A program made the position numbers and the translations under genes. Positions 1-64,000 of a stretch of DNA of 64,000 bases are shown here, one piece after another. The stretch comes from an uncultured Bacteroidales bacterium (GTDB lineage: Bacteria > Bacteroidota > Bacteroidia > Bacteroidales > UBA4417): the NCBI GenBank assembly GCA_903879715.1, contig CAIRMR010000034.1, positions 1 through 64,000 on the forward strand, written 5' to 3'. The notes beneath the pieces are model-generated. The model did no database searches, was not told the origin of the DNA, and saw only the letters and a list, made by a program, of their open reading frames with translations. Within the stretch, counting starts at the first letter, position 1. Each line of letters opens with the position of its first letter.

Positions 1-1211
1 ATTAATCCGTGCCAAAGCGCGTTTTCGATAAAAGGCTGTAAAATTAACCCCGGCAGTTTGGTGGAGGCGGTATTCAGATTTTCGGCACAATGTATTTTAA
101 AGTTAATACTATCGTTAAAACGGATATTTTCAATATTCATATACAACTCAATGGTTTCCAGTTCTTCATCCAGCGAAACACTGTCGGTGCGCGAACTTTC
201 GAGTATTTTACGGATCAGTTTTGCGAATTTATTTAAGTAATAAACAGCCTTTTCCTTGTTGTTGTCAATCAGGTATGCTTTTATCGAATTCAGCGCATTG
301 AAAATAAAGTGCGGATTCATCTGGCTTCGCAGCGCATCAAGTTTCAAGAGCGAGATTTCATTTTCGAACGAAAGCGTTAGCGAATTAAGCTTTTCAGCTT
401 CGTTCTTCTGAAGCGCAATTTTTAATTCGGCAACTTTTTCTTCCAGCTGAACTTCCAGTTCTTTCTGATAGGTATCTTTAAGTACCTGGTTGGCATGTTG
501 CTCCTCGATAATTTTATTCTGGACATTTATTTTTTCCAGGTATAATAGTTTCACTTTGTAGCCGAGTCCCAACATAAAAATAGTAGATTCAATTATAATC
601 CCTATGTAAAAATAGATTATAGGATGATCATCACTAATGTTTTCATCCGATTTAGCCAGTGCTATGTATGCAAACACCTGGTAAATAATAACTCCGATAA
701 TAATAAAATACTTCAGTTTGTAAGGAGTTTTTAAGGTGTAATACAAGGCGGAAATTACAGCAACTGTAATCAAAGGAATAAATCCAAAAGTAAAGAATCT
801 GGTGAAGTAGGCCGGATTGCCCAAAGCGATCGAAAATACAACCAATGCAAATGAAAATGCCATTAAAATATGTAAAAATCTGATCAGCAAGCTGGTGTAT
901 TTTGGGAAATAGGTTTTAAAATCGAGTAACTCTTTGTAAAAGAAGAATAGTAAAGAGTTATAGATGATTTGAATAAACCAGTTAAATGCATAATAGCGGC
1001 TATTGAGATAAGCTTCAACAATATCCTGTGGTATTAAAGGACTGTTTTTTATAAGAAAAACGAATAGCAGGAAATTATATATGCCGTAGTAAAAAAATGC
1101 TTTTTGCTTTGTCTGAATGTAAATGAACGAGCATAGCAACGAATAAATGATGAGTCCTGAAATCACAAACCCCCATACTATCTGGGCAACAAGATTCATG
1201 TCGAAACTCAT
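1..1211 (-). CDS. LytS-type sensor histidine kinase (partial, 3' end outside window)
   Basis: Reading the minus strand from the ATG at 1211 gives an open frame to the window edge, about 403 residues. The N-terminal half has several hydrophobic segments (roughly residues 8-200), as in 7TM-type sensors, then a coiled-coil linker rich in Lys and Glu. The His_kinase (LytS) block follows, with MNPHFIFNALNSIKAYL around the phospho-acceptor His301. The N box PFIENALWHG lies at the very edge, so most of the ATP-binding domain is missing from the window. The ATG overlaps the stop of the LytTR regulator upstream (ATGA at 1208-1211), so the two are surely co-transcribed and translationally coupled. It should phosphorylate that regulator; the signal is unknown. 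Confidence 0.9.
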   Translation of the reverse strand, partial: MSFDMNLVAQIVWGFVISGLIIYSLLCSFIYIQTKQKAFFYYGIYNFLLFVFLIKNSPLIPQDIVEAYLNSRYYAFNWFIQIIYNSLLFFFYKELLDFKTYFPKYTSLLIRFLHILMAFSFALVVFSIALGNPAYFTRFFTFGFIPLITVAVISALYYTLKTPYKLKYFIIIGVIIYQVFAYIALAKSDENISDDHPIIYFYIGIIIESTIFMLGLGYKVKLLYLEKINVQNKIIEEQHANQVLKDTYQKELEVQLEEKVAELKIALQKNEAEKLNSLTLSFENEISLLKLDALRSQMNPHFIFNALNSIKAYLIDNNKEKAVYYLNKFAKLIRKILESSRTDSVSLDEELETIELYMNIENIRFNDSINFKIHCAENLNTASTKLPGLILQPFIENALWHGL

Positions 1212-1948
1212 AACTTATCCAGAAAATCAGATTTCTTTTGCCTCGAAACCGGAATTTTTACCATGTTCGAAAGTACCACATATTCATCTGTTTTATGAAA
1301 CTCTTTCACTTTGTTCAGATTGATCAGGTACGAATTGTGAATCCGGAAAAACTGCAGCTGAGCCAGTTTTTCTTCCATAAATTTTAATTTCTGGGTTAAA
1401 ACGATCTTTTCTTTATTCTCAAGAAAAATAGTGCAGTAATTGCCGTCGCTCTCGCAATAAATTATGTCGTCGGGATTAAGGAAAATCATTTTTCCGTCGT
1501 TGGTAACATTTATTTTTTTCTGAGAAAGTACATTGGATTGAAGTATTTTTTCCAAAGAGTTCTCCAGCTTTTCGCTGATGGAAACGGAACTTTTTTGTTG
1601 CTCAATTTTAGTAAAGCATGCTATTAAGTCATCGGAATCAATAGGTTTTAATAGGTAATCGAGCGCGCTTTCTTTTATGGCTTTAATGGCATATTGATCA
1701 AAGGCTGTGGTAATTACAACTGCAAAATTTCGTTTGGGAAACAGCTCCAGGAACTGAAATCCATCCATATCGGGCATTTCAATATCCAGGAAAACACAAT
1801 CCACGGTATTCCTGTTTAAAAAGCTTACAGCATCCGTAGCACTTGTAAATGTGGCAATGATGCGCACGTTTTTACAAAAATTCTCAATCTCCCATTCCAG
1901 GCTTTTTATGGCACTGTGTTCATCGTCGATCAATACTAAATCAATCAT
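1208..1948 (-). CDS. LytTR family DNA-binding response regulator
   Basis: A 246-residue protein with an N-terminal receiver domain (about 1-120) and a C-terminal LytTR DNA-binding domain (about 140-246). The acidic pocket is Asp8/Asp9, the phospho-acceptor is Asp55 in FLDIEMPDMDG, and the conserved Lys is in LLKPID. The LytTR part carries the typical FFRIHNSYLINLNKV stretch. It is the first gene of a pair with the LytS-type kinase, which it overlaps by 4 bp. Such pairs in Bacteroidota usually control a few nearby or cell-envelope genes; no target is evident here. Confidence 0.93.
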   Translation of the reverse strand: MIDLVLIDDEHSAIKSLEWEIENFCKNVRIIATFTSATDAVSFLNRNTVDCVFLDIEMPDMDGFQFLELFPKRNFAVVITTAFDQYAIKAIKESALDYLLKPIDSDDLIACFTKIEQQKSSVSISEKLENSLEKILQSNVLSQKKINVTNDGKMIFLNPDDIIYCESDGNYCTIFLENKEKIVLTQKLKFMEEKLAQLQFFRIHNSYLINLNKVKEFHKTDEYVVLSNMVKIPVSRQKKSDFLDKL

Positions 1949-1971
1949 ATTTTTTAATTTTAAAATGACAA

Positions 1972-2197
1972 CTAAGTAATTCGTCTAAAGCGTTGTCAAA
2001 CGTATGTATGCCACAGATTACAAAGATTACGCAGAAAATACTTTCAATTATAATCTGATTTCAATTTAAAAATTGTAGAAAGAAGCTTAAATCTGTGAAA
2101 TCTGCGAATTTAGCGAAGCGTTATCACGAATACCCTTAAAGATAAGAGATACATGAGTAAATCTGTGGCTAAAATGCCTGTTGATTAATCTGATTAG
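1972..2197. repeat. Degenerate copy of the CTAATCA-ended palindromic element
   Basis: The 516-bp gap between the LytTR gene and the RCC1 gene holds a GCCACAGATTAC arm at 2010-2021, then AATCTGTGAAATCTGCG near 2089-2106 and AATCTGTGGCTAAAATGCCT at 2159-2180. It ends in TGATTAG at 2191-2197. The last block matches the right end of the copy at 5818-5990 almost base for base. The left end (CTAAGTAAT at 1972) is a poor match, so this copy looks decayed. I see no gene in the remainder of the gap. Confidence 0.6.
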
Positions 2198-2464
2198 TTA
2201 CCATAAATGTATTTCAAATTTCTATAAAAAAGTGATTAAATGTATCAATGGACTTTCATTACTTACAAACAAACAGTTTTGATGTATGGTTTGCAAATTT
2301 CTGATTTTTAGCAGTTTTTCAAGTAATTACTTGTTTTATCCTGAATTATTCCCATTTACACATTTTTCATAGCCATTCATACAATTCACAATTCTCATGA
2401 ATGTCATGTGTTCTAATTTAGCTGCTGCTGATATATTTCAGCTTCAACTATTATAATTCCGGTT

Positions 2465-3904
2465 ATGAGAAAAAATATCCACAGAATAAAATTAATGGTG
2501 CTATTTGTAATACTTTTTATAGTACAAAATTCATTTGCACAGACAACAACAGCTTGCTGGAAATCATTTGCAAGCGGCGAACTTTTTACGCTGGGTATTA
2601 CTTCTAACGGGCAACTCTGGTCCTGGGGATTCAACAATTTTGCACAATTAGGTCTCGGTACACAAGGCAATACAGCCAATCCAAATAAGGCTCAAATTGG
2701 CACTGCAACCGACTGGAAAGAAGTTGAAGCGGGAAGTGAATATGGCATGGCAATAAAAGAAAACGGAACACTCTGGGGCTGGGGAGCAAATTTCTCCGGG
2801 ATGTTAGGTGATGGAACAGGTGAAACAAGAAAATCTCCGGTACAAATTGGAGCTGACGCCAACTGGAGTAAAATTTCGGCTGGTGTTGTACATACGTTAG
2901 CACTTAAAAGCGATGGTACGCTTTGGGCATGGGGTAGGAATACTGAAGGTCAGATTGGTGATGGAACCTTCACAATCAGGGCCGTTCCAACTCAGATAGG
3001 CGCTGATAACGATTGGACTGAAATTTCTGCGGGTGAAAGACACTCTATTGCCATAAAAACAAATGGATCGCTTTGGGCATGGGGTGCTTATGACAATGGT
3101 CAATTAGGATTGGGAAATACTTCTTTTTCGAAAATAAATGTGCCAACACAAGTTGGAACGTCTTCCGATTGGAAAATCATTTCAGCAGGCAGAAATTTCA
3201 ATCTGGCAATCAAAAACGATGGCACACTATGGTCGTGGGGGCAAAATGATTTTGGACAATTAGGAAATGGTTTTTCATTTGGCGGTTCTAATGTTGTCCT
3301 TCAAATAGGTACTGATGCCGACTGGGCAAGTATTGCAGCCGGCGATATTCACAGCATGGCCTTGAAAACGAATGGTACCCGTTGGGCATGGGGCTCCAAT
3401 GGCAATGGCAGCAGTAGCTCAGGTAGTGCCGGTGCATTGGGCGATACTACCAAAACAGATAAAAATATACCAACACAAATAGGTACTGATACCGATTGGG
3501 AAAAACCACAAGCAGGTGAATATTTTTCTTTCTGCCTGAAAAAGGATGGTACGCTTTGGTCGAACGGAAGAAATACTGCCGGAGAATTAGGTGATGGAAC
3601 CCAAACGATAAGGCTTTTTCCAATATTGGTTAGTTGCCCGATCATCCTGACAAATATCGGGTTTAAAGATGAAATCCCTGGTTTGAAAATTTATCCTAAT
3701 CCGGTCAATGATATTTTATTGATCAGAAATTCTGATAACCTTTCAATTAGAAAAATATCTGTTTTCGATTTCTCGGGTAAACTTATTATTACCGTGAATG
3801 GACAAACCGATCGGATTAACCTTGAAGGAGTAGCGAAAGGAATTTATGTTTTGCAGATTGTTTCTGAAGGCAAAAGCTACAAAAAGAAAATTATAAAACG
3901 ATAA
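2465..3904 (+). CDS. Secreted RCC1-repeat beta-propeller protein with T9SS sorting domain
   Basis: A 479-residue protein with a Sec signal peptide (about residues 1-26, ending NSFAQ). Seven RCC1-like repeats of about 50 residues follow, each with a core such as LWAWGRNTEGQIGDGT, and should form one beta-propeller. The last 75 or so residues, from IYPNPVNDIL to YKKKIIKR, form a type A por-secretion (T9SS) C-terminal sorting domain, so it should be exported and anchored at or released from the cell surface. The sixth repeat contains a Gly/Ser-rich insertion. The binding partner is unknown. Confidence 0.92.
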   Translation: MRKNIHRIKLMVLFVILFIVQNSFAQTTTACWKSFASGELFTLGITSNGQLWSWGFNNFAQLGLGTQGNTANPNKAQIGTATDWKEVEAGSEYGMAIKENGTLWGWGANFSGMLGDGTGETRKSPVQIGADANWSKISAGVVHTLALKSDGTLWAWGRNTEGQIGDGTFTIRAVPTQIGADNDWTEISAGERHSIAIKTNGSLWAWGAYDNGQLGLGNTSFSKINVPTQVGTSSDWKIISAGRNFNLAIKNDGTLWSWGQNDFGQLGNGFSFGGSNVVLQIGTDADWASIAAGDIHSMALKTNGTRWAWGSNGNGSSSSGSAGALGDTTKTDKNIPTQIGTDTDWEKPQAGEYFSFCLKKDGTLWSNGRNTAGELGDGTQTIRLFPILVSCPIILTNIGFKDEIPGLKIYPNPVNDILLIRNSDNLSIRKISVFDFSGKLIITVNGQTDRINLEGVAKGIYVLQIVSEGKSYKKKIIKR

Positions 3905-3974
3905 TGTTCTATCTAAACAATTGTCTATCTAATAATTAACAACAATAAATCACTAACATTCAAAACCCATAACC

Positions 3975-4400
3975 ATGAAAAAAATCATTACTATAGCACT
4001 CTTATTAGCAAGTGTTTTTTCACAGGCCCAGCATTTCGACTGGGTAAGCACAGCCGGATATGCCGGTGTTGCAAACAGTTTTTCCGGGGCAATCGCTATT
4101 GAACGCGATTCGCAGGGGAATTTATATACGCTGGATGTTGCAAACGGAGCGCAACAATGCCAGGGTGATACCGTGCAGCCTATTTCGGGGGCCAACACCA
4201 CCTTTCTATATAAATTTAACGCAAATGGTGAATTGCAGTACATAAAGCCCATTGGTGTAAATTTCTTTCCCCTGAATCTCCAGGTGGACGAAAATGACAA
4301 TCTGTATTTGCTGGGAGCTCTTTTAGGAAGCAATAAGTTGAGAGTGAATGACACTCTGATTACCGGTATTGAAAACAGAAAACTATATCCTGAAATTTGA
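3975..4400 (+). CDS. N-terminal part of a frameshifted SBBP-like secreted protein
   Basis: Encodes a signal peptide (MKKIITIALLLASVFSQAQ) and the first beta-propeller-type repeats, with the pattern D-x-x-G-N-L-Y and a YKFNANGELQY strand. It runs out of frame at the A-rich stretch GAAAACAGAAAAC near 4371-4383 and stops at 4400. Residues before the break (NDTLITGIEN) and the start of the next frame (NYILKFDASGKLLW) join naturally into one SBBP repeat. This and the next entry are therefore one gene broken by a one-base frameshift, either a real mutation or a homopolymer sequencing error. Confidence 0.75.
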   Translation: MKKIITIALLLASVFSQAQHFDWVSTAGYAGVANSFSGAIAIERDSQGNLYTLDVANGAQQCQGDTVQPISGANTTFLYKFNANGELQYIKPIGVNFFPLNLQVDENDNLYLLGALLGSNKLRVNDTLITGIENRKLYPEI

Positions 4401-5802
4401 TGCCAGTGGAAAGTTGTTATGGACAGCATTGAATAATGTGAGCTTTGGCGGGCATTCAGCAGCTTGTATGTTGCAGTACTACGACAATCATATTTATTTT
4501 CAAACCGGAAACTTATCTATTAGTAAACTGGATACAACCGGAAAATTTATTTCAACCTTAACGGCTGATTCCTTTATCCCCAGTACTGCAATAAATGGTA
4601 TATATTTTAAAGGTTCGGGTGTTTTTTCAAATGGCGATTTGCTTTTTACTGCTGTTTCGCGGGGGACTTTAACCTATAATTCCATAACACTTGTCCCTGT
4701 TGTTGAAACAGGTTCAGTACCTTTACTGATGCTCCGTACTTCCGGAAATTTAACCGTTGCCTGGGCAAAGTATGTAAATGGTGTAGGCGATCCTGCCGAA
4801 AACTTTATCCCGGTAACTATTGGTAACGACGACGGAATATATGTTGGGGTAGAAGTGAATTCAACCTTAACAGCCGGGACTGATGTAATTACAAATCCTG
4901 GTCCGGGGTCTACCAATTACACGGATGGCGTATTAAAGTTAAATGAATCAGGAACTCCCATCTGGCTTAAGTCGGTAACAACCAATGCCCATGTATGGAG
5001 TGTATTTAATAATCGGGATGGAAGTGGTGTTTTTTGCGGAGGCGATTTTACCGGGAATTTAACATTGGGCAACTTCACTATCAATCCTGTAAAGGGTAGT
5101 TCTTTCATAACTAAAATTGCCTATAATGGAACTTTTAAAAATGCATTTGCTTTCGCAGCAGGTCCTGGCTCAAAAGTAAAAAGTATGGCAACCAATGAAC
5201 AAGGTGTTTTTTATGTGGGTGGCAAATTATTCAGCCGTACAGCTCCCACTTTCAGTTGTACACCCCGCGTAGCCAATACAGGATTGTATCTGGCGAAATT
5301 TACGGAAGATCCTGATGAGGCACCTCAGCCTTCAATAACCCGCTCGGGGATTGAGCTTACCGCAGCGCCGAAATTTAACGAAGGAAGTATTCAATGGCAT
5401 TTAAATGGAAATGCTATTCCCGGCGCTATACATCAAACCTATACCGCTGCCGAAAACGGAGATTATACTGTTTCTTATTTTTATTCTTATGATTTTATTC
5501 CTTTGTGCATATCCACATCCGCAAAAATGAGCGTTATATCAGTCGGTTTGGCAGAAAATAAAAGCAACCGGTTTGCAGTGTACCCTAATCCGTTTAAAAG
5601 TGAAATAACTCTTGATTTAAAGGAATTTACAAGCCAGACTACCGTTACCGTTTTTGATTACAGCGGACGCAAATTAGTTGAAAAAGAGATTTCAAATGAC
5701 TCGCAAAAAATGGATTTAAGATTTTTAAGTGATGGCGTTTACATCTTGCAATTCCGGAATCCGGATGGCGTTTTTACAAAACGGATTGTAAAACAGAAGT
5801 AA
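4369..5802 (+). CDS. Main part of the frameshifted SBBP-like secreted protein with T9SS domain
   Basis: Continues the previous reading frame after a shift; its apparent TTG start at 4369 is an artefact of the break. It holds more SBBP-like repeats (for example DGVLKLNESGTPIWLKSV), an Ig-like segment (IQWHLNGNAIPGA) and a type A T9SS sorting domain from VYPNPFKSEI to KRIVKQK. The restored protein would be about 608 residues, secreted to the surface. It lies 70 bp after the RCC1 protein, so the two probably form a cell-surface cargo operon. Confidence 0.82.
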   Translation: MKTENYILKFDASGKLLWTALNNVSFGGHSAACMLQYYDNHIYFQTGNLSISKLDTTGKFISTLTADSFIPSTAINGIYFKGSGVFSNGDLLFTAVSRGTLTYNSITLVPVVETGSVPLLMLRTSGNLTVAWAKYVNGVGDPAENFIPVTIGNDDGIYVGVEVNSTLTAGTDVITNPGPGSTNYTDGVLKLNESGTPIWLKSVTTNAHVWSVFNNRDGSGVFCGGDFTGNLTLGNFTINPVKGSSFITKIAYNGTFKNAFAFAAGPGSKVKSMATNEQGVFYVGGKLFSRTAPTFSCTPRVANTGLYLAKFTEDPDEAPQPSITRSGIELTAAPKFNEGSIQWHLNGNAIPGAIHQTYTAAENGDYTVSYFYSYDFIPLCISTSAKMSVISVGLAENKSNRFAVYPNPFKSEITLDLKEFTSQTTVTVFDYSGRKLVEKEISNDSQKMDLRFLSDGVYILQFRNPDGVFTKRIVKQK

Positions 5803-5817
5803 TGATATACTTAAAGC

Positions 5818-5990
5818 CTAATCAGTGCAATTAAAGTATAAACAAACTGATATATGCCACAGATTACGCAGATTACGCAGAATATTGATGTGTTATGATC
5901 AGATTTAGTTCAAGAGACTGCTGAAAGCAGTTGAAATCTGCGAAATCTGCGAAATCTGTGGCTAAAATGCCTATTGAGCAAAATGATTAG
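5818..5990. repeat. Palindromic element with CTAATCAGT-like ends
   Basis: Begins with CTAATCAGT (5818-5826) and ends with TGATTAG (5984-5990). Inside are long inverted arms: GCCACAGATTACGCAG followed by GATTACGCAG on the left (5857-5880), and AATCTGCGAAATCTG repeated up to ATCTGTGGC on the right (5935-5962). A short palindrome CTGCTGAAAGCAG sits in the centre. It has no coding capacity. It lies between two convergent genes and directly after a truncated asparaginase gene. Confidence 0.75.
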
Positions 5991-5992
5991 TT

Positions 5993-6199
5993 TCAATGCT
6001 TTGTAAAATTCAGAAGGCTGTTAGAACTATACCTAAGTTTGGCTTCGAACTGTTTTGCTTTTTCAGCTGGCAGGTTAGTCGGAGTAATATTGCCAGCACC
6101 CCCGTGGACTACAAGGGTATAACTTCCTGGTGACTGTGAATTAGCAATGAAATACAGTAATATGAAAACTGCAGTAAAAAGGAGATATTTAGCTTTCAT
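5993..6199 (-). pseudogene. Truncated isoaspartyl peptidase / plant-type L-asparaginase (N-terminal remnant)
   Basis: A 68-residue frame with a signal peptide (MKAKYLLFTAVFILLYFIANSQ), then YTLVVHGGAGNITP and EKAKQFEAKL. The VVHGGAG motif marks the start of Ntn-hydrolase asparaginases, which are normally about 300 residues or more. Similarity ends after FEAKL. The last dozen residues are unrelated, and the autocatalytic Thr region is absent, so the protein cannot be active. It follows the amino acid permease by 33 bp on the same strand and once probably formed an operon with it. The break is next to the repeat element at 5818-5990. Confidence 0.8.
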
Positions 6200-6232
6200 T
6201 TCAGATAATGTTTGAAATCCCTGAATTTCTTT

Positions 6233-7951
6233 TTATTCATCAACATGATTCCTGAGCCGGCTATGCCTCATTCCGTACGCAAAGTACAGCACCAGCCCAA
6301 TTACCAGCCAAATCAGGAAACGTAACCAGTTTGTGATTCCAAGTTCACTCATAAGGTATAAATTGGTGAGCAGGCCCAACACTGGTATCAACGACCATCT
6401 CCTGATTACAGCAAACACCGTTGTAAGGATTGCAACCACAATAAAAACAAACATGGGCAACTGGTTATGAAATCCTTTTGAAACATGATTGTTGCCGTTA
6501 AAAATACCGGCAAAAAATCCGGGATTTGAGAACCAGATAATAAATAGAATTACGGCCCAGATAGGAAGTAAATATAAGCGGCTGTTTGCATAGGGAACAT
6601 TGAACCCTCTTTTATTTACATCATTATTACCTCGTGGATGAAGTATTAAAACTCCGCCCGAAACCAGGATAAACGCAAACAATGTTCCAATGCTTGTAAG
6701 ATCTGTGACTTCGGTAAGGTTAAGAAAGAGTGCAGGAATGGCAACCAGGAAACCTGTAATTATGGTGGCAAAGGCAGGTGTACGATACTTTTTGTGAAGC
6801 TTTGAGAACCTTGGCGGCAACAGTCCGTCGCGGCTCATGCTCATCCATATTCGTGGCTGACCGACCTGGAAAACCAGCAATACTCCTGCCATGGCAATTA
6901 CAGCGCCCAAAGCAATAATACCGGATAGCTTGGTGAGATGCAATGTTTCGAACGCATAAGCCAGAGGATCCGAAACTCCCAGCTGGCTGAACGGAACCAT
7001 TCCTGTTAGAACAAGACTGATAATAACATACAAAACGGTTGTTATCGCCAGCGCATAAATCATGGACCTGGGTAAATCTCGTCGTGGATTTTTACACTCC
7101 TCGGCAGTGGTTGAAATGGCATCAAAACCAATGTAAGCAAAGAAAACTCCCGAAACCCCTTTCAAAACTCCGCCAATTCCATTAGGTGCAAACGGGCTCC
7201 AGTTAGCCGGATCAACATAAAATGATCCTACTGCGATAACCAGCAGAAGTATACCAATTTTTATCAGTACCAATATATTCCCGGCCATTTTGGTTTCGTA
7301 AATACCTTTATACACCAGCCAGGTTATGAAAACAACAATTCCCAGTGCCGGTATATCAGCGATAAACCGGATGTTTCCTATATGTGGTGCCAAAAGCCAT
7401 GCCTGGTATGCTTCACGCAAGTTGGAGTCGAGGCCGGCAAACGCCACACCTGACTGGAGTTGCTCCGTTGCGAGCTTAAATCCTTTGGCAGCGCTCAGGT
7501 AATCAATAGCCAGGTATTCAGGAATATAAATATGTAGTCCGTTTAAAAGCCCTGTAAAATAGCCGGACCACGAAATGGCAACTGCAATATTCCCGATTGC
7601 ATATTCCATAATCAGATCCCAGCCGATGATCCATGCAATAAGCTCGCCGAAGCTTGCATATGCATAGGTATACGCGCTCCCGCTGATTGGTATGGCCGAG
7701 GCGAATTCAGCGTAGCACATGGCTGATAAGCCGCAGGCTATGGCAGTAAATACAAATAAAAGTGATACTGCCGGACCGCCGCTGGCTGCCGCATTTCCAA
7801 TTGTGCTGAATATCCCGGCACCAATAATTGCGGCAATTCCCATCGCAGTAAGATCCCGCACTCCAAGCCGGCGTTTCATCAAATCAGGATTTGATTCGTC
7901 GGCATGACGAAGGATCATATCAATAGACTTCTTCCTGAAAAGGTTCTGCAT
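6233..7951 (-). CDS. APC family amino acid permease (cationic amino acid transporter type)
   Basis: A 572-residue membrane protein. The N-terminal region carries the consensus GVRDLTAMGIAAIIGAGIFS followed by about 13-14 hydrophobic segments, matching the YfnA/CAT branch of the APC superfamily. FFAYIGFDAISTTAEECKNP in the middle is the hallmark segment of CAT-type transporters. It should import amino acids by proton or sodium symport; the substrate cannot be read from sequence. A TATATTTA box, close to the TAnnTTTG consensus, lies about 20 bp upstream. The truncated asparaginase sits downstream. Confidence 0.93.
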   Translation of the reverse strand: MQNLFRKKSIDMILRHADESNPDLMKRRLGVRDLTAMGIAAIIGAGIFSTIGNAAASGGPAVSLLFVFTAIACGLSAMCYAEFASAIPISGSAYTYAYASFGELIAWIIGWDLIMEYAIGNIAVAISWSGYFTGLLNGLHIYIPEYLAIDYLSAAKGFKLATEQLQSGVAFAGLDSNLREAYQAWLLAPHIGNIRFIADIPALGIVVFITWLVYKGIYETKMAGNILVLIKIGILLLVIAVGSFYVDPANWSPFAPNGIGGVLKGVSGVFFAYIGFDAISTTAEECKNPRRDLPRSMIYALAITTVLYVIISLVLTGMVPFSQLGVSDPLAYAFETLHLTKLSGIIALGAVIAMAGVLLVFQVGQPRIWMSMSRDGLLPPRFSKLHKKYRTPAFATIITGFLVAIPALFLNLTEVTDLTSIGTLFAFILVSGGVLILHPRGNNDVNKRGFNVPYANSRLYLLPIWAVILFIIWFSNPGFFAGIFNGNNHVSKGFHNQLPMFVFIVVAILTTVFAVIRRWSLIPVLGLLTNLYLMSELGITNWLRFLIWLVIGLVLYFAYGMRHSRLRNHVDE

Positions 7952-8098
7952 ATTGGATTACTTGCGCTGTAAATATAGCAGATATTTATGGAACAGTCGC
8001 TGATTCCAGAAATCTACAGTTTCAAATAATCAAATTTGTGGTTTCATAATTATTGTCCGACTTTTCTAATCAGTTTAAACAAAGTCAATCCCAATAAA

Positions 8099-8122
8099 AA
8101 AGCGCCAGAAATCTGACGCTTT
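8099..8122 (-). terminator. Intrinsic terminator of the lipoprotein gene
   Basis: AAAGCG pairs with CGCTTT, and CAGA with TCTG inside. On the minus strand the hairpin is followed by a run of T residues (TTTTTTATT). It lies 54 bp after the stop of the lipoprotein gene at 8176. Confidence 0.7.
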
Positions 8123-8175
8123 AAAATATTAATCACAGTTAGTGTAATGATTAATCAACGGTTCACTAAAGTTTT

Positions 8176-8730
8176 TTATAATGGGCTGATCGTAATCTCA
8201 ATGCCACTTTCCAGTAAAGTTTCCATTGGTAAAGTAGGTATATTCCCATTCAAATCACCTAAAAGTGTGATGATGAAAGGATTTTTAACAGCTGCTAACA
8301 TATCCACATCCTTAACCACAAAGTCAATGGAACGATCTGTCTCATTTATTATTGGGGATGTAGCTATTTCTATAGGTAAACCACCCTGAGGCGTAACGGT
8401 AACACGCGCTGAAGTTAGCCAGTTGATTTTTGCAATCTCCGGGGAGATAATTGAAAACTTCAATTTGTAAAAACTGGCACGATCTATCAATCCTGTTTGA
8501 GTGCCTACTATGCTGTCGATATTAATAGCGGAGTTTGATTGCGAATACAGCACCATTTCAGTCTTCAGCTGTGAAATTGAAATTGAATCTATGGTGATAT
8601 GACTATCCGGTAAGTCATACGTAATTTTAAATGTAGTAGCTTCTTTTAGTTTTTCACACGATTGCAACAGAACGAGTGATATTCCAAAGCCCAGCAGTAG
8701 GGATAAGGTAATCCATGATTTAGTTTTCAT
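8176..8730 (-). CDS. Hypothetical lipoprotein
   Basis: A 184-residue protein with a lipobox LLQSC near residue 25, so it should be a lipid-anchored periplasmic or outer-membrane protein. The body is rich in beta-strand-like segments (for example ATTFKITYDLPDSHITIDSI). No family was recognised. It stands alone, with a terminator downstream and about 266 bp to dxs upstream. The real-gene call is strong because of the signal sequence and terminator; its function is unknown. Confidence 0.8.
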   Translation of the reverse strand: MKTKSWITLSLLLGFGISLVLLQSCEKLKEATTFKITYDLPDSHITIDSISISQLKTEMVLYSQSNSAINIDSIVGTQTGLIDRASFYKLKFSIISPEIAKINWLTSARVTVTPQGGLPIEIATSPIINETDRSIDFVVKDVDMLAAVKNPFIITLLGDLNGNIPTLPMETLLESGIEITISPL

Positions 8731-8975
8731 AATTAAAAGAGTTGATTTGATGACGTTAATCTTAGCCGGTAATCTGACAGGCTATATTCTATTAACGCTT
8801 AATAAGTGTTTAAGTTGCTTGTTAATGATAACCAATTCAGAAACATTAACATATAATTAATGGACTATTGGTCAATATGTAACTGCCGAAAAAGAAAAAA
8901 TATCAGGATTTGTTTTTAAAAAAATGTCAGTTTCCTGCTATTTCAGAATAACTCGGAGAAATAAAATAGTAAAAC

Positions 8976-8995
8976 GCCGGCTAAACGACGCCGGC
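8976..8995 (-). terminator. Terminator downstream of dxs
   Basis: GCCGGC (8976-8981) and GCCGGC (8990-8995) form a six-pair stem with an 8-nt loop, followed on the minus strand by GTTTTACTATTTTA. The dxs stop codon is only 2 nt before the stem. Confidence 0.75.
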
Positions 8996-8996
8996 T

Positions 8997-10901
8997 TTAT
9001 GAAGCCATGAACTGAATCGCGGCAGTCACTATTCCATCCAGATCTATCCCGCACTCATGGTGCAGTTCTTCAAGAGTTCCCTGTTCAACAAAACGGTCAG
9101 GGATTCCAAGACGATGGATTGTGGCTATATGATAGCCGTTGTCATTGGCAAATTCCGTAACGGCGCTTCCAAGTCCGCCAATTATGGAAGCATCCTCCAA
9201 GGTAATAACTTTATTAAACTGGCTGAATATCAAATGAAGCAATTCTTCATCGATTGGTTTCAGGAAACGGATATCGTACAGAGCAGCTTCAATATTTTTT
9301 CCGGCAAGTAAATTGCATGCTTCCAATGCGACATTCCCAAGGTGGCCGATTGAAATTATTGCCAGGTCTTTTCCTTCACGGATGATTCGTCCTTTTCCAA
9401 CCTCCAATGCTGTGAATGGCGTTTTCCATTGTGGTATTACTCCTCGTCCGCGGGGATAGCGTATGGCGAATGGTCCCATTCCGTCGAGTTGTGCAGTGTA
9501 CATCATATTCCGGAGTTCTTCCTCATTCATTGGAGAGCAAATCGTGATATTTGGAATTGCTCTCAGGTAAGCCAGGTCGTAAACACCATGATGAGTGGCA
9601 CCGTCTTCGCCAACCAATCCACCACGATCAAGGCAGAAAACCACATTAAGGTTTTGCAGTGCAACATCGTGAATTAGCTGGTCGTAAGCCCGTTGCATAA
9701 AACTTGAGTAAATATTACAAAATGGAATTAATCCGCTGGCAGCCATTCCTGCCGAGAAAGTAACAGCATGTTGCTCGGCTATTCCAACATCAAAAGCACG
9801 GTCGGGCATTTTTGCCATCATGAGGTTAAGCGAACAGCCTGTGGGCATTGCAGGCGTAACACCTACAATCTTTTTATTCATTTCTGCCAGTTCGATAATG
9901 GTTTTTCCAAATACAACCTGGTATTTAGGTGCCTGGTTATGGCAGGCTGTTTCTTTCAGCTCACCCGTTTCCATATTAAAAACACCGGGTGCATGAAACA
10001 AGGTCTGGTCACGTTCAGCTTTTTCGTAACCTTTGCCTTTAACAGTTATAACATGAAGCAGCTTAGGCCCGGGAATATTTTGCATATCCCGCAACAGGTG
10101 AACCAGTTTTACAACATCGTGTCCGTCAACAGGGCCGAAATACCTGAAGCCGAAAGCTTCGAAGAGGTTACTTTCCTTCAGTAGTGATACTTTAACGGCG
10201 TTACCGATCTGCTTAACTACTTCCCTTGAATTAGCTCCATAGCGGGTTTTACCGCCCATAAGCCACCATATTTTGTTGCGGATCCGGTTGTACGTTTTTG
10301 AAGTAGTAATATCGGTGAGATATTGTGAAAGTCCTCCCACATTTTTATCAATGGCAATCCCGTTATCATTGAGGATAACCAGCAGGTTTGCTTTGGTTAC
10401 GCCTGCATTGTTCAGGGCTTCCATCGCCATTCCGGCAGTCATGGAGCCATCGCCGATGACAGCAATATGCCTCCTTGTTTTATTCCCCTGTAATTCAGAG
10501 GCTACAGCCATTCCCAATGCAGCAGATATGCTGGTTGACGAATGCCCTGTACCGAATGCATCGTATTCGCTTTCCGAAATCCTTGGAAAACCGCTGATTC
10601 CATTGTACGAACGATTTGTGTAAAATATATCTTTCCGGCCGGTTAGAATTTTATGTGCATACGCCTGGTGACCCACGTCCCAGATCAGCTTATCTTCCGG
10701 CGTATTAAACGCATAGTGTATAGCTGCTGTGAGTTCAACCACTCCAAGGCTGGCGCCGAGATGACCGGGATTGCGCGAAATTACTTCGAGAATGAACTGG
10801 CGCACATCCTTACACACTTGTGGAAGCTCTTCAACCGGGAGTTTACGCAGGTCTGCAGGTGAATCGATATTTGATAACAATGTGCCCTGTGCGGGAGTCA
10901 T
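8997..10901 (-). CDS. dxs: 1-deoxy-D-xylulose-5-phosphate synthase
   Basis: A 634-residue transketolase-like enzyme that condenses pyruvate and glyceraldehyde 3-phosphate using thiamine diphosphate, the first step of the MEP isoprenoid pathway. Visible motifs are DVGHQAYAHK near residue 75, the diphosphate-binding GDGSMTAGMAMEALNNAG (from Gly150), and GVTPAMPTG with FDVGIAEQHAVTFSAGMA in the pyrimidine domain. The length matches the family (about 620-640). It is a single gene with its own terminator. A TACTTTTA box, close to TAnnTTTG, lies about 20 bp upstream of the start. It supplies isoprenoids also needed by the polyprenyl synthase at 44373. Confidence 0.97.
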   Translation of the reverse strand: MTPAQGTLLSNIDSPADLRKLPVEELPQVCKDVRQFILEVISRNPGHLGASLGVVELTAAIHYAFNTPEDKLIWDVGHQAYAHKILTGRKDIFYTNRSYNGISGFPRISESEYDAFGTGHSSTSISAALGMAVASELQGNKTRRHIAVIGDGSMTAGMAMEALNNAGVTKANLLVILNDNGIAIDKNVGGLSQYLTDITTSKTYNRIRNKIWWLMGGKTRYGANSREVVKQIGNAVKVSLLKESNLFEAFGFRYFGPVDGHDVVKLVHLLRDMQNIPGPKLLHVITVKGKGYEKAERDQTLFHAPGVFNMETGELKETACHNQAPKYQVVFGKTIIELAEMNKKIVGVTPAMPTGCSLNLMMAKMPDRAFDVGIAEQHAVTFSAGMAASGLIPFCNIYSSFMQRAYDQLIHDVALQNLNVVFCLDRGGLVGEDGATHHGVYDLAYLRAIPNITICSPMNEEELRNMMYTAQLDGMGPFAIRYPRGRGVIPQWKTPFTALEVGKGRIIREGKDLAIISIGHLGNVALEACNLLAGKNIEAALYDIRFLKPIDEELLHLIFSQFNKVITLEDASIIGGLGSAVTEFANDNGYHIATIHRLGIPDRFVEQGTLEELHHECGIDLDGIVTAAIQFMAS

Positions 10902-10990
10902 AGTCCGGAATTTGGAGTGTAAAAGTAAGATTTTCCGGCTTAAACGAAGGTGGTTCCGGTATATTATTATGTTTAAGGAATGTTTACAAA

Positions 10991-11020
10991 AAACCGGGCT
11001 CTGTGTTCCGAACCCGGTTT
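10991..11020 (-). terminator. Terminator after the nrf operon
   Basis: AAACCGGG (10991-10998) pairs with CCCGGTTT (11013-11020). On the minus strand it is followed by TTTTTTG, a good intrinsic terminator. It lies about 325 bp after the nrfA stop, beyond the repeats. The 443-bp gap 10902-11344 otherwise holds only repeats. Confidence 0.65.
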
Positions 11021-11140
11021 ATCACTTCACAAATAGTTCTGTTCAGTGCTAATCTGCTGGATTATAGATCTATCATCTGAGATTTTCTTCGAAAGTAAAA
11101 CTTTATTTAGAGTCTGTTTAAAATTGTGCTTTTAACTTTT

Positions 11141-11190
11141 AGAAGGTGCGAGGGGTACTTCGGCTGCGCTCATTTCAGGCTTGGTGATGG
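11141..11190. repeat. Dispersed block shared with 22640-22690
   Basis: About 50 bp (AGAAGGTGCGAGGGG, then ACTTCGGCTGCGCTCA, then CAGGCTTGG) match the block after thiL at about nine positions in ten. The central part resembles the imperfect palindrome CACTTCGACTCCGCTCAGTG seen there. No coding role. Confidence 0.65.
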
Positions 11191-11234
11191 TCAATGATCA
11201 TAAATATATTGAATTTTGAACTTCAAACCTGGAT

Positions 11235-11304
11235 TCTTCCGACTTCGGACTTCCGTCTTCCATCTTCGGACTTCCGTCTTCCATCTTCCGTCTTCCGACT
11301 TCTG
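11235..11304. repeat. Heptamer tandem repeat, CTTCCGT family
   Basis: Ten consecutive 7-nt units (CTTCCGA, CTTCGGA, CTTCCGT, CTTCCAT and so on). It lies between nrfA and its terminator, so it would be transcribed into the 3' untranslated region. Confidence 0.8.
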
Positions 11305-11344
11305 CCTGTCTAAATATTACCACTTTTCGAATTTAAACAGTCTC

Positions 11345-12832
11345 TCAGTATTTTGATTCTCTTTCCTTTGCTTTATTCACCCAGTCAATCAGAGTGGTTT
11401 TCCTGAAAATATCTTTATCGGCATTTAGTTTTGCCATATCCAGTCCGATATATTGCTGTGCTTTTACTTTTGTTGCAATATCGGGATAAGGTACTTCTTT
11501 GTTAAATCCTTTTTGAGCCAAAACTCTTGCAAGTTTGATCCGGGCTTCCTGGGCGTAAGTAATTCCATTTCCAATAACGCGGCTTATTTCTATAGGAGCA
11601 TGGAAGGAAGCTCCATGACTGGCTGCCGCGAAATCCCAGCGCCACTGCGATTTACGTATATCCGAAAGGATGGCTTTCATTTCGGCATCAGTGGCCCCCA
11701 GATCCCATGCTTTTTTTGCTTCAACATGGGCACGAACCAATAATTCCTCCAGTTTGTTGCGGTTTTCAATAATCTTATCCTGGCGTTCGTAAACATTAGC
11801 CAGCAAAGTGGCTGCTTCCTCCCGATGGCAAACCTGGCATGAGTTAGCTATATTATTCAGCGGGCTTTGAATATGGTGATCTGTAAATTTCTGTCCTCCT
11901 TCACTCTTATACGGCATATGGCAATCCGCACAGGCAACGCCGCGCTGGCCATGGATTCCCATCATAAATGTTTCATATTCCGGATGCTGGGCTTTTAGCA
12001 TCGGCGCTTTGCTAAGGCTGTGAGTCCAATCGGTAAATCCATAACTATCATAGTATTCTTCAATGTTTTCAGCAGAAAATCCTTTATCCCAGGGAAAAGT
12101 GAGGTAGGCGGTTCCTTCAATTTTATGCTTGTCAAAGTAATATTCCACATGGCATTGAGCGCAAACCAGCGATCGCATTTCCTGGTGTGTGGCCTTTGTG
12201 ATATCTTTTCCCTGTCGTTCGAAAGCTTCAATCAGGGCCGGGCGGGTGATGACCAGGTTCATGGTTTTGGTATCATGACAGTCGGCGCAGCCAATGGCAT
12301 TAATAATCTCCGGGCCTTTGGTGTCCCAGCTTCCGGTATAAAATTCTGTAGCTGTCATTTTGCCAAGCAAACGTGTTACATCCGGACTTTTACAACTCCA
12401 GCAGGTATTGGGCTGCGGACTTGGATTCCCGGGTGACGGAGCCCCTGTACGTAGCGTATTGGTAATATCTTCAATAGCAAAATAATGTCCGCGTCCTTGC
12501 TTATAGTCTTTCGAAAAGGCATAACCGGCCCATAAAACAACCATCCGGGGATCAACCTCCAGCATATCGATTACTGCATTCCCGTTGTATTTGCTGCGGA
12601 AAGTAGTATCAAGTGTCTGAATATAGGATTGATATTCGCGTGGGAAATTTTTACCCCATTCTGAGTTGCGTGGTTCGCCTTGTTTCAGTTCAGCCATGGG
12701 TTTATAAACATACTCTTGTTCAGCCCTGCGGTTTGTGATTGAGGAAGCAAGCATCCCCAGCAGGAATACTATTATTACTGTTCCGGTGAAAAGCAACCAG
12801 TAAAAAATCGGTTTGCGTTTATTCTTTTCCAT
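11345..12832 (-). CDS. nrfA: Ammonia-forming cytochrome c nitrite reductase (NrfA)
   Basis: A 495-residue pentahaem enzyme reducing nitrite to ammonium with six electrons in the periplasm. The active-site haem motif with lysine ligand, CWSCK, is at 144-148. Four ordinary CxxCH motifs follow (GCADCH, VCAQCH, ACADCH, SCQVCH), with the conserved KFTDHHIQSPL segment. The N-terminus has one hydrophobic segment (about 10-30), an uncleaved anchor or signal. It starts 9 bp after nrfH and is the last gene of the porin-nrfH-nrfA operon. It supports respiratory nitrite ammonification or nitrite detoxification. Confidence 0.97.
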   Translation of the reverse strand: MEKNKRKPIFYWLLFTGTVIIVFLLGMLASSITNRRAEQEYVYKPMAELKQGEPRNSEWGKNFPREYQSYIQTLDTTFRSKYNGNAVIDMLEVDPRMVVLWAGYAFSKDYKQGRGHYFAIEDITNTLRTGAPSPGNPSPQPNTCWSCKSPDVTRLLGKMTATEFYTGSWDTKGPEIINAIGCADCHDTKTMNLVITRPALIEAFERQGKDITKATHQEMRSLVCAQCHVEYYFDKHKIEGTAYLTFPWDKGFSAENIEEYYDSYGFTDWTHSLSKAPMLKAQHPEYETFMMGIHGQRGVACADCHMPYKSEGGQKFTDHHIQSPLNNIANSCQVCHREEAATLLANVYERQDKIIENRNKLEELLVRAHVEAKKAWDLGATDAEMKAILSDIRKSQWRWDFAAASHGASFHAPIEISRVIGNGITYAQEARIKLARVLAQKGFNKEVPYPDIATKVKAQQYIGLDMAKLNADKDIFRKTTLIDWVNKAKERESKY

Positions 12833-12841
12833 GATATATGA

Positions 12842-13441
12842 TTATTTGTTGTTTTGTTTATCCATAAAATAGCGAAGCCATTGAGGTACAGGGTTTTCAA
12901 GCTTTGGTACTCTTGCGTATGGCGCTGATGAAAGGCTGTTAACTTTTCCGTGAGGTGTTTCCCGGTGGCAGTCCCAGCATTCGCGGGCGGTGCGGGTGTG
13001 GAAATAATCCGAATTTACAACCGCCTGCATGCTCCGGTCGTTGAGTAATTGTTCGTGACAACGGATACAGTTCTGATGCACTACTTTCCGCCCTGCTTCT
13101 TTGATTTGAATTACCTGTGGTTCCAGTCGTAGGGTGAACATGGTTGAATGCCGTAATCCATCCTTAGCCTTAAAAAAATACTTGTTAAATACATTATTAT
13201 GAGGCACATGGCAATCGTTGCAGTTGGCTACTTCGCGATGCGAACTGTGTTGCCACGATGCATATTGCGAATTCATTACATGGCAATTAATGCAGGTTTC
13301 GGGGTCGTCGCTCAGGTAGGATCCGGCATTGGCGATTTTAAAAATATAAATGCCCATCCCGACAATGATGCCCAGCAGAATGACGACGGGCATCATCCAT
13401 TGTCCAGGTGGAATCACACTATAAATGAACTTTTTTATCAT
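12842..13441 (-). CDS. nrfH: NapC/NirT-family tetrahaem quinol dehydrogenase NrfH
   Basis: A 199-residue protein with one N-terminal membrane helix (about 16-36) and four CxxCH haem motifs: CINCH at 50-54, CNDCH, CIRCH and CWDCH. It takes electrons from menaquinol and passes them to NrfA in the membrane-bound NrfHA complex. It is 11 bp after the porin gene and 9 bp before nrfA. Length and haem number fit NrfH. Confidence 0.96.
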   Translation of the reverse strand: MIKKFIYSVIPPGQWMMPVVILLGIIVGMGIYIFKIANAGSYLSDDPETCINCHVMNSQYASWQHSSHREVANCNDCHVPHNNVFNKYFFKAKDGLRHSTMFTLRLEPQVIQIKEAGRKVVHQNCIRCHEQLLNDRSMQAVVNSDYFHTRTARECWDCHRETPHGKVNSLSSAPYARVPKLENPVPQWLRYFMDKQNNK

Positions 13442-13452
13442 ACCGTACTGGA

Positions 13453-14733
13453 TTACTTTTCTGATTTTAAAAAGGTGGGATTGAATGCTAACATGACCCA
13501 GGCCCAGTTTTGTGTGTTTTTACGGTTACCGCCTTTGATAGCCTGAAGTGTTTCGGTGCCGAACATTTGCGAGTAGCCGCTCGAAACACTCATTTCAGGC
13601 GAAAAAGTATAGGTAAGCATGATGTCTGCTTCGGTGCCAAGTCCGGAACTCATAGCGCTTGATGGCGAAGTTACAACTTTAACATCAGCAGCAGCACTGA
13701 AATAATGTATCTGTATTTCAGTAGTTAGTTTGTTCCTTTTATAAATTACAGGCAGATAGATGTCAAGTAATCCAACGCCCAGATGTGAACTGCCTGCATA
13801 AAAATAGTCCATCCATCCATTGAACTTGTGTCCTGTACCATAGAGTGTCGAGAACTCATGATCTTTAGTATCAGGATCAACCTGGCTGTTGCCGCTTAAA
13901 AACTGTATTCCTGCACCGGCACTTAGTTGTTTGGTAAGGGAGTAAGCCAGATCACCACTGGCAAAAAAGGCTGACTTTTTTGCATTTTTGGCGTTCTTAC
14001 CCGTTTGCAGATATCCTGAAAGGTTTAATTTAAGATTGCGTGTTTTGTAAGTAATATATGGCCCGAATGTTTGGCTGTACCTGGTTTTTTGCACAGTCGT
14101 TCCGTCCTCGGTTGTATTTTGTGGCATCCCGTTATTGGCAAAAAGAAAGCTTATCCCCAAATTCTCTCCTTCATAATGGGTCCACAGATATTGAAGTGCC
14201 TTATAATTTACAAGAGTATAAAAATTTCCTGTATCCTTATCGGCGCTCTGGTTGTAGGCAAGGCCAATATGCATGGATAATTTCTCATCAGGGGAGTACT
14301 TCACTACCAAAGCATCGTGGCTTCGGCCTTGCTGCAGCCAGTCAACAGCGCCAAACAAGCGCTGATCGTCATAATTAATGACCTGCCGGCCAGCTTTCAG
14401 AGATAGATTTTTGGTAACGAAAAGTTCGCCCCATGCCTGATGGATCATTATCCCATTGAGATCAGACTTGTTAGTAGTTGATACATCGCCCCATACACGG
14501 ACATCCTGTAACGAAAGTGACGTTTTAAATAGTTTTGACGTATAATTCATATTCAACCTGGTCCGTTGTGAGATAAGAAAAGCGGGATCTACATCATCTG
14601 CAATCAGCGATTTATACCCATGCCGGTATTCAGCCCTTGGACGGAACTGACCACTGATTTCAAATGTTTGTGCCAGTGTTGATATTGAAAGGAGAAGTAG
14701 TGATACTATGAGAATACAGATTGATTTCATCAA
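13453..14733 (-). CDS. Alginate-export-family outer-membrane porin
   Basis: A 426-residue protein with a signal peptide (ending STLAQ) and alternating beta-strand segments through to the C-terminus. FEISGQFRPRAEYRHGY, SQRTRLNMNY and the LKAGRQVINYDDQRLFG stretch resemble the alginate_exp (AlgE-like) barrel family. It is the first gene of the nrf operon. The context suggests it lets nitrite or another anion through the outer membrane; that is inference. A perfect -7 box lies just upstream. Confidence 0.82.
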   Translation of the reverse strand: MMKSICILIVSLLLLSISTLAQTFEISGQFRPRAEYRHGYKSLIADDVDPAFLISQRTRLNMNYTSKLFKTSLSLQDVRVWGDVSTTNKSDLNGIMIHQAWGELFVTKNLSLKAGRQVINYDDQRLFGAVDWLQQGRSHDALVVKYSPDEKLSMHIGLAYNQSADKDTGNFYTLVNYKALQYLWTHYEGENLGISFLFANNGMPQNTTEDGTTVQKTRYSQTFGPYITYKTRNLKLNLSGYLQTGKNAKNAKKSAFFASGDLAYSLTKQLSAGAGIQFLSGNSQVDPDTKDHEFSTLYGTGHKFNGWMDYFYAGSSHLGVGLLDIYLPVIYKRNKLTTEIQIHYFSAAADVKVVTSPSSAMSSGLGTEADIMLTYTFSPEMSVSSGYSQMFGTETLQAIKGGNRKNTQNWAWVMLAFNPTFLKSEK

Positions 14734-14765
14734 TTAAAGCTTATTAGTACTTATTATCTTTATTG

Positions 14766-14773
14766 CAAATGTA
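14766..14773 (-). promoter_or_regulatory. -7 promoter box of the nrf operon
   Basis: Minus-strand TACATTTG fits the Bacteroidota TAnnTTTG consensus exactly. It lies 33 bp before the porin start. No clear -33 TTTG is seen at the usual spacing. Confidence 0.5.
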
Positions 14774-14835
14774 CTGACTTTTCTAAAAATTTACATTTTG
14801 GGAAGGGAATTTTTAATGGTTCCTGATACTAAAAA

Positions 14836-14870
14836 AAATACCGGATTATCTGTTTGATAATCCGGTATTT
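14836..14870 (-). terminator. Strong terminator of the suf operon
   Basis: A perfect 15-bp stem: AAATACCGGATTATC (14836-14850) with GATAATCCGGTATTT (14856-14870) and a 5-nt loop. On the minus strand T residues continue the stem. It lies just after sufT. Confidence 0.85.
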
Positions 14871-14888
14871 ATATAAAATAAATTTCTT

Positions 14889-15212
14889 CTATAAAAATCC
14901 AAGTTCCAGCATCCCCATCTCGCTGATCATATTCCGGTCCCAGGGTGGCTCGAATGTGAGTGTAATTTTTGCATCAGTAACACCTTCAACATTTTTCACT
15001 GTTTCGTGCACTTCGATAGGCAGGCTTTCAGCAACCGGGCAATTCGGAGCTGTGAGCGTCATGGTTACATGGGCTACAAAATCATCATCAACCTGAATTG
15101 TATAAATAAGACCGAGATCGTATATGTTTACAGGAATTTCCGGATCGTAAATGGTTTTAATAACCTGTACAATCCGTTCGGAGATTATATCTTTTTCTAT
15201 TTGTTTGCGCAT
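14889..15212 (-). CDS. sufT: SUF-associated MIP18/DUF59 family protein (SufT-like)
   Basis: A 107-residue single-domain protein of the MIP18 (DUF59) family, with TIYDPEIPVNIYDLGLIY and the conserved cysteine in TAPNCPVAESLP. Family members help deliver or mature iron-sulfur clusters on target proteins. It is the last gene of the suf operon, separated from sufE by about 120 bp of repeat-like sequence, and is followed by a strong terminator. The name SufT is given from context and size. Confidence 0.88.
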   Translation of the reverse strand: MRKQIEKDIISERIVQVIKTIYDPEIPVNIYDLGLIYTIQVDDDFVAHVTMTLTAPNCPVAESLPIEVHETVKNVEGVTDAKITLTFEPPWDRNMISEMGMLELGFL

Positions 15213-15332
15213 TGAAAAGGTTTTAGGTTTTTGGATTTAGGTATTGGGGAGAGCCAAGTTCAAAACTTTTAAAATACTCAAACCGACACCCATTTTTCAT
15301 TTTCTATTCTTCTATTTTCTATTTCAAACCAA

Positions 15333-15761
15333 CTAACTATTCTTCTCCTTCACCTGGTACGCAAAAGCATAAAGTTTAATCTGTTTCACCATCGAAAGCA
15401 ATCCATTGCTGCGGGTAGGCGAAAGATGTTCTTTAAGCCCAATCAGATCAAGGAAAGTAGTTTCAGCCTCAACTATTTCGGCAGGAGTATGACCGGAGAA
15501 GACGCGGATAAGCAGGTAAGCAATCCCTTTTGTAATAACAGCATCGCTATCGGCAGTAAAATAAATCAGCCCATCCTTATACTCTGAACTAAGCCATACC
15601 CTTGACTGACAACCGGTTATCAGGTTAGCATCAGTTTTTTGATTGTCATCGATCAAAGGGACCGACCTTCCCATTTCAATCAGGTAATTGTACTTGTCCA
15701 TCCAGTCGTCGAACTGGTTAAATTCATTGATTATCAGATTTGTAGTTTCTTTGATCGTCAT
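15333..15761 (-). CDS. sufE: SufE cysteine desulfurase activator
   Basis: A 142-residue protein with the sulfur-accepting cysteine Cys51 in ITGCQSRVW, the same number as in E. coli SufE. It accepts persulfide from SufS and passes it to the SufBCD scaffold. It lies 24 bp after sufS. Downstream, 15213-15332 holds only repeat-like sequence (GAAAATA-type units in reverse, near 15290-15326). Confidence 0.94.
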   Translation of the reverse strand: MTIKETTNLIINEFNQFDDWMDKYNYLIEMGRSVPLIDDNQKTDANLITGCQSRVWLSSEYKDGLIYFTADSDAVITKGIAYLLIRVFSGHTPAEIVEAETTFLDLIGLKEHLSPTRSNGLLSMVKQIKLYAFAYQVKEKNS

Positions 15762-15785
15762 TTTATCTATACTTTTTTGTCCTGC

Positions 15786-17021
15786 TTACGCAAAAAGAGT
15801 TTTCACACGGTAAATTGCATCTACTAATTTGTCAACTTCCTGGCGGGTGTTATAAAACGCCATTGAAGCACGCAAGGTACCATTTATTCCTAAAATATCC
15901 ATCAAAGGTTGTGTACAATGACTACCTGTCCGAACCGCAATTCCTAAATGATCCATAATAGTTCCGGCATCAAAAAAATGAATACCTTCAATTAAAAAAG
16001 AAATAATCGCGGCCTTGTGCGCGGATGTTCCAATGATTTTAACACCTTCAATGGACTGTAGCCTGGTGGTTGCATATTCGAGTAAGTCGTTTTCCTGAGC
16101 TGTAATAAAATCCCATCCCAGTTCATTCAGATAATCAATAGCCGCGCCGAAACCCATTACATCGGCTACATTCGGTGTTCCGGCTTCAAATTTATAGGGA
16201 ATTTCGTTATAAGTTGTCTTTTCAAAAGTCACGGTATCAATCATTTCGCCACCTAGCTGGTAAGGCTGCATTTTTTCGAGCCAGGAAGTTTTCCCGTACA
16301 ACCCGCCAATTCCCATAGGGCCATACATTTTATGCGCCGAAAATGCGTAAAAATCGCAATCGAGTTTCTGAACGTCAACCGGTCCATGTGATAATCCCTG
16401 GGCTCCATCAACAAAAACTGGAACACCTTTATGATGTGCCATTTCTACAATTTTGCTAATGGGATTAATGGTTCCCAATGTATTGGAAATATGGCTGACA
16501 GCAACCATTTTTGTACGATCGTTCAGTAATTCTTCAAATACGGTAAGATCCAGGTCACCTTGGGGGGTAATTGGAATTATTTTTAAAAAAGCTCCTTTTC
16601 GCTCACAGGCTGCTTGCCAGGGAACGATATTGGAATGATGTTCGAGAGCAGAAAGTATAATTTCATCACCTGCATCCAGGAATGATTCGCAATAGGAACA
16701 GGCAACCAGGTTAATGGCTTCGGTAGCTCCACGGGTGAAAATGATTTCATTTTGACTGGAAGCGTTTACGAAAGTCGCAACTTTTTTCCGCACATCTTCG
16801 AACGCTCCGGTAGCATGCTGGCTCAGATAGTGAACTCCGCGGTGCACATTGGCATTGTCATTCCGGTAGTAATTACTGATAGCGTCAATAACAATATTGG
16901 GCTTTTGGGTGGTAGCGGCATTATCAAAATATACCAAAGGTTTCCCATAAATGGTGCGCGACAGAATCGGGAAATCATTCCTGACAGATTGAATTTTTTC
17001 TTCTGAAATTTTACTCATCAC
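15786..17021 (-). CDS. sufS: SufS cysteine desulfurase
   Basis: A 411-residue class V aminotransferase-fold enzyme that releases sulfur from cysteine for iron-sulfur cluster assembly. Visible landmarks are YFDNAATTQKP at the N-terminus, ALEHHSN, the PLP-binding lysine in FSAHKMYGP, and the catalytic cysteine in RTGSHCTQP. This matches the SufS (type II) group. It lies 9 bp after sufD, so they are translated from one message. Start ATG at 17021, with a second in-frame ATG one codon on. Confidence 0.96.
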   Translation of the reverse strand: MMSKISEEKIQSVRNDFPILSRTIYGKPLVYFDNAATTQKPNIVIDAISNYYRNDNANVHRGVHYLSQHATGAFEDVRKKVATFVNASSQNEIIFTRGATEAINLVACSYCESFLDAGDEIILSALEHHSNIVPWQAACERKGAFLKIIPITPQGDLDLTVFEELLNDRTKMVAVSHISNTLGTINPISKIVEMAHHKGVPVFVDGAQGLSHGPVDVQKLDCDFYAFSAHKMYGPMGIGGLYGKTSWLEKMQPYQLGGEMIDTVTFEKTTYNEIPYKFEAGTPNVADVMGFGAAIDYLNELGWDFITAQENDLLEYATTRLQSIEGVKIIGTSAHKAAIISFLIEGIHFFDAGTIMDHLGIAVRTGSHCTQPLMDILGINGTLRASMAFYNTRQEVDKLVDAIYRVKTLFA

Positions 17022-17030
17022 AGTTGAGAA

Positions 17031-18452
17031 TCAGATTTTTGACAGATCAATATTGAACTCAACTCTTGAGTGCTCATGAGTGCTGCAATTTAAGACGCAT
17101 TGTTCGCATTGAGAAAGCTCTCCGCGAAGGCGTTTCTTTACCATATCATCCATACGCTGACGCAGTTCCGGTATAGAAATTTTATTGATTACATCAGCAG
17201 CAAAGGCATACATCAACAGTATTTTCGCATTTGATTCGCTGATACCGCGTGAACGGATGTAAAACAAGGCTTCAGCATCAAGCTGCCCGATTGTGGCTCC
17301 GTGGCTGCACTTTACATCGTCGGCATAAATTTCGAGGAAAGGCTTGGTGTCGATACTGGCTTTATCAGAAAGCAAAATATTCTTGTTTGTCTGAAAAGCA
17401 TTCGTACGCTGTGCGTCGCGGTGTACTTTAATATGCCCGTTAAAAACTCCGCTGGCATGATCATCGAGTACGCCTTTGAAAAGTTCCCGGCTTTCGCAGT
17501 CAGGTGCAGCATGGTTGATAAACACCTGGTTATCCAAATGTTGGTAACGATCCATCAGGTATAGTCCGTAAACATCTGCGCTGCTGTGGCTACCGCTCAT
17601 GGTAACGTGTGACAGATTACGAATCAATCCTCCGTTCAGGCTTATTGCGTTTGTAGACAAAGAACTTCCTTCGTCCTGGTGAAAATACATGCTGTTGATC
17701 AGCGTGGTATGATCATCCTTATTTTGAAGTTTATAGTGATCAAGTGTTGAGTTGCGCCCGATTTTTACTTCTGTTACTGAATTAATAAAGGTAACATCGT
17801 GGTTGATGGAATCGTCGCATTGAACTAACCGTAAATGGCTGTTTTCACCTAAAATTACAAGGTTACGCGTGTTCAGAAACAGGTTTTGTTTAAAATCCGT
17901 AATGTTGACGGTTTGAATATTGTGTTCAACAGTAACATTATCAGGAATATAAATAAAAATCCCATCCTGCGACATGGCTGTATTCAATGCAGTGAGACCT
18001 TCAGCACTGTCATCAGCATATTTACCATAATGCGCGCTTATCAGTTCCGGGTATTTACTGAAGGCGGCTGCCAGGCTACCGATAATCATGCCGTTCGGAT
18101 AAACATGTATCAGGTTTTTCCGGTCAGCATACCATCCGTTGAGTTGAGTTACCAGCAATGTTTCGAAATGCGGAACATCACACTTAAAAATTTTGTCGAT
18201 ATCCAGTTCAGGTGACGGTGGCTCAGGTAATGCATGATATTCATGATTTAGAACCCGTGAAAGATCTGTGCCACGCCATTTTTCGAGTGCAGCATGAGGG
18301 AATCCCATTTTGCTGAATAACTCAAAAGCTTTTGCCCGTTTGGCAGCCACAAAAGGAGTATCGTTCCGGGTAATTTCAGGCTGCTTGTCAGCGAAAACAC
18401 CGCTCAGATATTCTTTGAGGTCGTATATTGTTGAAACTATTGATGCTTCCAT
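17031..18452 (-). CDS. sufD: SufD iron-sulfur cluster scaffold subunit
   Basis: I place the start at 18452 (MEASIVSTIYDLKEYL), giving 473 residues, about the usual SufD size. The frame stays open to 18659, but that extension reads through a 7-nt tandem repeat and would encode LTPYFLYLIPYILCLTL, so it is spurious. The C-terminal half has the SufBD core beta-helix pattern, with VKCSHGATIGQLDAEALFYI near the end. It works with SufB and SufC as the scaffold complex. The gap to sufC (251 bp) is unusually long for this operon. Confidence 0.92.
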   Translation of the reverse strand: MEASIVSTIYDLKEYLSGVFADKQPEITRNDTPFVAAKRAKAFELFSKMGFPHAALEKWRGTDLSRVLNHEYHALPEPPSPELDIDKIFKCDVPHFETLLVTQLNGWYADRKNLIHVYPNGMIIGSLAAAFSKYPELISAHYGKYADDSAEGLTALNTAMSQDGIFIYIPDNVTVEHNIQTVNITDFKQNLFLNTRNLVILGENSHLRLVQCDDSINHDVTFINSVTEVKIGRNSTLDHYKLQNKDDHTTLINSMYFHQDEGSSLSTNAISLNGGLIRNLSHVTMSGSHSSADVYGLYLMDRYQHLDNQVFINHAAPDCESRELFKGVLDDHASGVFNGHIKVHRDAQRTNAFQTNKNILLSDKASIDTKPFLEIYADDVKCSHGATIGQLDAEALFYIRSRGISESNAKILLMYAFAADVINKISIPELRQRMDDMVKKRLRGELSQCEQCVLNCSTHEHSRVEFNIDLSKI

Positions 18453-18491
18453 TTTTCCAATCAATTTTTTATTCCAAGGTAATTTTTCTGG

Positions 18492-18690
18492 TGTAAGGGT
18501 AAGGCATAAGATGTAAGGTATAAGGTATAAGAAGTAAGGTGTAAGGTATAAGTGGATTGGGAATTCCCTTGATGATACTATTTTGAGTTTTACTTTTAGT
18601 TCTTCCCGGATTGATCCTGCAGTTTTTTTTCTACAAAGCTGCTTTTTGTAAAAAAACAACTTAAGCCTTATACCTTATATCTTACAACTT
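18492..18690. repeat. Paired heptamer repeats (AAGGTAT family) between sufC and sufD
   Basis: Units GTAAGGT and ATAAGGT run in tandem at 18492-18553, and the reverse complement (TTATACCTTATATCTTAC) is at 18667-18684. The two arms could pair into a hairpin with a loop of about 110 nt inside the suf transcript. Confidence 0.75.
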
Positions 18691-18703
18691 CTTTTTCCTG
18701 CAA

Positions 18704-19450
18704 TCAGGATTCGCTTCTGATCCATTCGTAACCTTTTTCTTCCAGAAGTAAGGCAAGTTCTTTCCCCCCTGATTTTACGATACGGCCATCGAAAAGTACA
18801 TGCACTACGTCGGGAATAATGTACTCCAATAAACGCTGGTAGTGTGTAATTACGATAGTTGCATTATCAGGACGGCGGAGTTTATTAACTCCGGTAGCCA
18901 CAATCCGCAGCGCATCAATATCGAGTCCCGAATCGGTTTCGTCGAGTATGGCCAGTGATGGTTCGAGCATTGCCATCTGGAAAATCTCATTCTTTTTCTT
19001 TTCACCACCCGAAAAACCTTCGTTAACGGAACGGCTGGCTAATTTCTCCTGCAATTCTAACAGTTGCTTTTTCTCTTCCATCTTTGCCAGGAATTCAACT
19101 GCAGGAACCGGATCGAGACCTTTGTATTTGCGCTGCTCATTGATGGCTGTTCTTAGAAAATTGGTAATTGAAACTCCAGGAATCTCTACGGGATACTGGA
19201 AACCAAGAAACAGTCCTTCGCAGGCACGCTCTTCGGCCGACAAATCCAGAATATTCCTGCCTTTAAAAATGATTTCGCCTTCCGTTACTTCGTAGCCTTC
19301 ACGACCGGCGATAACATAAGCCAATGTGCTTTTTCCGGTACCATTTGGTCCCATAATAGCATGTACCTCTCCGGCATTTACGTCGAGGTTAATTCCTTTT
19401 AAAATCTCTTTTCCTTTGATGGAAACCTTCAGGTTTCGGATACTTAACAT
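18704..19450 (-). CDS. sufC: SufC ABC-type ATPase
   Basis: A 248-residue ATPase with Walker A GPNGTGKST, the ABC signature FSGGEKKKNEI, and Walker B LAILDETDSGLD. SufC hydrolyses ATP to drive cluster assembly on SufBD in the cytoplasm. Length and motifs match the family exactly. It sits between sufB and sufD in the standard order, with repeats on both sides. Confidence 0.97.
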   Translation of the reverse strand: MLSIRNLKVSIKGKEILKGINLDVNAGEVHAIMGPNGTGKSTLAYVIAGREGYEVTEGEIIFKGRNILDLSAEERACEGLFLGFQYPVEIPGVSITNFLRTAINEQRKYKGLDPVPAVEFLAKMEEKKQLLELQEKLASRSVNEGFSGGEKKKNEIFQMAMLEPSLAILDETDSGLDIDALRIVATGVNKLRRPDNATIVITHYQRLLEYIIPDVVHVLFDGRIVKSGGKELALLLEEKGYEWIRSES

Positions 19451-19529
19451 ATAAATTTGATTCTATTAATGTTTTTGATAATTAAGGTTTTGGTGTCGAG
19501 GGCAGGGTTATATGGGAAAGCTGAGTTAT

Positions 19530-19663
19530 GTTGAGTTGTCATTCGATGGTCATTCAGTTGTCATTCAGTGGTTGATTGAGTACAAAGATTGAAATTTCAG
19601 GTTTATGAAATCATTTTCTTTAAATCACGAATCACAATTTAAAAATCACTAATCACAAATCAT
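19530..19663. repeat. Short tandem repeats between sufB and sufC
   Basis: An 11-nt repeat (GTCATTCGATG, GTCATTCAGTT, GTCATTCAGTG) at 19536-19568, and a 7-nt repeat (AATCACG, AATCACA, AATCACT) at 19623-19663. Both lie in the 216-bp gap inside the suf operon. Confidence 0.7.
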
Positions 19664-19666
19664 TCC

Positions 19667-21115
19667 TTACCCAACGCTTCCTTCCAGACTAATGGCTAAT
19701 AACTTCTGAGCTTCCACGGCAAATTCCATTGGCAAATGCATCAGTACTTCTTTGGCATAACCATTAACAATAAGGCCAATGGCACTTTCGGAACTTATTC
19801 CGCGTTGCTTGCAATAGAACAGCTGATCGTCCGAAATCTTAGAAGTGGTAGCTTCATGCTCGATGATGGAAGTATGGTTTTCCGCTTTGATATAAGGAAA
19901 GGTATGCGCTCCGCATTTATCACCCAGAAGCAATGAATCGCATTGCGAGAAATTGCGCGCGTTTTCGGCACGCTTGATTACTTTCACCAGTCCGCGGTAA
20001 CTGTTGTTGCTTTGCCCGGCCGAAATACCTTTCGAAATAATGGTGCTCTTCGTGTTTTTTCCCAGATGGATCATTTTCGATCCGGTATCAGCCTGCTGGA
20101 AATTATTGGTAACAGCCACCGAATAAAACTCGCCTATAGAATTATCTCCCATAAGCACAACACTTGGATATTTCCATGTAATAGCTGATCCGGTTTCGAC
20201 CTGGGTCCAGGATATTTTGGAATGGCTACCTTTGCAGATGCCACGTTTGGTTACGAAATTATAGATTCCGCCTTCGCCTTTTTTATTTCCCGGATACCAG
20301 TTTTGAACGGTGCTGTATTTTACTTCGGCATCTTTCATGGCAACTATTTCGACGATGGCAGCATGGAGTTGGTTTTCGTCGCGCATAGGAGCGGTGCATC
20401 CTTCCATATAGCTGACATAAGCACCTTCGTCGGCAATAATTAGTGTGCGTTCGAACTGACCAGTATTGGCTGCATTGATGCGGAAGTAAGTTGACAATTC
20501 AACCGGGCAGCGAACTCCTTTCGGGATATAACAGAACGAACCATCACTGAAAACAGCTGAGTTTAACGCGGCAAAGAAATTATCGTTGCTTGGCACTACG
20601 CTTCCCATGTATTGCTTTACGAGATCAGGATGGTTTTGAACAGCATCGCTGAATGAGCAAAATATTACTCCATATTTTGAAAGTGTATCTGTAAAAGTGG
20701 TTTTAACCGAAACGCTGTCGATAACAGCATCCACTGCTACACCGCTCAGTTTTTTCTGTTCGTCGAGCGAGATGCCAAGTTTTTTGAACGTATCGAGGAG
20801 TTCAGGATCAACTTCATCAAGGCTTGCCAGCTCTTTTTTTCGTTTAGGCGCTGCGTAATAGATAATATCCTGGTATTTGATTGCCGGGTGATGAATATGC
20901 GCCCATTTTGGTTCAGTCAGCGTAAGCCAATGGCGATATGAAGTAAGCCGGAACTCAAGCATCCAGTCAGGTTCATTCTTTTTTGCCGAAATGAATCTTA
21001 CCGTATCTTCACTCAGTCCAACAGCAGCCAAGTCCATCTCGATATTGGTATGAAAACCATACTTATAGTCGCTGTTGGTTACCTCTTCAAGTATATTATT
21101 CTGATTCTTTTCCAT
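19667..21115 (-). CDS. sufB: SufB iron-sulfur cluster scaffold
   Basis: A 482-residue SufBD-family protein, first gene of the operon. It shows [60 protein letters not shown] and the cluster-related cysteine in [20 protein letters not shown]. It assembles nascent clusters with SufC and SufD. A -7 promoter box and an 18-bp perfect palindrome lie upstream, so the operon is probably controlled by a dimeric regulator. Confidence 0.97.
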
Positions 21116-21169
21116 TTCTTAGTGATGTTCAACCGCTTATTTATCTTTGGTTTAAATAAATTTAGCGGG

Positions 21170-21204
21170 CAAAGTTAGTAATAATAAAGGTATTGCAATA
21201 CCTT
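21170..21204 (-). promoter_or_regulatory. suf promoter with overlapping palindromic operator
   Basis: Minus-strand TAACTTTG (21170-21177) fits TAnnTTTG, 55 bp before sufB. An 18-bp perfect palindrome, AAGGTATTGCAATACCTT (21187-21204), covers the -33 region. This is the expected place for a repressor such as an Rrf2-family regulator; the identity of the binder is unknown. Confidence 0.55.
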
Positions 21205-21331
21205 ATTAGCGTGTTCTTTTAGTAAAAAACAAGCAGAAGTATGATTTGTTTTCAGATTTCGGAAAATGAATACTGAATTTGATTTTACAGCTCATTTGGA
21301 ATAATCGTGCTTTTAGAAATTAAGAAAGATA

Positions 21332-21512
21332 AACCACGGAGACACTAAGGACACGGAGGAACACGGAGAAAAAATAAAAGTTGAGGATTTCAAGGTATTT
21401 GACACTTTCATTGAAAAATTATTTTATCAAAATGAGGGATGCTGGAATTTCAGTCATTTTTAAAAAAATAAAACTCCATGCCCCTCAGTGTAATCTGTGT
21501 CTCCGTGGTTAA
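21332..21512. repeat. Inverted repeat with ACCACGGAGACAC arms
   Basis: Left arm ACCACGGAGACACTAAGG with ACACGGAGG (21334-21360); right arm TGTGTCTCCGTGGTTAA (21496-21512). The ends match for about 14 bp, then differ. The right arm also contains AATCTGTG, shared with the CCACAGATTAC family. It fills the 430-bp gap before thiL together with the suf promoter. Confidence 0.65.
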
Positions 21513-21521
21513 TAAAAACCT

Positions 21522-21529
21522 TAATTTTG
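21522..21529 (+). promoter_or_regulatory. -7 promoter box of thiL
   Basis: TAATTTTG fits TAnnTTTG and lies 16 bp before the thiL ATG, giving a leader of about 10 nt. It abuts the right end of the inverted repeat. Confidence 0.5.
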
Positions 21530-21545
21530 CCGGAAAATTTATTTC

Positions 21546-22598
21546 ATGATTGATCCAACACCGGGCAAACGAACCGAACTTTCATCTTTAGGCGAATTCG
21601 GACTTATAAAGCACCTCACAGATTCATTTGTTTGTGAGCAACCCTCTACAATAAAAGGCATTGGCGATGATGCGGCCGTTATTGATTATGGAGAAAAAGT
21701 AACTTTGGTTTCCACTGATTTACTGGTCGAAGGCGTTCATTTCGATCTGGCCTATATGCCATTGAGGCACCTGGGATACAAATGCGCGACCGTTAATTTT
21801 TCGGATATTGTGGCTATGAATGGCACACCGAGGCAGCTTTTTGTCGGAATTTCAGTGTCAAACCGCTTTCCGGTGGAAGCACTCGAAGAAATCTATGAGG
21901 GAATAAAACTGGCGTGTACTCGCTATAAAGTTGACCTGGCAGGAGGAGATACAACATCTTCGGTTCATGGATTGTTCTTGTCCCTAACCGTTACCGGAGA
22001 AGCTGCAAAAGAAGATGTTGTATATCGCAATACAGCCAAAGAAAATGACCTGATCTGCGTTACCGGCGACCTTGGCAGCGCTTACATGGGCTTGCTTTTA
22101 CTCGAACGCGAAAAGAAGGTTTTTGAAGCAGATCCCGGAATGCAACCCGACCTGGCTGGTTTTGATTATATTCTGGAACGCCAGCTTAAACCAGAACCTC
22201 GTACTGATATTATTGAATTACTCAAAACAGTAGGAGTGAAGCCAACTGCCATGATTGATATTTCGGACGGACTTGCTTCGGAAGTTCTTCATATTTGTGA
22301 AGATTCCGGGCTTGGATGCCGTATTTTTGAGGATAAGATTCCTCTCGATGCCATGACTATTGCCGCCGCCGAAGAATTTAATATTCAGCCGGTTACTGCG
22401 GCTATGAATGGGGGCGAAGATTATGAGCTTCTGTTTACCATTAATATGAATGATTTTGAAAAAATAAAAGACCTGGAGGGTGTTAGCATCATTGGTCATA
22501 TGACTGAGCCAAATGCAGGCGTTTACCTTGCAACAAACAATGGTCCGCTGATTCAGATTGAGGCATTGGGGTGGAATCATATGCGGGATGAGGAGTAA
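21546..22598 (+). CDS. thiL: Thiamine-monophosphate kinase
   Basis: A 350-residue AIR-synthase-related kinase that makes thiamine diphosphate from thiamine monophosphate. Landmarks are IGDDAAVIDYG, STDLLVEGVHFDL, VNFSDIVAMNGTP, LAGGDTTSS and IDISDGLASE, in the order known for ThiL. Thiamine diphosphate is the cofactor of Dxs nearby, though they are not co-transcribed. It starts at an ATG close to its promoter and is followed by a repeat and then uvrC. Confidence 0.95.
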   Translation: MIDPTPGKRTELSSLGEFGLIKHLTDSFVCEQPSTIKGIGDDAAVIDYGEKVTLVSTDLLVEGVHFDLAYMPLRHLGYKCATVNFSDIVAMNGTPRQLFVGISVSNRFPVEALEEIYEGIKLACTRYKVDLAGGDTTSSVHGLFLSLTVTGEAAKEDVVYRNTAKENDLICVTGDLGSAYMGLLLLEREKKVFEADPGMQPDLAGFDYILERQLKPEPRTDIIELLKTVGVKPTAMIDISDGLASEVLHICEDSGLGCRIFEDKIPLDAMTIAAAEEFNIQPVTAAMNGGEDYELLFTINMNDFEKIKDLEGVSIIGHMTEPNAGVYLATNNGPLIQIEALGWNHMRDEE

Positions 22599-22603
22599 GG
22601 TGC

Positions 22604-22690
22604 AGAAAAATAGAAAATAGAAAATGGGAAATAGAAAATAGAAGGGGCGAGGGGCACTTCGACTCCGCTCAGTGCAGGCTTGGCGAAGGG
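22604..22690. repeat. GAAAATA heptamers plus the dispersed ACTTCGACTCCGCTCAGTG block
   Basis: Units AAAAATA, GAAAATA, GAAAATG, GGAAATA, GAAAATA at 22604-22642 run into the 50-bp block also found at 11141-11190. It lies between thiL and uvrC. Confidence 0.75.
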
Positions 22691-22724
22691 AGATATGAAA
22701 CAGTTGATCATAATTCATTAAGCG

Positions 22725-24605
22725 GTGAGCCCAGTAAAGTTAAACCTTGAATCCCTAACCCCCAAAACCAAACCCCTAAATTCTCCCTTGTCAAAACATT
22801 CCATCCATATCCAGAATATCGTCCGCGAACTGCCCGACAGTCCCGGGGTGTATCAGTATTACGATAAGGAAGGGAAAATACTGTATGTCGGCAAAGCCAA
22901 GAATCTTAAAAAAAGAGTTTCTTCGTATTTCCGGCAGAATGAATCCCTGATCGGTAAAGTCAGAATTCTGGTTCAGAAAATTGTTGATATCCAGATTGTT
23001 GTTGTTGAAACTGAGCTTGATGCTTTACTGCTGGAGAACAACCTGATTAAAAAATACCAGCCTCGTTACAACGTGATGCTGAAGGATGATAAAACCTATC
23101 CCTGGATTTGCATCAAAAAGGAAGCTTTCCCACGCATTTTTCCCACAAGACATCGCATCAATGATGGTTCCGACTATTTCGGTCCGTATGCTTCGGTAAA
23201 AATGATGCATACCTTGCTTGATCTTATACGGCAATTATACCAGATCCGTACATGCAGTCTTAACCTGAGCGCAGCCAATATCCGCGCAGGAAAATATAAG
23301 GTTTGCCTCGAATTTCACATGAAAAATTGCCAGGGACCGTGCGAAAATCTTCAGACTGAAGAAGACTACGGGCAATCGCTGGTCGAAATCAGGAATATCC
23401 TTCGGGGGAATATTTCTTCTGCCCGGCAACATTTGGTTGGAATGATGAAGGAATATGCCGATACCTTTCAGTTTGAAAAAGCGCATATCGTTAAGGAGAA
23501 AATTGTGCTGCTCGACCGCTACCAGAGCAAGTCGTCCATTGTGAGTCCGTCGATCCATAATATTGATATTTTTTCCTACGTGGATGAGCCTACAGCCGCA
23601 TATATCAATTTCATGAAAGTAATCAATGGATGTATTATCCAGGCACATACCGTTGAACTTCGCAAGAAACTGGACGAACCTCCGGAAGATTTGCTTTTGC
23701 TTGCCATTGTTGAGTTGCGTGAGCGTTTCGATTCCGATTCACCCGAAATTATTGTTCCGTTTAAACCAGATGTGGAATTGCCGGGAGTAACATATACCAC
23801 CCCGATTCGTGGCGAGAAGAAAAAGCTTCTCGAACTTTCGGAACGCAATGCCAAATATTACATGCTCGAAAAGCATAAACAGCTTGAACATGTTGATCCG
23901 GAACGCCATACCACTCGGATTATGGCCCAGATGCAGGCTGATCTCAGGCTGAAAGAACATCCGGTGCGTATCGATTGTTTCGATAATTCGAATATACAAG
24001 GATCATACCCGGTGGCGGCAATGGTTGTGTTCACCAACGGCAAACCCGATAAAAAAGAATACCGCCATTTCAATATTAAAACTGTAGAGGGTCCCAACGA
24101 CTTTGCTTCGATGGAAGAAGTAATTTACCGCCGCTATAAACGTGTTATTGATGAAGAACAGCCTTTACCACAATTAATTATCGTTGACGGTGGCAAGGGA
24201 CAACTCAGCTCAGCCATGGAAAGCATTGATAAGCTTGGACTTCATGGAAAAGTGGCAGTTATCGGAATTGCTAAAAAGCTGGAAGAAATCTATTATCCGG
24301 GTGACTCATTACCTTTATATATTGATAAGAAATCGGAAACGCTTCGTATTATTCAGCAATTGCGTGACGAAGCCCACCGTTTTGGAATTACCCATCACCG
24401 TAAGCGTCGCGAAAAAGGAACTATTAAAACGGAACTTACCGAAATTGCCGGTGTCGGCGAATCAACATCAACTTTATTGCTGCGAAAATTCCGGTCGGTA
24501 AAAGCTATCAAAGAAGCTTCGCTGGCTGAAATACAGAAAGTTGGCGGATTAGCGAAAGGGAAGATAGTTTATGAGTATTTCCATCCGGAGAAACTGACTG
24601 AATAA
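22725..24605 (+). CDS. uvrC: UvrABC excinuclease subunit C
   Basis: Up to 626 residues. The GIY-YIG nuclease (LPDSPGVYQYYDKEGKILYVGKAK) makes the 3' incision, and the RNase H-like part (RIDCFDNSNIQGSYPVAAMV) makes the 5' incision. The C-terminus has the helix-hairpin-helix IAGVGESTSTLLLRKF. The GTG at 22725 gives a low-complexity leader read from CCCTAACCCCCAAAACC-like repeat sequence; the TTG at 22788 may be the true start. It acts in nucleotide excision repair with UvrA and UvrB, which are not in the window. Confidence 0.94.
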   Translation: MSPVKLNLESLTPKTKPLNSPLSKHSIHIQNIVRELPDSPGVYQYYDKEGKILYVGKAKNLKKRVSSYFRQNESLIGKVRILVQKIVDIQIVVVETELDALLLENNLIKKYQPRYNVMLKDDKTYPWICIKKEAFPRIFPTRHRINDGSDYFGPYASVKMMHTLLDLIRQLYQIRTCSLNLSAANIRAGKYKVCLEFHMKNCQGPCENLQTEEDYGQSLVEIRNILRGNISSARQHLVGMMKEYADTFQFEKAHIVKEKIVLLDRYQSKSSIVSPSIHNIDIFSYVDEPTAAYINFMKVINGCIIQAHTVELRKKLDEPPEDLLLLAIVELRERFDSDSPEIIVPFKPDVELPGVTYTTPIRGEKKKLLELSERNAKYYMLEKHKQLEHVDPERHTTRIMAQMQADLRLKEHPVRIDCFDNSNIQGSYPVAAMVVFTNGKPDKKEYRHFNIKTVEGPNDFASMEEVIYRRYKRVIDEEQPLPQLIIVDGGKGQLSSAMESIDKLGLHGKVAVIGIAKKLEEIYYPGDSLPLYIDKKSETLRIIQQLRDEAHRFGITHHRKRREKGTIKTELTEIAGVGESTSTLLLRKFRSVKAIKEASLAEIQKVGGLAKGKIVYEYFHPEKLTE

Positions 24606-24797
24606 GCTTTATCCTTTTTTTATAGTATTACTCCATAAATTTGGAGTTCAATTAATTCAATTATTTATAGGGCTATTGTGCAATCTTTTACTTTTACCCC
24701 TCCAGGTTTCCCCAAAGGAATACTTGAAATAAATCACTTTTAAAAGGTACAGACAAATCAGAATGAGGCTCCCCAACTTATAAAACGGTCTCGAAAA

Positions 24798-24839
24798 GTC
24801 TGCTCCGAAAAAAGCATTGTATTGCTTTCAGGAGCAGAC
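24798..24839 (-). terminator. Hairpin, possible terminator of the 24962 gene
   Basis: GTCTGCTCC (24798-24806) and GGAGCAGAC (24831-24839) form a 9-bp stem, with AAAGCA and TGCTTT pairing inside. On the minus strand it is followed by TTTT. It is 120 bp past the stop codon. I see nothing else in the 356-bp gap 24606-24961. Confidence 0.5.
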
Positions 24840-24961
24840 CCGCATACAGTAAAAAACGGATATTTAAATTTCCCGTAAATCTTGATTTGCAATATTCCAG
24901 CTAAGACTTTAAATTAACTCTGCCGATTGTTTGGCTAAAAAGACAATTCCGAATATCAGTT

Positions 24962-26566
24962 TTAGTTTAAAAGGGCTTTCCCAACCCAGATATTCTTCCC
25001 TTTCAGATCATTCCCGATATACAGAATGCTTTTTTCCTGCTCATCATATTTTGATTCTCTGAGATAATACTTCCCGCCGCCCATAGATTGAATTGCGCTC
25101 AAGGTTGAGTTACCCAAATCAATTTTTACTATTCTCGGAAAAAATACACGGGTGATATTGCCGGTAAACCAATCTTTATCGCCCATAACTTCCCATAATT
25201 CCCAGTAAATAGTATTATTGTCTGCGGAGGCATAAAAATTCTGTTCCATCGAAAAAATCTCACTTGCCTTATCCTCATTCGCTTTCCCTATACCATACTG
25301 AGCCTTGATATTCCCGTTTTTATCAATCTGAAAACAGACTATGTCTTTGAACGAATCAATAATATCAATTGAATTCCCGTTTTTTTGAGTCATCCAGCTG
25401 GTTAATTGCCCTGTAATAAGGTAATCGCCCAAGGCAGTTACATAAAAATTCTGGAGCTGGAACTTTTTCCCTTTATATATACTGGCTCCTTTATCGCCGG
25501 GGGCTGTTTTGAATTTAGCCTTAAACTCAGCAACAGGTGTGGTTGAAGCAAAAGCAAGCTGGCTGCCACCAAATTTCAGCAAATGGAAATTGTCCATATC
25601 ATCATCAAGGCATTTTCTCCACTTCATATCCCATTTATTGTTCCCCTCCATACTTGCGGCTTTGGCACCGGGATTGTAAATCGGAGCATACTCACTGAAT
25701 ACTTCACTAAATGCTTCTTTCGATTTTTTTGAAGTACCAAAGAAATAAACATTTTCGCCCTGTTCGTAAGCAGCCGAAATAAGCAATGCTGAGGCAGGGC
25801 TTGTAAATTCAACTTTGTTTTTGAGATTGCCCTCAATATTATATTTGAAATAAACATATTTGGAAAGATCTGAAGACTCTTTGGGCGCAAATACCATCAC
25901 CACATCTTCACTTTCCAGCATGGAGGAAAAAACCAAAGTGTACGCACCTTTTAAATCAACCGGATTATCTTTTAACTCAAGTTTATCATCAAATAAAAGT
26001 ATTGAAAACTTATCTGCCAGTGCTTTGTCCTTGGTTTCAGTTTTAGCAATCACAAAAACATTACTTTTATTTACATCGTTTGAAGAATAGGATGCATATC
26101 CGATATATACTCTTCCATCATCGTTTTTTGCTTTAATGGTTTCGGACGAAAGCCATTTCTTGACCTGATACCTTTGTTTTTTTTGATTCCAGGTTTCCAA
26201 AGCTACATCTTTGTTCAATTTAAGTGTTACCCTCATCGCTGCCACACCAGTTCCACCGACATATGCCCTATAATATGTGCGCTCCATATCTGGTTTATTT
26301 TCTTTATTTACCTGTATGTCCGAAGCATTAATAAATTTCAGATTCTTGTCGAAGCTGTATTGCTCATAGGAGACGACCTCGCTTTTTTTATCAAGCTTCA
26401 TACGATAAGTGATGTTGCTGTTTCCTTTATCATCCTTATTCACTTCATACATCTGCCCTTTTTGTGCTTTGTCGGAAAGGGGCTGAACACTCTCTTTAAA
26501 CTCTTGCGCATAGGAATTCGCAGTAATAAACGCACAAATAACAATGGCGATTAAAGTAATTTTCAT
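24962..26566 (-). CDS. Secreted protein of unknown function
   Basis: A 534-residue protein with a clean signal peptide (MKITLIAIVICAFITANSYAQ). The rest is hydrophilic, with repeated strand-rich segments that read like a beta-propeller (for example GRVYIGYASYSSNDVNKSN and DNNTIYWELWEVMGDKDWF). No family was recognised and there is no T9SS sorting domain at the C-terminus, so it is probably periplasmic. It is upstream of nothing obvious and probably monocistronic. The 294-bp gap after its start (26567-26860) shows nothing I can name. Confidence 0.78.
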   Translation of the reverse strand: MKITLIAIVICAFITANSYAQEFKESVQPLSDKAQKGQMYEVNKDDKGNSNITYRMKLDKKSEVVSYEQYSFDKNLKFINASDIQVNKENKPDMERTYYRAYVGGTGVAAMRVTLKLNKDVALETWNQKKQRYQVKKWLSSETIKAKNDDGRVYIGYASYSSNDVNKSNVFVIAKTETKDKALADKFSILLFDDKLELKDNPVDLKGAYTLVFSSMLESEDVVMVFAPKESSDLSKYVYFKYNIEGNLKNKVEFTSPASALLISAAYEQGENVYFFGTSKKSKEAFSEVFSEYAPIYNPGAKAASMEGNNKWDMKWRKCLDDDMDNFHLLKFGGSQLAFASTTPVAEFKAKFKTAPGDKGASIYKGKKFQLQNFYVTALGDYLITGQLTSWMTQKNGNSIDIIDSFKDIVCFQIDKNGNIKAQYGIGKANEDKASEIFSMEQNFYASADNNTIYWELWEVMGDKDWFTGNITRVFFPRIVKIDLGNSTLSAIQSMGGGKYYLRESKYDEQEKSILYIGNDLKGKNIWVGKALLN

Positions 26567-26860
26567 AGTTTTTAGTTGTTTAGTTTCCTACTCGTATGGC
26601 TTTTCAGTATCGCCCCCGAATTATTAACCTGTGCGGGAAAGGTCCGTTTTTAGTGGGTTCTGGCTCCACGTTTTTTAAGTTCTGTTTATACCCTTGATCG
26701 CAATGTATTTCTCAGATGATTTGTTTACTTGCTTTCACTATAATTTTAGTATTATAAACCTTTATGTTTTCGAGAGGAAAATACATCCTTGGCCTTGCAT
26801 TCAGTAATGGGGTTCCGGCAAGATTGATGGTTCACTGGTATAGCCTGCTTTTTTTGTATC

Positions 26861-27526
26861 TCAGTCTTTCAAACATCGTACGGAAAGGCCACGATATTTT
26901 CCGAAGGAAGCCCTGCCTATAATATCTTTTCCATCGCTGTACATGTAACAGAACCAGGCGTCATCTGTATTGAACCCGGTTGAACTCCACCAATAACCAT
27001 AGTTTCCATTGAACCTGAAAGCATCGTTACGGCAGCCGCCCGGAAGGGCTGTAAAACCGCTGCTATTGGATGCAACTGTATCAGGACTATTCCAGCCTGA
27101 AATTGATTTTAGTTTCCCGGCCGCAACATCTGCACCGCCTAAGTAGGTTGTAAGAGTCATCCACTCAGCATCGGTGGATACATGCCAGCCAATCGGGCAA
27201 AGTTTTTTAGTGTTTACCGCGTACCAATTGTAAAGCAAGCCAAATTCATCTGCATAAGTCTCCATCCCATTTCCGTATGCGCAATACCCTGGAGCGGTTA
27301 AATCCTGCCATTCATAATCATCCGTTACCATTGGGATTTCTTTGCCATCATTTAAGGTGGTTACCACTAAGTTTGCATTCATCCATGTTTGAGTTCCAAT
27401 TTTCACCGAATTATAAATATTCCCATCGGCATCGGTTACCGTTTCGGCCGTACTAACTACCTGGGCATAACAATTTATTGCAATCATTACAATTGCGATA
27501 GTTAAAATTATAGATTTGTTTTTCAT
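26861..27526 (-). CDS. FISUMP-domain secreted protein
   Basis: A 221-residue protein with a signal peptide (ending INCYAQ). The body matches the Fibrobacter succinogenes major paralogous (FISUMP) domain: VKIGTQTWMNANL, LCPIGWHVSTDAEW, FTALPGGCR, YWWSSTGFNTDDAW and the terminal RGLSVRCLKD. Such domains are found in secreted or surface proteins of Bacteroidota and Fibrobacteres; the molecular role is unclear. A second copy of the domain is encoded at 29954, each next to a WG-repeat gene. Confidence 0.9.
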   Translation of the reverse strand: MKNKSIILTIAIVMIAINCYAQVVSTAETVTDADGNIYNSVKIGTQTWMNANLVVTTLNDGKEIPMVTDDYEWQDLTAPGYCAYGNGMETYADEFGLLYNWYAVNTKKLCPIGWHVSTDAEWMTLTTYLGGADVAAGKLKSISGWNSPDTVASNSSGFTALPGGCRNDAFRFNGNYGYWWSSTGFNTDDAWFCYMYSDGKDIIGRASFGKYRGLSVRCLKD

Positions 27527-27715
27527 AAAATTAGTGTAACATATTGTTATTATATTGTTTAGATTCTATTTTTCACGCTTTAATGAAAGAATGAATTTCT
27601 GCTTCAGTTTTGATCAAATACAGAGGATGACTTTAATCGCAAACACAACATTCCTTAGTTCCATCAGTACTATAAATTGACATAACAACAGGGATATCAG
27701 ATTGCTAAATCCGGA

Positions 27716-29548
27716 TTAATACACTTTTTCCCCATTTACATTTATCTTATACGAAACGTCATTAAGTTTTACGTTAGCTACCCCGTCTTTAAAAGGATTC
27801 GCAATGTCAAATTGAGTTGGGATAACTTCTACTCCTTTTGGATTAATAAATCCGTATTTCCCACTAGTGTATGATTTCTTAACAGGATTATAAATTCCAT
27901 CAACAATAACCAGGGCCAGGCCATCTGTGTAATCCCAAATATAGTCGTATTTTGGCGCAATAACTTCAAGGCCTGATTGCTTATCAATAATGCCCCATTT
28001 ACCACCATCTATATAGCCCTCCGAATTTTTCACTCCTCCAATATTGCTTTTAAGTAAATCTCCTCCATAATCAAAAATGAAATCAAATTTCGGAGGGATA
28101 AGCTCATAGTTTGCGCCAAGGTTTTTATTTACGATGCCGTATTTTTCGTTGAGCTTTACTTTTTGTATATCCAGGCCTTTATAATTATCATAGCATTCAT
28201 CGTATTTGACTGGAATAATTTCTCTCCCATGTGCAGAAATATATCCACTTTTGGTTCCAAGTTTTACCCAAACACATTTGTTTTCAAATAATCCAATATT
28301 ATCATATATGCAAGGGATCAATTCTTTGCCTGAAATGCTTATATATCCCTTTTTCCCGTTTAGTGTTACAATGGCCAAAGTGTCGTTGAAATATCCTATT
28401 TTATCGTATTTATAAGGAAGAATAAATTGCGCTTTTTTGTTGATCAGCCCATATTTGCCATTAAGCACAACCCTGGCAACATCGCCTTCGAAAGTATTTT
28501 TTTGGTCAAATTTTAACCCTGATTTGTGGAAATCGAAAAAATGATCTTTATCTTTCTGTATGATCATAAAGCCATCTTCATCGAAGCGAGTAATATACTT
28601 GTTTACCGGCGGGTAAATTTCTTTCCCGGTCTTATCCAGAAGGCCTTCTAATCCATCAGCTTCAACTATAAAATATCCACATGAAGTGTTGATGTTGGAA
28701 TATTTAAAAGGGACAATTATTTTACCGGCACTGTTTATTAAACCCCATAATTCATCTTTTTTAGCTTTATATACTCCATCCTCAGCATAATCCATTTCAT
28801 CAAATGCAAGAGGAGTTATTGCCATTCCTTTTGTATTCACCAGGCCAAACTTTGAGGTGTAAGTACTGTCAGTGTTCCATACAATAGCAGTCCCTTTGTT
28901 CACCGTTGAGATCCCTGAATATTTTATCGGGATAACTGTTTGACCTGCCTTGCCAACACAGCCCGCTTTCCCGCCCAAAACCACATTTGCATATCCTTCT
29001 GAAAAGCTCCTGACCTCATCATATTTTACCGGAATTACAACCAAGCCTGCTGAATTGATGAATCCCCACTTCCCGCCACTGAAAAAGGATTCTTCGTTGT
29101 AGTCATCATATTCTACTGTGCCACCTATATTAACTGCAGCCATTCCTCCTGAAAAATCGTAGACTTCATCATATTTTAAAGGAACAACAACAATGCCTTT
29201 CGGGTTTATAAATCCCCATTTCCCGCCTATATAATAGGTTTCAGAATTATCGTAATTATCAGCCATTTCGCCGCCTATGTTCACCGCTGCCAGTCCGCCC
29301 GAGAATGGATTTACATAAGTGTATTTAGCCTTAACAACCACTTTATCCGAAATTGAATCTTTAAAACCGTACAATCCGGATTCTGAATCATAATATGAAA
29401 TTAAAACTTGTTTGGGTTTTGCCACATTAGCAGAGGCTTTCGAACCTGTTGGCGGCGTTTTTGGGGTGGGTGATTTTTGTTGTGCCTGTGTGGCAATACT
29501 ACTTGTTAATCCCATCAGGGCAACGAGAAAAAAAACTTTTGTTTTCAT
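27716..29548 (-). CDS. Secreted WG-repeat protein
   Basis: I start at the ATG at 29548 (MKTKVFFLVALMGL), which gives a signal peptide and 610 residues; an upstream in-frame ATG at 29632 adds 28 residues unlike a signal. After a short Pro/Thr-rich linker come about twelve WG repeats of the form KWGFINPKGIVVVPLKYDEV. The repeats probably form an extended beta structure; function is unknown. It sits between two FISUMP genes and has a paralogue at 30720. Confidence 0.9.
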   Translation of the reverse strand: MKTKVFFLVALMGLTSSIATQAQQKSPTPKTPPTGSKASANVAKPKQVLISYYDSESGLYGFKDSISDKVVVKAKYTYVNPFSGGLAAVNIGGEMADNYDNSETYYIGGKWGFINPKGIVVVPLKYDEVYDFSGGMAAVNIGGTVEYDDYNEESFFSGGKWGFINSAGLVVIPVKYDEVRSFSEGYANVVLGGKAGCVGKAGQTVIPIKYSGISTVNKGTAIVWNTDSTYTSKFGLVNTKGMAITPLAFDEMDYAEDGVYKAKKDELWGLINSAGKIIVPFKYSNINTSCGYFIVEADGLEGLLDKTGKEIYPPVNKYITRFDEDGFMIIQKDKDHFFDFHKSGLKFDQKNTFEGDVARVVLNGKYGLINKKAQFILPYKYDKIGYFNDTLAIVTLNGKKGYISISGKELIPCIYDNIGLFENKCVWVKLGTKSGYISAHGREIIPVKYDECYDNYKGLDIQKVKLNEKYGIVNKNLGANYELIPPKFDFIFDYGGDLLKSNIGGVKNSEGYIDGGKWGIIDKQSGLEVIAPKYDYIWDYTDGLALVIVDGIYNPVKKSYTSGKYGFINPKGVEVIPTQFDIANPFKDGVANVKLNDVSYKINVNGEKVY

Positions 29549-29781
29549 TTTTGTATGTGTTTGGCTATAAATTAACATTAGGGAACGACTTAAAATTCGA
29601 AATTTTGCCGGGAGCCTTTGTTTGCGACCCATGTAGCTCTTCTCCGGAGAGAGGTTGGGGTGAAATATTACCTGGAATCCATCCTTTTAACGCATCTTGT
29701 ACTTTAGCAGTGATTTTTTTTAAATCTTCGATCACTCATGCCGACTTCAGTTGTAAAAGATCTTTTATTTCTACTTAACAA

Positions 29782-29843
29782 AAATGAAAAATCAACATGT
29801 TTTTACCCTTGATCCCAAAAGGGAACATGTTGATTTTTCATTT
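29782..29843. terminator. Large perfect hairpin, probable bidirectional terminator
   Basis: A 20-bp perfect inverted repeat, AAATGAAAAATCAACATGTT (29782-29801) and its complement (29824-29843), with a 22-nt loop containing CCCTT and AAGGG. It lies 110 bp past the FISUMP stop at 29954. The 405-bp gap 29549-29953 also has a CTTCTCCGGAGAGAGGTTGG stretch near 29638, similar to other dispersed repeats. Confidence 0.55.
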
Positions 29844-29953
29844 ATTCATCCTATACATCACAGGTTAAAAGTCGCATATTCACGCTGAATTCTATTATGG
29901 TAAAGTTGGATTAAAAGATATTCCTTATAAAAATCTGAATCATCTTTACGGAT

Positions 29954-30616
29954 TTAATCCTTAATACACCGCACCGAAAAGCCACTTGACTTGTAGTTGT
30001 CGCCCCGGCTTATACTGTTAGAAAAATAGGACATAACGCGGCTCCAGGCATCAAGGGCATCACTTTCAGTGGAGTTCCACCAGATTCCATTTATGCCCAT
30101 ACTCTGGAATGTACCGGTTGAATAACGACTGCCACCCGGAAGGGCCGAAAACATCGATTCGCCAGATGCTCCGTTTGGAGCCTGCCAATGAGTGGTGCCG
30201 GTTTCTTTCAGCTTGTTGCCAGCTATACTAATGCCTCCAACAAATGTCTCAAGGGTAGTCCATTCTGCATCAGTGGGCACGTGCCAACCCGAGGGGCAAA
30301 CTTTTTCAGAATTTACTGTATACCAATTATATAACCTTCCATAATTATGTATGGTATCAGCATTACTAGTGTTTTTATAATTACAATAAGCGGGTGAAGT
30401 TAATGCAGCCCACTCTGTTGCAGCATTTACCAATGGAATTTGTGTGCCATCGTTGTATCGGGTTGTCATCAGGTTCTCAGCCATCCATGTTTGCGAACCA
30501 ATGGTAACGGTCTTGTAATCGTTCCCGTCAATATCTTTCACCGTTTGTGCCTGTATTCCGGTTAAGCCCAGGCAAAACAGGACGATCGTATATAACTTTA
30601 CTTTTTTGTGTTGCAT
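29954..30616 (-). CDS. FISUMP-domain secreted protein
   Basis: A 220-residue paralogue of the protein at 26861. It has a signal peptide (ending TGIQAQ) and the same landmarks: VTIGSQTWMAENLMTTRYND, VCPSGWHVPTDAEWTTLE, FSALPGGSR, GIWWNSTESDALDAWSR and GFSVRCIKD. It is followed by a strong hairpin and preceded by a WG-repeat gene on the same strand. Confidence 0.9.
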   Translation of the reverse strand: MQHKKVKLYTIVLFCLGLTGIQAQTVKDIDGNDYKTVTIGSQTWMAENLMTTRYNDGTQIPLVNAATEWAALTSPAYCNYKNTSNADTIHNYGRLYNWYTVNSEKVCPSGWHVPTDAEWTTLETFVGGISIAGNKLKETGTTHWQAPNGASGESMFSALPGGSRYSTGTFQSMGINGIWWNSTESDALDAWSRVMSYFSNSISRGDNYKSSGFSVRCIKD

Positions 30617-30719
30617 TTTTTAAATATCTAAGCTATGTTGATAAAATCATCATAATTACTATTTATGTGTTGATTAGCAAACTGTTAAACCATTTTTAGT
30701 TTTCTTCTATCAACTATTC

Positions 30720-32195
30720 CTACGGTACTTGTTTCCCTTTGTTATTTATTCTTATCTCCTTGCCATTTAATGTTACATCAGCAGCACCATATTCAAAGCC
30801 ATTCGCTTCTTCATAGATAAGCGGGAGGATCACCTTGCCGGTTTCATCAATAAATCCGTATTTGCTATTACGTTTTACCAAGGCTAAGCCTTCGCTAAAA
30901 GCACCGGCTTCATCATATTGAAATGGAATTACCGCATTGTTGGCCTGGCTGATAAATCCGTATTGGCCATCCTTTTTAGCAAAAGATAGTTTGCTGCCGT
31001 AAAAACCGCCCACACTATCGTAATCAGGCGGAACAATTATCTGACCTTTAATATTAATAAAGCCGTAATGCTTGTCAATTTTAATTTTACAAGGAGTCCC
31101 TTCATCTCCGTACAAATCTATATCATCATATTTCAGAGGCAAAACCGATGAGCCCGTTGAATCAACAATGCCATACTTTTTGCTTAAAACCACACAATAA
31201 TAGCCACTACTTAATGGCCAGATTTCAAAATACTGAGCGGGGATTACTTCTTTGCCGGTTTTATCGAGATACCCATATTTGGTATCGGGTTCAGCACCTA
31301 AAGTAACCCTAGCCATTCCATTTTGGAAATCAGAAATACTTGAATATTTAAATTCGGTGAGCTCTTTCCCCACCCGGTTAATGATTGCAGATTTGCCCCC
31401 ATATCCAGCTACGCTGTAATCACTTGTGCTGCAACCTTTATTAACAATGGCTATTCCTTCCGAGAAATCATTTGCCCCATCATAAATGAGCGGAATAACA
31501 ACTTTACCTGTTTTATCTATGAATCCACATTTACCATTCAATTGAACTGCGGCTAGTCCTCCTTTGAAATCTGATACGATATTGTATTTATATGGCACTA
31601 TTTCAATTCCGGTTTTATCAATAAAACCACTTTTATATTCCATTGCCTTTCCTTGATTTTTGAGGACATGTGCCATTCCTTCACTAAAATTATGGGCAAT
31701 ATCATAGTTGAATGGTATAATTGTTTTCCCTGTTTTATCAATAAACCCATAATTGCCACCCGGCAGGCCTACGGCGGCCAATTCTTCCGAAAAGCCTTCG
31801 GGTTCATAGTAAATCATTGGAATAATTATTTTATGCTTCTCATCCATAAAACCCCAGCCTATTTCCGACCCATCGGGATTTTCCCCTTCCATCCAGATGG
31901 CGGTAGGATAACCTGTGGTCTCTTTCGCTGACCCGCCACCTCCAAATGCATCTTCGAACGATTCGTCGATCACTTTGCCATTCGCATTTTTAATGGTACA
32001 GTGACCATCCGCATAAAGATCGAAAAAGCGGTCATTGGGATTTGCTTTTATAGCAGCGCCGGGGGCTGTCTTTTTTGCAGGCACTTTAGCATTGGGAGGC
32101 GGGGTTGTTGCTGCCGTTTTGGGCTGTTGCGCAAAACATAATAAATTTATTATTAGCAGAAAAGATAAGATGGAAAGAGGTTTTCTTGTTTTCAT
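30720..32195 (-). CDS. Secreted WG-repeat protein
   Basis: A 491-residue protein with a signal peptide (about 1-22) and a Pro/Ala/Lys-rich linker. About ten WG repeats follow, such as GNYGFIDKTGKTIIPFNYD and GKCGFIDKTGKVVIPLIYD. It is a paralogue of the protein at 27716, suggesting duplication of a WG plus FISUMP pair. Both are probably periplasmic or surface exposed. No catalytic residues are evident. Confidence 0.9.
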   Translation of the reverse strand: MKTRKPLSILSFLLIINLLCFAQQPKTAATTPPPNAKVPAKKTAPGAAIKANPNDRFFDLYADGHCTIKNANGKVIDESFEDAFGGGGSAKETTGYPTAIWMEGENPDGSEIGWGFMDEKHKIIIPMIYYEPEGFSEELAAVGLPGGNYGFIDKTGKTIIPFNYDIAHNFSEGMAHVLKNQGKAMEYKSGFIDKTGIEIVPYKYNIVSDFKGGLAAVQLNGKCGFIDKTGKVVIPLIYDGANDFSEGIAIVNKGCSTSDYSVAGYGGKSAIINRVGKELTEFKYSSISDFQNGMARVTLGAEPDTKYGYLDKTGKEVIPAQYFEIWPLSSGYYCVVLSKKYGIVDSTGSSVLPLKYDDIDLYGDEGTPCKIKIDKHYGFINIKGQIIVPPDYDSVGGFYGSKLSFAKKDGQYGFISQANNAVIPFQYDEAGAFSEGLALVKRNSKYGFIDETGKVILPLIYEEANGFEYGAADVTLNGKEIRINNKGKQVP

Positions 32196-32372
32196 AGCTC
32201 TCTATTTGTAAAATATTGCTTATTTGTAAATTCTTTCGCAAACCTGCATTAGCCCGCTGAACAAATCTACGCGCACAACTTATGTCGTGAAATACCATAT
32301 TAGTAGTATTTTCATAGTACAGGCAGGTTTGCCTGAATTACGATATCTGAAAGTAAAGGAGGAAATTTAATT

Positions 32373-33005
32373 TCAGTGCTGAAGATATTTCAACACCACT
32401 TCGGTGCGGGTTCGCACCTGGAGTTTCTGGTAAATATTTCGGATATGGGTACGAACGGTTTCGATGCTGATAAACAAGGCAGCTGCAATCTCTTTATAGA
32501 GAAATCCTTTCGAAAGATAAGCAAGTATTTCCTCTTCCCTGGCTGTAAGTTTGGCTTCGGGGAAAGGATGCTTTAACGGCCGGGCAAAGGTTTGCACAAC
32601 TTTTCGGGCAATTTCGCCACTCATTGGCGAACCACCGTTCACCAGTTCTTTTATAGCTTCAAGTAGTTTAGCCGGAGGCGTTTTTTTTAGCAAATAGCCT
32701 GTTGCGCCGGCTGTAAGTGATTTGAAAATTTCATCCGTATTATCGAAAACCGTAAGCATCATAACCTGTATGGCGGGCCATGAATTTTTAATATACACAA
32801 CACATTCAATGCCATTCATACCAGGCAGGTTAATATCCATTAAAACCACATGGGGCTGATTTTCAGGAATTATCCCCAACGCTTCTTCTGCCGAAGGGCT
32901 GGCTGCAATACAATGGTACCCCTCGGAGCCATCAATAAGCAAACGTAATGCTTCACGAACGGCATCGTCATCCTCAACTATCATTACCTTTATATCGTCA
33001 GACAT
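32373..33005 (-). CDS. NarL/FixJ-family response regulator
   Basis: I start at the ATG at 33005 (MSDDIKVMIVEDDDAV), 210 residues; upstream in-frame ATGs add only 16 residues of non-family sequence. The receiver has Asp57 in VVLMDINLPGMNG and the conserved lysine in LLKKTPP. The C-terminal LuxR helix-turn-helix reads LTAREEEILAYLSKGFLYKEIA and TVRTHIRNIYQKLQV. It is placed 68 bp after a HisKA_3 kinase on the same strand, its obvious partner. Confidence 0.94.
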   Translation of the reverse strand: MSDDIKVMIVEDDDAVREALRLLIDGSEGYHCIAASPSAEEALGIIPENQPHVVLMDINLPGMNGIECVVYIKNSWPAIQVMMLTVFDNTDEIFKSLTAGATGYLLKKTPPAKLLEAIKELVNGGSPMSGEIARKVVQTFARPLKHPFPEAKLTAREEEILAYLSKGFLYKEIAAALFISIETVRTHIRNIYQKLQVRTRTEVVLKYLQH

Positions 33006-33073
33006 GGGTATCATATATTTTAATCGATTCTTCATACAAAGATAGCTCTTCAAAACAGCTTATGCATCACCCT

Positions 33074-36000
33074 TTAATGTGACTTATCTTTCTGCTGTAA
33101 AGTAACAGACAATTCTATTAAGGTGCCTTTACCAACTTCTGAGGTAATCTCAAACCTGCCATCAAGTTCCTCAATTCTCTTACGCATATTGGTTAATCCG
33201 TTGCCCCATCCTTTAATTTTGTCGATTTCAAAACCCTTTCCATCATCATCAATTTTTATGTTCAGGTTTTGCTTATCGAAACACAAACTCATTTTAACAT
33301 TACCGGCACCGGAATGTTTCACAATATTATGGAAGGCTTCTTTTACGGTTAAAAACAGGTTCCGCCTTAGTTCGGACGACATATGAAAAACAGGTATTTC
33401 GTCAGGAAACAAAAAAGCACCTTCAATTTCGGCTGACTCAAGATAAGTTGAAGCATGCTGCCTGATGTAGGAAGAAAAACTATCGAGCGTGTCGTTGCGC
33501 GGATTCATGGCCCAGATGATTTCACTCATTTCGTCTACCACACCGCCTGAAATTTCGGAAATCTGGTTAATGGTTTGCAGTGCTTTTACCGGTTCGGCTT
33601 GTTGTTTTTTTGCCAGTTCGCTCAGTATTGAAATACGGGTAAGGCTGGCGCCAACTTCATCATGCATATCTTTCGAAATGCGAAGGCGTTCCTTTTCGAT
33701 GGCAAATTCCCGCTCTATTTCCCTGATTTGTTCCTGGTAACGTACCCGCTGTGACCTTTTAACGAGCAGAACGGTTATTCCTAAAATAAAAGCAGCAAGT
33801 AATGAAAGGAACCACCAGGTTGTGTAATAAGCTGGTGCGATAGTGAATGAAACCAGTATCGCCGGGGCACTCCAGTTCATGTAAGTATCGGCACATTTAA
33901 CATATAAGTGGTATTTCCCCGGAGGAAGGTTGCGAAAGTTAAAAGCAGAACTGCCTGATGGTTTGCTCCACCCGGGCTGATAGCCTTCGAGGAAGAAGGA
34001 GTATAAGAGTGAACCTGCATTCGCATAATCATTCGAAAAAACATTTCCGCTTATATGTGGTGCCATCCGGCTGAGCTTAAAATCGAGGTTTGTGGATGGA
34101 ATACCTTGCGAATAGGCCGTGTCGGAAACAAAAAGGGATATTAGCCGTACTTCAGGAGGTTTTTTATCCGGATTAAAAGTGGAAGGATCAATAGCATTCA
34201 GTCCCTGTATTCCTCCGAAGTACAAACTTCCGTCAGTGTCTTTAAAGGCCGCGTTATGGTTAAATTCGAGAGACTGGAGATTGTTTTTTGAATTGAAAAA
34301 GATAATACGATCAGCTAAAATGCAGCCTATGCCGTTGTTACCCGTAATCCATAGTCTGCCGCTATCATCAGGCAACATAGAATAGATAACCTCATTCTTT
34401 AATGAGCTGAAAATAGCTGATAACTCATGTACACTACCATCGCTGTTATAGCATTCAATACCATTTCCTGTTGCAGCCCATACCAGGCTTTTATGAAGAA
34501 TAAGACTGTATACCGGAACAGCGGATAGTTTATGTTCTTTCCAATTATAATTGCCCCCCAATCTTAATCCTTCTTTTTTATTGTACCTGTATAAACCGTC
34601 GGAAGTGCCAACCCAATAATGATTTTCTGTTAGAAGTAAAGCACCGGCTGATATATATTGGTTTTTGCTGTATAATCGCGGTTTTTCAGAAGTTTTTATA
34701 CTGATTAACTGATCATCGTAAACCATAAGTAATGAATCCGCGTTCTGATAGATAAATTTCGCTCGCAAGCACCGGAAAGGATACTTCCATACACTTTCAC
34801 CCCTTGAATTCACTACTTCGAGCCCATTGCGGGTAGCAATCCATAAACGCCCTGATTTATCGGCCATTAAATCCAGAAAATACGTCCTGTTGCCGAAATG
34901 AGCCGGATTAATACGTTTGGAAAGACCTAGGTCAGGACTTAATTCCCAGAGCCCGTTATTGAAAGTACCCGCCCAAATGCTATTATTATAACCGGTTACG
35001 CAGCGTATAAATCCCATGTTTGCTTTTTGAAACTGAACCTGCCCGGGAGAATGCATCAATACGCCATTCCCATCAGTCCCAAACCAAAGGTTGTGTTCGC
35101 GGTCTTCAAAAATACTTATGATACTTGGCGTAAGAAGTTCAGAGTTTTTGCCGATATGAGTTAACAGATTTATCTCTTTAATCTTTCCTCCGGCCAACCG
35201 GTAAATCCTGTTAAAACTCTGGTCTGTCAACCAGATATTCTCACTGGCATCAGTAAAAATATGCTGTAGCCCTTTCAACTTTGTTTCCACAAACAATTCT
35301 GGTTTACAGCCTTTTTGCCAGGTTAAAATTTCACTTCCGGCAAGTACAAGTGTTTTGCCTTTTAAGATTGTTACAACGTCACGGCAACCTGCAACAGGTA
35401 TCCAATTGGCCTTAAAAACGGAGTCAGAAACACGATTATTAAGCTGAACATCAATAATCCCCAGCTCACTGCATATCAGCAGTTCATTCTTGCCCGAATG
35501 AACCACCTTCAGAGGAATATTTTCTGCAGGAATTTTTTGCCCGGAGTCAACTTTAAATTCCAACTGGATTAACCTGCCGTCTTTCAACAGGCAAAAATTC
35601 AATCCACGTATCCATACGAGAATATTCCCATCGATCAAGGTGTTAAACACAACCGGGCAAATGCCACTTTTATTGTAAATGATTTTAAATTGTGCGGTGG
35701 CAGTATTGAACTGAAGCAATGATGATGTTGATGATAATACCAACTTACCCGGTTTGCTGATAGCCAGAAAACGCATAACGTTTTCCTGTTGCTGGTATAC
35801 GTCATTGTAGGGAACTCTGAAGGCTCTGAATTGCTCCCCGTCAAAATAATGCAGCCCGTCGCCGGTAACCATCCAAATCAATCCCTTTTCGTCCTGGCAC
35901 ACACGGCTGACCATGCTCTGGCGAAGCCCGTCTTCGTTGGTAAAAGCTGTTACAAAAAGATTTTCGGTTTCCGGAGCCAGCTGTCCAAATAATTCCTCTC

Positions 36001-36085
36001 TGCTAAAATACAGGATGAAAAACAGCAGCAATAGAATAATCCGGTAAGCGTTGTAAATACAAGTACTTCGAAGGAGAAATCTCAT
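33074..36085 (-). CDS. Two-component sensor histidine kinase with periplasmic beta-propeller
   Basis: A 1003-residue protein. After a signal or anchor segment (about 15-35) come Reg_prop-type propeller repeats (for example DEKGLIWMVTGDGLHYFDG and EDREHNLWFGTDGNGVLMHS), then a Y_Y_Y domain (FFLEGYQPGWSKP, FRNLPPGKYHLYVKC). A transmembrane helix follows (WFLSLLAAFILGITVLLV), then the HisKA_3 domain with His808 in SKDMHDEVGASLTRIS, and the HATPase (KEAFHNIVKHSG, DDGKGF, GNGLTNM). It is not a hybrid; it pairs with the separate NarL-type regulator. Many such sensors in Bacteroidota detect glycans, but there is no polysaccharide locus here. Confidence 0.93.
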   Translation of the reverse strand: MRFLLRSTCIYNAYRIILLLLFFILYFSREELFGQLAPETENLFVTAFTNEDGLRQSMVSRVCQDEKGLIWMVTGDGLHYFDGEQFRAFRVPYNDVYQQQENVMRFLAISKPGKLVLSSTSSLLQFNTATAQFKIIYNKSGICPVVFNTLIDGNILVWIRGLNFCLLKDGRLIQLEFKVDSGQKIPAENIPLKVVHSGKNELLICSELGIIDVQLNNRVSDSVFKANWIPVAGCRDVVTILKGKTLVLAGSEILTWQKGCKPELFVETKLKGLQHIFTDASENIWLTDQSFNRIYRLAGGKIKEINLLTHIGKNSELLTPSIISIFEDREHNLWFGTDGNGVLMHSPGQVQFQKANMGFIRCVTGYNNSIWAGTFNNGLWELSPDLGLSKRINPAHFGNRTYFLDLMADKSGRLWIATRNGLEVVNSRGESVWKYPFRCLRAKFIYQNADSLLMVYDDQLISIKTSEKPRLYSKNQYISAGALLLTENHYWVGTSDGLYRYNKKEGLRLGGNYNWKEHKLSAVPVYSLILHKSLVWAATGNGIECYNSDGSVHELSAIFSSLKNEVIYSMLPDDSGRLWITGNNGIGCILADRIIFFNSKNNLQSLEFNHNAAFKDTDGSLYFGGIQGLNAIDPSTFNPDKKPPEVRLISLFVSDTAYSQGIPSTNLDFKLSRMAPHISGNVFSNDYANAGSLLYSFFLEGYQPGWSKPSGSSAFNFRNLPPGKYHLYVKCADTYMNWSAPAILVSFTIAPAYYTTWWFLSLLAAFILGITVLLVKRSQRVRYQEQIREIEREFAIEKERLRISKDMHDEVGASLTRISILSELAKKQQAEPVKALQTINQISEISGGVVDEMSEIIWAMNPRNDTLDSFSSYIRQHASTYLESAEIEGAFLFPDEIPVFHMSSELRRNLFLTVKEAFHNIVKHSGAGNVKMSLCFDKQNLNIKIDDDGKGFEIDKIKGWGNGLTNMRKRIEELDGRFEITSEVGKGTLIELSVTLQQKDKSH

Positions 36086-36116
36086 TTCAGATTATTCTGT
36101 TCAGCCTATGCTAAAG

Positions 36117-36124
36117 CAAATATA
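36117..36124 (-). promoter_or_regulatory. -7 promoter box of the sensor kinase gene
   Basis: Minus-strand TATATTTG fits TAnnTTTG, 32 bp before the start codon at 36085. The 255-bp gap to the next gene also holds a TCGCCC-type heptamer patch near 36275-36310. Confidence 0.5.
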
Positions 36125-36340
36125 CAAAGTCAGGCTATTGCGCTAACTATAAGCAGGATAAATATATATAAAAAGATTGAATTTGTCCGGAACTCCGGCA
36201 CAACTTACCTTAGTTTAAAACCAAGAAACAATATTCCTGAAAAATGTATCCGGTTCGGCCAGTTTGCTAATCTCCCTTCGCCCTGTCACCCAGTCGCTCC
36301 TCGCCCCTTCAGCTTGTTTACTCAACCAATTCTTTCCACG

Positions 36341-37330
36341 CTAAGTCGCCAGCAAACTACATCCCCGTATATCGCTGTTGTCAAAACGTCCCAGCACTTC
36401 AAAAGTTCCGTCTTCGAAAACACGCCCCAGGTCCTGAGTGGATATAAAAGAACACGAATGAAAATTAGCCAGGTCAATAATATTTATGCCTCCGGTGTGC
36501 CCGGTTTCGAGGTAACTTAACGGATCATTTGTGTCAGCTATCATAATTTTCATCCAGGGCGGACACTTAAAAATACCGTCGCCTTTCGACCAGGCCTGCG
36601 AAAGCAATTCAGTCATTCCATACTCCGAATGGATTTTATCCACGCCAAAACCTTTACACAACTGCTCATGAAGTTCCATTCGGGTAAGTTCCTTCCGGCG
36701 CCCTTTCATGCCACCGGTTTCAAAAATAATAGCCTCTGGTATCGGCAAAGGAAAATTTTCGGCCATATCGAGCAGGGCAAACGTTACTCCAAAAAGGATT
36801 ATTTTTAATCCAAGTCGTTGTGCTTCCAGTAATTGCAACTGTAAAGCCTCCAGATCATTCAGGAAAAAACCGCCCATCTTCCGGTTGGTCTTCAGCAGGA
36901 TTCGTTCAACCATATAAACCAGGGAGGAATTTCCCCTTTCGAGGTACGAAGGCAGCAAAGCAAAAACCACATATTGTGACAAATCGCCATAAAAAAGCTC
37001 TAACCCTTTTGTGAAACTTTGTTCGTATAAATCAGCATCAACAACATAATGTTTGCTGGTTTCCATCCCTGTTGTACCGCTGCTTTCAAAAACAACTTCT
37101 TCCATAAAATCACCTGTTATAATCTTGTGCGTTTTAAAAAAACTCACAGGCAGAAAGGGAATCTGTTCCGGGTGGTATACCTTGCTTTCGCTGACACCCA
37201 ATGCATCTACAAAGTTCTTATAAATTTTATTGTTTTTATATTGATACCGAAATAAACTAAGCGCAATTTCGTTAAATTCGGAAGGGCTTTGCAGATTAAA
37301 TATACTATGTTTAAATGCTTTGAAGTCCAT
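36341..37330 (-). CDS. LuxE-like acyl-protein synthetase
   Basis: A 329-residue protein of the LuxE (acyl-protein synthetase / acyl-CoA reductase) family. It has the nucleotide-binding type motif VFESSGTTGMETSKH, YLERGNSSLVYMVE, and HSEYGMTELLSQAWS, which resembles the adenylation signature. LuxE activates fatty acids with ATP and transfers them to a cysteine. No luxABCD genes are nearby, so the role here is not bioluminescence; lipid or capsule-related acyl transfer is possible. It is divergent from the lipoprotein gene at 37371. Confidence 0.85.
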   Translation of the reverse strand: MDFKAFKHSIFNLQSPSEFNEIALSLFRYQYKNNKIYKNFVDALGVSESKVYHPEQIPFLPVSFFKTHKIITGDFMEEVVFESSGTTGMETSKHYVVDADLYEQSFTKGLELFYGDLSQYVVFALLPSYLERGNSSLVYMVERILLKTNRKMGGFFLNDLEALQLQLLEAQRLGLKIILFGVTFALLDMAENFPLPIPEAIIFETGGMKGRRKELTRMELHEQLCKGFGVDKIHSEYGMTELLSQAWSKGDGIFKCPPWMKIMIADTNDPLSYLETGHTGGINIIDLANFHSCSFISTQDLGRVFEDGTFEVLGRFDNSDIRGCSLLAT

Positions 37331-37370
37331 GTCAGAAAATTTGTAATTTTATGCCTTGTTAATGTTCTCA

Positions 37371-37877
37371 ATGAAACTATATACAAAGATAAGCTTAATC
37401 CTCCTGATTCCGTTATTTGCCGGACTTACCAGCTGTATTAAGGAAGATCAATACCCGGTTGTACCGCAGATTGAATTCGCCGGTTATGGAATCTACTCCG
37501 CAGCTGACGGAACGGATTCTGCCTGCAAAATAACCATTTCATATACGGATGGCGACGGGGATATCGGATTAACTGAGAATGATATTTTAGAACCTTATAA
37601 ATACAACTATTTCTTAAAATTAATGCAGCTGGTTGATGGACAGATGGTTGAAGTTGTTCTCCCCAACGATAGCATAACTTTCAACGCGCGTATTCCGATG
37701 CTGACGCCAACAGGAAGGAATAAAAACATTAAAGGAGAAATTACCATGAATTTCGACCTGTATTTTAACAGTTATTTGCTGCAGAGTGACACCATTGGTT
37801 TCGAAATATACCTCATGGACAGGGCTCTGAATAAAAGCAATATTGTTACAACGCCTAATATAACTATCATTAAATAA
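37371..37877 (+). CDS. Hypothetical lipoprotein
   Basis: The ATG at 37371 (MKLYTKISLILLIPLFAGLTSC) gives a lipoprotein signal with Cys22 and 168 residues; an upstream TTG at 37356 would add five. The mature part has an acidic TDGDGDIGLTENDI segment, as in some Bacteroidota lipoproteins with Ig-like folds that bind calcium. No family assigned. It is followed after 84 bp by the YdcF-like gene on the same strand. Confidence 0.8.
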   Translation: MKLYTKISLILLIPLFAGLTSCIKEDQYPVVPQIEFAGYGIYSAADGTDSACKITISYTDGDGDIGLTENDILEPYKYNYFLKLMQLVDGQMVEVVLPNDSITFNARIPMLTPTGRNKNIKGEITMNFDLYFNSYLLQSDTIGFEIYLMDRALNKSNIVTTPNITIIK

Positions 37878-37961
37878 TTTCGTGTTGAAATAGAAACATT
37901 TTTATAATTATCAATTCCTCTGAAATGATAATTCCAATTAGTTTATTCGTTAGAGCCAGGT

Positions 37962-38681
37962 ATGAAAAAGATAAGCAGTAGAATACTGAGATTAATAAAA
38001 ATACTGCTGATTATTTTCGGAGGTATCTTTCTGATATTAATCATTCTGTCATTTACAAAAATTCCATTCCGAACGTATGATAACCTGGGTTTGTGCAACA
38101 GTAAAATCACCAAACCGCCTGTAACTATAATTCTTCTGAGCGGAAGTGGTATCCCTAGTGAAAGTGGATTACTGAGGGCTTATTTCACGGCGCAGTTTGG
38201 AAAAGCAAATCCAAATGCTAACATAGTAATTTCAATGCCTGGCGACATCACTGACAGCATGGGCGATCCGCAGTTAACCGCCAGGGAGCTTATTTTAAGG
38301 GGAATAGCTAAAGAAAGAATAAGTTTTGAAAGTCACGGGCGAAACACACGGGAACAGGCATTAAAACTAGCAGAGGGCAGAACACCCGCTCAGCTTAACC
38401 TGCCAATTACATTGGTCACCGCTCCTGATCATATGAAAAGAGCTATCCTGGTTTTCAGAAAATGTGGATTTACAACAGTTAGTGGGTTTCCCACATTTGG
38501 AAGCTCGGTCCAAACCGATATGACTTTTAATGACAGTGATTTAAAAGGCAATAAATTTGTCCCGTCCATAGGGAATAACCTGCAAATCCGGTACCAATTC
38601 TGGACAGGGCTTAAACTTGAAGTCCTGATTATGCGTGAGTATTCCGGGTTGGTATATTATTGGATGAGAGGTTGGGTTTAA
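37962..38681 (+). CDS. YdcF/DUF218 family membrane protein
   Basis: A 239-residue protein with one N-terminal membrane segment (about 10-30). The DUF218 domain follows, with VTIILLSGSGIPSESGLLRA, FESHGRNTREQALKLA and LVTAPDHMKRAILVFRKCGF. This resembles SanA/ElyC-type proteins linked to envelope or peptidoglycan metabolism. The exact role is not known for this subgroup. A weak hairpin follows at 38761. Confidence 0.85.
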   Translation: MKKISSRILRLIKILLIIFGGIFLILIILSFTKIPFRTYDNLGLCNSKITKPPVTIILLSGSGIPSESGLLRAYFTAQFGKANPNANIVISMPGDITDSMGDPQLTARELILRGIAKERISFESHGRNTREQALKLAEGRTPAQLNLPITLVTAPDHMKRAILVFRKCGFTTVSGFPTFGSSVQTDMTFNDSDLKGNKFVPSIGNNLQIRYQFWTGLKLEVLIMREYSGLVYYWMRGWV

Positions 38682-38760
38682 AATTCTGTTTAAAAGAATA
38701 TTCACCACAAAGGTGCCAAAAGCACAGATTTTCAGAGAGTTAAATTTTTCTGCTGCTTCC

Positions 38761-38794
38761 AAATACTTTCAGCCTCTGAAGAAGCAAAGTATTT
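38761..38794 (+). terminator. Weak terminator-like hairpin
   Basis: AAATACTTT (38761-38769) pairs with AAAGTATTT (38786-38794), followed by TT only. It lies 79 bp after the YdcF-like gene. Confidence 0.35.
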
Positions 38795-38829
38795 TTCCAA
38801 AGCTTCATATCAATATAACGATATTGTTA

Positions 38830-38837
38830 TATATTTG
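38830..38837 (+). promoter_or_regulatory. -7 promoter box of the acyl-CoA dehydrogenase gene
   Basis: TATATTTG fits TAnnTTTG, 40 bp before the ATG at 38877. The longer start at 38835 would begin inside this box, which argues against it. Confidence 0.5.
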
Positions 38838-38876
38838 AGCACCTATTCTATTATTCTCATTTTAAATACTTATTCC

Positions 38877-40019
38877 ATGGACTTTACTTTCACCGAAGAA
38901 CAGCTTATGATCCGTGATGCCGCACGCGATTTTGCACAGCGGGAATTGATTACAGATGTGATTGAACGTGATACCAAGGCCATTTATCCCACCAAACATG
39001 TTCAGCGAATGGCTGAACTGGGATTCCTGGGTATGCTGGCAGATCCGAAATACGATGGTGGTGGTATGGATACCGTTTCGTATGTGCTTGCGATTGAGGA
39101 AATTTCGAAAATAGATTCCTCGTGCAGTGTGATTATGAGTGTAAATAACTCGTTGGTATGCTATGGATTACAGGAATTTGGAACTGAGGAACAAAAAGAA
39201 AAATACCTGAAACCGCTCGCACGTGGTGAGAAAACTGGTGCTTTCCTGCTTTCGGAACCCAATGCCGGGTCGGATGCCACTTCGCAACAGACAACCGCTT
39301 TGGATATGGGCGATTATTACCTGGTTAACGGCACTAAAAACTGGATCACCAACGGCAATTCGGCTGGTACTTATTTGCTGATAGCACAAACCCATCCCGA
39401 AAAAATGCATAAAGGCATCAACTGCCTGATAGTGGATCGTAACGCGCCCGGCATCAGCGTAGGACCGCACGAAGATAAAATGGGAATGCGCAGCAGCGAC
39501 ACCCATTCGGTAATGTTCACCGATGTGAGAGTGCCAAAGGAAAACCGTATCGGAGCCGATGGGTTTGGATTTACATTTGCCATGAAAACGCTCGAAGGTG
39601 GCCGTATAGGTATTGCAGCTCAAGCGCTTGGGATAGCCAGTGGAGCGTTTGAACGGGCGTTGCAATATTCGAAAGAACGCAAAACTTTTGGCACTTTAAT
39701 TTCGAACCACCAGGCCATAGCTTTTAAACTGGCCGATATGGCTGTGAAAATAGAAAACGCCCGCAACCTATGTCTTAAAGCCGCGTGGCTGAAGGATCAG
39801 GGACAACCTTATGGTTACGCAAGTTCATTAGCCAAATATTACGCTGCCGAAATTGCCATGGAAGTAACCACCCAGGCCGTGCAGATTCACGGCGGATATG
39901 GCTATGTAAAAGAATACCATGTGGAACGACTGATGCGTGATGCCAAGCTGACCCAGATTTACGAAGGAACTTCGGAAATTCAGCAGATGATTATTTCGAG
40001 GGAGATATTGAAGCAGTGA
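38877..40019 (+). CDS. Acyl-CoA dehydrogenase
   Basis: I choose the ATG at 38877 (MDFTFTEEQLMIRDAARDFA), 380 residues, the normal size for short/medium-chain acyl-CoA dehydrogenases. Motifs are GAFLLSEPNAGSDA, the FAD-contact WITNGNSAGT, VQIHGGYGYVKEYHVERLMR, and the catalytic glutamate in IYEGTSEIQ. It oxidises acyl-CoA to enoyl-CoA and passes electrons to ETF. It is alone, with no ETF or other beta-oxidation genes nearby. Substrate length is not predictable here. Confidence 0.95.
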   Translation: MDFTFTEEQLMIRDAARDFAQRELITDVIERDTKAIYPTKHVQRMAELGFLGMLADPKYDGGGMDTVSYVLAIEEISKIDSSCSVIMSVNNSLVCYGLQEFGTEEQKEKYLKPLARGEKTGAFLLSEPNAGSDATSQQTTALDMGDYYLVNGTKNWITNGNSAGTYLLIAQTHPEKMHKGINCLIVDRNAPGISVGPHEDKMGMRSSDTHSVMFTDVRVPKENRIGADGFGFTFAMKTLEGGRIGIAAQALGIASGAFERALQYSKERKTFGTLISNHQAIAFKLADMAVKIENARNLCLKAAWLKDQGQPYGYASSLAKYYAAEIAMEVTTQAVQIHGGYGYVKEYHVERLMRDAKLTQIYEGTSEIQQMIISREILKQ

Positions 40020-40103
40020 ATAGAGAGAAATGAATAGTCCAAAAAAAACACCTCTCACTTCTCTCAGGATATATCTAAATTGCGCCATACGTGTCCGCGA
40101 ATA

Positions 40104-40535
40104 TTATCGATGAGGGTTTGTATTCAAATATCCCCTTATTTTATCTGCTAACACCTTCGCCTGTTTATATTCCGATGCAACCTTCCCACCGGCAATAAGA
40201 GGTGTCAAAATCACATTCTCCTGTTCATGCAGGTATTTTAGTGGCTGCGGAAATAATGGGGATCTTGGCTTCGAAGGACGTTTTTTCTATTCCAGCACAT
40301 ACAGGGCGGCACCCTGAACTTTACCGGATTTTAAAGCATCAACTAATCCTACAGTTTTTACAACCTGGTAACGCGCTGTATTTATCAACATATGTAAACG
40401 CATCCAGCGTGCGCGCTCAGTCACAGAATTACGATTGCCTTCGAGTGAGTTAAACATTCTGTTCCACTTGCATTTGCATAATCCACATCAATATTTTCCC
40501 AGCTCCAACGCGGGTTATAAATTTCAACTAGCTGA
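40104..40535 (-). pseudogene. Decayed D-isomer 2-hydroxyacid dehydrogenase
   Basis: On the minus strand, pieces of this family appear in three frames. They are KFITRVGAG, then ENIDVDYANASGTEC, then NSLEGNRNSVTERA, then INTARYQVVKTVGLVDALKS with GKVQGAALYVLE followed by TAG, then PLKYLHEQENVILTP with LIAGGKVASEYKQAKVLADK up to TAA at 40104. At least two frameshifts, one stop codon and loss of most of the NAD-binding domain (between NRNSV and INTAR) are seen. The catalytic His in TPHIAG is Leu. It cannot make a working enzyme. Confidence 0.8.
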
Positions 40536-40731
40536 CAACTTTTAGCCTTTCAGTATCAGAAGTTGTTTTGCTTCAGATAAAAGCACCTAAATAGCAGGGA
40601 AATTGTTTCTATCCTTCCCGCTCTACTCTACTGGCATGTATCTGTTTTTTTTAATACTTTGTAAGGGCCGAATAGTTACGATGTGTTTACTCACAGATTT
40701 CAATATCTGTATCTGATTTCTAAGGTTAGTT

Positions 40732-40796
40732 CCCCGCAGCTCTGCTTCGGGATAAGTAGGTTTCAGGTAATACCTCGTAAGCTCTGCTTCGAGGTA
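40732..40796. repeat. Two REP-like palindromes
   Basis: CCCCGCAGCTCTGCTTCGGG (40732-40751) and TACCTCG with CGAGGTA (40771-40796) share the core GCTCTGCTTCG. No intact transposase was found nearby. The flanks 40536-40731 and 40797-40909 hold nothing I recognise. Confidence 0.5.
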
Positions 40797-40909
40797 GTTT
40801 ATAGCCACCCAATTTTTACTATCATGTATCAGGTGTTGGAAGAGCTGTGTAAACTTCACGGCTACAACATAATCCATCATTTTTCTTCCAGATAATTCAG
40901 TATATGTGA

Positions 40910-41110
40910 TTGGAAGAAGCCGCTATCCGGGCGAATCAGCCCAATAGTTTTGTTTTTGAGCATCATGATATAAAACACCTGAAACTTAACGCAGGTGAAT
41001 TACCCTATAAGGACCGCAGGCTTTTATTCCCAAATCCTGAAAGGGAGATACAGGCTAATCCTGCGCTTAGAAATCAGCAGAACGATGGCTGCAAAGCCAT
41101 TATCAACTAT
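40910..41110 (+). pseudogene. SusD/RagB C-terminal remnant
   Basis: In this frame AGELPYKDRRLLFPNPERE and IQANPALRNQQNDG match the typical C-terminus of SusD-family glycan-binding lipoproteins (LFPIPQREID-NPNL-QNPGY). An in-frame TGA lies immediately before (40907-40909). No N-terminal part, no SusC partner and no signal sequence are present, so it is the tail of a deleted gene. The frame runs on into the kbl terminator. Confidence 0.6.
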
Positions 41111-41119
41111 AAAACAAAA

Positions 41120-41142
41120 AAGCCGGCACCGAAAACCGGCTT
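41120..41142 (-). terminator. Terminator of kbl
   Basis: AAGCCGG (41120-41126) and CCGGCTT (41136-41142) form a 7-bp stem, followed on the minus strand by TTTTGTTTTAT. It lies 24 bp after the kbl stop. Confidence 0.8.
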
Positions 41143-41165
41143 CTCCGTTTTTATTGTTTAGTTTA

Positions 41166-42398
41166 TTAGTTGCCGCAACTACAACCGCAGCCACATCCGC
41201 TATCCTCGCTTCTTAAAACACCTAGTTCCTTACCAACTTTGGTAAAAGCTGCAATACATTTATCCAGGTGTTCGCGTTCGTGAGCAGCCGAAATCTGAAC
41301 ACGGATACGGGCTTTATCCTTCGGAACCACAGGATAGTAGAACCCGATTACATAAATTCCTTCGTTAAGAAGTTTCGCAGCCATTTCCTGGCTCAGTTTT
41401 GCATCGTAAAGCATAACGGCACAAATGGCGCTTTGGGTTGGTTTGATATCGAAACCGACAGTAAGCATTTTCTCAACAAAATATTCAGTATTTGCATGCA
41501 GTTTGTCCTGCAATTCATTGGTTTCGCTCATCATCTCAAACATGCGGATTCCTGCGGCAGCAACCACCGGAGGAATTGAATTGCTGAAAAGATACGGACG
41601 CGAACGCTGACGTAGCAGATCGATAATTTCTTTTTTACCGGTTGTAAATCCGCCGATGGCGCCACCAAATGCCTTGCCAAGTGTTCCTGTGATGATCTCA
41701 ATTTTACCTTTCAGGTTGTGAAGTTCCGTAATTCCACGACCGGTTTTGCCAACAACACCTGCCGAGTGACATTCGTCAACCATAATCATGGCATCGTATT
41801 TCTGAGCCAGAGCATAAATCTCATCCAGTTTGGCTGCGTTACCATCCATGGAGAAAACGGCATCGGTAACGATAAGCCTGAAGTTCTGAGCCTGCGCAAG
41901 TTTTAACTGTTCTTCCAGGTCAGCCATACTGGAGTTTTCGTAGCGATAGCGCTGCGCTTTGCAAAGCCTTACGCCGTCGATAATCGAAGCGTGGTTGAGG
42001 GAATCGGAGATTATAGCATCATTTTCGCCTAAAAGCGGTTCGAAAACACCGCCATTTGCATCGAAGCATGCAGCGTAAAGGATGGTATCCTCAGTTCCGA
42101 AAAACCCGGCGATCTTAGCTTCCAGTGTTTTGTGCAGGTCCTGGGTGCCGCAGATAAACCGCACCGACGAAAGGCCGTATCCGTGTGTATCCAGAGCTTC
42201 TTTGGCTGCAGCGATAAGTTTTGGATTGTTTGAAAGTCCGAGGTAATTGTTAGCGCAGAAGTTGAGTACTTCGGCACCTGAACTGATCGTGATTTCGGCA
42301 CCCTGAGGCGAAACAATAACACGTTCGTTTTTAAATAACCCGGCTTCTTTTATTCCGGCAAGTTCCTTGGTAAGGTGATCCTGAAATTTGGAGTACAT
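41166..42398 (-). CDS. kbl: Glycine C-acetyltransferase (2-amino-3-ketobutyrate CoA ligase)
   Basis: A 410-residue PLP enzyme of the alpha-oxoamine synthase family. It has NFCANNYLGLSN, the GYGLSSVRFICGTQDLHK stretch, MVDECHSAG, and the PLP lysine in GTLGKAFGGAIGG. It cleaves 2-amino-3-ketobutyrate with CoA to glycine and acetyl-CoA in threonine breakdown. Threonine dehydrogenase (tdh) is not adjacent. The last 15 residues (396-410) are an unusual tail with four Cys at alternate positions (402, 404, 406, 408); E. coli Kbl ends before this. The tail could bind metal; that is inference. Confidence 0.94.
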   Translation of the reverse strand: MYSKFQDHLTKELAGIKEAGLFKNERVIVSPQGAEITISSGAEVLNFCANNYLGLSNNPKLIAAAKEALDTHGYGLSSVRFICGTQDLHKTLEAKIAGFFGTEDTILYAACFDANGGVFEPLLGENDAIISDSLNHASIIDGVRLCKAQRYRYENSSMADLEEQLKLAQAQNFRLIVTDAVFSMDGNAAKLDEIYALAQKYDAMIMVDECHSAGVVGKTGRGITELHNLKGKIEIITGTLGKAFGGAIGGFTTGKKEIIDLLRQRSRPYLFSNSIPPVVAAAGIRMFEMMSETNELQDKLHANTEYFVEKMLTVGFDIKPTQSAICAVMLYDAKLSQEMAAKLLNEGIYVIGFYYPVVPKDKARIRVQISAAHEREHLDKCIAAFTKVGKELGVLRSEDSGCGCGCSCGN

Positions 42399-42623
42399 AA
42401 TATTCTTTGAATTATTGTTAATATGTTGAGGTTTTATGTGCTTTATAAAAGTTCAAAGGTTCAAAGTTCACGAGCACTAAGCGAAGCCTAAGCGCAAATG
42501 CTTTCGGCGTTCATAGTTGTTGATTCCGACAAATGGGGGGAAGTCTGAATTAGTCGGTCAGGAATCAAAAAATCATACTTGATACTGCATTCAAAATTGC
42601 AACAATGAATTCTGAAGCCAGAG

Positions 42624-42631
42624 CAAAGGTA
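42624..42631 (-). promoter_or_regulatory. Possible -7 promoter box of kbl
   Basis: Minus-strand TACCTTTG fits TAnnTTTG but is 226 bp before the kbl start, implying a long leader that includes GGTTCAAA-type repeats at 42447-42468. Confidence 0.35.
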
Positions 42632-42723
42632 AAAATTATTGGTCTGTAACGATAGAATTTCAAAAATTTGTAACTGATTTATAATCAGTGTTAAAACTGG
42701 AATATTGGCCACTAATCCCCCTG

Positions 42724-43000
42724 CTTATCAGTCGATTTGGTCACTGATATACTCATACATTATGCTCTTTTCAAAGGTATTCACTTCGGCAGGCTCAGTG
42801 CATCGCGTGATAACGCTCCGCTGAATCCACAGATTACGCAGATTTAAAGCTGCTGAAAGCAGTTTTATTAATCTAATTTGTGCAAGGTTAATTTATAGTT
42901 GTCTGAGAAACTTAGCGAATAACAAAGCGATCTCACCGAAGGTAATCTGTATATTCTTTGGCATATATTTGCTAGTCAAGGACTTGGATTAGCTGATTAG
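42724..43000. repeat. Palindromic element with CTTATCAGT/CTGATTAG ends
   Basis: Starts with CTTATCAGT (42724-42732) and ends with CTGATTAG (42993-43000). It contains CCACAGATTACGCAGATT (42831-42848), the inner palindrome CTGCTGAAAGCAG also seen in the 5818 copy, and a right arm AATCTGTATATTCTTTGGCATAT. A CACTTCGGCAGGCTCAGTG segment is inserted near 42783-42801. It fills most of the 923-bp gap 42399-43321, where I see no convincing gene. Confidence 0.65.
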
Positions 43001-43041
43001 GGGCTTCTTTTATTGGTCAATAAAAGAGTTGGAAACTGAAA

Positions 43042-43064
43042 AAGCACCTTTTGGGAAGGTGCTT
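43042..43064 (-). terminator. Terminator of the radical SAM gene
   Basis: AAGCACCTT (43042-43050) and AAGGTGCTT (43056-43064) form a 9-bp stem. On the minus strand TTT follows, with a further T-rich tail. It lies about 260 bp after the radical SAM stop. Confidence 0.6.
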
Positions 43065-43321
43065 CTCGGGAGTTTTTTATCCCTAATATGTCCACTGCTA
43101 ATTATACGCCAGATAATAACAGATACAAAGCCAGGAAAGTCATAATGGAATAGATAGACGGTATCCGGCATTTTATAAACAAGTAAACAAATCAAGATTT
43201 AAAATTATTTGCGATTCAGTTTAGCCGTAATTCACAAAAGCATAGAAAATTGATATCGGGTCTTAATTTGTCTATGGGACCTCGTAAATCGCACCTTAAA
43301 TAATTTTTAAATGAAGACTAA

Positions 43322-44101
43322 TCAATAAAACACCTCCGCCTTAATCCCCATCGCCTCAATTCTTGCGGCCAGTGCCTGGAATTCAGCTTCGGGTACTTTT
43401 TCAAGAGTCCTGTAAGGTGTCTGCCTGTCAATAGGATAAAGCATCACTAATTTAGGATTAATTTCCTGAATATGTTTTAACCATAACGAAAGTTCTTCTT
43501 CGGTAGTGTTATCAACCTGGTTCCCATCCACATCACCTCGAATCAACATGGTTTGAATGGTGAGGTTCCCTCCGAAATTCTTTAATTCCTGAACGACTTT
43601 TTCGAGAGTTATCAGTTGCGTGGGCCGGTTAATAGCCCGAAACGTAGCATTGGTTCCGGCATCGAGTTTCAGTACATTGTTGTCAATCCGGAGTAATGCC
43701 CGTTTAACATTCGGGCGATCCAAACGTGTGGCATTTGAAAGTACAGTAATCATTGCGTTCGGGAAAAACTCGTCACGCAAACGGATGGTGTTGTCAATCA
43801 AAGCTTCAAATTCAGGATGAAGTGTTGGTTCACCGTTTCCTGCAAACGTTATATTATCAGGATCAAGTCCCCCGGTTTTAAGTGCTTCAAAACGGCTTCG
43901 TAATGAAGCGTTTATTTCACTTGCCGAGAAAAGCTTCAGTTTGTCTTTCTTCCGCTCATCAGTAAGTCCGCATTCGCAATACACGCAGTTAAAGGAACAT
44001 AATTTCCCTTCTAAAGGCATTAAATTTATTCCCAGCGAAACCCCGAAACGGCGGCTTTTTACCGGGCCAAAAACAATTTCATCGAATAATATTCCAGACA
44101 T
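43322..44101 (-). CDS. Radical SAM protein of the COG0731 type
   Basis: A 259-residue protein that begins FGPVKSRRFGVSLGINLMP, followed by the cluster-binding motif CSFNCVYC with its CxxxCxxC cysteines. FAGNGEPTLHPEF is the substrate or SAM-contact segment, and ITVLSNATRL follows. This is the small Fe-S oxidoreductase group related to wyosine-synthesis enzymes; the substrate is not known in bacteria. It is a single gene, with its own terminator and a perfect -7 box upstream. Confidence 0.9.
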   Translation of the reverse strand: MSGILFDEIVFGPVKSRRFGVSLGINLMPLEGKLCSFNCVYCECGLTDERKKDKLKLFSASEINASLRSRFEALKTGGLDPDNITFAGNGEPTLHPEFEALIDNTIRLRDEFFPNAMITVLSNATRLDRPNVKRALLRIDNNVLKLDAGTNATFRAINRPTQLITLEKVVQELKNFGGNLTIQTMLIRGDVDGNQVDNTTEEELSLWLKHIQEINPKLVMLYPIDRQTPYRTLEKVPEAEFQALAARIEAMGIKAEVFY

Positions 44102-44147
44102 TGCAGGTACAGATTAAATAGAATTAATAATAGCTGATACGAGCTTA

Positions 44148-44155
44148 CAAAGGTA
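44148..44155 (-). promoter_or_regulatory. -7 promoter box of the radical SAM gene
   Basis: Minus-strand TACCTTTG fits TAnnTTTG exactly, 47 bp before the start codon at 44101. Confidence 0.5.
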
Positions 44156-44227
44156 CATTAAGTTACAAGAGGAGAAAAAATAAAAGGAAAATGAGCCGGT
44201 TTTTACACCATGCCGATAAGTCTGATT

Positions 44228-44270
44228 TTTTCTTAGTGTCTCTTAGTGCCCTCCGTGCCTCTGTGGTAAA
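44228..44270. repeat. Single arm of the CCACGGAGACAC repeat
   Basis: Read on the minus strand, TACCACAGAGGCACGGAGGG and then CACTAAGAGACACTAAG resemble the left arm of the element before thiL (21334-21360). No second arm was found. Confidence 0.5.
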
Positions 44271-44336
44271 AATTTTTTCATTTCCTCTTTTTCGAAAAGG
44301 AATTCCCCTTCCTGCCAATTATTCAATGATAAATAC

Positions 44337-44344
44337 TACTTTTG
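44337..44344 (+). promoter_or_regulatory. -7 promoter box of the polyprenyl synthase gene
   Basis: TACTTTTG fits TAnnTTTG exactly, 29 bp before the ATG at 44373. Confidence 0.5.
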
Positions 44345-44372
44345 AGTACTTAAATTTATATTTAAAATCTGA

Positions 44373-45347
44373 ATGCTTACTATCAACCAGATCAAAGCTC
44401 CTATAGCTTCATACATCGAAGAGTTCGAGAAACATTTCCGCGACTCGATGAAAAGCCCTGTTCCTCTGCTTAATACCATCACCCGCTACATCATCAAGCG
44501 TAAGGGCAAGCAGATGAGGCCTATGTTCGTGTTTTTTTCGGCCAAAGTTTGCGGCGAAGTGAATGAAAGTACTTTTCATGCTGCTTCGCTGATTGAATTA
44601 TTACACACTGCCACGCTGATTCACGATGATGTTGTGGACGACTCAAACGAACGCCGGGGATTTTTCTCTCTTAATGCGCTGTGGAAGAATAAGATTGCCG
44701 TCCTGGTAGGCGATTATCTCTTGTCACGCGGATTGCTTCTTTCGCTCGAAAACGAGGAATATCATCTGCTGAAAATAGTCTCAAACGCAACGCGCGAAAT
44801 GAGCGAAGGGGAGTTGCTCCAGATCGAAAAAGCCAGGAAACTTGATATTGAAGAACCCGTTTACTTTGAAATTATCCGTAAAAAAACCGCTTCTCTTATT
44901 GCTTCCTGCTGTGCCGCAGGTGCTGCCTCTGTTGGGTCAGATGCGGAAACCATCGAGAAAATGCGCCTTTTTGGTGAATATGTCGGCATCGCTTTTCAAA
45001 TTAAAGACGACCTCTTTGATTACGAAAAGAACCTGGAAACGGGCAAGCCAAATGGAGTTGATATTAAAGAAAAGAAAATGACATTGCCGCTGATCCATAT
45101 GCTCAACAAAATGACATGGATTGAAAAACGACGTGCCATGAATATTGTCCGGAACCATAACAACGAGCCATTTAAAGTTGCTGAGCTGATAACCCAGGTT
45201 AATAAGAGCGGAGGGATAGAATACGCGGCCGGAAAAATGCGTGAATATCAGCAGAAAGCTATTACCTTGTTAAATACCATGCCGCCGAGTGAGTCGCGAA
45301 ATTCACTGGAGCAACTGGTGATGTTTACTGCCGAACGGAAGCACTGA
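44373..45347 (+). CDS. Polyprenyl diphosphate synthase
   Basis: A 324-residue trans-isoprenyl diphosphate synthase. The first aspartate-rich motif is DDVVDDSNERRG, the second is IKDDLFDYE, and GKQMRPMFVFFSAK binds the homoallylic substrate. It extends farnesyl or geranylgeranyl diphosphate to the long chain of menaquinone, as in octaprenyl or heptaprenyl synthases; chain length cannot be read reliably. It is a single gene between repeats. Its menaquinone product would feed NrfH and the wider electron transport chain. Confidence 0.93.
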   Translation: MLTINQIKAPIASYIEEFEKHFRDSMKSPVPLLNTITRYIIKRKGKQMRPMFVFFSAKVCGEVNESTFHAASLIELLHTATLIHDDVVDDSNERRGFFSLNALWKNKIAVLVGDYLLSRGLLLSLENEEYHLLKIVSNATREMSEGELLQIEKARKLDIEEPVYFEIIRKKTASLIASCCAAGAASVGSDAETIEKMRLFGEYVGIAFQIKDDLFDYEKNLETGKPNGVDIKEKKMTLPLIHMLNKMTWIEKRRAMNIVRNHNNEPFKVAELITQVNKSGGIEYAAGKMREYQQKAITLLNTMPPSESRNSLEQLVMFTAERKH

Positions 45348-45389
45348 TTTTTTTTGTCCTCTTGTCTTTTAACTGTTTAAACGTTCAAA

Positions 45390-45488
45390 GGTTTAAATGG
45401 CTTCGCCGCTAAAGGGTTCAAAGGTTCAAATGGCTTCGCCGCTAAAGGGTTTAAAGGTTCAAATGGCTTCGCCGTTCAAAGGTTCGAA
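45390..45488. repeat. 33-bp direct repeats, about three units
   Basis: Units start at 45390, 45423 and 45456 with GGTTCAAATGGCTTCGCCGC followed by TAAAGGGTTCAAA. The first two are nearly identical and the third diverges after CGCCG. They also contain 8-nt GGTTCAAA units. There are no unique spacers, so this is not CRISPR. It lies in the 277-bp gap after the polyprenyl synthase gene. Confidence 0.8.
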
Positions 45489-45624
45489 ACCTGGGGAATG
45501 GCAAATCTATTTTTAAATGTTCTGACTTTTTTGAATATGGAACATTTGAACCCTGAACAATACTCTTTTATACTTTTATCTCATTTACACGTTATTCAAA
45601 CAGAATTACACAAAAATCTTTTCG

Positions 45625-46740
45625 ATGAAAATCTTATTCAGCCTGATTATTTCCCTGGTAATTGCTGTTTCAGCTTTCGCCCAGCTTACTGTTGAAAACT
45701 ATTCGAATGGCAGTAAAAAATCCGAAGGCCGGATTATTAACGGGCAGCGCGATGGCATTTGGTACGAGTTCAGCCTGAAAGGACTCAAAATGGCAGAAGC
45801 CAATTATGTAAATGGTGTTAAAGAGGGAAAATATACGGAATGGTTTCCGAATGGCAAAAAGAGGTTTGAAGGGTATTTTAAAAACGGCAAACTCAACAGC
45901 ACAGCAACTTCCTGGCGAATTGACGGCACACCCGAAGAGAAAGGCCATTTTACTGATGATCTCCGCGACAGCACCTGGGTATTTTATCATCCCGACGGAA
46001 AACCAGGCAGTACCGGGATGTTTGACAAAGGCAAACTGGAAGGTAAATGGCAATATTTCTATGAAGATGGCGCAAAATGGAAAGAAGGCAATTTTGCCAA
46101 CGATGAAAAAACAGGTCTTTGGACCTTCTGGTACACGGATGGCCATGTTCATCATAAAGGAAAATATGTTGCCAATAAAGAAGCCGGTACCTGGGAAGGC
46201 TGGTTTCCCAACGGGCAGGTGAAAGATTCGGGATTGTATAACAATGGCAAAATGAATGGCTGGTGGAAAGGCTGGTTCGAGAACGGGAACCAACAATATG
46301 TAGGATATTATGTGGATGGTAACCAGGACAGCATTTATAAAGTATGGTTTCCAAACGGGAAACAACGTTCGGATGGGAAGTATAAAATGGGTGTAAAAGA
46401 CGGGCAATGGAAAGAATGGTACGATAACGGGCAACTCAGCGAATCGGGCAGCTGGTTTAATGGCGAACGTCATGGTTTTTGGGTGTATTTTGATGCCAAC
46501 GGAATCAAAATTAAAGAAGAAAATTTTGACAAAGGCAAACCCGATGGATCATGGAAATCGTATAACGCCAATGGAATAGTTTCCGGCTCGGGCCAATATG
46601 TGAATAAAATTAAAGAAGGCACCTGGCAGTATTTTGACGAAAAAGGGAAACTGATGGTAAAATCAGAATTCCTCAATGGAAAGAAAATCAAGGAGAAACG
46701 ATATGGTCAGGCAGGTAAAGAACTTGAACCGGGCAAGTAA
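45625..46740 (+). CDS. Secreted MORN_2-repeat protein (YwqK-like)
   Basis: A 371-residue protein with a signal peptide (ending SAFAQ). The rest is about fourteen MORN_2-type repeats of about 23 residues, such as KEGKYTEWFPNGKKRFEGYF and KDGQWKEWYDNGQLSESGSW. Such repeats occur in YwqK-family proteins that are sometimes annotated as antitoxin-like; nothing here suggests a toxin partner. It is probably exported and of unknown role. It precedes the CAP-domain gene by 46 bp and may be co-transcribed with it. Confidence 0.88.
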   Translation: MKILFSLIISLVIAVSAFAQLTVENYSNGSKKSEGRIINGQRDGIWYEFSLKGLKMAEANYVNGVKEGKYTEWFPNGKKRFEGYFKNGKLNSTATSWRIDGTPEEKGHFTDDLRDSTWVFYHPDGKPGSTGMFDKGKLEGKWQYFYEDGAKWKEGNFANDEKTGLWTFWYTDGHVHHKGKYVANKEAGTWEGWFPNGQVKDSGLYNNGKMNGWWKGWFENGNQQYVGYYVDGNQDSIYKVWFPNGKQRSDGKYKMGVKDGQWKEWYDNGQLSESGSWFNGERHGFWVYFDANGIKIKEENFDKGKPDGSWKSYNANGIVSGSGQYVNKIKEGTWQYFDEKGKLMVKSEFLNGKKIKEKRYGQAGKELEPGK

Positions 46741-46786
46741 TACAATTATTCTGTACGGATTGAGTTATTAAAGTTAAATCCCTGAT

Positions 46787-47389
46787 ATGATTCGTTTGCT
46801 TGCTGTCTGCTTAGTACTGGTTTTGTTTTCTGCTAAGGCAGTAGCTCAAAAGGAAATAGTTGTTAAGCAGTTACCTGAAATCTGCCTTTCCCCAACCGAA
46901 ATCGAATTATATAAACTCATAAATGAATACCGCGCTCAGAAAGGGTTACCTGCGGTAAAGTTATCAGCTTCGCTCAGTTTTGTTGCGCGCACCCACGCCA
47001 AAGACCAATCCGATAATTTTAAAGATGGCGGACGCTGTAATATGCATAGCTGGTCCAAAAGTGCCACATGGTCATCATGTTGTTATTCGCCCGATCATAA
47101 AAGAGCAAAATGCATGTGGGACAAACCGAGAGAGCTAACCAATTACCAGGCTGATGGATTTGAAATATCTTTTTACTCCACGTATCCTTATTCATCGCCC
47201 GAAGCTTTTGCCAGGGATATTCTGAACGGTTGGAAGAAAAGCCCCGGCCATAATGATGTGATCATGAATAAAAGAATCTGGAAAAATATGAAATGGCAGG
47301 CCATTGGTATTGGTATTAACGGTGATTATGCCGATGTATGGTTTGGCGCTGCTGAAGATAGTGCGGGAGAACCGGGAATTTGCAAGTAG
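46787..47389 (+). CDS. Secreted CAP-domain (SCP/PR1-like) protein
   Basis: A 200-residue protein with a signal peptide (about 1-20). The CAP fold is shown by LYKLINEYRAQKGLPAVKLS, FVARTHAKDQSDN, and LNGWKKSPGHNDVIMN with its conserved His. Several cysteines (near CNMHSW and SSCCYSPDHKRAKC) could form disulfides or bind metal. Bacterial CAP proteins are secreted or periplasmic, often with unclear roles. Confidence 0.88.
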   Translation: MIRLLAVCLVLVLFSAKAVAQKEIVVKQLPEICLSPTEIELYKLINEYRAQKGLPAVKLSASLSFVARTHAKDQSDNFKDGGRCNMHSWSKSATWSSCCYSPDHKRAKCMWDKPRELTNYQADGFEISFYSTYPYSSPEAFARDILNGWKKSPGHNDVIMNKRIWKNMKWQAIGIGINGDYADVWFGAAEDSAGEPGICK

Positions 47390-47475
47390 CAGAGGGTTGG
47401 CCGGTGCTTCAATTTGTTTTTGTGATCTCCTTTTATAAAAACTAAATCTCAAAGTGTTTGATTTATAATTTTAGC

Positions 47476-47483
47476 TAAATTTG
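47476..47483 (+). promoter_or_regulatory. -7 promoter box of the ATPase gene
   Basis: TAAATTTG fits TAnnTTTG, 25 bp before the ATG. A TTTG at 47457-47460 is 15 bp upstream, somewhat close for a -33 box. Confidence 0.45.
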
Positions 47484-47507
47484 TAAAGTTAACTTTATGA
47501 ATTCTGT

Positions 47508-48635
47508 ATGTATCGTCGTGATTTGTTCGATATTATCGGCAGGCAGCTGTTTAAAGGAAAGGTGATCATACTTTTCGGGCCCCGAAGAGTCGGGAAAACT
47601 ACTCTTTCCAAGGACATGTTGGATGGCATAAGCAATAGCCGCTATTTGAACTGCGAGTTACTTGAGCATAAAGTGGCTCTGGAAACAACGAATAGTCTTG
47701 TGCTGAAGAATTATTTGGGCGATTATTCGCTGGTTGTTCTGGATGAAGCTCAACAAATCCGTGATATCGGCCGAACCTTAAAAGTTCTGATTGATACTTT
47801 CCCGCAAATTCAAATTATTGCTACCGGTTCTTCAAGCTTTGAACTTGGTAACCGGCTGGCAGAACCGTTAACCGGCCGTGCCAGGGAATACCTGCTTTTG
47901 CCTTTGTCTATCGCTGAATTGCTTCAAAAAGAAGATAAGCTAATGATCAGAGCAAATTTAGATCAAATTCTCCGGTTTGGTCTTTATCCCGAAGTGTATG
48001 GTAAATCAGAAGAAGAAGCCAAAGAAGAGTTGAATCAGATTGCCGGCAATTATTTGTATCGGGATATTTTACAATTTGAACAAATTAAGCGGCCAGCTCT
48101 TTTGCAGAATCTCCTTACGGCGCTCGCTCTGCAGTTGGGGAACGAGGTATCGTATAACGAATTATCGCGACTGTTGGGCGAAACTGTACCTACCATACAA
48201 CGATATGTTGAATTACTCGAAAAGTCTTTTGTGATTTTCCGTTTGCGATCATTCAGCAGAAATCTGCGAAAAGAGATAGGGAAAGGACAAAAAATCTATT
48301 TTTATGATCTGGGAATACGCAATGCTTTAATCCGGAATTTTAACCAGTTGCAATTGCGCAATGATACCGGTGGATTATGGGAGAATTTCTGCATTGTCGA
48401 ACGGATGAAGTTTAACACAGTAAACCGTCGTTTTGTAAATAATTATTTCTGGAGGACTTATGATCAAAAGGAAGTTGATTATATAGAAGAAGAGGGTGGT
48501 AAACTTAGCGCATTTGAGTTTAAATATAGCAGCAACAAACAACCGAAACTTCCCGTCGGGTTTCTGGAATCTTATCCTGAAACCTCATTCAACTGTGTGA
48601 ACAGCGAAAATTTCTGGAGTTTTGTTAGCAGCTAA
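47508..48635 (+). CDS. AAA_14/DUF4143 family ATPase
   Basis: A 375-residue protein with Walker A FGPRRVGKTTL, Walker B LVVLDEAQQI, the sensor-like ATGSSSFEL, and a DUF4143-like C-terminal domain (KEVDYIEEEGGKLSAFEFKY). The family is widespread in Bacteroidota and archaea, often in mobile or strain-variable positions, and its function is poorly defined. It has its own promoter and no clear partner gene. Confidence 0.9.
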   Translation: MYRRDLFDIIGRQLFKGKVIILFGPRRVGKTTLSKDMLDGISNSRYLNCELLEHKVALETTNSLVLKNYLGDYSLVVLDEAQQIRDIGRTLKVLIDTFPQIQIIATGSSSFELGNRLAEPLTGRAREYLLLPLSIAELLQKEDKLMIRANLDQILRFGLYPEVYGKSEEEAKEELNQIAGNYLYRDILQFEQIKRPALLQNLLTALALQLGNEVSYNELSRLLGETVPTIQRYVELLEKSFVIFRLRSFSRNLRKEIGKGQKIYFYDLGIRNALIRNFNQLQLRNDTGGLWENFCIVERMKFNTVNRRFVNNYFWRTYDQKEVDYIEEEGGKLSAFEFKYSSNKQPKLPVGFLESYPETSFNCVNSENFWSFVSS

Positions 48636-48840
48636 ATAATCTTTTTTGGAAAGTTTCAAATTGTATTTGAAAAGTTAGTTTGTTTTTAAACAATGCGCTG
48701 GGCAGGTAAGTTGAAGAAATTTTCATGAGTGATACTTGTAAATCAATTTGGACCGACACTTAAACTGTTGTTATTTTAATGTGCAAAACTTTTATCAGCA
48801 GAATCATAACTAAAACTTCAAGCTAATGTTTAATATCAAT

Positions 48841-49443
48841 ATGAAGCAAACTTACACAGTTATTCTTTTTCTTTTCTTTCTTTCTTATGCTTCGGTTGCT
48901 CAGAAGTTCCAGGGCGGAATAGCTGCCGGATTAGTTGGCAGCCAGGTAGCCGGTGATACGTACAGCGGATATAACAAACCCGGCGCCTATACCGGAATCT
49001 GGGTTCGGCTTGCCCTGAACGATCGTTCGTCCCTGCAAACTGAACTGAGTTATTTTCAGAAAGGCAGCCGCCACAACCCCGATGAAGAAAAACAGGATTA
49101 TACAACATACCTGATGCGGCTTGGGTATATCGAAATGCCTTTCCTGTACCAGCTTAATCTGAAAAATAAGATAACTTTCGAAGCTGGCCCATCGTTTTCG
49201 TTTCTGATTCACAGTTATGAAGAATTAAATGGCCTGGAATATACAGGAGATTTCAGGCTGTTCAATACTTCGTTAATGGCAGGCGTTGGTTATCCGATTA
49301 CAGAAAAACTGAGTGCGCATTTCCGAATGGATAGTTCAATACTCAGTATCAGGAAGAGCTTAGTTAGCGAAGCAAAATCCCGTATATTCGATCAGGGGCA
49401 ATACAACGACTGCATTTTGTTTTTCCTGAGTTATAAACTGTAA
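48841..49443 (+). CDS. Outer-membrane beta-barrel protein (PorT-like)
   Basis: I start at the ATG at 48841 (MKQTYTVILFLFFLSYASVAQ), 200 residues; the ATG at 48826 would add five. The mature part has alternating strands ending in a typical C-terminal aromatic-rich stretch (DCILFFLSYKL). GGIAAGLVGSQVAGDTYSGY is typical of outer_membrane_beta-barrel PorT-like proteins. Function unknown; located in the outer membrane by inference. Confidence 0.85.
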   Translation: MKQTYTVILFLFFLSYASVAQKFQGGIAAGLVGSQVAGDTYSGYNKPGAYTGIWVRLALNDRSSLQTELSYFQKGSRHNPDEEKQDYTTYLMRLGYIEMPFLYQLNLKNKITFEAGPSFSFLIHSYEELNGLEYTGDFRLFNTSLMAGVGYPITEKLSAHFRMDSSILSIRKSLVSEAKSRIFDQGQYNDCILFFLSYKL

Positions 49444-49451
49444 TGGAAATT

Positions 49452-49627
49452 GAAGCCGGAAGTCAGAAGTATAGATCTGTTTGTAATAAGTATTGTTTAT
49501 ATTGCACAAGATCAACTGATTAGGACAAGCGTAAGAATTAAATATCAACAAAAAGACTTGAGATTGAAAGTAGAAATCTCTGTTAGTAAATTCTGACTCC
49601 CGACTCCCGTCTTCCGACTTCCAGCCT
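49452..49627. repeat. Inverted element with CGGAAGTC heptamer arms
   Basis: Left arm GAAGCCGGAAGTCAGAAGT (49452-49470). The right arm at 49594-49627 is a reverse-complement heptamer run (GACTCCC, GACTCCC, GTCTTCC, GACTTCC). The core near 49482-49515 resembles that of the element at 54059. Confidence 0.55.
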
Positions 49628-49664
49628 GAAAAAACCAACATTAAAAGCGCAAAGTGATTTAAAA

Positions 49665-50237
49665 ATGACTCAACCCCAAATGAAACTAATAGTCGGAGTA
49701 ACAGGAGCCAGCGGTGCCATATACGCTAAAGTGCTCTTCGATAGTTTGTTGCAATACAAAGATCAGGTTCAGGAAGTGGCAGTCCTTTTTTCGGATAATG
49801 CAAAAGGAGTCTGGAGCTACGAATTGGGTAATTCGGATTATGAGAAATTGCCGTTTACGTTTTATAAAAGAGATGATTTTTATTCACCTGTTGCTTCGGG
49901 ATCAGCCGGCTATCATGCAATGATCATTTGCCCCTGCAGTATGGGAACGCTTGGCCGTATTGCTTCCGGCGTTTCGAATGACCTGATGACACGAGCCGCG
50001 GATGTAATGCTGAAGGAGCGACGTAAATTGATTCTTGTAGCCCGTGAAACGCCTTTGAGCTTGATCCATATCAACAATATGAAAACGGTTACCGAAGCAG
50101 GAGGGATTATTTGCCCGGCAACGCCTTCGTTTTACAGCAAGCCAGAAACTATGGAGCAGCTTGCAGCTACAGTAACAAACAGAGCTTTATCACTTGTTGG
50201 AATTAATATGGATGGATTTCGCTGGGGTGAGAAATAG
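49665..50237 (+). CDS. ubiX: UbiX-family flavin prenyltransferase
   Basis: A 190-residue flavoprotein that makes prenylated FMN, the cofactor of UbiD-type decarboxylases. IVGVTGASGAIYAKVLF binds FMN, CPCSMGTLGRIASGVSNDLM is the family core, and the C-terminal arginine region reads LVARETPLSL. A UbiD partner is not in the window. It may serve quinone biosynthesis. The ATG at 49665 or the one five codons later is possible. Confidence 0.93.
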   Translation: MTQPQMKLIVGVTGASGAIYAKVLFDSLLQYKDQVQEVAVLFSDNAKGVWSYELGNSDYEKLPFTFYKRDDFYSPVASGSAGYHAMIICPCSMGTLGRIASGVSNDLMTRAADVMLKERRKLILVARETPLSLIHINNMKTVTEAGGIICPATPSFYSKPETMEQLAATVTNRALSLVGINMDGFRWGEK

Positions 50238-50261
50238 TGTTCATAAATAGCATTATCGCCT

Positions 50262-50326
50262 CGTCGCCCTTCGCCCAATCGCATTGTCACCCTATTCCCT
50301 AAAACCCAATTCCCAATCCCTACCAT
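50262..50326. repeat. Heptamer patch, TCGCCCT and CCCAATT families
   Basis: GTCGCCC, TTCGCCC, AATCGCA then CCCTAAA, ACCCAAT, TCCCAAT, CCCTACC in succession, between the convergent ubiX and arcA genes. It overlaps the last codons of arcA. Confidence 0.55.
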
Positions 50327-51594
50327 TCCACTGCCTTCCTCCTCACCGGCATTGTCATACACCGGCAACCACCGCCACCTCTTGAAAGCTCTGATCCATC
50401 AATGGTTACAACGTATTTGTTGTAGTTGTTTATATCTGTTTTACCCTGGATTACATCGCTGGCTTTAATCACTGCGTACCCATGGTTATTCATTTCCTGT
50501 ATCGTGTTTACATTGCGGCCATAGCCTATAACTTTGCCTGGCGCGATGGCGAAAAAATTAGCCCCGCTATGCCACTGCTCACGTTCCTGTATCATGCTGT
50601 CGCGACGACCACCGCAATATAAAGTTTCCATTTCCATCCCAAGTTCTTTCAGTATGGTTGGAATGTTTTCCACTTCGCTGATGGATTTCACAACACCATT
50701 GTCTATATGTATATGGATGGTAAGGTATCGGGTAGGATGGAGGATAAGAGGCTCGTAAACCATACACTGATTGCGGTCGAGGAAAGTAAAAACCATATCC
50801 AGGTGAATAAACGACTCGGGAGTATAGGGTAATTCCTGGACGATAATATGACGTTGAACTTTTTTCTGTTTATAATATTCCATTATGAAATCGATTCCCG
50901 ATGGAGTAGTGCGTGTACCGGTTCCCACAAGCAGAATATCTTCACGGGCAATTAAAAAATCACCGCCTTCGAAACTAAAATCCTTACTCTCATATTGGGT
51001 TAGTTCCGGATGTATGGTTTTGACTCCAAAAACGGGATGATTCCGGAATATGGCATCCATAATAATGCTTTCCCTGTCTCGTATACGGCTATACATGCGG
51101 CTGATCAGTACTTTGTCGAGAAAGGCAACCGACGCGTCGCGTGTAAAAAAAAAATTATGCAGTGGCTCAATGGAATACCGGTCTTTCGACAAAAAGCGGG
51201 TGAGGTTATCTTTTTTCATTTCTACCCCTTCGATCAGCATGGTCGAAAGCTTTTCATCCTTAATATTCATCAACTCCTTTAAAGTGTACTCATCCAGTTT
51301 TTCTCTGCTTGCAATGGTTTGCAGCAATTCGGCCCTGTGTTCAGGATTTTGAACTACAGTTGAAAGAAGGTCTTTTACCTGGAATGTTTTAGTTACTTTC
51401 GACAAAAATCCGCTGAACTGGTTAAACTCTTTTAACGCAACCTGTAGGTTCAGAATGTCGCTGTACAGGGCTTTATGAGAACTATCAGGAGTCATATTCT
51501 CTACTTCCGGGCCGGGAGTATGGATGATAACACCTTCTAAATCACCTATTTCGGAGCGGATATCTACTTTAAAGGGTTGATCTTGAGTTTGCAT
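50320..51594 (-). CDS. arcA: Arginine deiminase
   Basis: A 424-residue guanidino-modifying enzyme converting arginine to citrulline and ammonia. Landmarks are NFFFTRDASVAFLDKVLISRM, FEGGDFLIAREDILLVGTGT, the active-site FIHLDMVFTFLDRNQCMVYE, and the catalytic Cys412 in GGGGCRCMTMP. Ornithine carbamoyltransferase, carbamate kinase and the antiporter ArcD are not in the window, so the full fermentative pathway is not shown here. It lies 96 bp after queG, with repeats between. Confidence 0.95.
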   Translation of the reverse strand: MQTQDQPFKVDIRSEIGDLEGVIIHTPGPEVENMTPDSSHKALYSDILNLQVALKEFNQFSGFLSKVTKTFQVKDLLSTVVQNPEHRAELLQTIASREKLDEYTLKELMNIKDEKLSTMLIEGVEMKKDNLTRFLSKDRYSIEPLHNFFFTRDASVAFLDKVLISRMYSRIRDRESIIMDAIFRNHPVFGVKTIHPELTQYESKDFSFEGGDFLIAREDILLVGTGTRTTPSGIDFIMEYYKQKKVQRHIIVQELPYTPESFIHLDMVFTFLDRNQCMVYEPLILHPTRYLTIHIHIDNGVVKSISEVENIPTILKELGMEMETLYCGGRRDSMIQEREQWHSGANFFAIAPGKVIGYGRNVNTIQEMNNHGYAVIKASDVIQGKTDINNYNKYVVTIDGSELSRGGGGCRCMTMPVRRKAVEW

Positions 51595-51690
51595 GGGGAG
51601 TGATGTCTTTTATAAATAATTTGTGCATAGTGCTTTGTGCATAGTGCTTAGCGTCGGAACAATGAACCAGGAACTTTGAACATTTTTAAC

Positions 51691-52626
51691 TTAATCTGCA
51701 CCTGAAAGGTATTCAATATTCCGCATCAGGCCGGCAAATTTAGCTCTTTTTACGGCTGATTTTTTAAAGAGAATTTTGTACTGCTCATTGTCCATGTTAT
51801 TCCAATCTTCTTTGCGGAGTTGAAATAAAGTAAATGAAGGTTCAAATGCCTGTTCATTGTGCGGAGTAGAGTAACGGTTCCATGGGCAAACCTGCTGGCA
51901 GATATCACAACCGAAAATCCACTTTTCATATTTCCCTTTAAATATTTCAGGTATTTCACCTTTATTTTCGATGGTAAGGTACGAAATGCATTTATTGGCA
52001 TCCACAACACGCAGATCGGTTATGGCACCGGTTGGACAGGCATCCATACAACGGCTGCAATCGCCGCAGTAATTGCCACCCATGGGTTCATCGTATTCTA
52101 GTTCAATATCTGTAATAAGTTCACTGATAAAGAAGTATGAGCCATTTCTCTTACTTATCAGCATGCTGTTCTTACCAATCCAGCCCAATCCGGCCCGGGT
52201 GGCCCAGGCACGTTCCAGCACCGGAGCTGAATCTACAAATCCACGGATTGAAATATCCGGAATTTGTTCCTTTAGTTTTAAAATAAGAGTGTTTAATTTT
52301 TCACGAATCACTTCATGATAATCCTGGCCGTAAGTATAAGCAGAAATCAAATAAGGGGAATCTTCGCCCATCATTGCCGATGGATAATAATTGTAAAGAA
52401 AAACGATGACCGATTTTGCATTTTCAACCAGCAATTCAGGATTTACCCTAAGTTCCGCATGTTTCTGCATATAATCCATGCCGGCATGAAATCCTTTTTT
52501 CAACCATTCGTTCAAGTGAATTGCATCCTCTTCCAGCCTGGCCGCAGGTGCTATACCACAGGCGGCAAATCCCAGCGAAGCAGCTTCCTGCTTAATAAAT
52601 GCGGAAAGTTGCTCTGGTTGGACCAT
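51691..52626 (-). CDS. queG: Epoxyqueuosine reductase
   Basis: A 311-residue corrinoid and iron-sulfur enzyme making queuosine in tRNA from epoxyqueuosine. Two 4Fe-4S motifs are seen, CGDCSRCMDACPTGAI and CDICQQVCPW, with the N-terminal GFAACGIAPA and WIGKNSMLI segments. The size fits the family. It may be co-transcribed with ruvB; the 194-bp gap holds TCGCCC-type repeats near 52775-52805. The gap to arcA (51595-51690) has TTGTGCATAGTGCT in tandem near 51626. Confidence 0.95.
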   Translation of the reverse strand: MVQPEQLSAFIKQEAASLGFAACGIAPAARLEEDAIHLNEWLKKGFHAGMDYMQKHAELRVNPELLVENAKSVIVFLYNYYPSAMMGEDSPYLISAYTYGQDYHEVIREKLNTLILKLKEQIPDISIRGFVDSAPVLERAWATRAGLGWIGKNSMLISKRNGSYFFISELITDIELEYDEPMGGNYCGDCSRCMDACPTGAITDLRVVDANKCISYLTIENKGEIPEIFKGKYEKWIFGCDICQQVCPWNRYSTPHNEQAFEPSFTLFQLRKEDWNNMDNEQYKILFKKSAVKRAKFAGLMRNIEYLSGAD

Positions 52627-52820
52627 TGATTATCGAAAAATTTGTGGTATTTTGTTCGTTTTATTCTTTGTGGCTTATTTCAAACCTCATCCTCTTATCC
52701 TTCTCCAGGGAGAAGGACGATCGATTTTGCCTTTACTCCAATTATCTGATAGTAGAAAAAACTGTTGCTCATCACTCTCCCAGTCGCCCTTCGCCCCCTC
52801 GCCCCAACGATACATGTAAT

Positions 52821-53843
52821 CTAAAACAACTTCCCCGCTTCCGGACCTTTAAACCTTCCCAAATGGCTGTAAGCTTTTTCGGTAACTTCACGGCCACGCG
52901 GAGTGCGCATCATATACCCTTCCTGTATCAGGAAAGGCTCATAAACTTCTTCAATGGTTCCTGAGTCTTCGCCCACGGCGGTTGCTATGGTTGTAAGGCC
53001 TACGGGTCCACCTTTGAATTTCTGGATAATGGTGCTGAGAATACGGTTGTCCATCTCGTCGAGACCATTTTTATCAACCTGCAGAGCTGCCAGCGCATAT
53101 TGGGCGATGGCAAGGTCAATCGTACCATTTCCTTTTATCTGGGCGAAATCACGTAAGCGGCGAAGCAAAAGGTTGGCAATACGCGGCGTACCACGACTGC
53201 GCCTTGATATCTCAATCGCTGCATCATCTTCAATCGGGACACGAAGTATGCCTGCCGAACGGATTATAATTTTCTTTAACGTTTCCGCGTCGTAATACTG
53301 AAGCCTCGAATTGATGCCAAATCGTGAACGAAGCGGCGCGGTGAGTAATCCTGAACGTGTGGTTGCGCCTATCAACGTGAAAGGGTTGAGGGTAATCTGC
53401 ACACTCCTGGCATTCGGGCCCGATTCAATCATGATATCAATCTTGAAATCCTCCATGGCCGAATACAGGTATTCTTCCACAACCGGGCTCAGGCGATGAA
53501 TTTCGTCTATAAACAGAACATCATTGGTTTCGAGGTTAGTGAGCAATCCGGCAAGGTCACCGGGTTTGTCAAGTACAGGTCCTGAGGTCACCCGGATGTT
53601 AACACCCATTTCGTTGGCAATAATATTCGAAAGCGTGGTTTTCCCAAGTCCTGGCGGGCCATGCAGCAGCACATGATCAAGCGCTTCACCCCTTTGTGAG
53701 GCAGCAGCTACAAAAACCCTGAGGTTTTCAACAATTCCCGGCTGGCCTGCAAAACTTCCAAAATCGAGCGGACGAAGCACTTGCTCAATCTCACGCTCAA
53801 CAGGAGTCAGATGTTCAGGAGTCGCATCAAGGTTCTTGTTCAT
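52821..53843 (-). CDS. ruvB: Holliday junction branch migration helicase RuvB
   Basis: A 340-residue AAA+ motor that drives branch migration with RuvA. Walker A is [12 protein letters not shown], Walker B is [12 protein letters not shown], with [19 protein letters not shown] and the C-terminal winged helix ([20 protein letters not shown]). Length and motifs match. ruvA and ruvC are elsewhere. Confidence 0.97.
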
Positions 53844-53872
53844 AAGTTTTTTATCTAAGTGATTTTTTGTAA

Positions 53873-54040
53873 CTAATCAGTCTGATCAATATGCATATTT
53901 GCCACAGATTACACGGATTACACAGATTTCAAAGAGCGTTCATCTGTTTTTTTAATTTAATTTGATTAAAAATGATGAATAATTGTCTGTGTGATCTGTG
54001 GCATATACCCGTTTTTCTGTATTTTATCTAAACTGATTAG
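53873..54040. repeat. Best copy of the CTAATCAGT-ended palindromic element
   Basis: 168 bp bounded by CTAATCAGT (53873-53881) and ACTGATTAG (54032-54040), perfect 9-bp terminal inverted repeats. Inside are GCCACAGATTACACGG plus ATTACACAGATT on the left (53901-53928), and TGTCTGTGTGATCTGTGGCATA on the right (53984-54005). The left outer sequence aligns with the reversed right end of the copy at 5818. It has no coding capacity. Confidence 0.8.
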
Positions 54041-54058
54041 CTACGTTTTTCTTATTAA

Positions 54059-54198
54059 GTCGGAAGAGCTTGAAGCTGGAAACCCCTCATAACAAGTATC
54101 TTTGTCACACAATTGACGTTTTTCCATACTGTTTAGGTAGACTTTTTTCAATTGCAATTTCTTCAGAGTGCCAGCTGCTTCTACTTCCGACTTCCGAC
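54059..54198. repeat. Inverted element with GTCGGAAG arms
   Basis: GTCGGAAGAGCTTGAAGCTGG at the left and CCAGCTGCTTCTACTTCCGAC at the right form imperfect arms, with a further TTCCGAC after. A TATCTTTG box lies inside at 54097-54104. The rest of the gap up to 54406 (with 53844-53872) shows nothing I recognise. Confidence 0.55.
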
Positions 54199-54406
54199 AA
54201 ACAGTGAGTTATTTTGTTAGAATCAGGATTTCGAGTATTCAGCAAAGTTATAAAAAAGCAACTGATGTGAAGCTATATTACGATTTTCACCCGAACTCAA
54301 GCCGTGACTGCTTATCAGAATATAATTTGTATAAATAACAGTGATCTCACTCATGCTTTAATTATTATTTATACATTAGCAGAGAATTTATAATATCTCT
54401 CCGGCC

Positions 54407-55246
54407 ATGAAAGACATAGTTGTTGCTATAGATTTCTCTAAAGGCTCAATACATGCCCTGGAGTATGCTATTGAACTTGCCAATCTTACACATTCGAATA
54501 TTAACCTGGTATGGGTTGACAATATCAGTGGTAGTGAAGTTGCCTTTGCTAACGAATCGAAGGAACTTCGTAACGAAGCCAAAGGGAATTTTGACGAAAT
54601 ACTAGCCATCTACAAGGATAAACTGGTTCATGGAAAGCTTGCAGCTAAGGTGCGTAAAGGAAGGGTTTATCAGGAACTTGCTACTTTTGTTAAGCAAAAC
54701 GATTGTTGTTTACTGATCCTTGGAACTCATGGTTCATCGGGATTTGAAGAATATTGGGTTGGCACAAACGCGTTCCGGATTGTTTCCAGTATTTCGAGCC
54801 CGGTTATAACGGTTCGATCCAACTATGAGATTCAGAGAGGGTACCGTAAGATATTGCTGCCTGTAATCCATACCGCGCAAACTACACAAAAGATTGTCTT
54901 TACTGCCGATCTGGCGCGTAAAACCGGAGCTGATATAAATTTACTGGCGTTAAATTCCAGCGGATTAAAATCAGTACAGCGATTAGTGGATAGTAATGTT
55001 GCAAAAGCTGAGAAATACCTGGAAGAACAAGGTGTTAATTATGTGGTTGACAAGATTAATACTAAAAATATAGCTTCAGATATTATTGAACATGCCCGCA
55101 TTGTTGATGCCGACCTGATCGCTATTATGACTGATATCCAGGATCAGGCAAATTCAATCCTCCTGGGTCCCTTTGCTCAGCAATTGGTAAGCTATTCGCC
55201 GGTTCCGGTACTGAGTATGCACCCGAAGGACAGCAATACATTGTAA
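54407..55246 (+). CDS. Tandem-domain universal stress protein
   Basis: A 279-residue protein of two UspA-like domains. The first begins MKDIVVAIDFSKGSIHALEYA and has the ATP-type motif GTHGSSG; the second begins YRKILLPVIHTAQTTQ and has a less complete ending GPFAQQLVSYSPVPVLSM. Such proteins respond to starvation or redox stress in the cytoplasm. It is followed 15 bp later by the SPOR gene and is related to the Usp at 56016. Confidence 0.92.
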   Translation: MKDIVVAIDFSKGSIHALEYAIELANLTHSNINLVWVDNISGSEVAFANESKELRNEAKGNFDEILAIYKDKLVHGKLAAKVRKGRVYQELATFVKQNDCCLLILGTHGSSGFEEYWVGTNAFRIVSSISSPVITVRSNYEIQRGYRKILLPVIHTAQTTQKIVFTADLARKTGADINLLALNSSGLKSVQRLVDSNVAKAEKYLEEQGVNYVVDKINTKNIASDIIEHARIVDADLIAIMTDIQDQANSILLGPFAQQLVSYSPVPVLSMHPKDSNTL

Positions 55247-55260
55247 TTATTTTTAAAAGT

Positions 55261-55671
55261 ATGCTCAGATTTGTTTTTATTGTTTTCATTTTGTTTTCAT
55301 ATAATATCCAGGGTATTAAAGCCCAGGTATTAAAGCCTGCTGACGGTAAAGTTGAAATTGTTCAGGATGAAAAAATCATCCAGCTTACGGAGCAATATAA
55401 AAGGATGAGCTTAAGCAATCCCGAAGTTGATGGTTACAGGGTTCAGATATTTTTTGATTCGGGTAGCAATTCCAAGAACTCAGCCGCAACTACCAAACTT
55501 GCGTTTGAAACCGTTTTCCCTGAGACTAAATCATACCTGTCCTATAAAGAACCGTATTACCGCGTACGGGTTGGGGATTTTCGAACACTGGTTGAAGCAG
55601 TAGGTTTTCAGAAGAAAATTGCTGTCGAATATCCTAATTCCTTCCCGGTAAAAGATAAAATAGTGCAATAA
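55261..55671 (+). CDS. Secreted SPOR-domain protein
   Basis: A 136-residue protein with a signal peptide (ending GIKAQ). The SPOR-like part reads VDGYRVQIFFDSGSN, then YRVRVGDFRTLVEAVGFQKK near the C-terminus. SPOR domains bind denuded peptidoglycan at division sites or sorting places. It is almost certainly co-transcribed with the upstream universal stress gene, an unusual pairing. Confidence 0.88.
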   Translation: MLRFVFIVFILFSYNIQGIKAQVLKPADGKVEIVQDEKIIQLTEQYKRMSLSNPEVDGYRVQIFFDSGSNSKNSAATTKLAFETVFPETKSYLSYKEPYYRVRVGDFRTLVEAVGFQKKIAVEYPNSFPVKDKIVQ

Positions 55672-56015
55672 ACATAGCATGCCTGACTTATCCGGCAAGG
55701 ATTAACTTTTATGTATTAGTGAAGGTGAAAAGACAATGGTGTATTCAGAAAATATACTTTCCGGTATCAAATTATATTCAGTAACGAATTGACATAATTG
55801 CTATAGAAGGCACTCGTTTTTTTTACTTAAGGCAGCGTGTAATAATAAAATGATACATCCTGATTTCCTCGTCAGCTAAAAATCTAGAAAATCCACATAC
55901 TTTGAACATAAAAATTTCGTTACTTTATTGCTGATAAAATCAACTTGTTTTGCTACCTGATTTTCATTATCTTAGCCTGTTATAAAATCCGTCAAACCTG
56001 TAAACTAGATAGTAT
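55672..56015. other. Intergenic stretch with no recognised gene
   Basis: The 344 bp between the SPOR and second Usp genes are AT rich. Only a possible promoter, TATCTTAG near 55968, close to TAnnTTTG, was noted about 45 bp before the Usp start. Confidence 0.5.
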
Positions 56016-56867
56016 ATGGCCAATATTATTGCAGCAATCGATTTCTCCGACTGTTCTATTAATGCGCTTGAGCATGCTGTTTCATTAGCCAACCGAGGCA
56101 CACTTGACATTCACATGATCTGGGTGAATAATCCAAGTGTTACAAAAACAACTATTTATTCCGATACATCAGCAGATCTTATAGATGAGATCCGGAAACA
56201 ATTTGGTAAACTCGTTGAGAAGTACAGCCTTCTGCTTGAGGATTCAACTATTGATTTTGTAATACGCGAAGGGAAAATTTATCGCGAAATAATTGATGAG
56301 GCTAAAGAAATGGATAGTTTGTGTATTGTAATGGGTACACATGGCGTGTCGGGTTTTGAACAGTTTTGGATCGGGAGCAACGCAAATAAATTAATCTCGG
56401 TGTCTCCTTGTCCGGTTATTACAATAAGAACCGGTGTAGATGCAAAACAAGGGATGAGGTGTATTCTTCTGCCCGTCGACAGTACTCTCGATACCAGGCA
56501 GAAAGTTCCTTTTACTACTTACCTTGCCCACCTTTTTGAAGCTGAAGTATATGTGCTTTCGCTTTATGCTTCCAAATATAAAAGTATTCAAAAACGGGTT
56601 GATCTTTATACTGACCAGGTTTGCACGTACCTTGAGGAAGAAGGAATTAAATTTCATCGGGATGTATTAAGCTGCGATAATCTTACAACCGGAACCATTG
56701 AATATGCCAAACACATCAGGGCAGGACTGATCAGTATAATGACTGAGCAGGAAACCAGCCCGTTTAATCTGCTTGTAGGGCCTTATGCTCAGCAGATGGT
56801 CAACAATTCGCCTTATCCGGTTCTGAGTATCAATCCATTTGATACCATGCAGATTTCGACACGATAA
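56016..56867 (+). CDS. Tandem-domain universal stress protein
   Basis: A 283-residue paralogue of the protein at 54407. The first domain opens MANIIAAIDFSDCSINALEHA and contains GTHGVSGFEQFW; the second opens CILLPVDSTLDTRQ and ends GPYAQQMVNNSPYPVLSI. Two tandem Usp genes separated by a SPOR gene suggest local duplication. A bidirectional terminator follows. Confidence 0.92.
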   Translation: MANIIAAIDFSDCSINALEHAVSLANRGTLDIHMIWVNNPSVTKTTIYSDTSADLIDEIRKQFGKLVEKYSLLLEDSTIDFVIREGKIYREIIDEAKEMDSLCIVMGTHGVSGFEQFWIGSNANKLISVSPCPVITIRTGVDAKQGMRCILLPVDSTLDTRQKVPFTTYLAHLFEAEVYVLSLYASKYKSIQKRVDLYTDQVCTYLEEEGIKFHRDVLSCDNLTTGTIEYAKHIRAGLISIMTEQETSPFNLLVGPYAQQMVNNSPYPVLSINPFDTMQISTR

Positions 56868-56891
56868 AAGGATGAATTACCACATAAAAAA

Positions 56892-56908
56892 AGCTCCTGT
56901 CAGGAGCT
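56892..56908. terminator. Bidirectional terminator between usp and fba
   Basis: AGCTCCTG and CAGGAGCT with a run of A before and T after make an intrinsic terminator that works both ways, 24 bp past usp and 34 bp past the fba stop. Confidence 0.85.
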
Positions 56909-56942
56909 TTTTCTGTTTTATGGGTAACCAACATCCGATTTA

Positions 56943-58022
56943 CTAGTTCCTGTCGAGGCAATTAAGGTCAGCAAATGCTTCTTTAACACGAACTATTAGA
57001 GTTTTCTGAGCTTCGTTGAGCCATTTACGTGGATCGTAATATTTCTTATTGGGTTTGTCTTCACCATCAGGATTGCCAATCTGGCCTTGCAGGTAAGCTT
57101 CGTTTTTCTTGTAGAATTCCATGATGCCTTTCCAGGTAGCCCATTGAGTATCGGTATCGATATTCATCTTTACGACGCCATAGGAGATTGCTTCACGTAT
57201 TTCTTCCTGGGTTGAACCTGAACCACCGTGGAAAACAAAATTGAGCGGATGCGCAGCAGTGTTGAATTTTTTCTCAACATATTTCTGTGAATTGTTAAGA
57301 ATTACTGGCTGCAATTTAACATTACCAGGTTTGTAAACGCCATGCACATTACCAAACGAAGCTGCAATGGTGAATTTATCGCTGACCTTCATAAGTTCTT
57401 CGTAAGCGTATGCTACATCTTCGGGCTGTGTATATAATTTGGAGCTGTCAACATCCGAATTGTCAATTCCATCTTCTTCACCACCGGTTACACCCAGTTC
57501 GATCTCCAATGTCATACCCATTTTACTCATACGGGCAAGAAATTTTGAGCAAATTTCCAGGTTTTCATGAAGTGGCTCTTCCGAAAGGTCGAGCATATGT
57601 GAACTGAAAAGTGGTTTGCCTGTTTCAGCAAAATGTTTTTCACCGGCAGTTAACAGACCATCAATCCAGGGCAGAAGTTTCTTTGCTGCATGGTCGGTAT
57701 GTACAAGTACCGGAACGCCATACAGTTCAGCCATAGCATGTATATGTTTTGCGCCCGAGACCGCGCCGGCAATTGCGGCTTTTTCGCCATCGTTACTCAG
57801 GAATTTTCCTGCATAAAAATGAGCGCCACCATTCGAAAACTGAATAATAACGGGGGAATTAACTTCTTTGGCAGCCTGTAATACGGCGTTGATTGAGTCG
57901 GTTCCAACAACGTTTACCGCAGGTAGCGCAAAATTATTTTGCTTTGCAATGCGGAAAATTTCCTGAACGCCATCGCCGGTAACCACACCGGGGGCAACTT
58001 TTTGTAACACTTTGTCTGACAT
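56943..58022 (-). CDS. fbaA: Class II fructose-bisphosphate aldolase
   Basis: A 359-residue zinc-dependent aldolase of the class IIA type, cleaving fructose 1,6-bisphosphate into glyceraldehyde 3-phosphate and dihydroxyacetone phosphate. Zinc ligands are in VHTDHAAKK, MTLEIELGVTGGEEDG and NFVFHGGSGS, and NIDTDTQWA is near the active site. It is a single gene with a perfect -7 box and a shared terminator. Confidence 0.96.
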   Translation of the reverse strand: MSDKVLQKVAPGVVTGDGVQEIFRIAKQNNFALPAVNVVGTDSINAVLQAAKEVNSPVIIQFSNGGAHFYAGKFLSNDGEKAAIAGAVSGAKHIHAMAELYGVPVLVHTDHAAKKLLPWIDGLLTAGEKHFAETGKPLFSSHMLDLSEEPLHENLEICSKFLARMSKMGMTLEIELGVTGGEEDGIDNSDVDSSKLYTQPEDVAYAYEELMKVSDKFTIAASFGNVHGVYKPGNVKLQPVILNNSQKYVEKKFNTAAHPLNFVFHGGSGSTQEEIREAISYGVVKMNIDTDTQWATWKGIMEFYKKNEAYLQGQIGNPDGEDKPNKKYYDPRKWLNEAQKTLIVRVKEAFADLNCLDRN

Positions 58023-58059
58023 ATTGTTGAAAATTATGTGATCGGTTAATATACTTTTG

Positions 58060-58067
58060 CAAAGATA
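58060..58067 (-). promoter_or_regulatory. -7 promoter box of fbaA
   Basis: Minus-strand TATCTTTG fits TAnnTTTG exactly, 38 bp before the ATG at 58022. Confidence 0.6.
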
Positions 58068-58220
58068 CAGATTTTATTATTGAAAGGAATTTAGAATGAA
58101 AGTTAAAATTCAATCATATGTTAATTCTTTGAATTTCTGAAAGTGATAAAATTATATAAGGGTGAGACCGATCGCCTATATCAGTACGATAAAACCTGAA
58201 TATTCATATTTTTGACAGGC

Positions 58221-58355
58221 CGCTCGTTTACTCTTCCAGCCATCGTCGAAACGGATCAGATCACCGCCAGGTATGAGAATGGAATTCTCAAGGTGAATAT
58301 TCCGAAGAAAGAAGAAGCAAAGCCGAAACCAATGAAAAAGATTCTGGTTTCGTAA
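58221..58355 (+). pseudogene. Hsp20 small heat shock protein remnant (C-terminal)
   Basis: In the plus frame RSFTLPAIVETDQITARYEN and then GILKVNIPKKEEAKPKPMKK end at TAA 58355. This is the last 44 or so residues of the alpha-crystallin domain (F-x-L-P, ENGVL-I-PKKEE). An in-frame TGA lies just upstream at about 58197-58199, and no N-terminal domain is found. Hsp20 proteins are normally about 140-150 residues, so the gene has been deleted from its 5' end. Its terminator survives. Confidence 0.8.
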
Positions 58356-58357
58356 TG

Positions 58358-58386
58358 AAAACAGCCGGTTAATAGCCGGCTGTTTT
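58358..58386 (+). terminator. Terminator of the Hsp20 remnant
   Basis: AAAACAGCCGG (58358-58368) and CCGGCTGTTTT (58376-58386) form an 11-bp stem with a T-rich end, 2 bp after the remnant stop. Confidence 0.8.
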
Positions 58387-58540
58387 GTTTAAATATGTTA
58401 ATATGGGATGGCAGATGTTGTATTTTCAAGTACTAGTGCAAGAATCAATTTCTCATCTTCCAGAACGCTAAAATCTGATGACAAAATATTTTTTCTAAAA
58501 GTGCACTCAAAATAAAAAAAATACCTACTTTAGCCGCTTT

Positions 58541-58559
58541 AAGTGTAAATATTACACTT
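58541..58559 (+). promoter_or_regulatory. Palindromic operator candidate upstream of araR
   Basis: AAGTGTAA and TTACACTT separated by 3 nt make an 8+8 palindrome, 37 bp before the araR start. A TACTTTAG box, close to TAnnTTTG, is at 58526-58533, so the palindrome lies at the transcription start, a position suited to repression. AraR autoregulation is the inference. Confidence 0.6.
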
Positions 58560-58596
58560 GTAATAAAATCCGGTTAAACTGTAATTATCTACTCCT

Positions 58597-59334
58597 ATGG
58601 TGTCATTTTACAAGGAATACGATCATCATCTGGTAGCACTCGACTGCATTATCTTCGGATTTGATGAAGGAGAACTGAAACTCTTGTTGTTAAAACGAAA
58701 ATTTGAACCTGCAAAAGGTGAATGGTCACTCATGGGCGGATTCCTGGGGAAGTCGGAAAGTCTTGACGAAGCAGCATGCCGGATACTCAATCAACTTACA
58801 GGTCTTTCAAATATTTACATGAAGCAACTGAGTGCTTTCGGCGATGTTGACAGGGATCCGGGAGCAAGAACAATTTCGGTAGCATTTTATGCCCTGATAA
58901 AAATTGATGAAAACGACCGCTTACTTGCTGAAAACCATGGAGCCGAATGGGTTTCGATAAACGAACTTCCTGTGCTGATTTTTGATCATTCCAAAATGGC
59001 AGAAAAAGCCCTGGAGGCTTTGCGCAGACGAACCTCGCGCGAACCAATCGGTTTCGAACTGCTGCCGGTAAAATTTACCCTACCCCAGTTACAGTCGCTT
59101 TACGAAAGCATCTGCGGGGAGCTGCTCGACAAACGAAATTTCAGAAAACAGATACTCGAAACCGGGTTATTGGTCAAACTTGAAGAGAAAGATAAAGAAT
59201 CATCCAAAAAAGGTGCCTATTTATACAAATTCGACCACAATAAATACAACAGTTATGTCGAGAAAGGATTTCTCTTTCAGTTAAAAGTAAAAAGCGGGCA
59301 TATCATTAAAGGGAATAATTCAATTTTGGACTGA
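58597..59334 (+). CDS. araR: NUDIX-type arabinose regulator (AraR-like)
   Basis: A 245-residue protein with an N-terminal Nudix domain and a C-terminal winged helix (FTLPQLQSLYESICGELLDK and FRKQILETGLLVKL). The Nudix box is GGFLGKSESLDEAACRILNQ: the REUxEE core is replaced by RILNQL, so the catalytic glutamates are gone and it should sense a ligand rather than hydrolyse it. Proteins of this build regulate arabinose genes in Bacteroides (AraR) and NAD genes elsewhere (NrtR). The neighbours araA, transporter, araD and araB identify it as AraR. A palindrome overlaps its promoter. Confidence 0.93.
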   Translation: MVSFYKEYDHHLVALDCIIFGFDEGELKLLLLKRKFEPAKGEWSLMGGFLGKSESLDEAACRILNQLTGLSNIYMKQLSAFGDVDRDPGARTISVAFYALIKIDENDRLLAENHGAEWVSINELPVLIFDHSKMAEKALEALRRRTSREPIGFELLPVKFTLPQLQSLYESICGELLDKRNFRKQILETGLLVKLEEKDKESSKKGAYLYKFDHNKYNSYVEKGFLFQLKVKSGHIIKGNNSILD

Positions 59335-59413
59335 TGCTAAATTGTACGATTACGATTTCTCCTGCTGTTTCCTGCATTCATAAATCGAATAAACTCAAAT
59401 AAAATTAAATAAA

Positions 59414-60898
59414 ATGAAAGAACCTAATGGATTAGAAGTTTGGTTTGTCACCGGAAGTCAACATTTGTATGGGAAAGAAACCCTTAAACAAGTTGATGTT
59501 GATTCCGAAACCATTGCCAACGCATTAAACGCATCGGCTAAAATACCTGTTAAAATTGTATTTAAGCCTGTGGTAACCACTCCAACCGAAATTTATGATA
59601 TTTGCCTGGCGGCCACTAGTGATAAAAATTGCATCGGTCTGATAACGTGGATGCATACCTTCTCGCCGGCAAAAATGTGGATTGGCGGGTTGAGTGTCCT
59701 CAATAAACCATTCTTGCATCTGCATACCCAGTTTAACCGTGATATCCCCTGGAATGAAATTGACATGGATTTCATGAACCTGAACCAATCGGCTCATGGC
59801 GATCGCGAATTCGGCTTTATCTGCACCCGTTTACGCTTGAACCGTAAAGTAGTGGTTGGCCATTGGCAGGACGAAAAAGTTGTGGACAAAATTGCCGTTT
59901 GGACGCGTGCTGCATTGGGGTACAACGAATCGAAAGGATTAAAGATTTGTCGCTTTGGCGACAATATGCGCGAAGTTGCTGTAACCGAAGGCGATAAAGT
60001 GGAAGCTCAGATAAAACTGGGTTGGCAAATTAGTTATCATGGTGTAGGAGATTTGGTGAAAAGTGTAGATTCTATTACTGAATCCGAGGTTGATGAACTG
60101 ATGATTGAGTATAAAGAAAAGTATACCATTGCCAGCAACGAACCGGAGAATATCCGCTACCAGGCGAAAATCGAAATTGGCATGAAGCGCTTCCTGGATA
60201 AATACAACTACAAAGCTTTTACCACAAACTTTGAAGATCTGTACGGTTTGAAACAATTACCGGGCCTGGCATCGCAACGATTGATGGAGCAGGGTTATGG
60301 CTTTGGTGCCGAAGGCGACTGGAAGCAATCGGCACTGGTGCGCATCATGAAAGTAATGTCGCAGGGGTTAAAAGGCGGTTGCTCGTTTATGGAAGACTAT
60401 ACCTACCATTTAGATCCCAGGCAACCGGCTGTGTTGAGCGCCCACATGCTGGAAATTTGTCCCTCAGTAGCTGAAAGCAAACCAAGTATTGAAGTGCATC
60501 CGCTGGGAATCGGAGGTAAAGATGCCCCGGCACGGTTTGTATTTACTGTTCCCGCAGGAAAGGGAATCAATGCTACCCTGGTTGATATGGGCGGACGTAT
60601 GCGTATGATTGTTAACCCGGTTACCGTGGTTAAGCCTGATGCACTCCCCAAATTGCCTGTTGCCCGTGCTTTGTGGGTTCCTGAACCTAATCTCGAAATT
60701 GGTGCTCATGCCTGGATTTTAGCCGGTGGTGCTCACCATACCAGCTTTAGTATGGCATTAAACACCGAATACCTGGAAGACTTTGCTGAAATGATTGGTT
60801 TTGAATTTGTTATAATAGACAATGATACCAACATCCGTGAGTTTAAAAAGGAACTGAAATGGAACGATGTTTACTACAATCATAAAATTAACCCTTAA
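59414..60898 (+). CDS. araA: L-arabinose isomerase
   Basis: A 494-residue metal-dependent isomerase converting L-arabinose to L-ribulose. Family segments are [13 protein letters not shown] at the start, [20 protein letters not shown], the metal-binding [10 protein letters not shown], and [18 protein letters not shown]. These include the two Glu and two His metal ligands of the family. The length matches (about 500). It starts 79 bp after araR, and the symporter follows 12 bp later. Confidence 0.97.
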
Positions 60899-60910
60899 TA
60901 CGCATAAAAT

Positions 60911-62764
60911 ATGAATGCAGGATTTACAGCAATTGATTACGCAATCTTTATTGGCTATGCCATTCTGATTGTAAGCCTGGGTCTTTGGCTCTCAAGAACT
61001 AAGAAAGGAGAGGAAAAGGATTCGAAAGACTATTTTTTAGCAGGAGGTACCCTTTCGTGGTGGGCCATTGGAGCATCCTTGATTGCTGCCAACATTTCAG
61101 CCGAACATTTTATTGGAATGTCGGGTTCAGGATTCCGGATCGGATTGGGCATTGCAGCTTACGAGTGGATAGCAGCCATTACCCTTATTTTGGTAGCTAA
61201 GTTTCTACTCCCACAAATGATTGAAAAGAAAATATTTACCATGCCTCAATTGGCCAAAGAACGGTATGGGCAAGGGGTAAGCTTCTTCTTTTCATTTTTC
61301 TGGCTTCTGGTTTACGTATTTGTTAACCTGACTTCTGTAGCCTGGCTGGGAGCTCTGGCCATGCAACAGATTCTCGGAATACCAATGATCTATGGTGTGC
61401 CTGGCTTAATGATTTTTGCCGGAATTTACTCTATTTATGGAGGTCTTAAAGCCGTAGCCTGGACCGATGTGCTTCAAGTGGTATTTCTTGTAGGCGGTGG
61501 ATTAATAACTGCATTTTTTGCTTTAGGTGCGGTTGGAGATGGAAATGCTATTGATGGCTTTATGACCATTTTAAGTAAAGTCAGGGAAAATCCGGGTGAC
61601 CTTCATTTTAATATGATTATTGACGAAAATGTAAATCCTGAAATTTTCAAAGACCTACCCGGGCTGGCGGTTATTTTTGGTGCCATGTGGCTAACCAATA
61701 TTGGTTACTGGGGTTTCAATCAATACATTATCCAAAAGGGGCTGGCCGCCAAAAACCTGGCCGAGGCCAAACGCGGGTTAATTTTTGCTGCTTATTTAAA
61801 GATTTTGATTCCAATCATTGTGATTATTCCGGGTATTACGGCCTACGTGCTTTTTACCAATCCTGATCTGCAGCATAATTTGGTTGGATTGAATGGCACT
61901 ATTGAGCGGGCTGATGATGCTTACCCATGGTTGCTACGAAATTTTGCACCAAACGGTATTCGCGGCCTGGCTTTTGCGGCTTTGGTTGCGGCTGTAGTTT
62001 CGTCGCTGGCCTCTATGTTAAATTCCGCGTCAACTATATTTACCCTGGATATTTACAAACCATTAATCAACCAAAAAGCATCGGAACGTCAGTTGGTTAA
62101 AGTGGGTCGTATTTCTGCTTTGGTGGCCCTGGTTGTTGCTATGTTTGCTGCCAAACCTTTATTGGGCGGTCTCGACCAGGCATTTCAATACATCCAGGAA
62201 TACACAGGTTTTATTTATCCGGGTGTTGTAGTTGTATTTGGCATGGGTATTCTTTGGAAACGGGCCACTAACCGTGCAGCATTATGGACAACTATCGCCA
62301 CGTTGCCATTGGGAATAGCCATGAAAATTGCCTTACCCGACTTGCCCTTTATCATCCGTATGGGTTATGTGTGTATGATTTTGATTTCATTGGCCGTTAC
62401 TCTTACGTTAACCGACAAAAATCAGGTAAAAGCCGATGTATTAACCGATGCCAATAAAAAATGGTTGACTTCGGGAGGATGGATATTTGCCATTCTTTCG
62501 GGTATTCTGTTTATTTCGGGTATTATCTGGGGAACCGATCTTTTTGGATGCAGCTTGCGCCACCTCGGATTTCATTCCATCTTTATGATGACATTTATGA
62601 TGGCTTTCCTGGCCGTCATCATGTTTACCAATGCCAAATCGCCAACAAAGGATGCCAAATCGTACGAATTTGACCCGACCCTTTTTGAAACGGACAAGGG
62701 TTTTCTGGTTGGAGCAATTGGAATTGTAGTAATTATTGCAGCACTCTATGCTTATTTCTGGTAA
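60911..62764 (+). CDS. Sodium:solute symporter, probable L-arabinose transporter
   Basis: A 617-residue SSS-family (SGLT-like) transporter with about 14 membrane helices. SKDYFLAGGTLSWWAIGASL and SLIAANISAEHFIGMSG near the N-terminus, and RGLAFAALVAAVVSSLASML in the middle, are typical. The substrate is inferred from its place between araA and araD. A terminator-like hairpin separates it from araD. Confidence 0.93.
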   Translation: MNAGFTAIDYAIFIGYAILIVSLGLWLSRTKKGEEKDSKDYFLAGGTLSWWAIGASLIAANISAEHFIGMSGSGFRIGLGIAAYEWIAAITLILVAKFLLPQMIEKKIFTMPQLAKERYGQGVSFFFSFFWLLVYVFVNLTSVAWLGALAMQQILGIPMIYGVPGLMIFAGIYSIYGGLKAVAWTDVLQVVFLVGGGLITAFFALGAVGDGNAIDGFMTILSKVRENPGDLHFNMIIDENVNPEIFKDLPGLAVIFGAMWLTNIGYWGFNQYIIQKGLAAKNLAEAKRGLIFAAYLKILIPIIVIIPGITAYVLFTNPDLQHNLVGLNGTIERADDAYPWLLRNFAPNGIRGLAFAALVAAVVSSLASMLNSASTIFTLDIYKPLINQKASERQLVKVGRISALVALVVAMFAAKPLLGGLDQAFQYIQEYTGFIYPGVVVVFGMGILWKRATNRAALWTTIATLPLGIAMKIALPDLPFIIRMGYVCMILISLAVTLTLTDKNQVKADVLTDANKKWLTSGGWIFAILSGILFISGIIWGTDLFGCSLRHLGFHSIFMMTFMMAFLAVIMFTNAKSPTKDAKSYEFDPTLFETDKGFLVGAIGIVVIIAALYAYFW

Positions 62765-62773
62765 CAATATACA

Positions 62774-62802
62774 GGGGATTCTGGCATGAGCCCAAAATCC
62801 CC
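62774..62802 (+). terminator. Terminator or attenuator inside the ara operon
   Basis: GGGGATT (62774-62780) pairs with AATCCCC (62796-62802), and TGGC with GCCC inside, followed by TTTTTATT. It sits 10 bp after the symporter stop and 20 bp before the araD ATG at 62822. Confidence 0.75.
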
Positions 62803-62821
62803 TTTTTATTCCTTTAGAACT

Positions 62822-63505
62822 ATGTTAGAAGAACTTAAGACGCAAGTTTATACCGCAAACCTCAATCTGGTAAAACACGGTTTGGTATTGTTTACCTGGG
62901 GCAATGTAAGCGGTATCGACCGTAAGGAGAATCTGCTCGTTATCAAACCCAGCGGTGTTTCGTACGAGGATATGCAACCCGTCGACATGGTGGTGGTAGA
63001 TTTAAGCGGAAAAGTGATTGAAGGGAAATATAAACCATCATCGGACACTCTCACGCATATCGAACTCTATAAAGCATTTCCCGAAATCGGCGGCATCGTT
63101 CACACACATTCAACATATGCCGTTGCATGGGCCCAGGCTTTGAAAGCAATTCCGGCGATGGGAACGACACATGCCGATCATTTTTACGGCGAAATTCCCT
63201 GTACCCGCGAACTGACAAAAGAAGAAGTTGAGCGCGGGTATGAAAAAGAAACCGGTACAGTTATCATCGAAACGTTTAAAAACATTGATCCGCTTCATGT
63301 TCCAGGCGTACTCGTAGGTAATCATGGTCCGTTTGCCTGGGGAGCCAATGCCGAAAAGGCTGTTTACAATGCTGTTGTGCTTGAAGAAGTTGCCCGGATG
63401 GCTTTGCTTACCATGCAATTAGGAAACGAAAATCCGATTAAACAATATTTACTCGATAAGCATTTTAACAGGAAACACGGGAAGAGTGCGTATTATGGAC
63501 AGTGA
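62822..63505 (+). CDS. araD: L-ribulose-5-phosphate 4-epimerase
   Basis: The ATG at 62822 ([20 protein letters not shown]) gives 227 residues, the usual length; an upstream in-frame ATG at 62786 lies inside the hairpin and adds 12 odd residues. The class II aldolase fold shows [12 protein letters not shown], the zinc-binding [14 protein letters not shown] and [14 protein letters not shown]-like [17 protein letters not shown]. It converts L-ribulose 5-phosphate to D-xylulose 5-phosphate, linking arabinose to the pentose phosphate pathway. Confidence 0.96.
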
Positions 63506-63523
63506 GTGAGTTGACGAGCAGAC

Positions 63524-63585
63524 AAGAAGATCAGGATGACGAGGAGAAGGGCGAAGGGCGACAAGGCGAGGGGCGAATATGTTTC
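63524..63585. repeat. Heptamer patch, GGGCGAA family, between araD and araB
   Basis: Purine-rich units such as GAGGAGA, AGGGCGA, AGGGCGA and GGGGCGA run in tandem. The reverse complement of this family recurs at 36275, 50262 and 52775. Confidence 0.6.
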
Positions 63586-63675
63586 ACAAGATCCGGACTG
63601 AAATCTGTAATCGATGTGTACGACACTTAAAATCAAACAATAAAATTTTTATTTGAATACAAATAATTCAAAAAA

Positions 63676-64000
63676 ATGACAAAATACACACTTGGTGTTG
63701 ATTATGGTACCGACTCGGTACGCACCATCCTGGTTGATGCTTCGAACGGGAATGAAATTGCAAACAGTGTTTTTTATTATCCGCGCTGGAAAGCCGGCAA
63801 ATATTGTGTTCCTATAAAGAACCAGTTCCGCCAGCATCCCTTGGATTATGTCGAAGGACTTGAAAGCACCATACGTGGAGTGCTTGCAAAAGCTCCTGCC
63901 GGCGTTGCCGAAAATGTAGTCGCCATTTCAATTGATACCACCGGCAGCACTCCTGTGGCTGTGGATGTAAATGGAACTCCTCTGGCGCTTCTGCCTGAGT
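63676..64000 (+). CDS. araB: Ribulokinase (partial, 3' end outside window)
   Basis: From the ATG at 63676 the frame MTKYTLGVDYGTDSVRTILV runs to the window edge, 108 residues. It begins with the FGGY-kinase phosphate-binding motif and continues with VVAISIDTTGSTPVAVDVNG, typical of ribulokinases. It phosphorylates L-ribulose and completes the arabinose operon with araA and araD. The distance from araD is 170 bp, filled by repeats. Confidence 0.94.
   Translation, partial: MTKYTLGVDYGTDSVRTILVDASNGNEIANSVFYYPRWKAGKYCVPIKNQFRQHPLDYVEGLESTIRGVLAKAPAGVAENVVAISIDTTGSTPVAVDVNGTPLALLPE

Follow-up and report, generated by a model that had tools for sequence, protein, structure and literature searches.

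The element at positions 53869–54044 (+ strand) of the window, the 64,000 nucleotide stretch of DNA that was analysed as a whole, is in all likelihood an IS66-family MITE (ISBst12 group) that is moved by the transposase of an insertion sequence with the same ends. The full-length element is 176 bp. There is good support both for how it works and for the kind of ends it has. The element accounts for one frequent repeat of its own genome and of the congeneric genome G003, as well as for a share of assembly breaks, and it represents an IS66-type MITE that is tied to a defined transposase clade. Searches of the open-licence literature brought up no IS66-derived MITE. Searches of that literature with the arm and end sequences gave nothing on this element among the matches listed, and a search on GxxExxY also gave nothing on it.

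The general tips of the element are GTAACTAATCAGT…ACTGATTAGTTAC. In the window copy, the left terminal inverted repeat, GTAACTAATCAGT, lies at 53869–53881 (+) and the right one, ACTGATTAGCTAC, which has one change relative to ACTGATTAGTTAC, at 54032–54044 (−). Between them are two iteron arms, the left of the type GCCACAGATTACACGGATTACACAGATTTC at 53901–53930 (+) and the right (GTCTGTGTGATCTGTGGC), its complement, at 53985–54002 (−). The first-pass annotation had described a 168 bp element at 53873–54040 with perfect 9 bp inverted ends and inner CCACAGATTAC arms. These ends and arms are present where they were placed, but the element in fact extends 4 bp beyond them on each side: comparison of flanks reveals four extra inverted bases common to the copies, GTAA on the left and TTAC on the right, the window copy having CTAC in place of TTAC as its right outer bases.

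Three further stretches of the window (5818–5990, 42724–43000 and about 1972–2197) had been proposed as related copies, and by reading all three are real relatives. The first is an older copy at 5814–5994 (−), whose 173 bp core has its tips at 5818–5990 and whose outer GTAA/TTAC bases are altered. The second, at 42724–43000 (+), is diverged and has additional inner pieces (CTTATCAGT … CTGATTAG). The third is a decayed copy at 1969–2201 (−), which keeps an exact GTAACTAATCAG end at 2190–2201 on the minus strand and has an approximate other end, placed by eye. A duplication was not recognised in by-eye reading of these three copies. The ends alone are insufficient as evidence, since chance accounts for the frequency of CTAATCAG by itself in the window, where 53 matches with at most one mismatch are found and 47.8 are expected, the observed number being equalled by 26 of 100 shuffles. 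The arm sequence CCACAGATTAC is enriched there, with 25 matches (at most two mismatches) against 13.3 expected, and none of 100 shuffles equals this.

Evidence of insertion comes from the target duplications. Complete copies of up to 600 bp were gathered from the loci under study with looser tips and with the duplication optional. The 34 complete copies of the own genome are 172–450 bp in length, and at least 20 of them differ from 184 bp by no more than 2 bp. An 8 bp direct repeat abuts the tips in perfect form in 18 of these 34 copies and with at most one mismatch in 23. When right flanks were dealt to other own copies (200 shuffles, at most one mismatch allowed), the mean was 1.16 and the largest value 5. 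Perfect repeats of 7 bp and of 9 bp were each found once in the 34 copies. Of the 62 copies listed from other genomes, 31 have a perfect repeat and 44 a repeat with no more than one mismatch, against a mean of 1.64 and a maximum of 5 in the shuffles, although this set retains at least five false pairings of a tip with inner sequence, as judged by reading (L118, L149, L185, L192 and the 89 bp L161), and also the 61 bp L332, which has no duplication. The duplication of the window copy itself is imperfect; its left copy, GATTTTTT at 53861–53868, and its right copy, GTTTTTCT at 54045–54052, both without strand, are identical at 6/8 positions. The shortest convincing copy, L222 of genome G011, is 60 bp in length and consists of tips alone, with no arms, yet has a perfect duplication. 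Judged from this single arm-less copy, the inner arms are therefore probably dispensable for mobility.

Empty sites are found in congeners. In a comparison of the window region with 16 genomes of the genus, its own included, the flanks of the element were contiguous in G003 and G008, with a single copy of the target; in the remaining members the alignments stop short of the junction. For eleven further sites of the own genome, the two flanks were joined and looked for in six congeners. In G003, seven were aligned across the junction without the element and none was occupied; of the other four, one flank only was aligned at L003 and L054, and L013 and L016 had no specific match. All six congeners have an alignment that spans the junction of site L049. 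Six of the seven G003 sites were checked at the level of single bases, with the number of errors limited in advance; this check confirmed L007, L010, L021 and L049 (4/6) and failed at L005 and L053; for L049 in the other congeners it confirmed G011 and G012 and did not confirm G009, G008 and G002. The copies at sites empty in G003 are thus younger than the split from that genome. The search for empty sites and target duplications that had been recommended on first reading was productive on both counts, with an empty window site in two congeners and 8 bp duplications in most own copies.

The element is abundant in its own genome (G000; 6.07 Mb, 223 contigs). The 12-mer GTAACTAATCAG occurs 65 times and its reversed control is absent; the combined end and arm pattern CTAATCAGTN{8,38}GCCACAGATT occurs 50 times, with none for the control. 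A search of the whole genome with the 168 bp sequence gave at least 73 matches, many of them aligned over all 168 bases, a lower bound in that 40 of 121 first-look candidates were scored. The union of the 168 bp matches, the end and arm pattern and the 12-mer amounts to at least 62 separate places, a set that excludes the strongly diverged window copy at 42724, and a contig end lies within 300 bp of at least 24 of the 62. The first-pass annotation would have abandoned its reading if the copies shared no ends beyond the arms or if the genome held no further copies; the ends are common and the copies numerous. The best pairs of copies are 99.5% identical, hence part of the spread was recent. Thus common ends at unrelated sites, 8 bp duplications, empty sites and near-identical copies bear out the earlier proposal of a non-autonomous mobile element as opposed to a terminator, and the insertion sequences with identical ends in other genomes, described below, add to this.

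Copy number is patchy. In a search of 60 relatives, G000 had 65 tip matches and G003 had 79, and the other 14 members of the genus had 0 to 11. A GTDB scan listed at least 80 matches, and the distribution is to be read as a lower bound. Candidate matches were also seen at L144 (Methylococcaceae) and L157 (Chlorobiota), and a match in Marinobacter alexandrii (L132) was set aside as chance by reading. Plasmid and phage collections queried with a 184 bp copy gave no match.

Some copies depart from the usual form. A 450 bp copy (L063:1131–1580, G000:C222) has approximately 270 bp of additional inner sequence, and L063 and L124 (JAURYB010000139.1) show the 450 bp copy at the same site, with the flank AAAGACAG, in two congeners. 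At L113:563 (G000:C175), L210 (G002) and L235 (G003), the GTAACTAATCAGT tip is followed by the repeat GTGCCTAAAGT where the CCACAGATT arm is expected; these copies possibly constitute a second MITE type that shares the tips. A group II intron sequence (RF00029) at L107:57–138 (G000:C27) directly follows the CCACAGAT arm of a MITE copy. The same junction of MITE arm and group II intron is seen by reading at the end of L115 (G000:C211), where there was no Rfam match.

GTAA tips and 8 bp duplications are typical of IS66. Both are seen in classical IS66 elements that belong to the same order (L257, L265, L269 and L274) and that are without the longer tip. The longer tip is found in an IS66 subgroup with a single transposase open reading frame (L292, L319, L308 and L321), and at L292, L319 and L308 it is identical to that of the element over 12–13 bp. 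L292 is 1554 bp in length with the tips GTAACTAATCAGCCC and GTGACTAATCAGCCC and L319 is 1572 bp with GTAACTAATCAGTGTG at both ends, each having an 8/8 duplication; L308 has one exact end, its other end, GTAACGGATCAG, being at a contig start. Tip variants with 8/8 duplications are present at L315, L316, L317, L320, L322 and L324, and variants without a duplication at L318 and L325. The three single-frame proteins that were scanned score above the NCBIfam IS66 cut-off and have PF03050 matches. Transposases of L319, L308, L322 and L307, elements with AATCAG at one tip or at both, are 53–68% identical among themselves, as compared with 28–39% identity to those of the other-tipped L317, L320 and L315. 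Within the genus, contig C210 of G012 carries at its end the last 41 codons of a transposase of this subgroup, a stop codon and then an exact GTAACTAATCAG tip. GTAA tips are given for IS66 in an excerpt of one published account (PMC12888890), and an excerpt of another describes ISDge4, of the ISBst12 group, with the tips GTGACTACTCAGCA and GTAACTGCTCAGCA and an 8 bp repeat (PMC12898284).

These similarities indicate, at the level of sequence, that the element very probably borrows an IS66-type (ISBst12 group) transposase for its movement, and a transposase of the same-tip type would be the mover. The element itself has no gene. A complete insertion sequence bearing identical ends would supply a DDE transposase, which would recognize GTAACTAATCAGT at both tips and mobilize the element, and insertion at a staggered cut would give rise to the 8 bp duplication.

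A transposase with the same termini had been named on first reading as something to look for. The own assembly yielded no intact partner, and related genomes yielded the single-frame IS66 elements with the same 12–13 bp ends. The own genome, an incomplete assembly, has no intact IS66 transposase with these tips and one PF03050 match, which covers 49 positions and is of another subtype. The partner presumably was lost from this genome or is absent from its assembly. G003, with its 79 tip matches, has four PF03050 matches, none with such tips, and 9 of the 16 genome handles searched have a PF03050 match. Long autonomous copies were sought up to 8 kb in a set of loci, single ends also being read individually; tip pairs that had a duplication (two mismatches allowed in each tip, one in the duplication) reached no more than 299 bp. 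When the tips were relaxed and the duplication was optional, with a limit of 600 bp, own copies reached 450 bp at most. Beyond the 13 bp tip, the right end of the MITE has a weak similarity to the congeneric insertion sequence (37 of 1000 shuffles are as good), which is suggestive only. L224 of G003, a 757 amino acid frame with an extra N-terminal region, and a related remnant on C72 were considered as partners and rejected, the sequence being distant and the tips unmatched. In L224 (G003:C14), L301 (G315:C18) and L303 (G275:C252), an IS66-like transposase domain ends frames of 757–914 amino acids, whose N-terminal part is by reading RecB-type nuclease-like.

The inner arms are distinct from the IS66 tips. 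An association of repeats of this type with GxxExxY genes was tested. The CCACAGATTAC arms of the MITE match iteron arms that flank small GxxExxY genes. The GxxExxY family (TIGR04256) was found in all 16 genome handles searched, equivalent to 14 genomes since two of them are duplicates (G312 is G011, and G314 is G008); in 14 control genomes, three had weak matches and none a match above the cut-off. The three GxxExxY proteins scanned belong to PF13366, of the PD-(D/E)XK superfamily. From 70 rows, 59 loci (among L326–L389) were kept after removal of five duplicates, four short weak fragments and one contig-end row, two rows of one broken gene being merged into one. For each locus, the 250 bp on either side of the gene were then searched for their best inverted match to each other, and its score was compared with those of 30 shuffles. 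It exceeded all 30 shuffles in 44/59 GxxExxY genes, with a score of at least 18 in 30/59, and the test was negative in 15/59. For coding sequences of the window it exceeded the shuffles in 2/45 and reached 18 in 0/45, with a maximum of 13.5. GxxExxY arms are tandem iterons of many kinds, for example CCACAGATTACACAGATT, CCACAAAATCACGAAAACAC and CCACGGAGGCACGGAGG. Arms of the MITE type are found at a GxxExxY gene with a common downstream gene in four members of the genus, including the own genome (L357, L363, L375 and L353; L357 is the own-genome locus), and the upstream neighbour is also common to three of the four. Genes of PF05635 (S23/four-helix bundle) behave similarly in a sample of 30 loci from a longer list (L396–L425), 27/30 exceeding the shuffles and 15/30 reaching 18. 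Inverted iteron arrays on both sides of PF05635 genes have shorter units, such as GGTTGAT and AAGTTCA.

At one locus the arms and gene are found between IS66-type tips. L340:1433–1949 (G308:C57), 517 bp in length, has GTAACTACTCAGT as its first tip and GTAACTATTCAG as its second; inside them, two opposed arms enclose a GxxExxY gene. The whole is flanked by perfect 8 bp repeats, and GxxExxY is the sole gene between the tips. Such tips with a duplication were found at one of the 59 GxxExxY loci (L340) and at none of the 30 PF05635 loci. It is conceivable, though rather doubtful, that in these Bacteroidota the GxxExxY (PF13366) and PF05635 genes, each with arms whose iteron sequence varies between genes, are undescribed selfish or self-regulating modules with a RAYT/REP-like plan, and that the MITE is an IS66-type element in which a GxxExxY module was once present, as it still is in L340, and from which the gene but not the arms has been lost. 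Against this reading stand the 15/59 GxxExxY genes that were negative in the test. That every gene has an arm type matched to it is an impression gained from the listed loci, and the combination of IS66 tips and GxxExxY is known from L340 as a single locus. The gene may have been lost from a larger element or gained by the MITE. Through its arms, a frequent repeat is connected with two families of small genes, and as a lead the link to GxxExxY is of greater interest than the MITE.

This raises the question of whether a GxxExxY (PD-(D/E)XK) protein that recognizes the arms moves the element, the tips being incidental. The arm type shared with the own-genome gene at L357 and the occurrence of the gene in every genome handle searched would fit such a role. 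However, the duplications adjoin the tips and not the arms, arm-less L222 has a perfect duplication, and insertion sequences with identical tips have a transposase of their own. Mobilization by the GxxExxY protein is thus improbable.

The arms form a hairpin, CCACAGATT, which folds stably (z −7.9; 0/200 shuffles as good). In 45 diverse copies GCCACAG and CTGTGGC are almost invariant, and a double-sided change is seen in 1/7 predicted pairs, with a covariation term of 0.05. This near absence of covariation means that the arms behave as a conserved DNA sequence and not as an RNA structure. The strong hairpin could also suggest a REP/REPIN-like palindrome that is spread by a Y1 (HUH, RAYT) transposase acting on CCACAGATT, and a Y1-like open reading frame, as judged by reading, adjoins one broken copy at L106. 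Target duplications are not expected in Y1 transposition, and most own copies have 8 bp duplications at defined tips; in addition, the Y1-like gene has different palindromes of its own, GTCCCTGACGGGAC, and L222 lacks the hairpin and has a perfect duplication. Spread by a Y1 enzyme is therefore very improbable, and the Y1-like gene on C8 was rejected as a partner. The locus in question, L106:1443–1931 (G000:C8), has a 162 amino acid Y1-like frame (IS200/RAYT-like by reading) amid GTCCCTGACGGGAC palindromes, beside the broken MITE copy. The long stable fold might point to a terminator of transcription or to a structured RNA that is conserved where genes end, but this is scarcely credible in view of the insertion shown by duplications and empty sites, the low covariation and an Rfam scan of the element with no family at gathering score (microRNA matches being sub-threshold). 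The MITE may have a secondary effect on neighbouring genes.

REPIN/RAYT systems have short palindromic repeats with relatives on either side of a gene at another place in the genome. The MITE is similar in that its short palindromic repeats resemble the flanks of such a gene, but it differs from these systems, whose palindromes are without tips or target duplications, in having IS66-type tips and 8 bp duplications, and the gene with similar flanks is of the PD-(D/E)XK family and not Y1. The tIS66 elements with passenger genes, such as ISPa75, also have GTAA tips, and L340 resembles them in having a gene, GxxExxY, between IS66 tips; as far as an excerpt of the source goes, tIS66 elements retain transposase genes, whereas L340 has the passenger only (PMC12888890). 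Bacterial MITEs have been described from other families. According to excerpts of the respective sources, MITECca01 derives from a resident IS982-family element (PMC9769881) and MITEPsy1, of family IS5?, has a 4 nt duplication (PMC3189936). The present element is like them short, gene-less and present in several copies with insertion sequence-like tips. It differs in family and, as far as these excerpts show, in that their parent is in the same genome; here none was found in the own, incomplete assembly, a difference that concerns the partner and not the type of ends. The closest likeness is to the ISBst12 group of IS66, represented by ISDge4, for which an excerpt gives tips starting GTAACT.nTCAG and an 8 bp target duplication (PMC12898284); relative to that group, the element is without a transposase gene, is 176–184 bp in length and has inner iteron arms. 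It is short and lacks a transposase gene, has inverted repeats with target duplications and empty sites in relatives, and displays GTAA tips with the longer motif of the group and an 8 bp duplication. The element is thereby confirmed as a MITE with IS66-family, ISBst12-group ends.
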